Positions 1 to 64,000 of a stretch of DNA of 64,000 bases are shown here, in pieces. The notes below the pieces were generated by a model that did not search any database, was not told the DNA's origin, and saw only the letters and a list, made by a program, of their open reading frames with translations. Source of the DNA: Physcia stellaris. Taxonomy: Eukaryota; Ascomycota; Lecanoromycetes; Caliciales; Physciaceae. Where the stretch lies: NCBI GenBank assembly GCA_018902385.1, contig JABSSW010000005.1, positions 310,001 to 374,000 on the forward strand, given 5' to 3'. The first letter of the stretch is position 1. Every line of letters begins with the position of its first letter. The translations under genes and the position numbers were made by a program.

Positions 1-980
1 GAGATTCGTAGTCTCCTCGCTATGGTGGATTAATTAATTGGTGGGGATAACATCAGACGATCAAAGATCAGATCCAGAGCCGTGCGGATTCCACCCAAAC
101 GGTCGACCCGCACATGGTGTTGTAAGACAGAGGGAAGGTGTCAGCAGTCAGCAGTCAGCACCTTACTTTTACGACTCGATGAGTGTTTGGAGGGGATGTG
201 AGTGAGATCGAGCTATCGATAAGGAAAATCCTCCTGCGTCTCTGCAAGGCTCCTCCGATAAGGTGTCATCGCCTACTGGGTGGTGGTAGCGGATTACACG
301 CCGTATCCGTACTGGATGTAGATTGTCAGGAGCTCCCTTCTCGGGCTAATAGAGGATGAGATGGTTTCTCCATGATATTGATAGCTTCACTTGCCGACAG
401 ATGTTCCGCGTGAACGATGACCGGTAGTAGCGACTCCAATTAGTTGAGCACTTCTTAAGTCATTCACCGTCCATATACGATGGCGCGCATCCAAAAATAA
501 CATGGCTTGAATGACCAAGGCTAGCTCATATGGAAGTCGACGGACTATCGACCGGAGGGGGCATTCGAGTCGTTCCGGAGAGTTGCGTCCGAGCTAGGCA
601 AATAAGCGAACCTCGCTGCTTTTGCTGCCCTTTTAGCGGTAATTTTCCCCCCTGTCCCTGGTTTTATTGAGCAAGCAGCGCTAGTCCCAAAGGGAATATC
701 GATTGAAATCCCTGACGACAGTCTTCTTCTCGTCCTGCTTGCCAGCCAAAAACGGGTGTTGGGCTAAGGGCCAGGCGTGGAGCCTTTATCTATTGAAATG
801 TATTGGGTCCACTGCCGTCCCGTATTTCCCACCTACCCATCTTCCATATCCAGGTTTGCTGCTTTGCCCACAACCCTTCCTTCATCAACTCTCGCTTCCC
901 CAACTTTCCTGCATTCCAGCACATTCCATTCGTTTGAACCCGCACTCGTTTGTGAGCGGTAGTATTCACTGTTTATCGCT
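1..980. other. Intergenic; leader of the GH16 gene
   Basis: No coding region could be supported. The last ~150 bases before the ATG at 981 are pyrimidine-rich with repeated CCTTCC/CTTCCC patches, typical of fungal transcription start regions. The short open frames at 703-1083 and 777-962 have no domain and one begins with TTG; I read them as chance frames in the leader. Confidence 0.5.
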
Positions 981-2469
981 ATGGAGGGGCAAGGATATTC
1001 TCAAGCCCAGGGCTACCCGATGGAACAGCGACGGCCTTATCAGACTTACACAGCTGCCACTTCAAGCAGTGCAACTCCAATGAGGCCGGGAACTCCAGAG
1101 CAGGACTCAATCAATGCCGCTCCTCAACGAGGCACCGGCACCAACCCCTTCGGTACTCCCTTCGCATCTGGACCAGCGTCCAGGAACGCGTCCTCATCAG
1201 CTGTCAATCTTCACCACGAAGCCCAGAACCAGAAATACTTTCATTCAAGGCGGGTGAGGAAGGGTGAAATTGAAAGGCCATGGTTGAACAAGAAGGATCC
1301 TAGGGAGAAATGGGTCACCATCATTCCTTTGATCGGTCTGGCTCTGGGTTTTGCCTTTGCAGGGTTTTTGGTCTACGATGGTCTCAAGACTGTGGTCAAG
1401 CACGACTATTGTCCCGTCCTCGATGACGATTTCTCCAAAGGCCTGGATACTAGCATCTGGACCAAAGAGGCCGAGGTTGGAGGCTTTGGGTAAGGCTTGC
1501 TATCCATGTGTTCGCAGGCTGTTTGTTGACAAAATATGCAGCAATGGTCAATTTGAGCAAACCACAACTACCGAGGAAAATGTTTACGTCCAAGACAGCA
1601 AATTGATAATCAAGCCAACGCTGCAGGATCCTGCACTCATCGAGAAAGACGGGGCCAGGATAGACTTGCTAGGACCCGACTGCTCGTCGGATCTATATAA
1701 GAATTGTCATGCCATCACCAATCTGACCAATGGCTCAATCGTCAACCCGGTCAAGTCTGGCCGCATCAACACCAAGGCTGGAGCGAGAATTACATACGGT
1801 CGCGTTGAGGTCACTGCCATTCTACCTGAAGGTGACTGGCTATGGCCGGCTATCTGGTTGCTGCCTACTAAAGAAACTTACGGTCCCTGGCCGAAGTCTG
1901 GCGAGATCGACATCGCAGAGTCTCGTGGCAACAACTATACGTACGGCCAAGGAGGTAACAACATCATTTCAAGCGCTCTTCATTGGGGCCCGAATCCCGC
2001 TAACGACGGCTGGTGGCGGACCAATGTCAAACGGAATGCTCTTCACACCACCTTTACCAAGAAGCCTCATACTTTCGGCATGGAGTGGAGTGAGAAATAC
2101 CTCTTCACTTACATCGACACACGTCTCCTGCAGGTCCTGTACAGCAACTTCAACTCTCCTTTCTGGCAGCGTGGACAATTCCCTCTCTCCGACTCCAATG
2201 GTACCCGTCTTCAAGACCCTTGGAGTCAGACGGGCAACGATGCCACTCCGTTTGATCATGAGTTCTATTTGATCTTGAACGTGGGTGTCGGCGGCACCAA
2301 CGGTTGGTTTAAGGATGGAGCTTCCGGTAAACCATGGGTGGATTCGTCAGAATTCGCCCGCAGGGAATTCTGGAAGGCTCAAGATCAGTGGTACCCCACC
2401 TGGCAGAAGGAGGGTGCGGGTCAAATGGAGATCTCTCGCGTCAGAATGTGGCAACAGGGCAAGTGCTAA
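981..2469 (+). CDS. Membrane-anchored GH16 beta-glucanase-like protein
   Basis: Two exons, 981-1489 and 1542-2469, giving 478 residues. The 52-bp intron (GTAAGG...GCAG) restores the frame between the segments GGFG and NGQFEQ. Residues 1-110 are a Ser/Thr/Gln-rich, low-complexity cytoplasmic part; residues about 111-133 form one hydrophobic segment, followed by a luminal or extracellular GH16 jelly-roll domain, so this is a type II membrane protein. The GH16 catalytic signature E-I-D-I-A-E is at residues 291-296, with both acidic catalytic residues present. GH16 enzymes cut or transglycosylate beta-1,3 (and mixed 1,3/1,4 or 1,6) glucans; anchored forms usually work on the cell wall. Family and topology are clear; the exact substrate is not. 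It could equally be a wall transglycosylase. The ATG at 981 is the first in frame and follows a pyrimidine-rich leader. Confidence 0.93.
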
Positions 2470-5400
2470 ATAATTCCTCACCGGACATTCATGAACATAG
2501 ACTTGGACGTCGATGCATTGATTTTACCAACTGGCGTTGGTTTGGGGTTGGGTACGGCGTTCCTTGACCTTGCGCGATATACCACTCCCTCGCAAGAGGG
2601 TAACACGGTAAGATTCATGTCCTCAGCTTTGGCCATCTGGACTTTGGATCTCCGATTGCATATAGATATGGAGTTTGAAGCTGTTCAAAGTAATACGATG
2701 TGAAATATATATACCATTTATTACCCATGACCTACGAGTCGCTTTCTTCGTGTCTCTGGATTCTTCATCTTCGATTGACACGCAGTATCCTCGTGGGAAA
2801 CGAAGTCACAGGTTCTGTCTGGCCTCATCCTCTACAAGACTCGGCTTCCCGCATGGGATAGGTCACTACCGTACCACCTCAAAATGCGCACAACCTCAAC
2901 CTCTCGACACAGCTGTCCAAGGAGTTGTTTCTCGTCAAGATGCAAATCGGTCCGATTTCACCGAGTATGGAATGCATAATGCCAGTGGCCGCCTTGATGC
3001 ACACCGATTCTGCACCGAAAGCTGTTTTCCCCCACCATGCCCCCATTCTCGCCCGTCACCTACTGCACTGGATACACAGCGATATACGCTGACCTCGGCG
3101 AATACGATCGAGATCGAATCAAGATGTGGCTTTCGGTGACAGCGAAAGCATGGCAGACCAAGACGCTTCTGCAAGGAACCCCAGCTGACTTGTGCCATGA
3201 TGAGATCTTGGCTTTCCAAACAGGTCAAGTCAAACGAGGCGTTACAAACCTTAATTCCTTTGGGAAAAAGCGCTCAGACGGTGATGGAATAAAGGCTTTG
3301 CCGAGATTGGGATTTGCAATCTCCACCAATTATTAATCCGTCAATGTGAAAGATTCTAGCCTTTTCGAGAATTAATTCAGCCTCCTCGATGGTCAGAAGC
3401 TGAATGCCTGGATCGGGCAAGAATACATCGATTTTGATCATTCGTTCATCACGGTCTGGACTTGAATTGATAAGACTCTACTTTACAATTCAAAGCCCAG
3501 GAGGTCTAGGTATATCGATCAATAGTATTCCACTGCTATGGTTGCAGATTGCACTATGACAGGATAATTCTCCTAGGCTATGGTCCAGCCATAAATATGG
3601 CATCGTGGGCCATTCTTCCAACGCTAGTAAGTAATGGATCCAACGTATCCGACTAAACAGCAAAGACACTAGCTGTTTTGTGCAAATCCATCCTTGACAC
3701 CCTTAGGGCAACGATCGCCTGAGTTACCGCGCTGTCCTTGGTTTCGGTGTGGTTACACAAGGAGCCAGCGATAACGGTTTCTGAAGTTTAAACGAGCTGC
3801 TATTCCTGGCTCATGCGCTGGTCATCTTATGATGGTGCTTTCTTCAGATGACGAAAATTTGGAGACTAACGACTACAGAGAAACTCCATGTTCGCTACCA
3901 CACAACACCGTGTCGATGAGGTCAAATGGAGAGGTGCAGCTTGAAGCAGGCTGCACCAGGGCACTCTGAGCTGCCTATGCACAAATGACTTCCCCTTTGA
4001 TAGACGGTGCGTCCGAAAGCATAATTGAGGCTGCAGCAGGCCCGATAGCAGGCACCTCGTATCAGCTATCAGCTAGGAGTCCACCATGAGCAACGAATGG
4101 CGCGTCCACGATCTGCGAACCGAGTTTTGGACGGACGATACGCATTCTGATCTCCCTAAATTCTCCGTGATCAGCGAGACTGCCTGCCGATCAAACAAGC
4201 AGGCTCTCCATAACGCGACTGCCGTGCTGGTATCTCGACGGCTGTGACTCCAAAACATCCCGGGACGATAACGACGGTCTCCTCTCCATGATGGTGTTAT
4301 GCTAGAAAATTCCCTTATCCAGAAAACCAGTGTGACCCAAAGCACCACATGATGCCTGGCTTCACAGCAGGCTGGATTGAGGGATGATGCCTGTTTATGT
4401 AGACAAACGGTCATCTTCAGCATCGAAAGGGGCTTCCGCCGAAATCTCCCGGAATCTGGTGGTGTGGATGCGAGCACGCGGAACGTTGGGCGAACACGAG
4501 TGGGATTATTTAGTGCGAGACGGCGCTGGTTGGTTTGCCATGCAAGAGGGCTGCACGCAGTAGTCGCCATTTGCCCCTTGGCGTTCCGCCAGCAGGGGAG
4601 CGCGCATATTGCATGCATCGCTACTATCGTACCCGCTCCTTTGGGCCTTCGCCAAAAAAAGGCGGAAGATCACGATAGCGGTATTTTATCCCTGGTATTA
4701 TGACGCCGCTGCACGCCGCTCTTACTCCTCTGTGTTTTCTACTTGCATGGAGCTGAGCAAGCGATGCGATCCCAAAACGGACGCGGTGCTCCCGTCATCC
4801 GTGGACTATCCTCTTTCTGGGCTTCTTAGTCTGATCAGGATTTCCCAATCCGCCACTTCATTTTATTTGGAGAAATGGCCTGGCCAGTCAGGGGCAGGCA
4901 GGCTTCGCCCTCTAACCGGATGCGTCTGTCACCATTCTCCATCGGTCACCTTCCTCTCAAGGGCTTTGATCAAGCTTTTGCTCGCTGTTTGATCAAGAAT
5001 CTCACGACTCACGGCCAGGGAAGCGGCGAAACCGACCGGCCGTTTCTCTTTCAAGGCACGCCGACAGAATTGTCACTTGTGTTTGCCGTTCTCGCGCTGG
5101 ATGCCCATTTCTTTCCGAGTCTAAGGCTGGGGTAAGTGTTGAGCCAGTCGTACACCCGAGCTCGCAGGTGGCCCGAAGATCATTACAAGCTGTAGGTGGT
5201 AAGAGCATGATCATGATGTAAGGGTAACCACGGTTTGGTCGCTTCAAAACTACTGTGTTTGCTCGTGCATCGGCTGTCTCTCGAACCGTGGAAAGACGCA
5301 CGAGTGAAGGCCAAGGTTGAAGGGGTGTGGCATCCTGGGCACGCCATCAAGACCGTTTGCCGTTCGCTAGCAGACCTCGTACTCCGTAATCTATTTTCAA

Positions 5401-6133
5401 TCGGGACAGAACGCCCTAGGCAGAACGGGAGGATCCAGGAACATTGAGCAGGGGGGCTTATTAAATTTTGATAGCCAGGGCGACCGGCTTCATCCAGACT
5501 GGTGGAAATCATGGTATTTCCCAATCCATCTCGTATTTTTGCTGCTGTCCGGTGGGTCACTATCGTTCCAATGCTCCAGTCCTTGCTCCACGATCTTTTT
5601 TGGTCAAGCATCCTAGTGTCTGGACCTTTCCCTTATCGAAACAATTTGCTAGCTGCCCGGCTTTGAGGCACCAAGCGCTGGGGGGGATCTCGACGGCCAG
5701 ACACCTCACTCAACGTGCTCGCTAGTGCGCCAATATTACCTTCGCCCTTCCCTCTATCTCTCTTGTCTTTTACTCCTCCCTCGTTCAACTAACACCACAG
5801 GGTCCGTTCACGATCGTTTGTCTCGGACATACAAAGGCTTTCTGCAGCCAAGCGGTGTCTCGTTGGTCAACCTTCTCATTGTATGTGCCTCTCCGTCTCT
5901 TGCTTCGGTTCATGTTATGCTTCTCGAGCTGTTGCTGACCGGAGACCTGCCTAGATAGAGATCAGGCCATCGAGCTTTGCCCATGAGCAGTCTATAGATT
6001 ATTGTTGCAGATCCGGTCACTCGCTTCCTGGATAGTCTTTCGCTTTCGTGTTCTTCTTGTCGCTCGCTGCTCGACATCGTCGTTTCTGTCACTGCTATAT
6101 TAATAAAGACCTCAAAAGGTTCACCCAACCAAA
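2470..6133. other. 3.6-kb gene-free stretch; promoter of the glycosyltransferase
   Basis: Several frames of 60-180 codons occur on both strands (the longest at 4073-4618 on the minus strand), but none shows a domain, plausible splicing or biased composition, so no gene is called. The 3' end from about 5720 is strongly pyrimidine-rich and belongs to the leader of the downstream gene. An unusually long upstream region may mean complex regulation. Confidence 0.5.
5881..5954 (+). other. Probable 5'-UTR intron of the glycosyltransferase gene
   Basis: A good donor (GTATGT at 5881), a branch-like GCTGAC near 5933 and an acceptor (CCTAG ending 5954) bracket 74 bases in the pyrimidine-rich leader, 180 bp before the start codon at 6134. 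Intron size matches others in the window. This is inferred from splice signals only. Confidence 0.4.
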
Positions 6134-9100
6134 ATGGGGCTCTCAAATTACTTCAAGAATAAGAAGGCTCCAGCCCCGGCACCTGAGCCAGTGCCAATGA
6201 GCGAGAAGCCTCCAGCGGGACCATATGGATCCAGTGCAGTTGGTACGCCGAGGAATGTTGGGTCGTCGAGAGCTTCAATCGCCCCATCCACAAGGAGCTC
6301 AACCATGGTCGATGAAATAAAGCATGAGGTTATGGTTAATTACCTTCACCAGCAACAATGTGGTCATATGTGGGTCGCCGATGGTAGTGGTCACCTGGAG
6401 GGTGTGTTGTTGAAGAAATACCGTGGCGAGTATCTGGCTTGTCCTCCAGATCTCATCAATTCCGAGTTCGCTATGGCTTGTCAGGCGCTCAATGTCCAGG
6501 TTGGTTTCGGTCCGAAGTCTCGCTAGGGACATGCTGATGACCATCTAGTGTGCCATGACTGTCAATTCAAGAGTTATCGCAACGTTCCTTGGTTGGTCAG
6601 AAGGAGCCACCGACGTCCCTCTCAATGACGGTCTTCGGGTCCAGATCTTGCCGTCGATGGCAGCACTTCCAAGAGCAAGGAAACATCAGTATGCCGCTTT
6701 CCTCAACGAAGAAAAAATACTCGTGGTTTGGGACGATGATGCGTTGCATCTAGTCACAAGAGCCAAGGACATCGAGGGGCAGATGATGGACTTGGTATGG
6801 GCGACCGGCGAACCTGTCGAGGCTGAAGAGGGTGGCCCGAAAAAGGGTCCTAACGTTACCGAAATCGAGGTCGACGAAGAATCGGGTCAAATCATGCCTC
6901 AGCATCGTGCGACCCATCTTCTCAACACCATCCTTGTTGCCATCACCTTGATCTTGATCGTGACCGTTCTGGGTGCTGGATTCCGCGAGCTGGCTATTGA
7001 AATTGCAGTCGACCACAACATGCTTCGACTTGCTTTTCTCGCCCTGACACCTGTCCAGGTTTTCTTCACACTGGTGAGTAGTCCCACTGCATGAGTGCAA
7101 CGGACAAGCTAACGCCCGTACTTTAGTTCTTCGCACAAGTTATCGTTGGTTGTCTCGCTCAGTGCATGGGTCCCGTGCGACAGATGCAAATGAACTCGAA
7201 ATTCTACTCTGCCAAATGCTCACCCAGGATCCGGGATCGTACCCTGCCTCACATCACGGTGCAATGCCCCGTGTACAAGGAAGGCTTACACTCGGTCATT
7301 GCGCCAACTGTCAAGTCCATCAAAGAGGCCATCTCGACGTACGAATTGCAAGGTGGTTCAGCCAACATGTTTATCAACGACGACGGCCTGCAGATTATCG
7401 ACGAGGATGAGAGACGCGCCCGCATCGAGTTTTATGCGGACCACTCAATCGGGTGGACCGCACGCCCCAAACATGGTCTCAATGGTTTTGTTCGCAAGGG
7501 TAAATTCAAGAAGGTATGTAGTCTCTATAAGGTTTTCTGGGATTCTGCCTCTGTTACACACCTTCCACCCCTCACCGAGCACTTCAACCTATGGGAGATT
7601 TGCCCTCTTCTTTGGTCACGAGTCTCGTCGATTTCAGCTGCTTCGGGCAATTGTGGCGCTCATGGTCCGCGCGGCGATCCAATCATTCGTCACTTCAGCG
7701 ACCGGAAATGGCTAACGTCCCATCGCTTAGGCCTCCAACATGAACTTCGGTCTCATGATCTCTTGCAAAGTTGAGGAGAGGCTTCTCTTGATCGACCGCC
7801 CTCATGATTGGTCGCAAGCCGACGAAGCTCATGCTTACGAAAGATGCTTGAAGGAGGTTCTCGAGGAGCGAGAAGTCGCCTGGGCTGACGGTAATATTCG
7901 GGTTGGCGACTACATCCTGCTCAGTATGTTTCACAACGCCTCAAACTTGTCTCAAAAACTAACATCTCCGTAGTTGACTCCGATACCCGTATTCCTACTG
8001 ATTGCCTTCTCGATGCCTGCTCGGAAATGGAGCAGTCGCCTGATGTCGGTATCATGCAATTCTCCAGCGGTGTGATGCAAGTCGTCAACACCTACTTCGA
8101 GAATGGTATTACTTTCTTCACAAACTTGATTTACTCTGCCATTAGATATACCGTCTCCAACGGTGATGTCGCTCCTTTCGTCGGACACAATGCCATCCTC
8201 CGCTGGGCTGCCATCCAACAGGTTTCCTACGTCGACGAGGACAACTACGAAAAGTTTTGGTCTGAGTCGCACGTCTCGGAAGATTTCGATATGTCGCTCC
8301 GTCTCCAATGTAACGGCTTCATCATCCGTCTCGCTGGATGGGCAGGCGATGGTTTCAAGGAAGGTGTCTCGCTTACCGTCTACGACGAGCTCGCTCGCTG
8401 GGAGAAATATGCTTACGGCTGCAACGAGCTGCTGTTCCACCCGATGCGCAAGTGGATCTACAAGGGACCTTTCACGCCTCTCTTCCGCTCTTTCCTCTTC
8501 TCCAACATCCGCTTCACGTCCAAGATCACCATCATTTCTTACATCGGCACCTACTACGCCATCGGCGCTGCTTGGATCATGACGACTGCCAATTACTTCG
8601 CCATCGGATGGTTCAACGGATACCTCGACAAATACTACATCGACTCCTGGAAAGTGTGGTTTTCCATCGTCATCGTCTTCAACGGTCTCGGTAACGTCGC
8701 TCTGGCCGCCATGCGCTACCGCAACGACGAGGGCGGCTTCGTCTCGAACTGTAAGCTCCCTCCCTATCTCCTCTCAAAAAATACAGCCACTAACCGTCCT
8801 CCCCTCCCCAGTGATAATGAACTTCAAATGGACCTTCATGCTCTGCATCTTCCTGGGCGGGCTCTCCCTGCACGTCTCCCAAGCCCTCCTAGCGCACATG
8901 TTCGAAGTCGACATGACCTGGGGCGCCACTTCCAAAGAAGCCGAGTTCTCCAACTTCTTCATCGAGGTGCCGAAAGTACTCTCCAAGTTCAAGTTCAGCA
9001 TGCTTTTCGCCCTCATCGGACTCGTGGGTATGATTGTCCTCGCCACGGGCAATTTCATCCCCCCGGATTGGCAGATTAAGGATTTTGTGGCGATACTGCC

Positions 9101-9176
9101 CATGGCTACTGTTACGGTTAGCCATATGCTGTTGCCGATTGTGCTGAATCCGGCGCTGATGACGTTCTCGTGGTAA
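6134..9176 (+). CDS. GT2: Family-2 glycosyltransferase, ZtGT2/FgGT2-like membrane protein
   Basis: Six exons: 6134-6499, 6549-7073, 7127-7513, 7731-7923, 7974-8750 and 8812-9176, giving 870 residues. All joins keep a continuous protein; the first donor is the weak GTTGGT. The protein has an N-terminal Pro/Ser-rich part, two hydrophobic segments before the catalytic domain (starting near LLNTILVAIT and FLALTPVQVF), then a processive-type GT-A domain: D-S-D at about 492-494, the S-E-D acceptor motif around 593-594 and an E-L-A-R-W motif ending at W633 in the place of the usual QxxRW. A cluster of transmembrane helices closes the protein. The architecture and motifs match the conserved fungal GT2 proteins reported to be needed for hyphal growth on solid surfaces in Zymoseptoria and Fusarium; the product polymer is not known to me. 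A chitin synthase is less likely because the QRRRW motif and chitin-synthase domains are absent. Confidence 0.9.
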
Positions 9177-9570
9177 ATCCGGTCTAGGTTCGTTGGCGAT
9201 TGGGTGGCGCGATTGGTTTGCATTTTATTGTTGGCGCCTATTCTTTTAATACCTCCTCGGCGATTCCTTTTCGGCATCACACTCATTGCGCCTGGAGTTT
9301 TTCCCTTTCTTCTCTTTCACTTTGTTCTTGAGGATTTGGTAACAGACTTTATTCCCAATAGACACGACCCGTTATGACGGCGTTTTTTATTATTTTTGGG
9401 TCGGGAGGGGAGAGGGAAGGGATAGACGCAGTACTGCGAAGCATACGATCTTTACATGGGGGCTTGGATTACTGGCCAGATACTATCGTTTCTAATTAAT
9501 ATTTAAGAGAGGGGTTTTGTATATAGAACTTTTTTTGGGGCGGGGGAGTGGGATAATAAAGATGATACAA

Positions 9571-9592
9571 CTATCTATCTATCTATCTATCT
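9571..9592. repeat. CTAT tetranucleotide microsatellite
   Basis: Five and a half perfect CTAT units directly downstream of the glycosyltransferase gene. Confidence 0.9.
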
Positions 9593-10186
9593 GACTTGAC
9601 TTGGGTGTTCTTATGTGCTTGGGTGTGTTGGGTGGATGGGGTAGGCTGGTTCTTGTTTTCCTTCCTATTGATCACCGCCTTTGTTCCTGTGCGCTATGGC
9701 CGATCGTAGCTCTTGATATCTTCTTGCCTTTGAATCAAGCTTTTCTGCAAAGCATTACTGCAAAGTGCATGCTCTTACTCGTGCTCTTGATTCACGAACG
9801 CCCGTTTTGGGTAGGATGCGCTCCTACCTAATCTTCGCTCTTCAGTAGTGCTTACTTCCCTCCTAGCTAGCACCCCGTCTTCCCTAGCCCCCTCCTTAGA
9901 TAATTAAGAAGCAAGCAAGCAAGCATATCTAGGGCTAGGATCTAGCAGCTTGGAGAGGGGAGATGGACTCGGCTTTTGGGCTTTTGGGTGGATTTTGGCT
10001 TTGATGGGAGGGTGTGCTGGGATGGGGGATTGCGATTTTCGGGGGTGGGGAAGTGGTTGTTTGTGATGGATGGTTGAGGTGGGAGGTTTGGTTTGATATG
10101 GGATGGGATGATGGGGGGGGCGATGAGGATGGTGGAGGTGAGGGGCGGAGAATCGGGCTGTGAGGGATGCGAGGGGGATGAAGGTG

Positions 10187-10955
10187 CACGAGTGACATAA
10201 TTGTATCATTGGATACCCAGTTGTTGATTGATATGAGGTACTCGAAACCAGCCTCTATGGAGTTTGTTGTAAGGATCTGGGAGTGGAAAGGAGCCCTTGA
10301 GCTTAGAATCGAACTGGAAGAGATGTTTTTGATAGAGCCTGCGGAGAATTGGATGTTTCTTGGGGGGATATCATGATTACCCTGGTCCGTCTTCGTCTGT
10401 TAGCTCTTGACTGAGATGTGGGGATGGAAATGGGGCCGAGGATGGAGATGATATTGCGTGAGTCAAATGGTTGTGTAATGGAATGCTCATTCGTTGACTG
10501 ATTGCTTGATTAAGATGCTCGAAGCCAGCCAATATGGAGTTTGTCGTGCGGATTTATGGAAGAAGGAGATCTTGGGGTTAGATAGATTGAAGGGATGGTT
10601 TTGATAGAAGCCTGCGGTAGAAAAGGATTGGGGGGTTTCTGAGGGGATAACTACGTTGTTCCGCTGCGTCTGTGGGCTCTTGATCAGAATGTGAGGATGG
10701 AGATGCAGATGAAGATGCGTGAATCACATAATTGTATAATGAAATACTTATTCGTTGATTGATTGTGACGAGGGACTCGGACCCGGTCTATATGAAGTTT
10801 GTTGTGCGGATTTGGGACGTGGAATGAAGAGATAGGATTAGGATTGATTGAAGAGATATTTTTGATAGCGCCTGCGGTAGAAAGGAACTAGGGATTTCCC
10901 GAGGAGATAGTCATGATACGTAGCCTGTTCCGCCTTCGTCTGTTGGCTCCTGTTC
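10187..10955 (+). repeat. Three diverged tandem copies of a ~265-bp unit
   Basis: Shared landmarks recur in the same order: an ACATAATTGTATAATG-like start (about 10192, 10462, 10724), GGAGTTTGTTGT (10260, 10540, 10796), TTTTGATAGNNCCTGCGG (10326, 10598, 10861) and a CGTCTGTTGGCTCTTG end (10390, 10665, 10930). Landmark spacing is 262-272 bp. The copies have diverged by substitutions and small indels and hold no shared open frame. Confidence 0.75.
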
Positions 10956-12069
10956 CACTTTAGAGTCCCTAATGTCGAAGCCTGCTTTCTTTGTAGTTGT
11001 CGAGCGATTTGGGAAAACCCTGATGAATACGAGCAACAAACGCTGATGATGAACCCCGAGCCGAGTTGAGGAGGGTGCTTAGGAGAGTGTAGCGGTAGTG
11101 TGAGATTCAAAGTCCCACAATCGGAGACGTGTAGGTTTTTGTGCCTGAGCTTCGTACGTGTTTCCTTGCTATTATATCGGGAGATGCTTAGAGGCTTGGA
11201 TAATGTTTCATCTCTCTTGGTGGATTATGGGGGGTGCATCATCCGTCTTAATCATTTTGATACGAACTGTTGTTTGAGTTGGGAAAATTATCGAATCTAA
11301 AGCTTCATGCACAGCGGTTTGTTTTTCATTGATGTTGCTTTGTGTTTTGGATATCAGAGACGGGCGATCGTGGTCCGAGGAGCGAAATGTGATGGAAGAT
11401 TGACGAAATACCGTTTTGATGCATCGGCCGTTTAGCCTAGAGTGCTTATGTACCAATAGTAATGCTATAGTTGTTTTTCCTTCGTCGATTATTGCTTTTG
11501 AAACCTCTCGGCTCCACCCAAGAGGAGTAGGATGTTAGCTAGTACCCGGTAAGATATCAAGTCGGGCCATGCGTGACACTTTAGACGGTAAGGTAGGGAT
11601 CAAACCGGATGTAAACCGTTGATAATATTTGCAACCGCAGAAAAACCGTTTAAATTTAGCTAAACCGTGGAATTGCGGTGCATGAAGGCATTGAAGTCCT
11701 GATAGAGCCATTTAGGTCATTTGTTGTCGAGTGAATGCTTCAACCCTAAGCCTACATAGTGTGAGAGTCCGACGGCACACGCCCAGTAAATACAGTCTCC
11801 ATTTCTAGAGCGATCGTTTATGTGAAGACAGCGTCTGTATGGTTATCGATTTTCTATTCGAAGCGACAAGATTTAGACAGGCTCGGAGCAGTGATGGTCT
11901 AGATATCACTGCCGCTGGGGATATCTCGACCGCTGACGTCTGATTGGATGAGCCAGCCTCGTGTGCTGCACGATGATCTTCGAAAAACAAGCCGCCAGAC
12001 TTGCAACGGAGCCGGCTTTACCACGCTGGTTACGCTGTCGTCCTTCATGGAGATCACATCAGTCGGGCC

Positions 12070-15000
12070 ATGCCAACGTAAGCTCTTTCATCTCTCAATG
12101 GCATAGTGGTCCACTTAGCTGATCATTCAACAATTTAGGGACCTCTGGGTTGCCGCAGCGGAGAACCTGCGACAAAAGGATAAAGACTCTTTAAGAGAGC
12201 TGAATGTCACCACAACCCGCATTGAGGATGTCGCCAGAGCAGTCGAGGACAGGAAGAAGGAGTGCAAAGAAAGACAATGGGAGTGGAAAAGAAGTAAAGG
12301 CAAAGATGCTATCGTGCTTAGGGACGTCTTCTCCAAGATTTCAACATGGCTTCAGAAGCTAGTCGAGATCGGTGACGTGGCTGTGAGTTACGATCCTGGG
12401 CATGCGGCGCTGCCATGGGCTGGCATACGGTTTCTGTTGAAGGTATGCATATTCGGTAGCCTGGGAATGCCTACTGAGAGCCTCTAGGTGGGCATACAAG
12501 ATGTCCAACAGTATGCAGCTGTCACGGAAGGCGTGGAGAGAGTGATGAAGATTATCGTCCGCTTCCGCATCATCGAGAGGCTTGCCCGGAAAGCAAGCTA
12601 TGAGGCGTCAATGCGTCTGGAAGCGAACCTGATCGAGCTGTATACGTCTATATGGCGTTATTTGCTCAAGGCGTATCGCTATTTCGGCAGGAGTACGGCC
12701 AGTAGGTGATACCGTCACCAAACTTTCCAGATCGGATAAGCACCAAGTATCACGCTCAGCTAACCTCCAGTCTTTTAGTAAGAGCCTTGCGCAGCATGAC
12801 AACCTTCCTCGACAAGTTCCACGAAGTAGACGAAGCCATCAGAACACAAGAAGCAGAGGCTGATAAATGGTTCGAGACTATTGCTGCCGAGCGATCTGAC
12901 GACCTGGAAGGCGGCCTCGCTGCCCTTACACTGGAGGAAAGGGAGTCCCATAAGAAACTGAACACACTTCTGGACGATCTCTCTAGACCCATCAAGCGCA
13001 TGGAAGCAGAAATTGCAGACGTCCATGATTGGCTCTCAGACGAACAAAAGACCCAAATCCTGCAATGGTTCTCTCCTTTGCCATATCAGCAGTACCACGT
13101 GCAAGCGAGCACTGACGTACTTGCCGGCACTGGAAATTGGCTTCTGCGTGATGAGAGATTCAAGAAATGGGGTAGCTCGAGTTCCGCATCCATATTGTGG
13201 CTCCGAGGGCCTCCCGGATTTGGCAAGACAAAATTGGTGTAAGTACCCTTCGGACCATTCCAAACTCGATCTGTGATGGTACTAAAGTTTTAGATCTATT
13301 CTTTTAAGGGGTCTTCTAGGCGAAAGCGAACGAAACGAGAACCCGACCCCGTGTTACTTCTATTGTACTCGCAACACAGCCGAAACAGAACGCAGCAAAT
13401 CAGAAGCCATATTGCGGAGCTTGGTTAGACAAATGGCAACCCCAGGCACAACAAGTACGGGAACCATAGCTCCCATACCAGCACCCGCGCGTCAGATATA
13501 CGACCTGAGAAAAAAGGACGCTTTTGCTGCTGGCCCCCTGACACAATCAGAGTGTGTAAAATTGATGATTGAGCTTACTAGTCAGAGAACACTAACTACC
13601 ATCGTCATTGATGCCTTGGATGAGTGTGACCTATCATCCAGGGCTGATATACTGGAGTCCCTGAATCAAGTGGTTGAAGAGTCTGCGGGCCTGATCAAGA
13701 TACTGATCTCTAGCCGCAATGATAGAGCCATCACATGCCATCTGGAAGGATTTCCTAACATTACGATCAATGCGAATGACAACCTCACTGACATAGCTAG
13801 ATTCGTCGATCACGAGGTAGAGACGATGATCAAAAGTAAGAAGCTCTTATGGGGAAAAGTATCGGCAGAGCTGAGAAAGTTGATCAAAGAAACGTTGTGT
13901 GAGCGGGCGGATGGGATGTGAGTACTGCGCTTTCTCAATCCAAATGGCATAATTACGATGCTCTGCGCTTGATATGATCAGATGATAATTGCTCGGCCTC
14001 TTTCTTCATTTGAATTATCGCCCCACTCCTCTAAACGTACTGACATGAGTAACAGGTTCCGATGGGTCAGCCTATCTCTTCAGAACTTCCGCGGCTTGAC
14101 CGTCGAGCGAGCCGTTCGCAATCGTCTTGGAAAATTGCCGAAAGATCTCCAGAAATTATATCAAGAGACATATGATCACCAAGTCGATACTGGAGATGAA
14201 GATCAGATCTCAATCGCCAAAGATACATTTCGTCTTCTTCTTTGTCTTGAGAACACTTTGCAAACTGAGGAATTCCTCTCTGCTCTTGGTTCGTGCAATG
14301 AGGAAGAGGAGGTCTTGACTACAGACGACCTCCTCGAATTGTGCTTCAACTTCATCACCCATGACCAAGAGTCCGATTCTTTCCGGTTCGTGCATCTGTC
14401 GGTCAGAGAGTTCCTGGAGACCAAGGAAGGGTTTGAACGTGAAAGCTGTCACCGCACTGCAGCAATCTTCTGCCTACGATGCGTGTCAGAACCTGGTCTT
14501 GCATACCGACTCTTTCCGAATTATCCAATCAAACGATCAGTGGACATCGATGAAGCTGGAACTACAAGCACTGAGGAAGAAGACGAAACCGTAAATTTCG
14601 GTACCTTCACTGGGCAACCGAAGATAGTAATTAGCGAGGCGACGGATGAGGAGAGCACAGATCCCGAGAAAGCATATCAATTAGCAAGTAAAGATTTGAC
14701 GTCTTATGAGTATGCATGCATACTGTGGCCATACCATTTAAGTCTCAGTGGCTCTTACCGACTTTGCGAACCACTGAAGACCTTGACATTCAATTTCATG
14801 CTAGGAGACGAGCCCGACATTGCAAATTTCCATGAATGGTCCAACGTGATGTACGAGGATGGCTGGCGTCTAAGGGTGGGCGATCCAAAAGTTAAATCTT
14901 TGCCGACTCACGGTTCGAGAGGTCAACCTGTCGATTACGAACGCATGATTCACGATTCATCTCGCTGGACGTCGAAAGACTCCCGACCCTTGTCGCGTTT

Positions 15001-15838
15001 TCTTACTTCGGATTTCGCGCCTAAGACGGACCCTATCTTCGCATTGTGTGTTTGGGATTTCTCCGACATACTCCAAGCCCGCATAGACTTCGACCCCACG
15101 TCAATCGACCGTGAGTCAGACGTTCCACGACGCGATCCCAATTCTCTCGAAAAAGCCTGGTGGAGCGCCGCTGAACCTGCAAATCGTGTTTGTCCTCTTG
15201 ATCTAGCATGTCTGTACGTGAATTTCGACTGTGTGAAGATCCTCCTCGAGGCTGGAGCAAAAGCCACTAGCCATCTCGCACTCTCATTCGCCATCCGGAC
15301 ACAGCGCGCCGATATCGTACAACTACTGTTAGAGCATAAGGCACCGCTCGGCACACAAAGCGATATTGAAACGTGGAACCAGGAGATGGAGTGGCCAACA
15401 GGCTTCGGATCCAATCCATTGCATCAGACCGTTATTGTAGGCTCGCCGAAAATCCTCGATATGCTCTTACGACACGGAGCGGATCCTAATATTCGCATTG
15501 AAGGCATCTCGGCACTGGACTTGGCGAAGAGTATGAAGAAAATGGACATGGTGCGCCGGCTTGCAGACGCTGGTGCTGTTCCGGACAGCAATTTGACACT
15601 TCCGCAGGATGAACAATCAGGAAACGCTCATAACCACATCCTATTCGGCAACATCCTACAGCACCTGACAACCGAAGAGCGTCTACAGCTCTATTTTGGG
15701 CTGCAGCGCGGAGAGGATACGAAAAGTGGGCGCAGTGGACGCGATGTGAAGGCATTAATCTCAGACGACGCAGGCGGGCCTCTCTTTACGTATTCCAGGG
15801 ACCATGAATTGTTGCTTGTTGTTACGCAGCATCAATGA
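12070..15838 (+). CDS. NACHT-ankyrin STAND protein (NLR-like)
   Basis: Six exons: 12070-12077, 12139-12442, 12488-12701, 12779-13238, 13294-13917 and 14056-15838, about 1130 residues. The tiny first exon (MPT) is inferred because exon 2 needs two extra bases; the remaining joins are strongly supported by protein continuity. The N-terminal helical domain has the W-x-G-I-R-F-L-L block typical of fungal NACHT proteins. The NACHT NTPase carries the P-loop GPPGFGKT at about 319-326 and a Walker B stretch ending in D-A-L-D-E-C-D near 432-441, followed by the conserved M-F-R-W-V helix. At least three ankyrin repeats lie at about 910-1045. Such proteins are signal-transducing ATPases linked to non-self recognition and cell death in fungi. 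Role here is inferred; the ankyrins have diverged and are few. It sits at the edge of an island with HET genes. Confidence 0.9.
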
Positions 15839-16584
15839 GCGCCCGTCACGCAACCTTTGAGCGGTCTAAATTTGAGTCAAGCAGGGAAACCCTCAACTAT
15901 ATTCCGTTGGCGCTCTGAGACAATGTAACCAGTAGGCCATTCCACGCAGCCGATGGAGGATCATATGTGCACGAAAACTACGTCAACACTTTTCTGTAGC
16001 CTAAAGATCATGGAGGCCACGTTCTCAGAAAGCGGGAAGAACGGATGATACTCTCACGCTTTCCTGTGTCTGGGGCAGACAGCCAGTCTGTCAGCCTGTC
16101 GAAATTATGTCATGGCCTGATCCTAGATAATGCGGTTGTTTGGGATGCATCCCGACAGACTTCCGATTACCCGACTCGGGACGAAGTCAGAGGATGGTGT
16201 TGCCTTCATATCACATTCATATGCTTTGTACCAAAGACGGGTTGACGTATTGTCATGTTGGGTCGAGGGGTGTATAAGCAGAATTCCATCACACCAGGTC
16301 ACGGGATAGTACTTTACCCGAAGTGGAAAATGTTGACGAGGTTACACAAAGTGAGGGGTTGCTTGCATCTGTTGGCTAGACAAGTGCTGCTTGCGTTGTT
16401 CCTCGAGGTGTATCTACACCAAATCCTCGGGACAAGAGATCACTGCTTTGCCCTCTTGGGTAAATTGCTGCCCTTTACCCTTAGTATTCTGGAGACCACT
16501 GGATCAGAATATCAACAAGCAGGTGACCTGAATTATTACTGGTAGCAGCAGAAGCATACCACTCAGCGATACCGTCCTTTCACT
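15839..16584. other. Intergenic with a MITE copy
   Basis: Holds the MITE at 16108-16306 and the upstream region of the HET gene. The 66-codon frame at 16045-16245 is element sequence, not a gene: its reading recurs only because the element recurs. Confidence 0.6.
16108..16306 (+). mobile_element. MITE, family 1, copy C
   Basis: A 199-bp element with ends TGTCATGGCCTGAT and ACCAGGTCACGGGA, flanked on both sides by TA (16106-16107 and 16307-16308). The interior shares ATTACCCGACTYGGGACGAA, TTCATATGCTTTGT and AAANACGGG with copies near 49.9 and 50.3 kb. No coding capacity, so it is non-autonomous; TA duplication suggests a Tc1/mariner-type transposase. Confidence 0.8.
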
Positions 16585-18390
16585 ATGCGGCTCATCAATA
16601 CATCAACCCTGAAATTAGAGGAGTTCACTAGGGAAATTCCGATGTACGCCATACTTTCGCATACCTGGGGTGATGAAGAGGTCTCTTTTCAACTCTTCCA
16701 AACGCCACAGCGTCAGTCAAGAGCTGGCTTCATCAAAATCAGACGATTCTGCGCCCTGGCTAGAAGCCGGAAACTTAAATACGCATGGGTCGATACTTGT
16801 TGCATTGATAAGTCGAGTAGCGCTGAGCTTTCTGAGGCTATCAATTCGATGTATTCATGGTACAAAAAATCAAAATGCTGCATGGTATACTTGAGTGATA
16901 TGCACAGATGTTCGGCTATAGTCGACGAACATGAGAGGTCCGAAGCTGAATACAAAGCCTTTCAAGCTTGCAAGTGGTTTACTAGGGGATGGTGCCTGCA
17001 AGAGCTCCTAGCACCATCCACAGTCATCTTCTATGACCAATACTGGGAAGAGATCGGTGATAAAAGGTCAATGAGTATGTTGATAAGTCGAGCGAGTGGT
17101 ATAAAGGATAGACAGCTTCAAGATCCGACATCGGCAAGCATTAGCATTGCTCAAAAGATGTCCTGGGCGGCGCGCCGGCAAACGACACGGATCGAGGATG
17201 AGGCCTATTGCCTTTTGGGTATCTTCAACGTGAATATGCCGTTATTATATGGAGAAGGCTCGAACGCATTTATGAGGCTTCAGCAAGAAATCATAAAATC
17301 GTCGAAGGACGAATCAATATTTGCCTGGACTAATGAGGACCTTTGGTCCAGCGGCTTGCTTGCCAAACAGCCACGCGACTTCGCGGGCTCAGGTGATGTA
17401 ATTCAGAACAATTATATAAGTCTAAGTCGAGCTCCTTACTCAATGACGAACCAGGGTTTGCAAATCGAATTGGTAGCTCTACAAAGTGGGGACCAGAATG
17501 CTCGACAATTCGAAGGTCCGCTTCGGTGTACTCGGGAAAGAACAGGCAAGGAAACTTTGATTACGTTGCAACTAACAATGCTCGGTGAGCTCGAGGAGAA
17601 GAAAGCTGCAAGAAGAGTGATGAGAACTGGGCTATCAGCCAACCGGCTGAGGCACGTGACAGATTTGCGGAATTCCACTAGTGCACGGCTATGCTACGTG
17701 GATGATATCACATGTATCAAATCGCTAGGCAGCACAGAAACTGACCTTGTATGGTCGCATCTAGACGTGTCTTTGAGTCTAGGACTGCGACTTAGGGGGG
17801 TTTCGATAGAAAAGGTGTCCCATATGTGCCAGCTCCATCCAATCGATACAGAAAGAATTGGATTCTATATTTTCGAAGTCAATGAAGAAATTTTCAAGGT
17901 GTCCGCTCACTATCTTGACAATGCGTTACTCTACATATGTTGGCCTCCGGAAAATTCCTCCCCTACCTCGATGAACATTTACTGTCGAAATCGAAATCCA
18001 AGAAAGAAGTCTAGAACGCAACGGGAACGTTCAATTAATCAAGAGAACTTTAATCAAGAGAACTCAACAATCATGACTGTCGACCTCGGTAACTCATTGA
18101 AGACTTGGTCGGGTTCAGAAGGCGTGTCCGGAAGCTTCTTCCTTTTCATCGCCCTCAACTCAACTACGACTCCGTTTCAGACGAAAACGATCATTGACAT
18201 CGAAATGAAATGTATATCATTCTGGGACCCTTGGTATGAGCAAATTGTGCTCAGTGATCCAAGAGGCAACTATGCGATTTATCGGAGAAAAGAAGGGCTC
18301 TTCCGGGAGCCATCTTTTAGTTCAGGCGATGGTACCGAGATATATGGTATTCCCGTGCGATCTCTACAGAGTCAAGGCTTCATTGAATAA
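16585..18390 (+). CDS. HET-domain protein (HET-E/HNWD-type N-terminus)
   Basis: A single exon of 601 residues. The N-terminus holds the full HET signature in order: Y-A-I-L-S-H-T-W-G near residue 21, K-Y-A-W-V-D-T-C-C-I-D-K near 65, and W-F-T-R-G-W-C-L-Q-E-L-L-A-P near 131. A further conserved block (AYCLLGIFNVNMPLLYGEG) follows, as usual in this subclass. The C-terminal half has no domain I recognise and lacks NACHT or WD repeats, so this is a stand-alone HET protein. HET domains trigger incompatibility-type cell death on non-self recognition; they have a TIR-like fold and may act as NAD-consuming enzymes. The first ATG after a stop at about 16540 was used. Function is inferred from the family; the local NACHT and second HET genes support an allorecognition role. 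Confidence 0.93.
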   Translation: MRLINTSTLKLEEFTREIPMYAILSHTWGDEEVSFQLFQTPQRQSRAGFIKIRRFCALARSRKLKYAWVDTCCIDKSSSAELSEAINSMYSWYKKSKCCMVYLSDMHRCSAIVDEHERSEAEYKAFQACKWFTRGWCLQELLAPSTVIFYDQYWEEIGDKRSMSMLISRASGIKDRQLQDPTSASISIAQKMSWAARRQTTRIEDEAYCLLGIFNVNMPLLYGEGSNAFMRLQQEIIKSSKDESIFAWTNEDLWSSGLLAKQPRDFAGSGDVIQNNYISLSRAPYSMTNQGLQIELVALQSGDQNARQFEGPLRCTRERTGKETLITLQLTMLGELEEKKAARRVMRTGLSANRLRHVTDLRNSTSARLCYVDDITCIKSLGSTETDLVWSHLDVSLSLGLRLRGVSIEKVSHMCQLHPIDTERIGFYIFEVNEEIFKVSAHYLDNALLYICWPPENSSPTSMNIYCRNRNPRKKSRTQRERSINQENFNQENSTIMTVDLGNSLKTWSGSEGVSGSFFLFIALNSTTTPFQTKTIIDIEMKCISFWDPWYEQIVLSDPRGNYAIYRRKEGLFREPSFSSGDGTEIYGIPVRSLQSQGFIE

Positions 18391-19965
18391 GATATCCAAT
18401 CGTGCTAGAGACCAAAGTCCAAACTTCTCGCTCAGAGCTGAGCATCAACGGCTCTTGTATCATGCAACCGCAGTGAAATAGGTCTGCTCATCTTGACTTG
18501 TAGAAAGTTATTCCAAAAAATCTTTGCAAAGAGTACCTGCCGTGGAATGTGGTGATCTTAGCACTGCTGCGCTTCGAGAAATCTCATTACGAGGTTTGGA
18601 AACATCGACAGAGTAGAATGCGATCGCAAAGCATGAATGTAAAATAGTCTCCATCCATTACAGCTTGTTGCGAGTCAAATATCTTTCAATGCGCATTGTG
18701 GAGCCCTCGAGAGCTGCGCGGTGACCTCAACGAGCATAGCAGGAAAGGCGAGTCGTGTCGAATCGCAAGCTCTCTCTGTTCTAATATTGAACGATGCGAG
18801 TTGATTGTTTGTGTCTTTTGATTATCACTGCTTACGATGAATAGAAAGATAAGTAATCTATGATCCTGATCAATCTTGGTGGATGGGATGTCTACTTGCT
18901 GCTCGCATAAATTGTTTCAGAGTTTTCAAATATCTTGTTTCTGAAATTGTCAAAGCTTTCTTTTCAAGCTCAGAGAATTCGAATATCAAAGCGCACAGCA
19001 ATTCTATTTCAGTCTTCAAACTCTCAAAAATCTTAGAATTCTCAGAATTTTCAAAATTTTCATTTTCAGAACTTTCAATCTCATCAATCTCAAAACTCTT
19101 CGAGCTCTTCGAGTTACCAGGATCTCGAAAGTATCAAAGCTCCAAACCTCAAAGTTCCCAATCTCGAAGTTTTCAATTCAAAGCGTCAGAGCATCGAATT
19201 TTAGAGTTTCAAACGTCAAGTTCTCAATCACAGAGCTGCCAGCGCTCCCAGCTCTCTCAGACTCAACGTTTCCAATTCCGAAGCTCTCAAAGCTCCAAAG
19301 CTCCAAAGCACCCAAACAGCTCCAGAGCAACGCCGGGACTCCAGAGCAGCCAGAGCAGGCATCTAGAGCTCCGGAGCAGCGCCAGAGCTTCGGAGCAGCT
19401 CCAGAACTTCGGCTTCGAAGTTTGGAAGTCTCTCTTTGAATGTTTCGTTTTGCATGTTCTAAAAATCTGAAGCTTGATTCTGTATGCTTCGCTTCGTTCC
19501 GTTCCGCTCTTAAGACTCGACGCTGAAGTTTCGCCTTATAGATTCAGTGATTGGGAGCTCCGAAAGTCAGAGCTCTAAAATTCTGAGGTTGAGAACTCTG
19601 ATATTGAGAGCTCTGGATTGGCGACTTTGAAGTCAAGAGCTTAGACAGAATTCAAAATCGTTTGAGTTCACTCTCAGTAAACTCATGTTGAGAATTTCTA
19701 TTTCTATCGCTTCACACGCTCATACGAGAACATGTGAATTGTTCCAGCTGCAGCTCACCCAATGCGGAAGATGCACGTATCCGCCCTCGACCTATGAGAG
19801 CGAGATATTCATATGAATCGTGCGGGGTCGAGAGGTTACACGAGCCTCAGAAGTAAAGGGCTGATATTTACCTTCTCCTCCCATCACCTCGAGCTCCATT
19901 TGCGAGACCCAAGTATTCATTGATAAACAACCCAAAACACTTGCTAAGCGTTAGGGAAAGGCATC
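18391..19965. other. Intergenic with low-complexity AGAGCTC/TCAAAG tract
   Basis: Between the HET gene and the tetraspanin gene. The central part is the degenerate repeat listed separately; the last ~150 bp are the tetraspanin promoter. The 195-codon frame 18883-19470 is a Ser/Gln/Phe-rich translation of the repeat and is not called a gene. Confidence 0.5.
18955..19640. repeat. Degenerate CTCAAAGCTC / GAGCTCTGA tract
   Basis: About 550 bases on the + strand are built from diverged TCAAA(G)(A/C)TC and AGAGCTCC words; after about 19540 the words appear in the opposite sense (GAGCTC, GAGAACTCTGA). Units are too degenerate to give one consensus. No function is visible. Confidence 0.6.
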
Positions 19966-21022
19966 ATGTCTAGAAGCCGTGCCTCGACTAGGCTGGTGAC
20001 TGCAGTTGTCGTGCTCGTACGCTTTCACTTCATCCCACAGAATAGAAGTCGAGTAAGCTGACAGCAAACAGGTCCTCCTAACACTCACCATCGTAGCAGC
20101 GTAAGCCCCCCTTCTCCCCATCCCCACCTCCTACCCCATACTCCAAAAGCTGAAGCCAAACCCAGCATCGCCCTCCACCAAATCCAGTCCCTCTCCCTCC
20201 CAATCCCCAAAACAACCGGCATAGCCACCCTCCTCCTCCCCCTCCTCACAGGCCTCACCCTCTACCCCTCCTCCCCCACCCCGGCCTCCAAAAAAGGCTT
20301 CCAGCCATACCTCACCCTCACCATCTTCACCCTGCTCACAATCTACGAAACCGTCCTCATCACCCTCTCCCTCACCTCCATGCTCCCCCCCAGCAGCCTA
20401 ACTTGCCCCCTCGAGCAGCGCTGGCAGGGTTTATATTCCGCCAAGAACGCGGAAAGCATCAAGAGGATCCAGGATCGGCATGATTGCTGTGGATTGCACA
20501 GTGTGCGGGATAGAGCGTGGCCGTTCCCGGCGAAGAGGAGGTTGGTGACGGCGTGTGCGAGTACGTTTAAGAGAGAGAGGAGCTGTTTCGGGCTTTGGAG
20601 GGGGAATGAGCAGGTTACGGCGAGGTTGTTGCTGGTTGTTGCTGCGGGGACGATTTTGATTAAGGTGAGAGGCGTCGTCGTTATCTTACTTTGGGATTGA
20701 GGAAAGGCTCACCGTTGAATAAATATAGATGTCGCTACTCCTTTTCGTCCGGCCGCGGACACCGTGGACGGAACAGTATCGTCGAAATACAACTGCCGAA
20801 GATGAGGCTGATGATTCGCCCTCGGCGAGCCGTGGACAGCGGAGGATAGAGCCTCAGTATCATGATGAGGAAGCGGAGGAGGTCGTGGATCGGGCTCATG
20901 ATACTGAGAATGATAGAACTATCACGCCGGGGAATGACCGTGTGGAGGATCCTGCGATGCAGCCATCGAGCTTCCAGGGTCATAGTGAGAAGAGGGAGAG
21001 AGAGCGGAATGAGTGGGCTTGA
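19966..21022 (+). CDS. Tetraspanin, fungal TSP3-like
   Basis: Four exons: 19966-20016, 20072-20100, 20166-20664 and 20729-21022, giving 290 residues. The acceptor at 20165 (CCCAG) was chosen because earlier AGs open a stop or the wrong frame. Four hydrophobic segments are visible: one across exons 1-2, one beginning TTGIATLLLP, one beginning YLTLTIFTLL, and one spanning exons 3-4. The large loop between the third and fourth holds the D-C-C-G-L motif with its flanking RIQD and AWPFP blocks, plus further cysteines, as in ascomycete TSP3 proteins. The C-terminal 80 residues are acidic and arginine-rich and presumably cytoplasmic. Tetraspanins organise membrane microdomains; the precise role of TSP3 is not known to me. 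The rich CCTC codon run in exon 3 reflects strong C-ending codon bias, unlike the neighbouring HET genes. Confidence 0.85.
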
Positions 21023-22498
21023 TGGGAGGACGAGTTGCCTGAAGTGGGGATCTATATTTACAGGGGGTACCGGAGGTGGAGGTGTGAGGATTTACATTGA
21101 AGTTCAAGTCCGGATGTATTCTTTAGAGATTGGCATAATTATGGAACAAATGGTAGATACCCATAAATTGCAATCAATATCGGAGAACTCCCGAGCTGTG
21201 TCCAATTTGGATGCAGATCCATTCCCTTTAATTTCTGGATCATTACCAGACGGCACTAGCCCGACCGTGAAACCTTGGATTGGGTTTCGGATCTTGTCGA
21301 CTCTCAGTAACAAAAAAAAGTCCTAAAGAATCCCGGAGCGCTTCTGGAGTGGTGTTGAAAAGTATTCGCATGCTGTCTAGCACCAGCCATCGTTTCATAC
21401 CAAGGGTCAAATCACCTCCTCGGAGGACACTTGACCATATATAGCCAACTTGGACATCTTGAGGGTTATTTCCGGTATGCTTCTCGAATAAAAGACAAGA
21501 CCTTGATCGTAGATGCTAGATGTCGCACGAGGGAGTTGAGCGGTACTTTCCTGCTTTCCCTACTTGTTTCATGGGGCGGCGTCCCACTGACCGTGATAGC
21601 CGTTGATAATGTACCGAATGTTGCTAGGAATCGATATCCGGGGATAGCAGTGATACTGATATTAGCGCAAAGTCTATGAGATCGAAAGTCGAAGCTGTGA
21701 GTCTCTTCCGGGCGATCTTCTGGGTGATCGACTAGGTGGTGGCTGGATTGAGTGATTAAATTTTGAGTCTTTGTACTTGAGGATGATGTTTGCCATTAGC
21801 AACGAGCTTCGCATGATATCGGTCTCTCTGGGGAACATTACCTGTCCAAATTAGACACGGCTATTGAAGTGTTGAACTACTGTAAGCCGCTAGAAAATAG
21901 TGTACACTGTCTATAAAGCTTTGAAACTTGTGTGCTATATCAGTATAAGGTTTAATAATAATATAAGTATGAGAGCTATACGAGAATTAGTGAGTGCTGA
22001 GTAGGTCTTGAGATCTAAAATTCAAATGGACGTGTCAGTGTCCTAAGAGCGCCAAGACGGGGTGCCAGTCCCGCCTAGATGAGGGCTAGGAAGCTCGGAA
22101 TCTACGGAAAATGCAGAGGTTGGTGGTGAGAAACACGAACGAGGCTGAGAGGGTTCGACCAATCAATCACCTGGCGTCGACCGCTTTGCGAATGCTTGGC
22201 GGTTGGCAATCGAGCTGCCGATCAGTTCAGCTGTTCAGTTTCAACAATTAGCGACGGCGACCAACCCCACAGAAACGATTATTATTTTCTCAACGCTTCT
22301 TAGAATCTCCATCTAGCCGTATAAAAATTACAATAGCCCTCAAGGACGAAGTTCAAGTTGCGTCCTGTTGACAGGGCTTGAGTCTCCGCCGTGAGCCAGC
22401 AGTTCCTCCTTATTATCTCTCTTCCTGATCTATCATCAAGCGTTAGCTACTTAGTAGCTCCAGAATTTTTAGCTGTGGCTGCGTCTGCGTCTAGAGGA
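21023..22498. other. Intergenic, nothing recognised
   Basis: No coding, RNA or repeat feature was supported. Sequence near 21930-22010 is AT-rich. The frame extending upstream from the next HET gene to 22391 starts with GTG and is not used. Confidence 0.5.
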
Positions 22499-24817
22499 AT
22501 GGATAAGATTAGTTGCAAATCCGAGTACAAGCCATATCTGAAATATGATCCACTACCACAAGGCCATGTCCGACTCTTAAGGTTTCAGGGGAGTCTGATT
22601 TCAGATTACGAGGATGAGATTGAAATCTCGCTAATCACAGCGCCGCTCTCTAATTGCCCTCCTTACATCACCTTATCCTACACCTGGGAGTGCCCTGAGC
22701 CCGTTCAAGATCCCAAGACCATCATTTTTACAAAGGTAGCCCGATGCTTTCCTATCAAGTGTGGTGGGAAATTGCTTCTCGGCACTCACAACCTCCGCAA
22801 TGCTCTACGCGCTTTGCGCAAAGTCGAGAACAGCCAGCAATCAGCCACAGCTGACAGTGCCATTACGCCAATGAGGCTAGGTTGCGCATCGTTCGATCAG
22901 AATCAGTTATATTGGATTGACGCTATATGTATTAACCAGGAAGATATCCAAGAGCGATCCCGGCAAGTTTCGCTGATGAGTCTGATCTACAGTCAAGCGC
23001 AATGCACTGTTGTCTGGCTTGGAGAGCGTGATCGTTACACGGAGTCATCTATGCGGGTTTTACTAAAAGTCATGGGTGATCATGTCGCAGATGATAGCAT
23101 TGTCGAGCTTGGAGACACTAGACCGACGAAAACTAAATTCGAGGGGATCTATAGGCTAAGTGATGATGAAATTATAGCTCTCGGCATGCTGTTCGCGCGT
23201 AAATGGTTTTCCAGAACATGGGTTGTTCAAGAGGTCGTTCTATCCCGGACTGTAATGACATTGTGGGGTACAGTCTATTTTTCTTTCGATATCCTCACCA
23301 AGGTTGCTACTGTCATGTCTCACACGCGTTCATCGTTGCGTTTCATTAGCCGCTTCTCAACAATTGGAAGTTCGAGTCGCTTGGAGAGCGCTGTGCAGGA
23401 GAAGTTCTGGGAAATGTCATCAGCTCTGCCCATCTTGCAAACGATCGAGAGTAGTCGAGTTGACTTGCAGAATGACATGAAACCTAGCTTCATGAAAGTT
23501 GTAAGGATGTGTCGAGCGTCTAAATCGTCAGACCTAAGGGACAAGATCTATGGAATCCTTGGTATAGCTGCAGAGCTTGAAAACAGCGGCGAAGGGGACA
23601 GCACACCAGACTACAATCTCACTATAGCAGAAGTCTACATGAGGGCGACAACAGTGGTTATAAGATCGAGATCGGATCTCGCTTGCCTCACACTTACCGG
23701 CGATGAGTCTTACAAGAATGTCAAGGGTCTCACCTCTTGGTGTCCAGATTATAGTACGCATGCGATATTTCTTAGAGAATGCGATGATGTCACAAGAAAG
23801 TGGCAGCTAGGTTTATCCTGGTCAAATGCACTGTCTCCCAAGATCGTTGGAACTTCCAACCTCAGGGTAGACGGCTCCCTATTCGACGTCGTTGCGGAAA
23901 TCTCGTGCTTAACCGAGAACCCCACAGATCGCTCCATACATCATGGTCTGAGTACTGTGTTCGAATTAGCCACACGTTTGGAAGATGAACAAGGACCTAC
24001 TTCTGTTAAGAGGTAAGTTTTCCAAGGCTTATGTGAATACTCGGGAATCTGACGTTTCAGGTATGGTCATGGGCCGTTTGAGACGTTATGGAGAACCCTT
24101 ATTTGTGACCAGTGTTACACACGGGCTCCAGCGCCAGCGGCTACAGCCTTTTGTATTCCCGCATTTATTCCATGGCTATTGAGTTGTACTATGCCAAACA
24201 AAACTGGACCTGACGAATACGGCCGCGTTCAATCCATCGATATTCTTCCAACGAAGGAGTCTATACTTGAAGAATATCAAAAATTGGAGTCGATTACGAA
24301 CCAGCTCAAGCGAGGGGAACACCGTAAGATTCTCGGCTTGCCCAACTTTAGCCGTATACGTGAATTGGTCATCGCACATCAATTCAGCAAAAGCTGTTCC
24401 TATTCCGATGACATGGAAAACATCCTCGTGAAAGTCGTTGAACTAGAACTTTCTATATTATACGACGAGCACCGTGCTGGAAGCTCGGCGGTGGATCTAC
24501 TGAGCTTAGGTGGGAGCAGATCAACTCCGAGCTTCAATGAGCATGTCGACCTATGGCAGCAGAACTTCATAGACAATACCACCGATGGGCGCTTGGGAAG
24601 GATCTATTTCAGGACAAGGAATACTTTAGGCACCGGACAGCCATCAGTCCGAGCTAGAGACGAGATATGGTTTCTATATGGCGCTACTGCACCCATTATA
24701 CTCAGACCTTTACCCAACGGTAATTACCGATTTATGGGCGAAGCTTATGTGCATGGTCTTATGTACGGGGATGCAGGTGGCCAATGTGAGTCACATAAGA
24801 TTATTAATATTGAATGA
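22499..24817 (+). CDS. HET-domain protein with C-terminal extension
   Basis: Two exons, 22499-24012 and 24061-24817, 756 residues; the 48-bp intron (GTAAGT...TTTCAG) falls just before the conserved Y-G-H-G-P-F-E-T-L-W-R-T-L block. HET motifs in order: Y-I-T-L-S-Y-T-W-E, L-Y-W-I-D-A-I-C-I-N-Q-E-D-I-Q-E-R, and W-F-S-R-T-W-V-V-Q-E-V-V. The subclass is the large 'HET plus GDP/FWRTL' type and differs from the HET gene at 16.6 kb, so the two are not recent duplicates. The first ATG in the frame (22499) gives the usual start, roughly 65 residues ahead of the first HET motif. Likely role: incompatibility or stress-triggered cell death; inferred from family only. Confidence 0.9.
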
Positions 24818-25124
24818 GGTTTCACCTCCAACGGCATAGGACTGTAGTTCTACCTAAGTTTCGAAATCATTCAGTCTGTTCTTGCTACCAAATCGAACGA
24901 AGCTTTCCAATAGTCATCTTAAGATTGCTGGATGTATGTCTGAGGTCGCGTTGCGGGTGACACGGAAGGAACACGAAAGTGCGAAGCGGACCGGTCGGAA
25001 AGCGCTTATGTAATTGACCTTCAGGCTTTGGCATCAGGCATAAGGTAGCATAAGCCATGGACCTTTGCTGGATACTCTAGAGATATCAAAGACAGTTTTC
25101 TAGTTGTTCGATCGAACTCCAATT
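24818..25124. other. Intergenic between convergent genes
   Basis: Shared 3' region of the HET gene (+) and the first F-box-like gene (-). Contains the first unit of a 25-bp tandem duplication. Confidence 0.5.
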
Positions 25125-25148
25125 CTAGTTGTTCGATCGAACTCCAAG
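25099..25148. repeat. 25-bp tandem duplication at the end of an F-box-like gene
   Basis: Two adjacent copies of a 25-bp unit (25099-25123 and 25124-25148) differ only at the last base. The stop codon of the minus-strand gene (25125-25127) lies inside the second copy, and the same stop triplet occurs in the first copy. Confidence 0.9.
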
Positions 25149-25840
25149 AGTATAGTGAGGCCCCTTCCTTCGGGAGGCGTAAACTTTTTCCATGAATCTA
25201 TCAGACGCCGCACCGTAGACTTTACTGCGTCGGGACTTGAATGAATTTTCCATGACCGCGAAGCACCTATCAACGAACTCAGGAGACAATTCCTTGCCTG
25301 CCAAACAGAGCTGGTCTATATGCCACCACTTTTTATTGTCCCAATACAGATAAACGTCGCTGCTTGGTTCCTTGTGGACAATCGGTACTACGTCTCCATC
25401 ACTGTCAATTTCGAGCTGCCATAGGACGAGAACCTCCATAGTGAGTAGAATACGACATTCCTTAGGTTCAAGGCGTAGTGGCCGGCGCCCGTTACGGACC
25501 TGATGATGTAGAGATCGCAGAACCGGCTTCACATTCCCACGCCTACCCGCTTGACTGATCTCAATAAAGGGAGCTGGGGTGAATACGTCCACGTTTCTCG
25601 CAAGAAGCTCGTTAAAAGTGACAGCTGTGTAGACGAGCGACTCATCGCTGGAGTACAAGGCGTTGAATACCGATGAGATTTGTATCAGAGAGCGGAGGGC
25701 GAAGGTGTCCGGGAGGCTCTTGAGTATCTGAAGCATCAACTCTGCAAATTGTCATCAGACGCTGAAAAGCATTCAGAGTTGAAGGAGCGCCATTTACCTG
25801 CTGGTAAAGATTCGAGCATGGAACGCGAAGATGACGACAT
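25125..25840 (-). CDS. F-box-like protein, local family member 1
   Basis: Two exons on the minus strand, 25840-25798 and 25741-25125, 219 residues. The short first exon encodes MSSSSRSMLESLPAE; splicing (GTAAAT...TTGCAG, 56 bp) joins it to LMLQILKSLPD, producing an F-box-like L-P-x-E-L-x-L-x-I-L helix. Downstream blocks shared with three other genes here are VTxNELxxRxxD(V/I), a L-(E/D)-x-(K/Q/D)-E-C-R motif, and a tryptophan-rich E/D-x-x-Y-W segment. Fungal F-box-like proteins of this kind form large, unstable families; they may act as SCF adaptors, but no substrate-binding repeat is visible. The stop lies inside a recent 25-bp tandem duplication. Confidence is good for the gene, moderate for the F-box call. 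Confidence 0.75.
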
Positions 25841-26667
25841 TGTTGCTGTATCTGAAGTGCGTTTAGCATGCGTCTAGTGAAGAAACTTTCAGCTTACTTG
25901 TAAGACTGCAACGCTAGCGCAATGCTGTCAGATCATGCATAGGCTGCACTCCTTCATTGCTTCGTGGAGTCTACCTGACGAAAGTAAATGTAATGTTTAC
26001 CTTACAGAGATCATCGCGTCGAGCGCGTGTGGCCTGCCGCTTCGTGCTTGGTGCCAAGCCTCGCTTAGCTTTCCCAGCAAGTCTTAGCGTATCTTCTGAC
26101 ATCATCGTACCTCCTTTACCAATCCCCATCCGCAAATACACCATCACTGTATCAGGTCCTGCTTAGCCTTAGAGTGCCTACCTGGTATCAAGAAAGAGTC
26201 AAGGCCTATCCTATGACCTTACACATCGCAACCATTGCATCCTAGGACTTGTCACTGCCAGCCCATACCTTAAAGAGTAGATTACTCGTAACTCGTGTGC
26301 TTGTTTCCCTTAGCCATGGTTGTAGCATTGATATTTACCTCAAGAGTCTCGATCAATGGCCTATCGAAAGCTCACCAGGTGTGATCGCCGGTACGGAGTA
26401 CTTTGTGAGTTGCCAGTCTTCAGAGCGGTGATACTATCTCCCATAAAGTCATATTCATGGCATGAAAACATGCTCCTCGTGACAGGTCGGATTTCGACCT
26501 CCTTGTTGAGCTATCTCAAATCCTTCATCCTCATAAACCCTCGCATGCTATCTACCACGAAGAATTCAATCATACACGTCTGAGCCCCCGTCAGCTCAAC
26601 CAAATCCTCTGGCGTTCCCTCCCTCGCGCCATTCCCTCCAGCTGCGCCTAATAGTCTCTCAAAGTAT
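25841..26667. other. Intergenic between F-box-like genes
   Basis: No independent gene recognised. The frame at 26511-26822 (-) overlaps the 3' end of the next F-box-like gene in another phase and may be its displaced C-terminus (see that entry). Confidence 0.4.
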
Positions 26668-27342
26668 CTAGCGCCCAAGTCTTGACCGCCTGTTGCAATA
26701 TGCATGCACAAAAGCCTCCCTTTGACCCATCGCAACCTGGTGCGGCGCGTAACCCTGATCGTCGAACGATATGCGTTTGTGGCGACGAGGAAAGGCCCCA
26801 TACATCCAGTACTCGCTCTCATCCGGCGGGATAGTTTGAAGGCGAACCGGTGCCATGTGAGGGTTTGAGCTTAAGTTAGGGATACCTGCGTGGGCGAATC
26901 CATCGATGACCCAGAGCACGATTTCCTGAATGCAGCGGAGAGCTCTGCACTCTTGCTCATCCAGTTGAAGAACTCCTTTCTTCGTTTTGATTTGCGAATA
27001 CAAGGAACTGAGCGCAGAGCGCATATCAATCTCGGCGGAGTCAGGTCGGATGAGGACTTCGACGAGCGGGGCAGGCGTGAGGATGTCTAGACCGCGGGGT
27101 AGGAGCTGGTTGATCGTAACAGCAGTGACTATCTGTTGGCGGAGGCTTTCCGTGTTGCAGAGGGTTCTAAACGAGGGCGAGGCGAGCACCAAGGAGTGGA
27201 GGGTGGAGAGATTGGGAATGTGGTGCAAGATACTGAGGTGGAGTTCTGGAGGTTTGTAAAAGTAAGGTTAGCTGAGGAATACGAGGACTTTTAGTGGGTG
27301 GAAAGACATACCTGTAGCAAGGGACTCGAGGTTGGGTGCCAT
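26668..27342 (-). CDS. F-box-like protein, local family member 2
   Basis: Two minus-strand exons, 27342-27312 and 27245-26668, 202 residues. Exon 1 encodes MAPNLESLAT; the 66-bp intron (GTATGT...CTCCAG) joins it to ELHLSILHHIPN, rebuilding the same F-box-like start as member 1. It then has the family block V-T-I-N-Q-L-L-P-R-G-L-D-I-L-T-P-A-P, the L-D-E-Q-E-C-R motif and an E-Y-W segment. The C-terminus after about residue 180 does not match the other members, whereas another minus-strand frame running on to 26511 reads GGQDLGARYFERLL, closer to the family. A one-base shift near 26700-26760 is possible but not proven. Confidence 0.65.
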
Positions 27343-27931
27343 CGACCGTATTTGGGGAGGTATTTCCGGATGTATTACCTTCGTCGATCTTTAGGTGTGC
27401 CAGTGGATGAGATCGTGATGCCCAAAGCGATCTAGCAGTGAGTTCTGTCAATCTGCTCAATCTGCTATAAACAGACTTGAAACGTGTAGAGGTTGTGAGA
27501 ATGACTGGAAATGTGGAATACACTATCCGTGGCAGAAAAATTCGAGGTATCTATCACTGTCAGGTGAATTGGTACGTGCAGGTGAATTGATAGATGTAGG
27601 TGAATTGGTAAATTTAGGAACAGCCTCACCCATACCAAAAAAACTAAATCTATGTTTTCTGGTAGGTCCATCCCTTAATACCTGATTCGCGGTTTTGAAA
27701 TTTCGATATTTCAGGTGATCCTTTTGCTGGGCAGCAATTCGTTCCGAAGTGTTACTGTACCTCCAGTACTGTTCTTAGAAGATCCCTCACATGACCCTTC
27801 GACTCCACCGTCCAAAGAACCTTTGTAGCTTTTTGTCTAGCTTCTATTAGCCAATGCTGCGCAGGTCAAGTGAAATCCTATCTCTAGTATACTCTTCTCG
27901 CTCCTTGCTCCCAGCTCCCAGATTCCTTAAC
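27343..27931. other. Intergenic, short GGTGAATTGAT-type repeats
   Basis: At 27558-27607 the words CAGGTGAATTG, CAGGTGAATTG and TAGGTGAATTG recur at about 20-bp spacing. No gene recognised. Confidence 0.5.
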
Positions 27932-28455
27932 TCACCATCGACACTCAGCTCTCGCACGAACAAATCTCGCCAATCTGTCTTCTTTTGTGGACCCGTCTTC
28001 CTTTGGTGGGTCGTTCCTCAGGTACACGGCCTTATAGCAATCACCAAGAAACCGATACCGCGGGGTCTCCCTGCTTGAGTCACGATAACCAATAGTTTTC
28101 TGCCCAAATTCATCGACCTTGCGATCCCACTTGACGACATCTCCAAGATGCATCAACGACCTGCACTCATCGCTGTTGAGACGGAATGCGCGGCCTTTGC
28201 ACCTTCGCTGAGCCTACAGGGGTTTGAGTGCCGGTTTCGGAACGTCGGTTGGAAAGCCTCTGAAATCACAGATCTCAAGTAGAGGCGTTAGGGGGAGTAA
28301 AGTAATTCCTTTGTTGGCTAACTCATTGAGGGTAACTGTTGTAACAATACGTTGTCGAAAAGATTTGAAGATTTGGTACAGGCCTGGTGACGCCTGAATT
28401 GCTGAGAGCAAGGTTGCAATATCTGGGATGCTTTCCATGACTAAAAGCTTCAGTT
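27932..28455 (-). pseudogene. F-box-like family member 3, in-frame stop
   Basis: Minus strand. One continuous frame carries the family blocks (SIPDIATLLSAIQASP, then VTLNELANKGITLL, then LNSDECRSL and VVKWD), but it is cut by TAG at 28214-28216 within KPALKPL-stop-AQRR. Alignment with member 1 is gap-free across the stop, so the lesion is a single base change; CAG to TAG would be enough. The splice acceptor (TTACCAG) with a GCTAAC branch is present at about 28456, but no matching first exon (Met...LPxE) was found upstream. I therefore call a pseudogene. Sequencing error cannot be ruled out. Confidence 0.65.
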
Positions 28456-29370
28456 CTGGTAATATTCGGTTAGCAATCAGTTTTTTGTTCTTTTTGACGT
28501 TAGGATTGGCTGAATCTAACAGCCTTGTCAGGGTATTATCAGGGATATTGCAGGAAGAACACGAGTATAGGAAAAGTAATTGAGATCAAACCAAAAGCGT
28601 TAGAAAGAGTCCTAACACTTTGCCTAACATTCAGCGACATACCTGACGGTAACATTTCCGGTGATGAAGGTTTCTGTGAAGCAGAGTTGCATTCAACTTG
28701 TACTCTGCACGTGTTGTTTCCCTGCCAAAATGAGAGAGTCTTATTCACTTCATGAGGGTCGCTGGGTGACATCCAAGTCAACTGCAGAAGAGGCAGCGCT
28801 GCCATAATTGTCTTGGATCTGTTGACCTCCTCGAGCAACTGGACAAAAGGAATATGTCCGAAGAAGATAGTGCGGAAGGCCTCTGTTCGAAAGATCTATG
28901 CTGTCATGATTGATATGTTTCTTGCTTACTTGTTACGGGAAGCTCCTGAGGTAAGTAAGTAATAGCCTTGTGGCGTGCAGTATCCTCAACAGCTCACTCA
29001 ACAAAATTCATCGACCTCATATAATGAAACTTAGATCCTGGTTTCGGAATCCAACAAATAAATCAAATAAAGATGGAGCAAGTAAAGATTAGAGAAGAAT
29101 TGATGAGTATTGACCGGACTTCAAGTCAAGCAGCCATAGGGTAAGCGACCCTTGAAAGAAGTACAACCTTGATGCTGTTATCCGAGGTTGTGAAAGTTCA
29201 CTTTGAGCGAATCTGAATTGTAAGTAATCTCGAGAGATGAAATATCCAGAGTTATGCCTCTACCTGATCCGATCAGCCACGGTTTTCAACATCGAGACCC
29301 CCTAGTACCTGTTGCTTGAATATATGCTGCTATTTTCTATCGCATTCGAGATCCGATTGTGATGGTAATC
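28456..29370. other. Intergenic; possible coding remnant at 28540-28900 (-)
   Basis: A minus-strand frame from about 28900 to 28640 reads as a plausible but unrecognised peptide (FFGHIPFVQLLEEVN at its start) ending at a GTATGT donor. It has no start codon or partner exon that I could find, so it is left as a possible decayed exon. The remainder shows nothing. Confidence 0.3.
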
Positions 29371-30563
29371 TCAATCGTCCTCATTGCTCCCACTACTGCT
29401 CCCACTATCACGCCGATCCTCATAAAGCTCTCTTCGAAGTCTCATCTTATCCCTTCGCCGCCTCTTCTCCTCGGAAAGTCCAGGTTCTTCCTCAGCCAGC
29501 CATTCGGCGGAGACGAGATCCAAGAACTCGTGTTCAATACAAGCATATTTCCCTAGCGCTATAACGTGATATGAATCATGCTCCTGCCAGTAGAGGAAGT
29601 TGTCCAACGGGTCACTGAAAAAGGACACATTTCGCTCCCGCGTGCTTTCGTCGATAACAACCTCCCATTTGACAATGTCATGGAGATCTTGCAAGGCAAG
29701 ACACTCGTCAATGTCCAGCTTTTGAATTCTGCCAGAGGGAGCTTCAGATCGATATTGAAATTCATGAAGCTTCAAAAGAGCAGAACGGAGCCGATCACTT
29801 GGCTCTCCGCCGCATGTGGTCCTGACCTCGAGAATACTGAAGGATGAGAGCACATCGACACCGCGACTAGCAAGTTCATTCAATGTTACCTACTCATAGA
29901 GTCAGCGAGCACCACCAGAGGAACGGACAGAAATGGGATGTTGGCGACTCCTCGACGCTTAGGGCAAGTATAACTTACATAGGTATACGACTCCTCGCGT
30001 GTGGAGAGATAAGTCGTGTGGATGAGCGGCGAAGCATGTACTATGGCAGACAGATCTCGTGTATTTGATAGCTCATGCAAGATCATGATTTGGATCTCTA
30101 CTGGCAAGGACTCCAGTGGCGACTGGCTTGTACCTAGGCTCAAGTGTGATATTTGCTCGTCCAGCGTTTGGGAGATGGCTAAGGTGGGATGGCTAGCGCT
30201 TCTTTCACTGACTTTCTGAGTGACAGCGCTGGTGCGATTTGGCTGATGCTCCTCGCAATCTTCCACTGGGGTACCACTATGGTCAACTATTTCCTCGTGG
30301 CTTACTGACTCTTCCAGAGCTATGCCATTCGTGTCTGTATCCCGAGGCATCATGATGTTTTCAGCTCCCGTCTGTGGGTCCTCTTGTAGAGTCGCGATAT
30401 TCTGAGCCAGGGAAGCTACCGCAGAGAACAATTGGAGCATGAACAAGTAACCAATGACTTCTTCTTTTGTAGTCGAAGATTTGATGATCGAGTCCATGAT
30501 GATGAATGCTGCAGTCGGGTCTGATGAAGTGTGATGCTGTTGCTGGGAAATAAAATGTGACAT
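29371..30563 (-). CDS. F-box-like protein, local family member 4 (long form)
   Basis: Two minus-strand exons, 30563-29979 and 29889-29371, 367 residues; the 89-bp intron (GTAAGT...GAGTAG) joins SYTY to VTLNELASRGVDVLS exactly where the family block lies. The F-box-like segment LESLPVEIQIMILHELS is at about residues 151-167, preceded by a 150-residue acidic, Glu/Ser/Thr-rich region absent from the other members. The C-terminus is highly charged (EKRRRRDKMRLRR followed by Asp/Ser). Start: the ATG at 30563 gives MSHFISQ; an alternative ATG about 22 codons later is possible. The intron position differs from the two short members, where it falls inside the F-box helix. Confidence 0.7.
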
Positions 30564-31295
30564 GCGCCAAGGAAAAAGTGTTGACTCGTGCTAAACCCAA
30601 TGCTGCTGCCTAGTGACTGCACGGAACGCTGACTAATCATGATATCTTGGCAACACCGAAGTCCATAAGTAGTACATCTAGCCGTCACGTATAACATCAT
30701 TGTTGTCTATCCACAGCCCACAGCAATGACCCAAGGCGATGTGACCCGTTCGCCTAAGCGGATGATCTACTGTGCATCACCTGACCTGACACCCAACTTG
30801 CACTCGAATAGCTCATCCTGTTACACAGACGCGTCTTCGAGTTCGGAGGAAACGGACTCCCAAACTTGAGTTCATTCATTCCCCGCTCTTGTTTTCATGT
30901 TGAGAGATAATTTTCATATGAAGCTTCAAAGGAACTCCTAATGCACTATCCTATGGTCATGTAGCTTGCCTTGTGTGGTATACCCTTTGTGACGAAACAT
31001 GTACCCGGTCTTGACAAAATCCACTTTGATCTAACATGAAAGAAACATCATTTTCTGATTCCATCCCATATTGGGTAATCGTAGCTCCATCTGAAACTCA
31101 TAGACGAATGGAAGATTCTCCTAGCGAATGGCAAGTTCCAAATTATTAGCAAAGCAAACAAGGAGGACAAAGACACTGCGGAAGAGGTTTCAAAGCTCAG
31201 ATGAGCAGGAAACCTATTTAGACTGGGTAATTCCTGTTGAGGCTGGGAAGAATGCCTGAAGCAGAGGTTACAACAACGATAAGTCCAGCTTAGCC
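30564..31295. other. Intergenic with a MITE fragment
   Basis: Divergent promoter region between F-box member 4 (-) and the Ser/Lys-rich gene (+). Holds fragment F of MITE family 1. Confidence 0.5.
31030..31100 (-). mobile_element. MITE family 1 fragment F
   Basis: On the minus strand the words CGATTACCCAATATGGGA and GATGTTTCTTTCAT match the core of copies A and B (GATTACCCGACTTGGGA). No terminal repeats remain. Confidence 0.5.
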
Positions 31296-32207
31296 ATGAA
31301 GAATCGCAGCAAACCCACAAAGAAAAGTTCCTCCAAGAGAAGACGAAGCTCCCATCTCTCCGATGATGCTGAATCGAGTTCCCCACATCCACAAGAGCGA
31401 TCTGCGAGCATTGGAAACCCGGAGCCCGACAAGGGAGCAACTGTGACGCCTAGCGAGGAAGCACCGCCAAAACGGAAAGGAAAACAGCCTTACAAGAAAC
31501 CAACTTCAGCACCCAGCAAGGAAGCACAATCGAAATCAAACCCAGAACAAGCTGATGTCACACCACCACGACAAAATCACTCACGGTTTGGCAGACCCGT
31601 GAAGGACGCGAATTATGACATGCACTTTCACCACGGACTCGATACCTCGCCAAAAGCAGTTGCCAAACACGAAGCGCGAATTCAGCGATCCAGAGCTAGC
31701 TCAGCCACGCGTTCTGTGAAGGCGCCATCTAGGAAGAAGAAGGGAGACTTAGATGTGCCTTCGGCATCAACTGAGCCGGTAAATACCCCGACCGCTAAAG
31801 TCAATCGGGGTAGGGCCAAGCAAGTCTCTCGAGAACCTCATTCGGCATTGGTAGAGGGCGTGGATCTCAGTCCCCGAGCAGAGGATGCCATCGATTCGGA
31901 GCTAGTGGTATCAGATGCAGACTCTGGTAGCGGTTCGAATTCAACTTCTGGATCAGATGTCGAAGGAGTCGAGCGGCCAGGAAGCCCAAAGGCTGCCACT
32001 AATTCGGAGTCAGGGGCATCGGATGCTGACTCTGGTAGCGTTCTGGACCAAAGCAATGGATCGGATGTCGAAGAAGTGGTCGAGCGGCCAGTAAGCCAAA
32101 ACCAACTAATCAGCTGGATTTCGATTATTATGCGGGCATTGCTCGGAGGATTCTGGAGGTTGCTGGGACTCATCTGGGGGCTGCTGAAATGGTTGCTGTT
32201 TTGTTAA
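31296..32207 (+). CDS. Ser/Lys-rich protein with hydrophobic C-terminal tail
   Basis: A single exon of 303 residues. I recognise no family. Residues 1-80 are basic (K, R, S, P rich: KKSSSKRRR near the start) and look nuclear or nucleic-acid binding. A middle block has R-F-G-R-P-V-K-D-A and Y-D-M-H-F-H. Residues about 200-268 contain two copies of a ~35-residue acidic repeat (SDADSGS...GSDVE...VERP), also visible in the DNA at a ~107-bp period. The last 30 residues are strongly hydrophobic and tryptophan-rich (ISWISIIMRALLGGF, then WGLLKWLLFC), like a tail anchor with a C-terminal Cys. Composition is consistent along the frame, which supports a real gene, but no homologue was recalled. MITE fragments lie on both sides in opposite orientation. 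Confidence 0.6.
   Translation: MKNRSKPTKKSSSKRRRSSHLSDDAESSSPHPQERSASIGNPEPDKGATVTPSEEAPPKRKGKQPYKKPTSAPSKEAQSKSNPEQADVTPPRQNHSRFGRPVKDANYDMHFHHGLDTSPKAVAKHEARIQRSRASSATRSVKAPSRKKKGDLDVPSASTEPVNTPTAKVNRGRAKQVSREPHSALVEGVDLSPRAEDAIDSELVVSDADSGSGSNSTSGSDVEGVERPGSPKAATNSESGASDADSGSVLDQSNGSDVEEVVERPVSQNQLISWISIIMRALLGGFWRLLGLIWGLLKWLLFC
31893..32095 (+). repeat. Two ~107-bp in-frame repeats inside the Ser/Lys-rich gene
   Basis: Unit 1 begins GATTCGGAGCTAGTGG at 31893, unit 2 AATTCGGAGTCAGGGG at 32001. Both include GCNGACTCTGGTAGCG and GTCGAGCGGCCAG. They encode the acidic SDADSGS repeats. Confidence 0.85.
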
Positions 32208-32248
32208 TGAGACATATCTGCTTTTTCTGTCATCTTGTTTTGTTTCTA

Positions 32249-32345
32249 TCCCACAGCCTGGTAGTCAGTGGTGCTTATTCCTTAGGATACTCTCATAGTA
32301 CATCGACAGATATACGGTTACCCGACTTAGGTGCAGATGTTCAAG
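32249..32345 (+). mobile_element. MITE family 1 fragment E (5' half)
   Basis: Begins TCCCACAGCCTGGTAG just after a TA (32247-32248), followed by AGTGGTGCTTATTC and GGTTACCCGACTTAGG, which match copy B in order. The 3' half and right terminal repeat are missing; the sequence runs into the end of the oxygenase pseudogene. Confidence 0.6.
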
Positions 32346-35300
32346 TGCTTGCGACCGCTCCTCTACTTTGGTCCTCTCCGATAATTCTCTGGTGCTTACA
32401 TTGCTGCATTCCATGATCCTCGTTGTCCCGTTTCCTCTTCCCCTGCCCGACCTCTCTAAGAAGCTTGCTTTCGTTGTTACTCTCTTTGTTGGTGACAGTG
32501 TTACCTACCAATCCAATTCTCGCTTCCCAGTCTTCGCCGAGCATCCACTTCAGTCCCTCTTCACCAAAATCGAAAATGGCTTTCCTGGCAACTCCTTGAC
32601 GATTCCTCCATTCACTGTGCGCATATTCCCACGCTGCGTGGGTTTTAAGTATGATTAGGGTGTATGGCGTTCTGGCTTTATCTAGCTTTGATCGGCAATG
32701 ACGACCTTCTAGACGTTCCTCAATATGTGTTCGGCCTTGGGCATTAATGGAGAAATAAAATTCTTGACGTGAAGGCGAGGCGAGAAATATGTTGAGACGC
32801 TGACAAATCATGCAGTCCATGATTGGGCAGCTGGTTAACTCATCTTGCTTCCAACCTTTAGGTTCGGGAGGTTCGGCTGCTACGTATGTATCGATGTATG
32901 CTGATAAGACCCTTTCAGATAGGCGAGTATATTCGGTTATGGGGTTTTGGAATTGTTCATTTTCGTGAGGAGATCGCCAATTAAGGGAAAGAGAATGGTC
33001 TCAATGACTCCGAGACCAGCATTGGGCAGTGCGCCGATAACCTTATTGATGAGCCTATCCTTTTACTCGTGGAGCTGAAACCACTGGAGAAGTTCGAAGA
33101 GAGTAGATAGATGGGTGGATTCTAGAAAGGTTTCGTCGCTGCTTTCAGCAATACTAAACTCCTTAAATCTGCAACCATCGTCTGGCTGAGACTTTGGGTT
33201 ATACTTGCGACGACTACCATAGTAAGGAAGAGGATTCCCATAATCATAGCGATGTGGCCTCGGCCAATCATATGAGTAGGCTTCTGAACTGGGCAGGTGG
33301 GTTGGGAATTTCAAGTCCTGAATTAGCTTCTCGACCACCTCCTTGCAGACTATGTGGGCAGTCACCATACGAATCCGTTTCGTCTCAACAACATCTGAAA
33401 GCTCGACCAAGAATGTCACCACGAAGTCCAAATTCGAGCTATATCTTTTGATCAAGTAGATGACGTTCTGCCATGTGGACTCGTCACCGTACTTCACAAC
33501 AGTATCCGCAAGCGGTCTAGAATCCGCAGTTGTGATGGCAAGCTTCTCGATACGAGTACAGAGTATCGCCTGGGCCAATGCATACTCCAAGGTATCAGTC
33601 TGCTGCGTCGAATCTTGTCCGCTGTCTCGATACTTAGAGACGAGGATTCCAAGGGCTTCTAGTCTTCTAGAAACTTGCGATACCTGACACAACGCAAGTT
33701 TGAGCCTAGAGATATATCAGCTCAAGTTCGTAGCATGACACCTAACATTAGTCAATTCATAACCGAGCAAGCTTGCAACATTAGCTAGCATGGACTACTG
33801 TTCTACATAAGAGAAATGGGTTTGGGCGGAGAAGCCAAACTTTGAAGGAGAGTTGAGGAACCTTACCCTTCATGCCACGAACCAATGTCACGGTGTGCGA
33901 GCTCCTTCCCAAGCTCCTCAAAGACCGTAAATGGGAATGTATCTGGTGGACATTGGCTAGCAGCATCCTCTAGGATCTTCGGTTTGTCAAGGCGTAAGAT
34001 GGCAGTCATAATGGACGCCATGTCATGAGGAGAGACAGATTTCAAGGCTCTGTTGCTTCCACCTTGCACTTGCGCTACGACCTCTTCTCGGTCATTGGAT
34101 TTCAATGCAATGACAAGCTTGCAGAGCTTTTCGAGTTCCTCTGAGGCAAAGTCCTCCCTGTCGCCCTCGTCCAATTCGCGCAGCAGCGTAGATACCCAAA
34201 GCTCAACATCGAGGCCTTCAGCACTGGATAGGAATTCAAAAAGTTCTGGCCTCCAGACAATGACCAAACAGCTTTTATGATAGAAATGCGTTGCTCTGCA
34301 TCCCTCGTTGCCGGTGAATCCTTCAAACTCTTCTGTGCAATCCTCTCCGAAGCCATTTTCTTGGAGATTATTGACTATGTCATCTTCCTCGAACTCGATG
34401 TCCGTTGCTAGACGCTGACCATCCGGCAAAAACAACTTCTGTAGCTTCCATGAAGACTCCTCCTCGTCAAGAAGCTCGTGGTACATTACACCGTGCGGTT
34501 CATAAGGGTCATCTTCATCGCCATCAACACCTCCAGATTCCATAAACTCAAGGTGTGCAAGATAGAAAGGATATCCTTGCCTCTCGCAAGCTTGCGATAC
34601 ATAGCGCGCGATTTGTTGATCTCTGCCTTTCAGCTGATCAACCCGGATATTTGCTTCGGAGTATTCATGATCGAGTATGTATATCATTTGGGCATACGGT
34701 CCGCATGATCCACTGTCTTCGTCGGGAAACTGTTTCCACCGTTCAAGGAGACGAGCTATGTTGCTTCGGTGGTCATCTAGATTTGTTGCTACTTGGGTTT
34801 TGTTGGACGACTGGCGCATAAGGTTGTAAGTGAAGACTAGCCGCTATAGTATCATGCAATTAGCCATCAATCATGTAACAGGAACTACCCCCTCAATAGA
34901 TTCTAGCTATCGGGATACGCCAGGACTTGGAAAATTCGAACGTCGGTGGCTAAGCGGACAACTCTAATTTAAATGATGCTGGGCCAAGTCCAGCGTATTG
35001 CCGTCTCTCACATGAAGATAAGGCAGAGTGAGTCCTTTTCATGTTTTAGAAGGGGGAAAGAAGCCATCAGTTCAACTCACATGGCCGCTTGTGACCTTCT
35101 GCACGGAATGATTGACATCAGCATACCAAGCCAGGTACTCATACCCAAAATCGCACTTCTTCTGTGTGCTCAGAGTACGCTTCTCGTTGCGTAGCTGTAC
35201 AATGACATCGCCACCAGTATGCTCCGCTGGCAGCGCAATCACCAATGTCGCGAACATGCCAGGAGCCTTTTCGGTACTGCCAAAGCTCAGTAGACTGATC

Positions 35301-35747
35301 GCACCAACGGACGTCCACTTACTCTCGGTGTGTATCGAAAAAAGCGCCTTCCTCATAAAGTAGCATCTTGTGTAACTCAGCCCGAATACCTTTCGATAAA
35401 TCGAGGACACCTAGTTCTTCTGCTACATGACCGATGGCATTATCTACGGTCTCCTTCCAAGCAGGGTTCCGGATCTCAAATTGGCTAGGATTCAGCTCCC
35501 ATGTCTTTCGGACTGTTGGATCGACACATGTTTCGCTTCCCTTGCCGAATGGAGCTTCGTGACTTATACGACATAAGTCCTTCGCATCACGCTCGGAGAG
35601 TGGGAGGCCGATCTTGCCAATGCCTTCAACGAAAATACCCGGATTAGCTGCATCCCGCAATGTGCCCGAAGTTCCGAACGTTCCGTTGTCAATGACTTCG
35701 AGATAGTTGCGAAGATGGTCTTTGACGTCCTTATATTCTGAATCCAT
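32341..35747 (-). pseudogene. Large fungal 2OG-Fe(II) oxygenase, broken by stop and frameshift
   Basis: Minus strand; exons 35747-35323, 35276-35081, 34843-33867 and 33705-32341. Start MDSEYKDVK. The first three exons join cleanly into a prolyl-4-hydroxylase-like domain: H140-R-D142 (iron ligands), H198 and the GHRLVFTYNL Arg (R208) for 2-oxoglutarate. The last exon is broken twice. TAA at 33063-33065 interrupts QLHE-stop-KDRLINKV in the same frame. The frame then shifts near 32960-32963, where an A4 run on the coding strand seems one base short. Beyond the shift the family's Cys-rich C-terminus (CPIMDCMICQRLN) is intact to 32341. Repaired length would be about 987 residues, as expected. Without repair the product ends at 746 residues. 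Both lesions could be real decay or errors. Confidence 0.75.
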
Positions 35748-36512
35748 GACAAGCAGATGGAAGTGTTTGCGAGCAGGTGCGCTAAAGTCTCTGCAGAGCA
35801 ATTAAGGAAGCAAAAACGGGAGGTCGATCACAAGTCCGTGTGAGTATTATTGAAGTCGACGAAAATAATTGAGAGATGCAAAATATTCGAACTAGGTAGG
35901 ACTGTTAGCGTTGGACGCGTAAACATCGCGTGACGTCAATGGAACGGATGATGATCCGGTGCTGCATAGGGCATCGGAAACGATCCCGGCAAAGGAAAAG
36001 CTCCCGGAAAATGCCCTAGAAACGCTGTGCCTGCTCAGGGGCCTGAGTAGCTACCGTAGAATTGGTGTTCTACAACCGAGCATATATGGTTGCAATCCAA
36101 TTTGAATTTAAATCCTGCTCATCCAAGACACGAAGAAGACAGAATCTTGAATAGCTTGCAGCGATACTGAAGGCTTGAAATAGACAGGAATTAACGTTGG
36201 AAAAGGCCCAATGAAAGCTACAGTACACAACAAGTACGAGTATTTGGAATTGTGGTGAAAGATCGTTCCCATTTTCAAGGAAAGCCTCAATAGAGAGCAG
36301 AAATGACAAACACACCAGATCGCCGTAATCGAGAGGCAGCGACGTTTCGCAGCCTTACAGCGAATGGAGACGCGTGGACACAAGCCAGGAAGGCGTCTCA
36401 GTCCCGAGATGATAAAGACCAAAGTGACAAGATACGAGTTGATGTAGAAAGACTGGATGCAGACTTGATCCAGTCGCCAAATGACCGCCTCTCAATCGTA
36501 TACGGAGTACCA
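35748..36512. other. Intergenic, nothing recognised
   Basis: Promoter side of the oxygenase pseudogene and the 3' side of the Cys-array gene. Short frames only. Confidence 0.5.
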
Positions 36513-36798
36513 TCAGTACTTGTGTACTCCGTTCAGGTTCTTCCCACCCTTCACGCCGGAGCAGTCATTGCAGCTCACACAGCCTTCGCAATCCTTGCAG
36601 TTGTTGCAGAAAGTACAGGACGTGCAATCGGTGCCTATAGTAACGATGCGTGAATCAGGCCTGATCTCCTGGGTAATAAGATTCCGCAAAGGCGCACGTA
36701 CATGCGTTGCAAGAAGTGCAATTCTTGCAACCCTGGCAGTTATTGCAATTCTCATTGCCGTCCTCATCTTTGTTCGGAGTAATGGTGATTTGAGTCAT
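36513..36798 (-). CDS. 72-residue protein with 14 cysteines at every third position
   Basis: Two minus-strand exons, 36798-36702 and 36634-36513. The 67-bp intron has donor GTACGT and acceptor ACTATAG. The start region is MTQITITPNKDEDGNEN; then cysteines stand at residues 18, 21, 24 and so on through 57 without a break, and the protein ends GVKGGKNLNGVHKY. The array is encoded half in exon 1 and half in exon 2, which are in different frames; only this splice joins them and it keeps the three-residue register exactly. That is strong evidence that the gene is real. Intervening residues are mostly N, D, T, S, G, K and E. No signal peptide or membrane segment. I do not recognise the family. Possible roles are metal binding (metallothionein-like) or a disulphide-bonded solenoid; both are inference. 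Confidence 0.75.
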
Positions 36799-37172
36799 GC
36801 TGTAAGCAATTGGAAGGGTGTTGGGATTGAGCAGGTTCGGGAGGAAGATGACACAAGAGAGGGTTCATGTTCTTTTTGGCGACCGGAAAGCTTCCAACCC
36901 TGACCCTAGATATCTTGGCGACGATGACATCGTTCGATCATTTGCTTGAAGATCTAAGGTACCATGTTCTGGTGTACCAGCCTCAATTAAGGTCGTATCT
37001 CCAGAAGAGCTCTCAGCATGATTCTCAGACCTAGGCTTTCGCCTGCACTCATATCAAGAAACCCAAAACCCTCTCATCCGCACCACATTTCTTGCCAATC
37101 GCTGGACTAGCACGACGTTCATCATTTCAACATCTTCCCAGCAGACAAGCGCAACGCTCACGGTTCTCGACA
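36799..37172. other. Divergent promoter; possible targeting-peptide exon of the PrpD gene
   Basis: Lies between the Cys-array gene (-) and the PrpD gene (+). An ATG at 37018 opens MILRPRLSPALISRN, an Arg-rich presequence-like peptide, in a frame different from the PrpD frame. The PrpD frame itself is open upstream of 37173 (from about 37092) with Arg/Ser-rich sequence but without an ATG. Confidence 0.4.
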
Positions 37173-38807
37173 ATGACGGGAACCAAGGCTCAAGCCGACT
37201 ATGCCCTTCACAAACCTGAAGCTTCCGTTGGTGGCGGGAGGGAGTATGATCCGGAAATCAAGGACATCGCGGGCTACGTCCACAATTACAAAATAGACTC
37301 CGATCTTGCTGCAAGTGCACCTGTATCAGTTCAATCTTGACACAAAGCTGAGATTGTGCCACTACAGCTTGAGACTGCTCGGTATATCTTTCTCGACACG
37401 ATCGGCTGTGGCCTCGAAGCTCTCCAATTCAAAGAGTGCACCAAGCTGCTGGGACCTGTCGTCGAGGGTACCGTGGTTCCGCATGGCACGCGAGTACCAG
37501 GTACACCATATATTCTAGATCCGGTCAATGGCGCTTTCAATATCGGGGCAATGATACGATGGCTGGACTACAATGACTGCTGGCTAGCGGCAGAATGGGG
37601 TCACCCTTCAGACAACTTAGGAGGCATCTTGGCTGTCGCGGATTGGGTCTCGAGGACTAATCGTGCCGGGGGCCAGGTCGGAAATGGAACAATCCTAAAG
37701 ATAAGAGACGTTCTCGAAGCAATGATCAAAGCGCATGAAATTCAAGGATGCTTGGCGCTAGAAAACTCCTACAACAAAGTTGGATTAGACCATGTGGTTT
37801 TGGTCAAGGTGGCGACAGCGGCGGTAGTTTCGAGGATGCTTGGATTGTCAGAAAGGCAGACCGCTGACGCCATATCGCAAGCATGGGTTGATGGGCAGAG
37901 TCTCAGGACGTACAGGCACTCACCAAATACCATGTCAAGAAAATCTTGGGCGGCCGGCGATGCCTGTCAAAGAGCTGTCAATCTTGTCCTGAAGGTCTCG
38001 AAAGGCGAACACGGCGTGCCTACAGTCCTGTCTGCGCCAGTATGGGGCTTTTACGATGTACTTTTCAAGGGCAAGAAGTTTGAAGTTCAGAGGCCATATG
38101 GTAGCTATGTGATGGAGAATGTTCTGTTTAAAGTCTCCTACCCGGCCGAGTTCCATTCTCAAACGGCTATTGAGGCCGCCAAACGCATTTACGCCGACCT
38201 GGAGAAGCGAGGGAAATCGGCCAAGGACATCAAGGACGTAACCTGCCGGACTCATGAAGCCTGCATTCGAATCATTGACAAGCAGCACAAGCCGATGGAA
38301 AACTTTGCTGATCGCGATCATTGTGTTCAGGTATATGACCCGGCAATATAGCTTTCAGCTCGTTACTAACAGGTACAATAGTACATGGTTGCCGTCATGC
38401 TCGTATTCAATCGTCTAAAGGCCACAGATTATACCGATGGCTCGGAAGCCGCGACATCAGAGCTGGTGGAATCACTCCGAAGGCGCATCAGCTGCAAGGA
38501 AGACCCCGAGTTCACCAAAGCCTACCACAACCCCGACATGCGCACCATCCCCAATGCTCTGACTGTCACCCTGAATGATGGGACAGTCCTTGAGGAGGAG
38601 GTTGTGGAGGCACCATTAGGTCACAGGTTGAGACGAGAAGAAGCGAAACCCGAGATATTAGCCAAGTACAAGAGACATTTAGGGCCACATTTCACGGACG
38701 CCAAAGTACAAGAATTAGTCGCTCTAGGCAATGACAGGGAGAAGCTGGAGAATATGGGCGTAGACGAATATATGGATATGTACGTCAAGGAGAAGATGGA
38801 ATGGTAG
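37173..38807 (+). CDS. MmgE/PrpD family protein (2-methylcitrate dehydratase-like)
   Basis: Exons 37173-37310, 37353-38330 and 38382-38807, 513 residues. The protein has the fungal methylcitrate dehydratase pattern: [10 protein letters not shown] near residue 60, then R-W-L-D-Y-N-D-C-W and [14 protein letters not shown] around residues 110-135, and the C-terminal PEI...KYKRHL block. These enzymes dehydrate 2-methylcitrate in the propionate-detoxifying methylcitrate cycle, usually in mitochondria. The first intron is best read as GC-AG (GCAAGT...CTGAG, 42 bp); a GT alternative would leave only 33 bp. The start at 37173 gives no clear presequence, but upstream in-frame sequence is Arg/Ser-rich and the ATG at 37018 opens a presequence-like peptide one frame off, so the true start may be upstream through an unseen exon or a lesion. 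MmgE/PrpD members also act on other substrates; the neighbours leave this open. Confidence 0.85.
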
Positions 38808-39186
38808 TCGGGGAGGAACTGTTGAAGTGGAGAGTTGATGCACGTTATGGAAGCTTGAGCCAGGAATTTGTACATAGCAGAAAGCAGACCGCCCAAAAGA
38901 ACGGGCCCAAAAGTACCATGGATCCATTCGAGTTGGAGTATCCATACGTATCTAAAGGACGATGATGTCTCCTTGCCCGACCTTGTCCGAGCGTGGTTGC
39001 TTGGCACAGGACGCGACCTCCGCTTCCGAGATGTCTCTTTCGCGTGAACGGAGATGCACTGTCTGTGCCCATTACGATATGGAGTGATTTAAAGCGAACC
39101 TGCGCTCTCTGGCGCCTTTCCTCTAGACCTCAACGTCTTGTTATTCTGAGTTGATGGGCTAGTCGTACAATCATCAAGCATTCAAC
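38808..39186. other. Intergenic, nothing recognised
   Basis: 3' region of the PrpD gene and promoter of the glutamine-synthetase-like gene. Confidence 0.5.
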
Positions 39187-40956
39187 ATGCCAAACTCCAA
39201 AAACAACCCCGAGATCACTCTCGAATCCCTACCCAAGCTCCTTGAAAATGACACCAAAGTCAAAGTCGCTGGAGTCGATGTCGATGGTGTTCTCCGCGGC
39301 AAGATCATGGCCAAGAGGAAGTTTCTTTCAATCGCCGCCGAAGGCTTTGGCTTCTGCTCCGTCATCTTCGGCTGGGACATGCACGATCAGACATACTTCA
39401 AAGAGCTCAAGATCAGCAACAAGGACAATGGGTATAGAGATGTTATCGCTGTGCCCGATCTTAGCAGCTTCAGGAGGATCCCATGGGAGGACAACGTTCC
39501 CTTCTTCCTTGTCAGCTTCAATGATCCAGATACAGATGGAAGACTCAGCGCGTGTCCGAGGAGCTTGCTGAGGACCGCGTCAGAGAAGATAGAAAAGAAT
39601 GGGATGGTCGCATTGGCTGGAGGTGAGCAATGGCAGTCTACCACTATCGCCTGCCCGATCGCATCCCCTTCAAGTGCCTATCCAGCATTGCTGACCTCTA
39701 TTCAGCCGAGTATGAGTTCTACCAGTTCCGGGCACCCTCTGATCCAAACACACCTTCCGGCCAGCGCAACTCCTCTGCTACGGCTAGATTCTTGAAGGAG
39801 AACCCAGTCAACTCTCTTCCGCACTTAACGGAGGGCATGTTCGGCTACAGCCTCACAAGACCAATCCAGAATCAGGACTATTACTACGGAGTTTACGACG
39901 CGTGCCAAAAATTCAATTGTGGGATAGAAGGATGGCATACAGAAAGTGGACCTGGGGTCTTCGAAGCAGTAAGCAAGCCAAAGCGCTAGAGGAGCTCGTA
40001 ACGAGGCATACGCTCATGTAGTACCCACATCATAGGCTCTGGAATACGGCGAGATCAAAGCCATGGCCGACAAAGCCTCTCTCTTCAAGTATGTCAATAT
40101 ACCCCTTGCCCCTTCTCGCTTCCACAGAACCAGACGCTAACGCTCTCCCCCTCCCCCTAGATACGTAACCAAATGCATCGGCAGCAAGCACTCCATAACC
40201 CCCTGCTTCATGGCCAAGCCCCGCGAAGGCCTCCCCGGCAACAGCGGCCACATGCACATCTCCCTGACCTCCACCACCACAGGCGCCAACCTCTTCCACC
40301 GCTCCGCCCCAGACCCCTCCCCGGCTTACCCAGACCTGCAGCACCTCTCCGACCTCGGCCGCCACTTCCTTGCCGGCCTCCTCGACGGCCTCCCCGACAT
40401 CATGCCCCTCCTCGCGCCCACCATAAACAGCTACAAGCGCCTGGTCGAAAACTTCTGGGCCCCCGTCACCGTCTCCTGGGGCCTGGAACACCGCGCCGCT
40501 TCCATCCGCCTCATCGCGCCACCTACCTCTCCGCCCAAAGCAACGCGCTTTGAAATCAGGGTCGCGGGCGCTGATGCCAATCCGCATTATGTGCTCGCGG
40601 CGATTCTGGCGCTGGGGTGGAGGGGCGTGGAGAAGAGGTTGGAGATTAAAGTTCCGCCGCTGGGGAAGGGGGAGGATGTGGGTGGGGAGAGCGATCGGGG
40701 GGTTAGGTTGGCGAAGACGCTGAAGGAGGCGAATGAACGGTTTATGCGCCCGGGAGGGGTGGCGAGGGAGGTTTTTGGGGATGAGTTCGTGGAGCATTTT
40801 GGGGGGACGAGGGAGCATGAGATTAGGCTTTGGGAGGAGGCTGTTACGGATTGGTATGTTTTTTTGGACTCTTTTTACCTTTGTAGCTGTTCTTTGGTTT
40901 TGGTTGCTGATCTGGATGCGACTAGGGAGGTTAAGCGGTATATTGAGACTGTTTGA
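39187..40956 (+). CDS. Glutamine-synthetase-like enzyme (type I fold, gamma-glutamyl ligase)
   Basis: Five exons: 39187-39622, 39706-39968, 40036-40088, 40161-40853 and 40926-40956, giving 491 residues. The N-terminal beta-Grasp part includes V-D-V-D-G-V-L-R-G-K, the middle has AEYEFYQF and the E-S-G-P-G-V-F-E-A segment (metal-binding acidic residues), then PGNSGHMHIS (glutamate-binding His) and RFEIRVAGADANPHY (ATP/phosphate site), closing with V-K-R-Y-I-E-T-V. This is the bacterial-type GS-I-like group found in fungi, related to the ligase domain of FluG and to GlnA3/GlnA4-type glutamyl-amine ligases, rather than the eukaryotic GS-II that supplies glutamine. It likely joins glutamate to an amine or amino compound. 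It follows the PrpD gene by 379 bp and runs toward the SDR gene. The long antisense frame at 40030-41103 is a shadow. Confidence 0.87.
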
Positions 40957-41279
40957 GGGGATTTGATGGGATTCGTTCTGATATTCATGGATTTCGCATG
41001 TTTGAGCTATGCACCCCCTTCCCCCTTGAATCCCAGCCCCCGACCACATCCATAAGCAGGAAGAGAGAAGGAGAACATCTCTGCCCCATACCAAAGCCCC
41101 CACGCTGTAAATAACCCCCCAGCTCTAACGCCAGATAATTGCCACCATCATTCAGCAAGCAGAATAACTCGCAAAGCCATCTAATTCCCCCTTTCTATCT
41201 ATCAAAAACTCCGTGAAAATCAATACCGAGGTCGTGAGGTTTCTGTTTCGCGTATTTGGAATAAGGTCGGATTTGGGAG

Positions 41280-43006
41280 TTAGCGGGCGAGGTTCGTCGG
41301 GGCCGTCGTTGCGGGGCCTTCGGGTGTTACGTAGGCCTGTTGGAGGTGGTGGTTAGTGTTGGGTTTTTGGGGCTTTGGATTCTTCGCTCTCCCGCTCTCT
41401 CCCATGTCGCTCTTATCACCCTCTTCCCCCCCCAAAAAGAATCAACAACGGCAAAAGGGCATCAAGGAGACCCTCCCCCCCTCCCAAAAAGGAGTAAAAG
41501 GGTGAAATGAAAAGGCAAAAAGGGCAAGAAAAGGCAAAGGGAAGAAGGAAAAAGGAAAAGAACTCACCTTGGTCATCCCCCCATCAACGACGAAATCGGT
41601 CCCATTGACGAACCCGCTCTCGTCGCTGGCCAAAAACACCACCGCCTGCGCCACCTCGATCGCTTCCCCGAAGCGGCCGGTCGGGAAGTGGATCTCGCGC
41701 CGGTGCCGCTTGGCCGCGTCATCGCCGAGCCAGTCTTGTAGGAGGGGCGTGCTGGTGCGGCGAGTTAGTAAGTAAGACTCAGGACTGTTCTTTGCGTCCG
41801 GTTTTTTTCTCACTCTCTCGAACTGGAGGAAGTAGAAAGACATGTGGAGGGCCACGCAGATTGGCAGCCCGTGGAGAAGAGGACGTCGCAGCAGTCGGGA
41901 AGAAAAGGGGAGATGGTAAGGTCAGGAAGTCCGACGAAAGAAATTGGGACTCACTTCAGCGGCGCGGGACAAAGCGCATTAAACCTATACCCCTCCCTCG
42001 CATGCACGATCGCCAGCTCGCGCGTCATGGCCAGCACGGCGCCCTTGCTGGCGGTGTAGGCCAGCTGCGGCGTGGCGCTGCCCACGAGCGCGACGACCGA
42101 GGCGGTGTTGATTATGCTGCCGCGGGGTTTGGAGTGTTTGCGGAGGGAGAGGAGAGCGTGCTTGCTGCCGTACCAGACGCCTTTTACGTTTATGGAGTGC
42201 GTGAGGTCCCAGATTTTTTCTGGGGGGAAGGGGGTTAGTTTTGGGGAGTGGAAAGGTAGGAGGGAGGGAGGTAGGGAGGGGGATATTGGGAAAGGAGAGG
42301 GAGAAAGGGGACGGGAGGCTGATTCCACGTAGGGAGTTATGGAGCATATGAACAGGGAAGAATGCGTCCGGACTCCATCTCTACCAAGAGCTGGGAGGAA
42401 GATATTGAAAAGCACGGACTCACCAGGTGTGTCGATAGCATCCGCATCATCAGCATGCATGATCCCCGCATTGTTGAACATGATATCCACGCCTCCCCAG
42501 CTATCGAGATGCTCTACGGCCGAGGCGACCGAGGCTTCGGAAGTGACGTCGCAGTGGAAGGTCTCGAGACGGGGATGTTGGGGTACGATTTCGTTCACTT
42601 TGGCGATTGCTTTGGCGAGGGCGGGTTCGGAGATGTCGGCCATGAGTACGGAGGCGCCTTCGCGGGCGAAGAGGATCGTTGTTTCGAGGCCGATGCCGCT
42701 GGCGAAGGGCGTTAGTAGGGGAAGAGACGTTTAGAAGACGGGGGATTTAAAGCGCGATATGTTATTAAAAATGATAATACGAAAGTCATTTCAATACTGA
42801 TGACAATTGATACTTTGAATCAGAGGAGATTCCAGTACAGCAGTACAGTGAGCTTCACAGAAATCTGATCTTAAGAGTACTAGATATTGGAACTACTCGG
42901 AGCACCGGAGACAAGGACAATAACCGTATCTAAGTAGAGTTCTGATTACATACCCTGCAGCGCCTGTGATGATGGCATTCTTGCCTTCAAGACGTCCCTT
43001 GGCCAT
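41280..43006 (-). CDS. Short-chain dehydrogenase/reductase
   Basis: Five minus-strand exons: 43006-42954, 42698-42424, 42219-41955, 41751-41568 and 41336-41280, giving 277 residues. NAD(P)-binding T-G-A-A-G-G-I-G is at 14-21, N-N-A-G follows, and the catalytic triad residues S150, Y164 and K168 (Y-T-A-S-K) are present. The tail NGTDFVVDGG plus AYVTPEGP is the usual end of this fungal SDR group; an Asp (MAD) after beta-2 favours NAD over NADP. All four introns are 203-255 bp, far longer than the 45-90 bp typical here, and carry G/C-rich low-complexity sequence. It is convergent with the GS-like gene (323-bp gap) and co-directional with the three genes upstream. Substrate unknown. Confidence 0.88.
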
Positions 43007-43421
43007 ATCGAAGATTGCCCGTGTTCGAAAGGCTGCAACACGACCAGCAGAAAGAGAGGCGAGCCCAGATCAACAGACCCCGCAAAAAGCCTACTGGTAG
43101 TACCCAGAGATGGCTATTCTTTGTTGTGGTGAATGTTGAATTCACCACCGATGTCGTGAGCAGAGATTACTTGTAGATATCAGACAGATGTCAGATATCG
43201 GGGTCGCCGCCAACGCTGCTGCAAGGAGTTAAGCTGATAATAATAGGGTTAGGGCTAATTTCAATGGTTACGTCATCACCCGGCTTGTGCTCCCAGAATT
43301 GCTCCAAATATGCTTGTAACAGCTCATTCGAAGGTCATGTTTCTAGAGATGGCTTTTCTTCAAAGAAACCCCCTCATTAATATCATTATATCAATCAAAG
43401 AAACTTGATTGTTGTTTTTTC
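43007..43421. other. Intergenic, nothing recognised
   Basis: Promoter of the SDR gene and 3' region of the alcohol dehydrogenase gene. Direct word repeats CAGATATC/CAGATGTCAGATATC occur near 43180. Confidence 0.5.
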
Positions 43422-44611
43422 CTATGTCTGCATCTCGTCGATTCTATTTTGCAACACAAATCTATATCTTGCTTTTCCCTTCTCCATTTCCGACAGCACT
43501 GTATTCACGTCTTCCATAGGTCTCACTTGAGTCCACGCCTTTATGCCTTTTTCAGCCGCCAGGTCCAGCATCTGCCTGATATTGCCGGGATTTGCCGAAT
43601 CGCTAAAGGCAATACTTGTGCCATTCAACACCAACGTCATCGCATCCAGTGACGGCAAAGGCTCCTCCGGTATACCCACCTGACAAAAGCGACCCTTGGG
43701 TCGCAACAACCCCAAATACCCTTGTAACGGCATCCCTGGACCAGACACCGTACAAATGATGAGGTCCAACGTCGATGCATGCCGTTCCGTCCAGTCCTCC
43801 TGCTCGGCCGTAGCAATGTACTCATTTGCACCAAGCTTCAATGCATCTTCACGCTTCGACTGACTCCTTGACAAAGCCACCACCCGCTCACACCCCATTG
43901 CCTTGGCGAACAAAACCCCGAGATGTCCCAAACCACCAAGTCCGACAATCCCGACGCGAGTTTTCGGCCCAGCGCCATGTTCCTTGAGCGGCTCGTACAC
44001 GGTGGATCCTGCACAGAGCATCACCGCTGCGTCTTCACTCGCCAGTCCATCCGGAATCGAGAAGACGCTATGGGAATTGTGGCGGCAACAGTCCGCGAAT
44101 CCTCCATAGGAGATGCTACCGTTGGGGTAACGATCCCCGTATGTACCGACCCGACGTTGGCAGTAGTTTTCCTGCCCATTGGAGCAGCACTCGCAATCCT
44201 GTTGGCGGCAGGTGTAGCCTTGAGGGCCGACGCCCACACGGTCTCCGAGCTTTATCCCTTCCCGAGCCTGATTACCTACGCGAACGGCAATTCCGACAAT
44301 CTCGTGGCCGACACAACATGGATACAGAGTCTGCCCCTAGCAGTGCGTAAGAACTGACTGTCAGTTTCCACTTCTCCCTAACAGTCAAGCATGACCAACC
44401 GAAGAAGAGAAGGATCATTTAAATTAGGTTAGGTTTTGCTTACCCAGCCACTGCGCAAGGTGTGTATGTCCGAAGCACAGACGCCGCAGTGCGAGACCTT
44501 GATATCTACATCTGTTTCTTCCCACGCTTTCGGCTCGAATTCTTGGTACTTTAAAGGCGAGGTCGCGTCTGTGGCCATCCAACCATGGAAGAAAGCGCCA
44601 TCGCCCCCCAT
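43422..44611 (-). CDS. Zinc alcohol dehydrogenase, cinnamyl-alcohol/NADP ADH type
   Basis: Two minus-strand exons, 44611-44444 and 44336-43422, 360 residues. The 107-bp intron (GTAAGC...GCTAG) lies in G-W/G-Q, inside the usual LRSGWG segment. Catalytic zinc ligands are C42 (S-H-C-G-V-C), H67-E68 (G-H-E-I-V-G) and the Cys of MLCAGST; the structural zinc Cys group is C-R-Q-Q-D-C-E-C-C...C. The nucleotide-binding G-L-G-G-L-G-H-L-G follows, with S-R-S-x-S-K after beta-2, the arrangement of NADP-dependent members. This group reduces aldehydes (cinnamaldehydes and aliphatic or branched aldehydes, as yeast Adh6/Adh7). The start at 44611 gives MGGDGAFFHGW; a later Met at 12 is also possible. It belongs to the minus-strand run with the SDR and pyrroline-5-carboxylate reductase. 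Confidence 0.92.
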
Positions 44612-45074
44612 TATCGCTGAAGTTATGACGTAGGCGAAACTCAGGTAGGTGAAGGCCAAAAAATTTAAAGGTAAGCGAAGGCTTTTCTTTCTCTATGCTA
44701 GAGGCAAGTGGGCGAAAAGAGGAACTGTGTGGAGGCACTGAGGGTTTATTCTGGTCTATGAGTACATGCACTTGTGACTGGTCGTCAGTGTTTTTAGGGC
44801 GAAAGTATTGATGCCTGTTAGGAGAAAGTCGGTTCCAGAGACATAACCTTTACTACTTACGCATAACAGACCATCCACACGAACGCATAGGTCTGCAGAC
44901 TCACTGCACTGATAGCATAACTGACTATTACCTTCTAAAGTTTTGATTGGACCTTAATTTAGGTCAAGATTTGGTCGTCTTATGATCACTTTACCTTTGT
45001 ACAGTTGTATTCCTTTTCATTTGCTAATCTATAACTATTCTAGTGCAAGGTGCTAGCAATCAAGCAACTGAAGA
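44612..45074. other. Intergenic, nothing recognised
   Basis: Promoter of the alcohol dehydrogenase gene and 3' region of the P5CR gene; AT-rich from 44940 to 45040. Confidence 0.5.
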
Positions 45075-46144
45075 TCAACCTTGCTTATCGCCCAACATAC
45101 TGGCAGCTGCCGTGCATCGAATTAGAGCATCAGCCACTATGCCTCGCAAGCCTTTCCGCTCCAGCTCTAACAAGCCCTGAATTGTGGACCCTCCCGGGGT
45201 TGCTACCTTCTCTTTGATCTCCTCTGGTTTTTGGCCAGCGAGTATCAGCTCTGCTGTTCCCTTCATGGTCTGTGCGGCCATGATCTGGGCTTCTGATCGC
45301 TTCAGGCCGAGTGCAACGGCCCCACTTTGTAGGGATTCAACGAAAAGAGCAAAGAATGCCGGTGTACTACCACAGAGCGCCGTACAAGCGTCGAATTGGG
45401 CAGCAGTGATATGGATGACTGTGCCAATGGCGTTGAAAAGCCATTCAACCAGGCGATTTTCGGATGGCGTAGTGTTAATACATGAGGTTACAACAGTTGT
45501 TGAAGAACGGACCAAGGATGCGGTGTTTGGCATAGCTCGGACAATGGATGTCAGATGAGCTGTCTCAGTATGTGCTGTAGCTCCATTGGCTTTGGCCGAG
45601 ACTCTTGACGGTGTCACCTGGTCTAGGACCTCCTGAATATGTGGGATTGTCACGCCGGCAAGAATGCTGATGAGCAGTTTTCTTTGCAGCGCTTTCTTGA
45701 CACCCGGCTCGCCGATGCAAGCAGCAAGATCTTGGGGCTGGCAACCGAGAAGAATGATGTCTGCTGCCTGCACGGCACGGACATTCTCGCCCTGAAGGAT
45801 CGTGACCAGTGATGAGTGCTGGAGGTTGGCCAATTCTTTCCGCAGCCGTTCTGCAGATTCCGGCGTTCGGACACAAGCAATGAAGCGCGTTGGCTTTCGT
45901 ATGTCTTCATCGTGCTCGAGAATGGCATCCGTGTCTTGGTGGTTGGCCGGATTGTCCGATGGGGTTGTCGAGGTTTCTTGTGGGAAAGTGGAGAGCAAGC
46001 CGAGCAGGATTGCTGAACCAAGGGTACCTTTACCATCGTTAGCAATGCCTGGAAAATCGCACCTTTACCCAAGGAGAGCATACCACATCCAAGGATCGTC
46101 AACGTTGTTGACGGGACACCGGTCATCCTATTCTCGAATGCCAT
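45075..46144 (-). CDS. Pyrroline-5-carboxylate reductase
   Basis: Two minus-strand exons, 46144-46084 and 46027-45075, 337 residues. The 56-bp intron (GTATGC...GTAAAG) rebuilds the nucleotide-binding G-C-G-T-L-G at 19-24. Further hallmarks are the S-I-V-R-A-M-P-N-T segment, D-A-C-T-A-L-C-G-S-T-P-A-F, and the C-terminal signature with A-T-P-G-G-S-T-I-Q-G-L that includes the proline/P5C-binding Gly-Gly-Ser-Thr. The enzyme reduces 1-pyrroline-5-carboxylate to proline with NAD(P)H; relatives act on other cyclic imines. A loop of about 30 residues rich in N, D and T follows the first Rossmann strand. Fungi usually carry a housekeeping copy elsewhere, so a copy beside PrpD, GS-like, ADH and PhyH genes may be pathway-specific; that is inference. 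Confidence 0.9.
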
Positions 46145-46620
46145 CTGCTGGAGTTTGGGAAGAAAGGAAGTCCTACACAACCGTTCCTGGACCCCGCCCA
46201 CGCCGAAGAACCCCGCATAGAGGACTCCTGCATAGAGGGCTGCGCAGGGTGGTGTGTCATGAACTGGTATTGCAAGTTTCATATTCGTACACACCCCACC
46301 CAGGTTGCCCGCATAGAGTTAGCGGAGAGGTGGGCTGCAAGCTTCAAATTCGTGCAAATCTGCGTCTATACTGCCTCCTTGCATACCAGCAAAGGAAGCT
46401 AAGGTGCTCTAATGTGAAGAAACCATGCACGCTACTGTGTATGCGTGTACACGGGGTATTGGTGCTCAACGTGCGTCTCCCCAAGCACACAAAAGGTCGA
46501 CTGCCGAAGTTGCCCCGTTACGGACTCCGTACTAGCTATGAACTGTTCCGACGAATCATCAGTCCAATTTTGCCTGGCACGATGTAACACTACAGCCACA
46601 TCACTCTTAAACGCACCAAT
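46145..46620. other. Intergenic with short GCATAGAG repeats
   Basis: CCCGCATAGAGGACTC, CTGCATAGAGGGCT and CCCGCATAGAGTTAGC recur between 46210 and 46325. No gene recognised. Confidence 0.5.
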
Positions 46621-48077
46621 CTACCACAAATCTCCCAGACTCGGCGCTTTGGGATCAATGACCTTCATCGGATCATCCATGTCCACCCAACCCATGAACG
46701 GCCGACAAAGCCTATATCCCATAAATCTTCTCAGCTCCATCGGCAACTCCAGCACCCGTTTCGGGTCACAAGCCAAATACTGGTTCTCCTCCTGTCTCAG
46801 GTAGCCTCTGGTGGTAAACGTACTGTACACCAATCTCTCCTCGTCCTTTGTGGTGTTGGCCGAAGCGGCATGGTAGCATCCGCTGAAAACCATCAGTGCG
46901 TCGCCGGGGTTGAGCTCGGGCTGGACGGTCAGCGGAGAGGTCTGAGGTGATGTCTCCGGGGGCGGCGGGATGGTGTAGTCCCAAAGATGCGAGCCGGGGA
47001 TGAAGCGAGTAGCGCCGTTGGCGACTGTGGAGCGCTTGCCGGCGACGAAAAAGCCGATGCCGTTGTCCCGGCCGAGGGTGTGGGTGTTGGTCGCAGGCGG
47101 CCAGGTGTGATGCACTACATCGTCTCGGTGGAGGACCTCTGTAAATGCTTAGTGAGTGCGGCTTCGGGGGAAGAGAGAGGGGAGGGGCCAAAGGGGTGCG
47201 TACGAGCTTTGGCACCGCCATTGACGCTGAAGACGACGGTATTGTTTAGCTGTGGATTGGCGATGCTGTGTTGCTCCTCGAGACCGACCTAAGGAATGAC
47301 ATTTGCGTTAGTTGAGCCAGTTCTCTTTCGAGCTCGCTGCCTATAGTGTGACTACTAATGGCTATACTCTGAGATGATAAAGAATGCGGAGGACCAACAT
47401 AGTAATCTCTCAAGACACTCGTTAAAAAGTGCTCGCCGACTTTTTGCCAAAGTGGATTGCCGACTACGTTGAGGGCAAATGCTTTGCTTTTCCCCATCAG
47501 GCCCATCACTTTGCGGGTCTCTGGGGGCCAGAAGTCTCCTATGCTCCACTCGGGTCAGTCCAGGCAGCCTCCAGTGACCTAAGAGCATCAGAAGAACCAC
47601 TCTCTAGCTTCTTGAACCAAATGCAAGAAACTCAGCAACTACAGACGGAGACACACAGTGAAAAAACGGCACATATATCAACAAAGAACCAAGCATAACC
47701 TCCATTCCCAAGCATACTTACTCCACGGAAAATCAAAAACATTAATATCCGCATCATACCAGCAGATCAAACAAAAAACTCACCACTCCAAGGCTCCGCC
47801 CTCTCAAGATACGGCCTCACCTCCGCCTCCATCTCCCTCAGCACATCCTCCCCGACCAAACGCCGTATCACGCATCCCCCGACACCCGCAGGCTCTCGAT
47901 CACGTCCGCCAGCAGCGCTTCCTGGGACTCGTACGCTGCGCTGTCGAGGTCGCTCACGTGGGGCAGGGGACTTTCCGGGGTTTGTACGTTCCCATTGATG
48001 GCTGGTTTTGATGATTTCTGGGAGGTGGGGTCGTGGTTCGTTGGGGACGAGGTTAGGGGTTCGAAGGAGGGAGCCAT
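46621..48077 (-). CDS. Phytanoyl-CoA dioxygenase family (PhyH) 2OG-Fe(II) oxygenase; apparent frameshift in exon 1
   Basis: Minus-strand exons 48077-47784, 47538-47399, 47288-47204 and 47138-46621. With one base restored the protein is about 345 residues. Iron-binding H-R-D lies in VLHRDDVVHH just after the third intron, the distal His in SGCYHAASAN, and GATRFIPGSHLWD is the typical PhyH strand. The start region MAPSFEPLTSS is low complexity; ALLADVIESLRVSG leads into GGCVIRRLV, but the two are in different frames: a G5 run at 47876-47880 (C5 on the + strand) is one base short, giving a stop soon after. Either the gene is inactive or the base is missing from the assembly. The donor GTTGGT after exon 2 is weak but matches the first donor of the glycosyltransferase. 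PhyH enzymes hydroxylate CoA thioesters, amino acids or natural products. Confidence 0.75.
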
Positions 48078-48968
48078 GGATTGGGGGATGGATTTGTTTG
48101 ATTTGGGGCGTTTGATGTTTGAATGGTGGGGATTGGAGATTCGTGGGTTGGAGGTGAGTTGCTTCTTGCTGAGCTTAGAGGAATTGCTGTTCAGTACGGT
48201 GCAGATTACTGGTTTGGCAAGACCAAAAATCGAGCCTTTACTCGTAAAGTATCCGCGGATTACTGCAGAAGGGTTCGTGATGGAAGTGAGGGGTGGGGTC
48301 GATGCAGTAGGAGAACTGGGGCAATCCCATTTGGTGCGCTTGTGGAAAGTCCATGGCTCGTCGCGGTCCAATGCATGCCTGAAGCTCAGGAGCAAGACGG
48401 CCCGTTTTTGGTGAAAATTGTGTGGACAGATGCGCTGGTGCATGCATTGGTTTAAACCTTATCTTGCCTCTGATGCATACATTCATAATGACAAAATGCG
48501 TACCCGTCCCTGGCACAAAGCATATGAAAACAACATGAAGATGACATCTTCTTATAAGTTCGTCCCAAGTCGGGTAATCGCAGATCTGTCTGTGCATCAT
48601 AATGAAAAAAAAATAGCACCACTGGTTAAAGGGAGGCCCCGAGTTTGAGTGAGGTCCTGTTTCACGATTAGAGCACATCAGGTAGCGTACAAGACCTTTC
48701 GTGTCAGGAGCGGTTTGAGATCGTTTGTATTGTCATAGTTTAATAGAGCATTCAATGATCGATATCCTATGTTGCCGACACTTTTCAAAGAAGCCGGCAA
48801 ATGGGCGATGGAGTTTTGTCAAGGGATTGCATGCAATCATTAACCTAAATCACCATCTAGCACCCATCGATCCATCACCGAATCACCACTAAAAATTATC
48901 ACCTCACAGTCACCATCGAAATCCTCCCACCTATCAACCCCCTTCCTCCCCATCATCCTCAACAGTCA
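48078..48968. other. Intergenic with a MITE fragment
   Basis: Holds MITE fragment D. Minus-strand frames over 48238-48678 are element-derived. Nothing else recognised. Confidence 0.5.
48460..48630 (-). mobile_element. MITE family 1, copy D (ends degraded)
   Basis: On the minus strand: AGTGGTGCTATTTTTTTT, then GATTACCCGACTTGGGACGA, TTCATATGCTTTGTGCC and ACGGGTACGC, in the same order as copy B. The right terminal region has an internal deletion and neither terminal repeat is clear. Confidence 0.7.
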
Positions 48969-49219
48969 CTACCTCCCCGGCCCCATCTTCGGCCACCCGC
49001 CCGGCCCAGGCTCGAAGCCAGACCAGTGGATAGGTTTGATCTGAAGACTGTATCATATATATGTCAGTTTCTATCCTTATCATGGTATAGTACAAAAGCG
49101 TAGGATGACTGGAGAAAGGAACAGAGAACCTACCAGACTGTGCACTGAGCCCCTTTTGGGGTTAAGGAGCACATCGGGCAGGGATACCAGTGTGAGGGGA
49201 AGTTGTTTTGGGGTGGCAT
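48969..49219 (-). CDS. 54-residue zinc-ribbon-like small protein
   Basis: Two minus-strand exons, 49219-49134 and 49047-48969. The 86-bp intron (GTAGGT...ATACAG, branch CTGAC) joins ...GAQCTV to CLQIKPIHW. The protein starts MPPQNNFPSHWYPCPMC and ends HWSGFEPGPGG then WPKMGPGR. Two C-x2-C pairs (CPMC and CTVC), created only by the splice, suggest a small zinc ribbon. Similar very short proteins with the same HWSGFEPGPGG end are, from memory, widespread in ascomycetes, without known function. The acceptor was chosen because the next AG, six bases on, would create a stop. No signal peptide. Confidence 0.72.
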
Positions 49220-49824
49220 TGCGGTGCTGTTGTCACGGATCTTGGGGCTGAGTGGGAAAAGATCTAGAAGTTTTTTTGACTGGAGAAGTTGGCTTGTTGG
49301 TATTGGGATTAGGATTGACTTCTGGCACTGTTGCGTTTCGGAAAAGGACGGTCGAGTAGGCGCAAAACAGTACTTTTGGGGAGATTTGGGAGAGAAAGTA
49401 GCAGAGCTATATATAGATGCGAGAGGGAGATGTGAGATGTCATTGGGCCTCATGGTGAAGTGATGTGTTGACTCTTTGTCACGAGATAAGGCTGCTTCTA
49501 ATGTCAGAAGGGATCTGCGCCATTGTTATCAATGAGCAAAAGAGTAGTCATCGATACGACCCTGACTGAGAATGGAGTCAACGATGTTGACTGAAACCGT
49601 GAAGAGTCAGAGGTAATGATATCTTACGGATGGGTTCTATGTCACATTTGTGACGATTGAGCAACAGATTGTCATAGGCAGTATAGGTGACCTGCTAACG
49701 AATCACTAAGGTTTTATCAGTTCACATGCTGGTCTGGAATACACTGCCACCAGTGTGGAAAGCTTAACCTGGATCCGTTCATCGATACTCCGTGGATATG
49801 GAGTATTGTTGAAGCCGACATATA

Positions 49825-50052
49825 TCCCATGGTCTGGTAATAAGAGATGCTACTTTTTAGGTTATACCGACAGATCTACGATTACCCGACCTAGGACGAA
49901 AGCTGAAGATGACGTTTCCTTCACGTCATTATCATGTCCTCTTCATGCCGTCTTCATATGCTTTGTCCCAAACACGGGTAAGCGTATTATTATATTGGGT
50001 GTATCGAGGGCGATGTATGGGAGGCAGGATAGCATCACACCAGACCATGGGA
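49825..50052 (+). mobile_element. MITE family 1, copy A (best preserved)
   Basis: A 228-bp element with perfect 14-bp terminal inverted repeats TCCCATGGTCTGGT / ACCAGACCATGGGA. It is flanked by TA on the left (49823-49824) and CA on the right, one transition from a TA duplication. The interior has GATTACCCGACCTAGGACGAA, TTCATATGCTTTGTCCC and AACACGGGTAAGCG. No coding capacity. Confidence 0.88.
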
Positions 50053-50172
50053 CAGATGAGAAGTGGGAATATTCTAGGGAAAGTTCGTGGTGATGGTCTG
50101 TAATGAGGATGCCGCCGGAGATAGTATGAGTATGTGTACTACGGCTAGGATTTGGATAACTGGACACGTTTA

Positions 50173-50477
50173 TCCCATGTACGGGAGTGGTATTCGTGGC
50201 TTGGCGGGGCCGGCTTATATGTATGTCACGGTCTGGTAGCAAGTGGTGCTTATTTTTTTTTTGAATATACCAAGAGATTCACGATTACCCGACTTGGGAC
50301 GAACTTAAAAGAAGATGTCATCTTCATATCGTCTTCATATGCCTTGTGCCGAACACGGGTACGCGTCTTGTCATATCGGATGTATTGGTGGCGATGCTTG
50401 GGGGAGGGATAGCATCACACAAGATCATGGGATACTGATGCTAAGCCACGAACACCACAATTTGCCCCTGCATGGGA
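50173..50477 (+). mobile_element. Possible outer element containing MITE copy B
   Basis: Left end TCCCATGTACGGGAGTGG then TATTCGTGGCTT; right end, read on the minus strand, TCCCATGCAGGGGC then GTGTTCGTGGCTTA. Both are flanked by TA (50171-50172, 50478-50479). The ends are imperfect ~35-bp inverted repeats that differ from family 1 after the first eight bases. Removing copy B leaves only about 94 bp, so this would be a very short element into which copy B inserted. Confidence 0.5.
50224..50432 (+). mobile_element. MITE family 1, copy B
   Basis: A 209-bp element with ends TGTCACGGTCTGGT and ACAAGATCATGGGA, TA on both sides (50222-50223, 50433-50434). The core matches copies A, C and D, including the T9 tract after GGTGCTTA. 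Confidence 0.82.
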
Positions 50478-50730
50478 TAGTCCCATCTAGCTTGTACATG
50501 CATGCCAATAAGACGGAGATATTGTTCAAGACCGAAATACTACTCCGATAAAACACCAGAAGCCCTACAAAATACCATCAAATACCAACAACGACAAAAG
50601 CATAAATGAAATGTATTTAATACTTGAGAACACTCATTCCTTCCCGAAACTCCCAGCAGCGTTTCTATGTACGCCACCTAGGTAGCCCACCTTTGGACTA
50701 GCCCTTGGCTGTACACTAGCATATGCATCG

Positions 50731-51745
50731 TCAGCCGCCTCCTGGGGGTAATCTAAGAAATTTTCCTGCATCTTTATTTGATGCCCCGGCACGTGCAGTT
50801 GCAAGGGCAATAGGGGGATCAATACCCTGACCCCATGCTGGAGTACAAGTCTTCCATGCGGTGTCGAGATCTGTGAGAAACCATATCGGTGGCAGGACCA
50901 TGGGTTGGTATGGCAAAGACTTCGTATAACCAACCGACGCAGGCGGGCAAGGGAAATCCATGATGTTGAATCTATAGGGATTCGGATCATTTTCACGGAT
51001 AGTGGACAGTTGAGTAAGGTCGAACGTATGTGTGATTGAGGTATGGGTCTGTCCTATGGCTTGGCACCCGTCGCTAGCTCTTAATGTGGGGAATACAATG
51101 GCGACAGAGGAGGACTGCCTGAAGTCACGTCAACAATGAAAAGGGGGAAGATCGGTTGAGTTTCCATCTGTACCATTGTGCTAGTGAAGGGCCTCCAATG
51201 GGATTGAAAGTGGTAAGCTTAGCAGTAGGAAGACCACTTAGGCAATCCGTATTGTGACCTTCCATGGGCAGATAATGGACACTAACATACTAGATAAAGT
51301 GAGCGGGGCAAAGAGGATATGTCAACTAACTTACTTCATAGAAAATGTTGCATCCCCGAGTCCATGGCATACACACCGTATGGTCAGGTGACTCTGTTAT
51401 AACAAAGTCTGTAGGTATTATGGGAGGTGGTGTGGTTGTCATTGGCACAATGCAGGTCGATGGCGTCGACCAACCCGGATCTTCAATGTACTGGTCGATC
51501 GGCGTGCGAGCGGGCATAGCTTGCGTACTCGGCGGCAGAGAAGATGCTGCTATATCTCTTTGGGTAGTTATGGATGGAGATAGCAGGCTAGTCGCCGAAT
51601 TTTGCTGCTCCGTAAAAGCAGCTGCTATTGGGAGGTTTTCTTCAGGCATGTAATATCGTTCATGAATCATCGCACCCTCAACTGAAGGACAGAGTAAGTG
51701 TTTGACCAATATGAAAAGTGATAGTTTGACGAGTTTAATTGCCAT
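50731..51745 (-). CDS. Putative secreted protein of unknown function
   Basis: Two minus-strand exons, 51745-51335 and 51114-50731, 264 residues. The N-terminus MAIKLVKLSLFILVKHLL is a short signal-peptide-like stretch with cleavage possible after SVEGA. A Ser/Thr/Pro-rich region follows, then C-I-V-P-M...C-M-P-W-T-R-G-C-N-I-F-Y-E; the 220-bp intron joins this to SSSVAIVFPTLRASDGC. The C-terminal domain has F-D-L-T-Q-L, D-F-P-C-P-P and T-D-L-D-T-A-W-K-T-C...DPP, a Cys pattern I associate with poorly known secreted fungal proteins. The end KFLRLPPGGG was taken as read-through; a further short intron near 50780 could instead extend the protein in another frame. Gene support is moderate, function unknown. 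Confidence 0.6.
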
Positions 51746-52678
51746 GACGACAGTTGTAACCAAGTGACTTACGATCCCTTTCGGTCGAACTCCGCCATCT
51801 CGGGTATCGACAGGAGGGGACGACGTATAAGTATGACTGTCACAACAAAGGGTAGCGATGAAACTTCCAGAGATGTTTCAACAAAATTAAGGAACTCATG
51901 AAATGACCATAAAGAAGGCATTCAAGACATGCATTGTCCTGCTTCGCGTATCACCTGTGAATCTGACGGAGATGCGCAGAATGTTCAAAGGGTTCGACAC
52001 AGCAGATGACTAGAATTTGCGATGAAACTTACTTGCCGACTCGATCATTCATGCTACTTCTAGGAAAGAACCTGCTGTGGTGATTATATTGGTAATGAGG
52101 GGGTCCCGAGTTGCCTGAAACAATTTCCATGCCAGCATGGGGCACTCATGCAGCTTCGCTCAATCAGACTGTATACGCATAAGAGACAGCATATCCTGTC
52201 CTACCTTGCCAATGCCAATGCAGCTCTACAGCTTCGGTGCTGCACCAGTATGTGGTGTCTGAGGACTAGAGCATGGCTTTAGCAAAGTAGGCATCTAAAC
52301 CATGCATGATATGAGCAAATCATCTGTAGTGTGGTCCAATGCAAATCTCAGGAAGCTCTGGAAGCTATGCATCGAGTTGTATCAGCTCCTGCTTCAATTC
52401 TTGCGCACCAATGCTTCCTGGGATAAGGAACAGCCCGTCGAGTGACCGATAATCCGAGAGGCTTCGCGGGGGTGACTTGTAAGGGGCTTGGGTAGTTCCA
52501 GGAAGAAGTCTATGCATTCCGTACTTCAATGCACTTCCGACTCGAGAACTAGAAAAGGGGTGTTCTTGCTTCCAATTTTCTACGTCCTTAACACAGTGAA
52601 CAAAAGGGCAAGCAGCTGCAAAGTCTCAGCACATAAACCTTAGCGTGACGCTACGGCAAACTATCCCGATTAATCCGT
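51746..52678. other. Intergenic; probable missing first exon of the protease-like gene
   Basis: No gene recognised. A signal-peptide exon for the protease-like gene that starts at 52679 would be expected here but could not be placed. Confidence 0.4.
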
Positions 52679-55202
52679 ATGCCGGCACCAATCTCTTGGC
52701 GTCCATCTGAACATTGGTACGAAAACTACCTTACGTTCAACTATCTCATCGCGCTGGATCTCTGAGAATCGAGTCGAGCTAATTTGCACAGGGACGGGAA
52801 TTTGGGACAGTGGTCGTCCTTTGCAGTACGAGTGGGATACCCTGAGCAGATTGTGCGCGTTTTACCCTCCACGTACGTAGCTCCATTGCTCTCGATTGCT
52901 GATTGACATGATATTTCGTGACATTTGGCGACTTCTAATGAAAAATTGATTAACAAAGACTTATGTAATGACGGAACGCTGACAGCAGATCATCAACAGT
53001 GCAGGTCAAGCAACATGGGTTGTTGCTCCTGCAGGATGCTCAAGACCACCGGATGCTGCCAAAATTCGCACGACCACGTGCAGTGACTCGCGTGGTGGTC
53101 TGTACAATGGATCCCAGTCAGAATCCTGGATCGAAAGAGGGAACTTCTCTCTTGGACTTGGCGCGAATTTCGACTATGATAAGCTCAGCGCTACGTTTGG
53201 CCTCGATACCATCTCGCTGGGCCTTGATAATCATACTGGCGGTCCTACCCTCGAATCGCAAGTTGTGGCGGCTATGGCTGCGGATTTTTACTACACGGGT
53301 TTCTTTGGGCTAAATCACCAAGCGACGAACTTTACAAACTTCGCTAGCCCACAGGCAAGTTATTTGATGACACTGAAGCAGAGTGGCCTGATCCCAAGTC
53401 TTTCATGGGCATATACTGCAGGAGCACAATACAGTAAGTAATATACATTTATACTCTCCCCGCGATACTAGTCAGCACACCGCTTCGACGTGCCAGCACA
53501 AGATCGAGAGAGGCGAGGCTCACCCACCCCACAAGCGTCCAGCTATGGCGGAATGCCGCATGTTTTAAAGACTGGCTGTAGGCACGCGATAAGGCGCCAA
53601 AGACTGCTCCCAGATGCTGCCGCTGTTGACCGAGTCGCATTCAATGATGGCGGTAAATTGTTTGATTTACTGAGCAGTCATGGTATGCAGAGCGTACAAT
53701 CCACTGTTCTCGGAAAGCTCTTTCCCTAATCTAGCATCATCAATCAAAACGATTTGTAGTGTAATATATTGGAAGATAGAGTAGCGAGTTGCTGACTGGT
53801 ATAGAATGGAAGGATGTAGCATACGGCAGTCTGACATTCGGGGGCTACGACTCCTCGCGTTACGAACCAAATGATGTCTCATTCCATCTTGCTGGGGACG
53901 TCACGCGCGATCTTGTTGTCGGCTTAAAAGCAATCACCACCACGTCAAGCGACGGCCTGATATCGCTGTTATCATTCCCCATATGGACATATATCGACTC
54001 AACACAGGCCATGATATACCTTCCGAATGCTTCTTGCAAGGCTTTCGAAGAAACCTTCCAATTGGTTTGGGATGAAGAAGACCAGACTTACTGGGTCAAT
54101 GACGATTTACACGATAGATTGAAGATCACAAATCCTACGGTCAACTTCACCCTCAGCGATTCCTTGGAGACGGAAGGCCCTACTGTTGACATTGGGCTAC
54201 CTTATGCAAGTTTCGATCTCGCGGTCAAGAACCCCATGGCGGATAACAAGACCCGGTTTTTCCCGCTGCGACGGGCAATCGATGAGTCCCAATACACGTT
54301 GGGTCGTACATTCTTACAAGAAGCGTGATTAAAGCCTATCCAATATCCTATCCCACTCCTTACTGATACTTTATAGTTACATTATCACGGATTACGAGGA
54401 TTCTACTTTCTCCGTTTCGCAAGCCAAGTTTGACCAGGATCTTGAACCCAACATTGTCCCCCTTCAGTCGGAACCACATAACCATGCGAGTCGAAAGCTT
54501 GTTCTTGGCACTAGCATTGCCCTGCCAATATTCTTCCTATCCATTCTACTTCTTTGGTTCGCACATTTTCGCAGACAGGGTCGGGAGTTGGATGCGCAGC
54601 GTGATATTGGTCAACCAGGAACCACGAATGAAGTCAGCATCGAAGACCTATTACTACAGTCGCCCCGTGAGATTGGCCAAAATAGTATCATTGGTCCTGT
54701 ACGAGAATTGCCTGAGATTGGCAAAGCAGAGTTGAGGACTCATCGGAGCTCTGCGGAGTTGATCAGACATCCATCCAGTCGAGCGACCACAAATACTATA
54801 TTCGAATCCTTTAGAATCTCGAGCGCTTTCACGGCGGATAACTCTCATCCCGGAAATATAACATCGGCATCGGCCTATCAAAGCATTTTCGATATATCTC
54901 CAGCTTCACCAACCCGATTTTCAGCCAGTATTCCCTGGATAGCTATGGATCTTAACCGGTCCTTGCCACCCACTCCATTGTCCAAAAGCCCGGCACTCTC
55001 TTCTACAACTATGAGATCCATGCAATCTCCCTCGCTCTATCGCTGGCTGGAGGGCTTCTTTCCCAATAAATTGGTTTCATCGCAGTTCTTAAATGACTTA
55101 GGAGTTCCCAGTCGCGAATTCACCCGCTCCGAGGCTGAGAATCTGGAGGATCGAATCCAACTCCCAAAACCTGTCTCAAGGTGGATCAGAAAGCCCCATT
55201 GA
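52679..55202 (+). CDS. Membrane-anchored aspartic-protease-like protein, first catalytic motif replaced
   Basis: Exons 52679-52716, 52792-52872, 53000-53433, 53805-54324 and 54377-55202, 632 residues as read. The fold is a fungal pepsin-like A1 domain: W-D-G-N-L-G-Q-W-S-S-F near the start, RGNFSLGLGANFDYD, Y-G-S-L-T-F-G-G-Y-D, and the closing GRTFLQEAYIITDY. Where pepsins have D-T-G this protein has L-P-S-T-A-G-Q-A-T-W-V-V, so the first catalytic Asp is missing; the second site reads Y-I-D-S-T-Q, keeping the Asp but not the D-(S/T)-G. It is probably a pseudoprotease. A single membrane helix (ALPIFFLSILLLWFAHF) is followed by a 200-residue Ser-rich cytoplasmic tail. The ATG at 52679 leaves no signal peptide; an upstream exon is likely missing. 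Intron 3 (371 bp) is oversized and contains a 79-codon frame. Confidence 0.8.
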
Positions 55203-55611
55203 AGAAGGGAGAATGGAGTCAAAGGTTCGTAACTTTTGTTGATCGATTTAAGCAGTAGTGAATGCTTGATTAGTCGTGTCGCTAGAAGTTAGAAGTTTCC
55301 CATGATCTGGCATGGTGGGATCTTTCAATCCACTACACGACGCCTACGCGACTTTGGCACAATGAATATGAAGGTGATCTGAAGCAAACATCATCCTCTG
55401 ACTCCGTCCCAAGTCGGGCAATCGTATCACTGAGTACCAGGCCTGAGTACTAGTCCCGTTTACAAAATGTGCCAAGCGGAAATATGATGATGTAACCCCG
55501 CGTCTTCCCTGACATTCGTCATCCGGGGTAAAGACCAGCCATCACTCGGCCTTTCCAAAATCCGATTTCCCCCATAAAGGCCCCATCAATATTTCTCAAG
55601 GACCCAAATAC
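55203..55611. other. Intergenic with a MITE fragment
   Basis: Holds MITE fragment G and the promoter of the BLI-3-like gene. Confidence 0.5.
55352..55440 (-). mobile_element. MITE family 1 fragment G
   Basis: On the minus strand: CGATTGCCCGACTTGGGACG, then GATGATGTTTGC and TTCATATTCATTGTGCC, matching the family core. No terminal repeats remain. Confidence 0.55.
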
Positions 55612-56325
55612 ATGATCAACATCTTCTCTCCCTCCAAACACCTCTCCATCCCTCGCACAATCCCATACCGCACAACCCACCGTCTCCTTTCCAAAACCCC
55701 CCGCCGCGCAATGCCTCAATCCGCCCAAGCCGACGTCCCCTCGGACCCCTCCATCGAAAACCAATGGGACAACACGACGCCCAAAAAAGAGCAATTCGCA
55801 GACCTCTACGCCATCACCGACGCCCTGAAAGTCTCCCTCCTCGGCACGCAGCGGCCCAACATCGGCCCCGTCTTCCGCTCCATGGCGGTGGCCAAACGCA
55901 ACGGACCAGACTTCTGCTACCTCGCGAACCGCAACAGCCAGAAATTCAAGGACCTGGCCGCCGACAGCAGTGCCACGATCACATTCCAGAACAGCAGCAC
56001 GCAGGACTGGGTCTCGATTTCGGGCGACGTGGTCACGACCTCCAACGACGATCCCCGCATCAAGGAATACTACAGTAAAGGCGAGAATGCCTGGTTTGGC
56101 GATTTGGGCGATGGGGTGCATACCGGTGGCCCGGAGGATCCGAGGATGGCGCTTATTGAGGTGAAGGCGAAGTATATTGTTTATTGGAAGTGTACGGCGA
56201 CCAAGGTCGGCTTTGTGAAGGAGGTTGTGCAGGCTGCGGTGACGGGGAAGACGGCGGATACGGGCTTTCAGAGACAGTTGTCCGAGGAGGATATTAAGGC
56301 TGCGAGGGAGTATGGGTCTGAGTAG
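55612..56325 (+). CDS. BLI-3-like pyridoxamine-phosphate-oxidase-fold protein
   Basis: A single exon of 237 residues. Residues 1-33 are basic and hydroxylated (RTIPYRTTHRLLSKTPRR), like a mitochondrial presequence; a second Met at 34 (MPQSAQAD) could start a cytosolic form. The rest is the split-barrel flavin-binding domain: T-D-A-L-K-V-S-L-L-G-T, R-S-M-A-V-A-K-R-N-G-P-D-F-C-Y-L-A, Q-D-W-V-S-I-S-G, and a typical end around YWKCTATKVGFVKE. It matches the blue-light-inducible BLI-3 family first named in Neurospora crassa, whose enzymatic role is not established. Codon use is strongly C-ending, consistent with good expression. The long antisense frame at 55519-56121 is a shadow. Confidence 0.9.
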   Translation: MINIFSPSKHLSIPRTIPYRTTHRLLSKTPRRAMPQSAQADVPSDPSIENQWDNTTPKKEQFADLYAITDALKVSLLGTQRPNIGPVFRSMAVAKRNGPDFCYLANRNSQKFKDLAADSSATITFQNSSTQDWVSISGDVVTTSNDDPRIKEYYSKGENAWFGDLGDGVHTGGPEDPRMALIEVKAKYIVYWKCTATKVGFVKEVVQAAVTGKTADTGFQRQLSEEDIKAAREYGSE

Positions 56326-57960
56326 ATCGTGGCCTTTGGGTGGGGAAAGTTGCGGGGATACAAGAGGCGGGAGAGGGTTTGTGGGGAATGCATAGGCATC
56401 TTAGTTACGAGGATGAGAATGAGACAAATGTGTACGTACAATCAGCGAGTTAAAGTAAGATACAAGAGCATGAACGTTGAATCAGGTTCACATCCGGTGC
56501 TGTCTCCAACGGGATCATCCGGAAATGAACACAGGAAGTATGGCCTTACAAAACCAAATGAGATCAGCATCTGCCAGAAATGGTGGGTGCTTCAAGTTAT
56601 CACCGCAATCAGTCGAAGACTTTCGCTCAAGACCCTGCAACCCACTCTGGGAGATTGATACTTACTCTCGGTGATCCAGTAGCTAATTAGAGGATGTGAG
56701 ATCCCCGAGCGGAGCTTCCAATAGCTAAAGCGCCCAACGGTGCAAGCCGTACCAAAAAGGCGCTGCATACCACGAAAATTCGTGGCAGACTGAGGCCTCG
56801 CACCGGATCGTATCACGAAACTATGGGGCACCGATAGTTTGTAATGGCATTTTCACAGTTTTGTGAACTCGCGGGTTTGACGAGAGCTTGTTGCACAATT
56901 TTCGGTGCACAAATTTGATGCACAGTCGAAAATATGTTTCATGCATCAATTCTTCCTAATTTTGTTAGAGTTGTAGCATTCTGACATGATCGCAATATAC
57001 AAAATCACTTGCACCACCGTACAAACGGTGATCACGACCCTCTGCACTGCACCGAACGGTACGATGCAAGAAATGGGCCGCACCCTTTGGGCTTGAAACC
57101 GTGGTGCACCGATAGTGAAAGTAATTCGGTGCATCATTATTGGGCGCCATGTCAGTAGCTTGGCTTCGAGGATTCTGCAGCCGATTTAAGATGGTGTCAT
57201 CACACTTTCGGAATGCATCCTGTCTATGTGAGATAGGTCCTTGAAGAGCGATATTGGAAGATAGCCACTTCACGTAGTCAGGCTCGCTCGATGGCTCTGC
57301 TTCCACTAATGCATTGGCGGGTTGAGTAGATTCTCTAGGAGGCTTTCAATCTGCATTCTAGCAGGCGAATATTTTAGATACAGGAGGACACATCTAGAAC
57401 AGAGAACGCCTTGTTCGACTGACCAGAAGGTCTCGAAGTGATCTAAGTTTTCGCAGCCAATAGCGCTTTTCGCACGCCAGACTAAGCCTATCCCGGCTCT
57501 CGTATCTCATGAAGACGCGCCTAGTGAGATGCATGGAGGATGCATGATGATAGCGCCATCTGGTCCTGCCTAACTCATGAGATCTTAGCATGTCCGATCA
57601 AGTCTCTTCCACGTAAGCCTCGCTACCTCAAGCTTTCAATGCTTGGCGCGCTTCAAGAAGGCATGCAAGCTTTCTTCACCATCGTAGTCGCATCTACATA
57701 CACGTGGGTCAAGGCCTCACTTCGTGCTTCGGGGCTCGCCTATGAGAACCGAATTTACCTTAGGCACAGTACGGCTTTCCCCCATGATCAATAGCACCAA
57801 GGGCTAAGATCACCTACATATATGTCCCGCAAAGCCCCAGGCAATGCTTATACAGGTATCCAGCAACACTTTCGAGGCTTCCAAGTCATACCTTCAGTTC
57901 AAGCAGGTCAAGCTTCTACTTCATACGTGTTCATCTGTCTTTGAATATCAGGCTGTAACG
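56326..57960. other. 1.6-kb gene-free stretch
   Basis: Contains a 3' segment that recurs at 60.9 kb (see repeat), a cluster of CGGTGCA/TGCACCG words at 56730-57145, and the promoter of the interrupted gene. No coding region supported. Confidence 0.5.
56341..56475 (+). repeat. Diverged duplicate of 60852-60998
   Basis: Shared words in order: GTTGCGGGGATAC / GGTGCGGGGATAC, CATCTTAGTTACGAGG / CATCTTAGTTCCGAGG, GTGAGAATGAGA-like, and AGTAAGATACA(A/G)G. It starts just after the BLI-3-like stop codon. Confidence 0.7.
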
Positions 57961-58402
57961 ATGTCCCACTCCAGTGATTCCGTTGTTGGGCTTCTTCAAG
58001 AACTGTTCGTTGGGCGGGGACAAACAGCGATCAATTGGGGATGGAGTGGCCGGCCCCTGAACGATATCGGCAAGCAAGTGGAAGAAGGCGACCACATCAA
58101 ACTCAAGATCTTCGTCACTGAAGCTGGTTTTACTCCACAGGCGCTCAATATTACGGGCAAGGATCCGACCAGTTACGCCGAGCAAGTCTGCAGCGAGTTC
58201 GCCGAGAATGGTTTTTGGGCCAAGGCAATTGGGGGCGATGGGCAATGGGGCAAAGCCACGGAGTTCACGGTCCAGAAGATACATAACACTGCTCGCACCG
58301 ACTTTGGCTGGGGTCTGAGCGCTATGTTTCAGGGGAAAATCCAATACCTAAGTAACCACGGAGATTGGGTCAACTATTTTAAAGAGACTCTCTTCCACAA
58401 TA

Positions 58403-58818
58403 GGGGTATTCAGAACCTCTTTTTTCGGTCCCATATGGGCCATATGTACTGCAAACAGGGGGTTGAAACACTCCCCCACGCTAAAAGTTGTCGCAATTTC
58501 GTACTACATGGCCCACATGTCCTGCAAACAAAGTCAGACGAATTCGTCTGACTTTACTTGCAGGTCGGTTCCATATGGCCTGCAAATACTAGCGTTGAAC
58601 ATCGATTACTCGCTTAACGCGTTGTTGTTGTTGTTATTGTACGCCAAGATGTTTCTACCGATACAACTATACTCCTTATTGACTAGCATGGCGGGACATA
58701 CAAGAATACCTGTCTCGCTTGTTTCATGGGGTCTTCACGATCATGTGGCCCATGTAGTACGAAACAGTACATGTAGGACGCAAAATAAATCGGTCAAAAA
58801 AGAGGTTCTGAATACCCC
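58403..58818 (+). mobile_element. 416-bp TA-flanked inverted-repeat element inserted in a coding exon
   Basis: Left end GGGGTATTCAGAACCTC followed by T6; right end is its exact inverse. TA lies on both sides (58401-58402, 58819-58820). A second inner inverted pair (GTACTACATGGCCCACATG near 58501 against CATGTGGCCCATGTAGTAC near 58742) and a 26-bp perfect palindrome at 58530-58555 lie inside, along with a GTTGTTGTTGTT run. No open frame of a transposase. It is a non-autonomous element, unrelated in sequence to family 1. Confidence 0.85.
58530..58555. repeat. 26-bp perfect palindrome inside the element
   Basis: AAAGTCAGACGAA is followed immediately by its exact reverse complement, centred on an EcoRI-type GAATTC. 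Confidence 0.9.
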
Positions 58819-59639
58819 TAATCTTTGCCTGGGCGTGAGAAAGACTGGGTTTCCACAACCTAGCTACCAGATGTGGTTCATGTCCAAACCTTCGACCGCG
58901 ATCAAGAGCTACGAACGCTTGAATGTCAAGGGCCAAGGTAGGTTCGCCGTCTTCATGTTCGTACGAGCCGACCAGCCAGATCCAAACCCAGGAGCCGTGC
59001 TTGAGGCGTCTACAGGGAAGACAGATCCAACTCCAGCTGCTTCCAATAATCCAACTCCGGCTGCTTCCAATAATCCGATACCTGCGCCGAGCAATCCAGA
59101 GGATGTGATCGTCCGTGATGACGGGGTAAGGCACTGCTGCAATTTCGCTCGCCGCATGCTTCGAGAAAGCCTTTGCTAACTCTTGATATTCACTGTAGGT
59201 TGGACCGCATGTTGGAGCTCCCGTAGCGCCTGCCGCGCCCGCAGCACCAGCTCCAAATCCTGTCTCGGCACCAATTGGGATGCCACAGCCGACGGCGAGC
59301 GCTGGGACCGCGCCCCCCAAGACGACTGGGCCTGAGACCGGAGCAGGCCAGTTTGCGGATCAGGCGAAATGACGTGCTATTGGGCTTCATGCTATTCAAT
59401 CTTTTCATGTATTGGGTTGAAAACCTGGTTCTTGCGAAAATGTGTAACGACCATGCTACACTATTCCTATGTCACCGAAACGTACTTTAATGAGTATTGG
59501 ATACATCTTTCTTTGCTTGGTGCTATGGACGGTAATGCGGACGAGATTTGACTTGTCTAGCTGCACGCTTCAATTACGTAACCAGACTCTATTCCCTCCC
59601 GTCCACATCGTGCCTGTCTTCTGATCTGGGCTGGCAGTA

Positions 59640-59766
59640 TCCCTTTGTTCGTCGTTCAAGCAGCAGCCCCCCCGCCCCTCCTATCTAGTTATATCTGCTG
59701 GTAGGATCCTATAGGGTATGTATAATTAGACATTGAGGGGTGCTGCTCAAACGACGAACAAAGGGA
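59640..59766. mobile_element. 127-bp foldback MITE with ~30-bp terminal repeats
   Basis: Left arm TCCCTTTGTTCGTCGTT then CAAGCAGCA; right arm is its inverse with two mismatches (TGCTGCTCAAACGACGAACAAAGGGA reversed in part). TA flanks both ends (59638-59639, 59767-59768). The unpaired centre is under 70 bp. Confidence 0.8.
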
Positions 59767-59904
59767 TACGGATCCCCCTCTTGGTAAATGGACTTCCCTA
59801 CCCGGAAGCCTTCCTCGGAATTGACTTCCGACGCATAACTCCTGCCAAAGTTCGATTCTGGTATACAAAAGTGACCTTTCGGTCGGAGATACCTGATAGT
59901 AATC

Positions 59905-60005
59905 TATCTACTATCTACTTGTCTACCTCCCTACCTCCCTACCTGTTTACCTACCTTCCTACCTGTCTACCCGTCCATCTATTTACCTACCCATCTCTCT
60001 CCCCG
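59905..60005 (+). repeat. Degenerate CTAC/CTACCT pyrimidine tract
   Basis: Repeated CTACCTCC, CTACCTGTT and CTACCTTC words with no purine other than scattered A and G; a strong strand asymmetry over about 100 bases. Confidence 0.7.
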
Positions 60006-60851
60006 CCCTGCCTTTCCGTCCATCTATCCGCCCAGGCCGAGGACATGAAATGGACGACGGTGAACGAAACGGATAGCATATGATGACGAAAAACAATATC
60101 GCAGTCGTATCGTGCTTCGACCGATTTGATCTGCAGGCCAGGTCCGAGACAGGTGGGTGAGTGGATAGATTGATGTGAGATGTGAGAGATAACTTCATCG
60201 AAAATGCATGCTTTGTCTTTGCGATTATCGCGGAGAATGAGATGGGTTGTTGAGACGATTGAGGATTTTTTAAATGGAAGATCGCTCGACCGTTGGCAGA
60301 AGACGTTGAGTCGAAAGATCTTTGCGAATGGTTTCGAGAAGGGCTTTCGAATAGGAGAGTCCTTTTGTTAAACGCGAGGCGTTTATTATCAAGATTAGAG
60401 ATGCGTGTGTTGTCAATCTTGAATTCCAATCAAATCCACTTCCTTTGCCCTTCCCTCCCCCACGCAGTGCAATCTTCTCCCAACCTCCCCCAAGCCCAAC
60501 TGCTCACCCCCAATCCAACCCGAAACCATTGCAATCGACCCTACCCTTTCTCCACTCACAACGAGGTCGCAAAGCTGGAACCCGTTGATGAAAAATCAAA
60601 ACTTATCTCACCTGAATATTAAGATTTCCTGAGCTGCACATCCTCTTGCTCTTGAGCTTCAAGAAGAGGGTGTGGGATATAGATGCGGAAAAGGGGATGA
60701 TAGAGGGGTATCCCTCGCTCCGTAGCGAGAACCTTCGATGTTTGCCTCCAACCGCTCTCCCACTTATTCGCAAATCAGCGTGGAGAAGCGCGAGTAAATG
60801 GCCTTAGAAGCTCAGTCATGCTCAAGCTTATGATTCTCGAACGAGCAACTA

Positions 60852-60998
60852 AATTGGGGGAAGAGGTGCGAGGGGTGCGGGGATACGAGCGAAAGAGATG
60901 GTATAAGAATGGACATTACGCCATCTTAGTTCCGAGGGTGAGAATGAGATGAATGCGCAACAAGCAATCGAAGGAAGTAAGATACAGGGGAGCCAACA
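60852..60998 (+). repeat. Diverged duplicate of 56341-56475
   Basis: See the entry at 56341-56475. No coding sequence accompanies this copy, so only 3'-flanking DNA was duplicated, or the gene part has decayed. Confidence 0.7.
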
Positions 60999-62151
60999 TG
61001 ATCATTTCGGTAGATTCTGAGACCCGCGCAAGGTTTTTGGGAGCTTCATACCCTTACCGTTGCCTAATGAACTCATCTTTCGCTGCTTATATCCATCTCC
61101 CGTATCCATCGAAAGACAACAGCCATCCAATCCCGATGTCGTCATGGCACAGTCTTCAGCAACCCCGTCCCAACAGTTTCAACTTAAAAAGAGGTCGATT
61201 CACGTCCAGTCCTCCCAGTTGGGCCAACCAATCGCCAAAAGGAAAAGACAAAGCGTGTATTTCTGCTTCTTGTTGATTGATAGCTTCAACCTTATTATCG
61301 ATTAAGAGGCACGCCGACGAGGGGACATTTTCGAAGAGAGCTTGAAAGGCGGGATAACATGTGCGACTAGATGGAATGAGCTGACAACCACGGTTGGATG
61401 ATGACTTGAGGTTCGTGGAAGATGGGTTAGTCGAGAGGAGCTGAACGGAAGAGCTAAATGGTGAAAAAGGTTAAATTTACAATAGAGACGCGATGGAATT
61501 TAAGCTCGGACCAGGAAACAGAGACAGTCATATGAGTGAAGAAAACCCTTTGAGCTTGCGATCATAGACTAGATAGATATAACGGAATTGACCAATTGAG
61601 ACGAAAGCGTCGCATAGGAAGGTTGCATGGATGTTGTCTCGGTCCAAGCCCCCTGGAAATCTCGAGGAGTGTGTGCTACAGTAGGTACTTCACCGCCGTT
61701 AGAAGACCTGACCCTCTTGAGTCGTCGGCGAGATTGGAGCGTAGGCTAGCGTCATACGTCTGCAGCCAGTATGACTTTTCTCTTTGTGCTGGTCGTTGGT
61801 CATTGTAGATTATTCGTCGTCGAAGACTGGGGCCAGGGTGAGTAATTAGATAGTCACGTCGATGAATCATTGATAACGGTACTGTTCTAGCCAATATGGT
61901 ATGCTTTGGTTGGGGTGGTAAATAATTCTACAATTTCCCGTAGTTCTATCTAGAAACAAAAGCAGCGACTTTAATCGACAAGTACGCTACACAAATCGAC
62001 ACAGCTGTTAAAGTTCAGAAATAAAGGCAAACTCCAGGTTATTAGCATCTCGTAGGCAATAGATAGTAGAGAAAATCATTCCAAATCTATGCTGCCGCCA
62101 GGGACTTTGGAAGCGGTCGTAGCTTAAAAGGCATGCTGACTGTGGAAACGT

Positions 62152-63999
62152 TTATTGTACTAAAATAACGTCTGGACAGGCCTCTATAAAATCCATCAAA
62201 GGCTTTGCCTCGAAGGAATATACCAGCATTTTGCTACGAACACAAGCCTTGAGAGACGCGAGGACTATTGCGGAATACGGGACATTTATAGATTCTTGAT
62301 TCCGCGTGTGGCTTGGGTACATCCTATCAAGATCCAGCGTGAAGTGTTGCAGAACGCCGAAAGCGGAGGGGATGCTGATGTTCGCAGCTCTTACGTCGAT
62401 ATGGATGGTTGAGAGGGTTGCTTGTTTCAGGTGGCGCAAAGATTGATAGAATAGTTTTTGAAATTCCTCATTAGTCATCATAAGGATGCCAATCATCCGA
62501 TCGACGATGACCTTTTCGTTGGGTTGACAGAGCGCTTCAAGGGTCTTATCAAGTTTAAAAAGGATCGAAGATATCGATCGATTAGGAGAGCCTGATTTTT
62601 CGAGGCGACGTAATACGGGTCCCAGGCTCTGAGCTAGGTTGCTCTGTTCAAGAGCGCCGAGGCCGATGTTGCTTATTCCGTTAACAATTCGATCCCCCAC
62701 ACGCAAAAGGCTGCGACCAGCCCAACACAGCAGGCGCATGCCGACAGAGTATTTTGCGCCTTGAATGAGCTAACCCTCGGGGTGCCATTCCATTTCGAGT
62801 AAGGAATAGACCATCTCTTGGGCGTCTGCTCGGTTGACATATACAGGAGCACGTGTCTCCTGGGCGTCCGAATATTGATCATAAACTTTAACTTTGATTC
62901 GAGGCAACCTAATCCAAGGGGATTCGGCGGGAACGTATGTCCTTTCCTCGTGTTCTTCCAACAGTTTACTCATCGAGTGACTGTCTCTCACCGGACTAAG
63001 GACTAGTACTCCATCCCGATCGGCTGCAAAACATCGCGCCATAGCATCCATGGCTGGGTCACGATCGCTGGCTGGTAGAAGCTGGTATGCTCGAGGCCCT
63101 TGATGGACCATATTGCCGATCGATTCGCGTTGGGGTCGATCATCGTCATCATCATCATCATCATCACGACGATGAGTTCTTCGAGGTGCTGAAATAAGGC
63201 GGAGTCGAACGGGCTCGGAGTCAGATGAGTCGTGGCCAAGTGAGTCAGTGTCCAACGAACTCTCCGCCAGGCCGAAAAAGCGGCCGTCCCAGAGAGGCAT
63301 CAAGCCTAAAGCCATCATGAATAACGTTTTTGGAGCAAGTACATCCGGCAATTTTGACGAAGATCCACCGTAGGGACGGCCGCAAACCTTAGATATCTTT
63401 CTTTAGGTTTCGAAATCAATTCGAAGCTATCAGTAACACCATGGATTTTCTGGGCCGTTGCCGTGGATTGATATCCCACGTTCAATCGTTCCCGACGGCG
63501 TAGAAAACCCGACTACTCGTCCTCTAGGCCTGAACTTCCCTTTATCTTTCCTTTCCCCGTAGCGACCGATCAAGCCTATCGCCAGCAGCCATAGCTTATG
63601 CACTGGAAGAAATGCCCGATCTCCTTGGATTTCCAAATTGTCACCTCTTGAATATTCCACACCGTAGGCTTTGATCAGATGACCAAGACTGACCCATGTT
63701 GTTTCCATTGTGACTTCTTTGAAGGCAGTATGATTGAGAACAAAAGTGCTGTCGATGAGTACAGGGGCTGTCTTGAGCAGTGAAGCCTTCACGCGCTGTA
63801 GTAGCCATATGTTAGGACCAGCATGTATGCCTTTGGTGATGAATTCATTATCGTTTGCAGCCGCAGCCAGCGCTTTATGTCGTTCCGTCCGTGATGCACG
63901 CCAGATGAGAATCGGGCCGATGATTCCAACAAGCGCAAGTATTGCGATAAATGCAGCTGCCCAGGTGCCGATGACACCAGCGATATCGAGGGAGCCCAT
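62152..63999 (-). pseudogene. Decayed single-pass membrane protein of a fungal lineage-specific family
   Basis: Minus strand. Part 1 (63999-63430) begins MGSLDIAGVIGTW with one membrane helix, then the cytoplasmic W-V-S-L-G-H-L-I-K-A-Y and L-P-V-H-K-L-W-L-L-A-I-G blocks typical of this family. Part 2 (63351-62770) has TLFMMALGLMP, an Asp9 run coded by CATCAT repeats (63143-63170), and a V-Y-x-x-Y-x-D-A-Q region ending HPEG. Part 3 (62739-62152) continues in the same frame after a TAG at 62770-62772. The join between parts 1 and 2 could not be made cleanly: the obvious donor (GTGTTA) and acceptor (CTAAAG) create a stop. With one in-frame stop and one unjoinable boundary I call a pseudogene, but a missed exon is possible. 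No function is known to me for the family. Confidence 0.5.
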
Positions 64000-64000
64000 G

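Follow-up and report, generated by a model that had tools for sequence, protein, structure and literature searches.

A short spliced gene on contig JABSSW010000005.1 of Physcia stellaris is best read, from its sequence, as encoding a genuine small protein whose cysteines form a regular, one-sided ladder, perhaps as a solenoid that advances in steps of three residues. It lies on the minus strand of a window of 64,000 nt, the whole stretch of DNA that was analysed (positions 310001-374000 of the contig, in a 44-Mb genome of 147 contigs). Exon 1 (36702..36798) carries the ATG, residues 1-32 and the first base of the Cys33 codon, and a 67-nt intron (36635..36701) separates it from exon 2 (36513..36634), which encodes the remainder of Cys33 to Tyr72 and ends in a TGA stop (36513-36515). 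The joined exons translate into 72 aa with 14 Cys, placed at 18, 21 and so on to 57 at a constant step of 3. The (C-x-x)14 array (residues 18-59; 36555..36747, with the intron inside it) is preceded by the flank GNEN (36748..36759) and followed by the tail VKGGKNLNGVHKY (36516..36554), in which V60, G63, L66 and V69 carry on the step of three. The coordinates, splice, frame and cysteine register given by the original prediction were all reproduced from the sequence.

The intron reads GTACGT...CTGATTCACGC...CTATAG and divides the Cys33 codon between T and GC. Its GTACGT start, a branch-like CTGAT site about 20 nt from the 3' end and its TAG end are all near the intron consensus of filamentous fungi. 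That a single GT-AG splice joins the two halves in register is borne out by a scan of 206 G[TC]-AG junctions with introns of 30-200 nt, in which only the proposed junction gives 14 Cys; among the 15 best junctions, those with 9-13 Cys all come from GC donors, and the next GT donors reach 8. On the 5' side of the ATG, the same frame stays open to 36864 with no further ATG, over a stretch that looks pyrimidine-rich by eye (36799..36864). No candidate for an upstream exon was found in the 560 nt scanned (GT[AG]NG donors, introns of 45-200 nt), and nothing in the junctions tried therefore speaks for a secreted form; nor was a secretion signal seen, by eye, in the 72-residue protein itself. The plus strand holds a frame that is open for 144 codons (36469-36900), known as an open frame alone and with nothing found in its favour. 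Upstream of the array gene, at 13286-24013 of the window, lie NPHP3, ankyrin and two HET-domain reading frames, with no link seen. The HET domains and the shortness of the intron suggest a filamentous ascomycete.

Fresh DNA repetition does not account for the array. In a six-frame scan of the 64-kb window, runs of at least 4 Cys at a step of 3 were found only within the two exons, where they count 6 and 8 Cys, and the only repeat that TRF detects is a 9-mer in 4 copies, within exon 1 (score 37, 62% matches). The Cys codons of the array are 12 TGC and 2 TGT, and synonymous codons are mixed elsewhere (AAT/AAC, GAT/GAC, ACT/ACC/ACG, TCT/TCC/AGC). The main argument for selection on the protein had been that the register is kept across the junction; this argument is more modest than claimed, because by our own estimate (frame times Cys phase) the register would be kept over one junction alone in about 1 case in 9. 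Stronger evidence comes from the two long perfect runs, the mixed synonymous codons and the near absence of DNA repetition. At the level of the sequence, selection acting on the protein is nonetheless supported, by the perfect register and diverse codons as well as by a second similar gene and a shared tail.

The second gene lies in the same genome, which by its sequence holds at least one more such gene. Protein searches of the genome found one further array locus, on contig C14 (609386-610231), where 386 codons of open frame contain two arrays, the first of 17 perfect triplets and the second of 7, and the second carries on past one Cys-to-Ser change. Since both arrays sit in one open frame, the intron position of the 72-residue gene is absent from this sister gene. 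Judged by eye, the N terminus of its product has many Arg and few acids, and near the C terminus basic residues come after a hydrophobic stretch; Pfam gives no match for the protein. The sister gene stands between a DUF7924 frame and a mitochondrial carrier frame (C14:604800-614700), separated from the former by an unmatched frame of 225 codons. Relatives of its arrays were not found in phages (E 0.01), viral_contigs or plasmids (E 0.1), in searches where low-complexity filtering may hide some. A weak match on contig C68 (E 0.77) lacks three Cys triplets in a row. As these protein searches score best candidates only, read exon by exon, further members could exist. The phage profile PHROG 15341, run against the same genome, returned 7 rows, 2 of them on C14 and the others simple repeats or stop-containing stretches; it missed the two exons of the 72-residue gene, so that other intron-split array genes could be missed too, and protein searches would be the better means of finding them. 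Near position 176424 of contig C33, six Cys triplets also follow one another in a stretch interrupted by stops.

The step of three extends beyond the last cysteine. Without gaps, the tails read DCSG-V-KG-G-KN-L-NG-V in the 72-residue protein, DCDG-L-TN-A-CG-V-KG-V after the first C14 array and DCAN-L-YN-A-RG-L-QG-V after the second, so that [VL]xx[GA]xx[LV]xxV occupies +3, +6, +9 and +12 after the last Cys in 3 of 3 fungal arrays. This pattern arises in 0.06-0.1% of shuffles of each array's own tail (0.0006 for the 72-residue protein), frequencies that overstate the case because the pattern was picked after seeing the three tails. In residue similarity, the tail of the 72-residue protein is equalled by 1.6% and 0.9% of shuffles when compared with the two C14 tails, and its N flank shows no significant likeness to the two C14 N flanks (shuffle 0.21 and 0.09). 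The GNEN flank resembles a phage flank, ENGNENCYNC (L107), as the best of 54 and with a shuffle frequency of 0.002 that is uncorrected for the 54. Within the triplets of the two C14 arrays, D, N or G stands at the third slot in 27 of 27 cases and at the second in 5 of 27; the corresponding figures for the short array, 9/14 and 4/14, amount to a trend only (p 0.13).

No named family had been recognised for the 72-residue protein. This holds in Pfam and NCBIfam, which have no model for it, for the sister protein or for three phage proteins, but its residues 17-63 are matched (E 2.1e-6), in an alignment that is largely Cys-driven, by the profile of PHROG 15341, a phage family of unknown function and the only PHROG to match. 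A tblastn search of 50,697 phage records (E limit 1) matched 22, of which 17 are from Campylobacter; the best match is to Vibrio phage 1.238 (E 2e-4), in a protein annotated as an insect antifreeze protein (IPR016133). Relatives of the short protein were confirmed neither in viral_contigs (10 stretches) nor in genome_contigs (14 stretches), where low-complexity filtering may hide some, and among plasmids it matched 3 records (E 0.05 to 0.1). On the Campylobacter fetus plasmid pCfviMP1 (L039:1501-1653) there is a weak array match (E 0.1) where the listed annotation shows no gene. Searched with the Vibrio phage protein, genome_contigs gave 112 stretches and from them 3 loci, two of which look like low-complexity frames.

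Arrays of this type are abundant among phages. A protein of Flavobacterium phage FL-1 retrieved 113 stretches from IMG/VR, from which 80 loci were kept (L042-L121); L079, with its array in a seemingly different frame, was left out by eye, and the other 79 reduce to 75 distinct arrays, 54 of them complete. Cys is missing at 7 of 2526 triplet positions in the 75 arrays. The complete arrays have 14-64 triplets, mostly C-S-[DGR], and their last Cys is followed by L, I or V at +3 in 35/54, by A at +6 in 14/54 and by V at +9 in 9/54. At least three kinds of N-terminal modules can be told apart by eye. An alignment of 38 of the 80 loci, picked for having both ends and a shared C-terminal domain, is matched throughout (38/38) by PHROG 15341 and PHROG 31265, both of unknown function, and Pfam finds one weak unrelated match only among these members. 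PHROG 15341 proteins thus resemble the fungal one in their C-x-x arrays, often followed in step by an aliphatic residue, and some enter the array through N-x-N-C or L-x-x-L-x-x-C. They differ in having 14-64 triplets in the complete arrays and N- and C-terminal domains of their own, neither of which the fungal protein has; in the 38 members picked the C-terminal domain is PHROG 31265, and other phage arrays have different C termini.

Some of these phage loci deserve mention in their own right. In FL-1 (L010:2342-3058), the deposited CDS (2469-2813) is an Ala/Pro-rich repeat, and an alternative frame over the same DNA encodes the Cys-array protein; the N-terminal module of this protein is found in other phages as well. 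Between portal-protein and ligase genes, Campylobacter phage CP21 (L011:468-1905) has two adjacent array genes, whose runs comprise 43 and 54 Cys triplets; Cys is sometimes swapped in step for Leu or Ser. The related phages CP220 and CPt10 encode 11 and 12 radical SAM proteins, according to passages of PMC2853527. The string 'cystein' has no occurrence in the main text of PMC2853527 or PMC3322345, and a literature search found Cys-Xaa-Xaa repeats as such described only in Bacillus bacteriocin precursors (PMC2674419).

The fungal and phage sequences appear to share a modest likeness beyond the spacing of their cysteines. When Cys was held fixed and the remainder shuffled, the score of the short protein against the 38-member phage profile was reached by 1 of 300 shuffles, and that of each C14 array by 0 of 300. 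Taken apart, the short protein's tail is reached by 10/500 shuffles, its N flank by 14/500, and its array filling by 182/500 (74/500 for shuffles within slots). For the C14 arrays the corresponding pairs out of 500 are 4 and 1 for the filling, 402 and 278 within slots, 205 and 30 for the tails, and 38 and 139 for the N flanks. A beetle antifreeze protein also exceeds its Cys-fixed shuffles (6/500 reach it); because it passes in the same way, the test cannot separate descent from common geometry, and the likeness may reflect either homology or a shared rule.

A known fold with a three-residue step is that of the beetle antifreeze protein, a right-handed beta-helix. According to passages of PMC8038014, positions 2, 5, 8 and 11 of each 12 residues face inward, which is exactly a step of three, and the core is built of C2-C8 disulphides. 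At E up to 0.01, the phage profile finds only this protein in the PDB (1EZG, 2.2e-4, where a composition bias of 39.8 bits compares with a score of 23.5). It is also the best PDB match of the sister protein, aligned in step over 55 residues with no gaps (E 0.029). The 72-residue protein has its best PDB matches in zinc-binding CXXC domains, those found in TET and CpG-binding proteins (E 0.061-0.45, not significant), and 1EZG comes fifth of five (E 8.2, not significant). AlphaFold2 was run on two phage array proteins: L016, taken alone, gave no confident fold (mean pLDDT 36.9), and in L113 (14 triplets), supplied with 38 sequences, residues 43-74, most of the array, fell below 50 between flanking domains mostly at about 88-98. 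The lengths of the 54 complete phage arrays show no four-triplet quantum (14, 15, 17 and 8 arrays leave remainders of 0, 1, 2 and 3). Nor does a 12-residue period stand out in phage arrays (z 2.8 and 0.8, with larger values at 6 and 27); they show broad like-to-like runs (x1 z 2.4-4.2, lags of 2-7 triplets). A 12-residue period is not significant in the short array (0.13). It is clear in the first C14 array (p 0.0005), where it was rejected as proof of a 12-residue coil: a 36-bp tandem repeat of the DNA accounts for it, and the unit of the second array is 27 bp. A solenoid gains from the aliphatic step after the array, the slot rule of the sister arrays and the place of 1EZG as best match of the phage profile and the sister protein, and it loses from the unfolded AlphaFold2 models and the non-significant match of the short protein to 1EZG. 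Because the AlphaFold2, array-length and 12-residue findings stand against it, the solenoid is a lead and not a result.

Among the competing explanations, a flexible metallothionein-like protein would have no fold without metal and would bind Cu, Zn or Cd in clusters, its even spacing being incidental or maintained by 9-bp slippage. Such a protein, which we consider possible if on the unlikely side, would fit the 14 Cys in 72 residues and the lack of any signal-peptide exon found, features that also mark fungal metallothioneins as small, Cys-rich and without a signal peptide. It would also fit the top, if non-significant, PDB matches to zinc-binding CXXC domains (E 0.061) and the unfolded phage arrays, as AlphaFold2 often leaves apo metallothioneins unfolded. 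However, a flexible binder does not need an exact step of three, the gene retains almost no 9-bp repeat, and nothing in this explanation accounts for the aliphatic step that follows the array. The protein has only C-x-x-C, without any C-x-C or C-C, whereas the characterised mushroom metallothioneins have C-x-C and uneven spacing, with the motif C-x4-C-x-C-x2,3-C-x-C-x4-C-x-C (PMC12508003). The protein might instead be an oxidised solenoid, locked by disulphides and at work in an oxidising compartment or the extracellular space, in the manner of the hyperactive antifreeze proteins of beetles (TmAFP, 1EZG, PF02420). The matches to 1EZG and the disulphide core of that protein argue for this, as do the Arg-rich N terminus and C-terminal hydrophobic stretch of the sister protein, which read by eye as organellar. 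The two would share Cys in the core, small Cys-rich repeats and, by analogy, the inward geometry. Against it, beetle antifreeze proteins are secreted and follow TCTxSxNCxxAx, with two Cys at four inner positions, but the fungal protein has Cys at every third place, lacks the Thr ranks (TCT) and shows neither a visible secretion signal nor an upstream exon among the junctions tried. The 12-residue repeat of PF02420 has no match in it or, up to E 1, anywhere else in the genome, and we regard this explanation as improbable.

Two further alternatives carry little weight. One is a modified-peptide precursor of the sort proposed for the Bacillus Cys-Xaa-Xaa bacteriocins; its precedent lies in the heterocycloanthracin-type precursors (Haft 2009), which are likewise short with Cys mostly at every third residue; these are bacterial and accompanied by genes for a cyclodehydratase, a dehydrogenase and a scaffold protein (PMC2674419). 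YcaO (PF02624), the one modifying enzyme searched for, has 0 matches in the Physcia genome, although the same search was positive in 5 of 14 control genomes. We consider a precursor very unlikely. That there is no gene at all, the array being a product of chance or a decayed copy, is the least probable explanation of those considered; it can appeal to a gene known here from the DNA of one fungal genome, but has to account for the perfect runs of 6 and 8, the consensus-like intron that links them and the second similar gene. The 2[4Fe-4S] ferredoxins carry the motif CxxCxxCxxxCP; the 72-residue protein has no CxxxCP and no Pfam match.

Our tentative preference, held with less than even confidence, is for a spliced gene whose product, if expressed, would be a small and probably cytosolic solenoid of 72 residues, with antifreeze-like geometry and an all-Cys core that holds thiols or, most likely, soft metals. 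The chain would repeat one three-residue conformation and so place all 14 Cys on one inner side, and Val, Gly, Leu and Val, in the same step, would close the last coil. The geometry would be that of the beetle antifreeze proteins, with every third residue inward and a core made entirely of Cys. With no signal peptide, the protein would be surrounded by reduced thiols, so that the ladder would present 14 thiolates along a single side. In the reducing cytosol these would be held as thiols, Cu(I) or Zn would be the soft metal ions most likely bound by the ladder, and disulphides would form on oxidation.

Cys-triplet arrays have now turned up in numerous phage genomes and at two places in a single fungus. 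A more speculative and rather unlikely extension is that they make up a repeat fold of their own, a solenoid with a three-residue step and an all-Cys core that is common to phages and fungi, perhaps through gene transfer, and serves as a rod for thiols or metals; the fungal gene would be its minimal, intron-split member. At 72 residues, the fungal protein lies within reach of chemical synthesis, NMR and metal titration, which opens the question to direct experiment. Should the three-residue step prove to be a fold, it would be a very simple solenoid with a core of cysteines.
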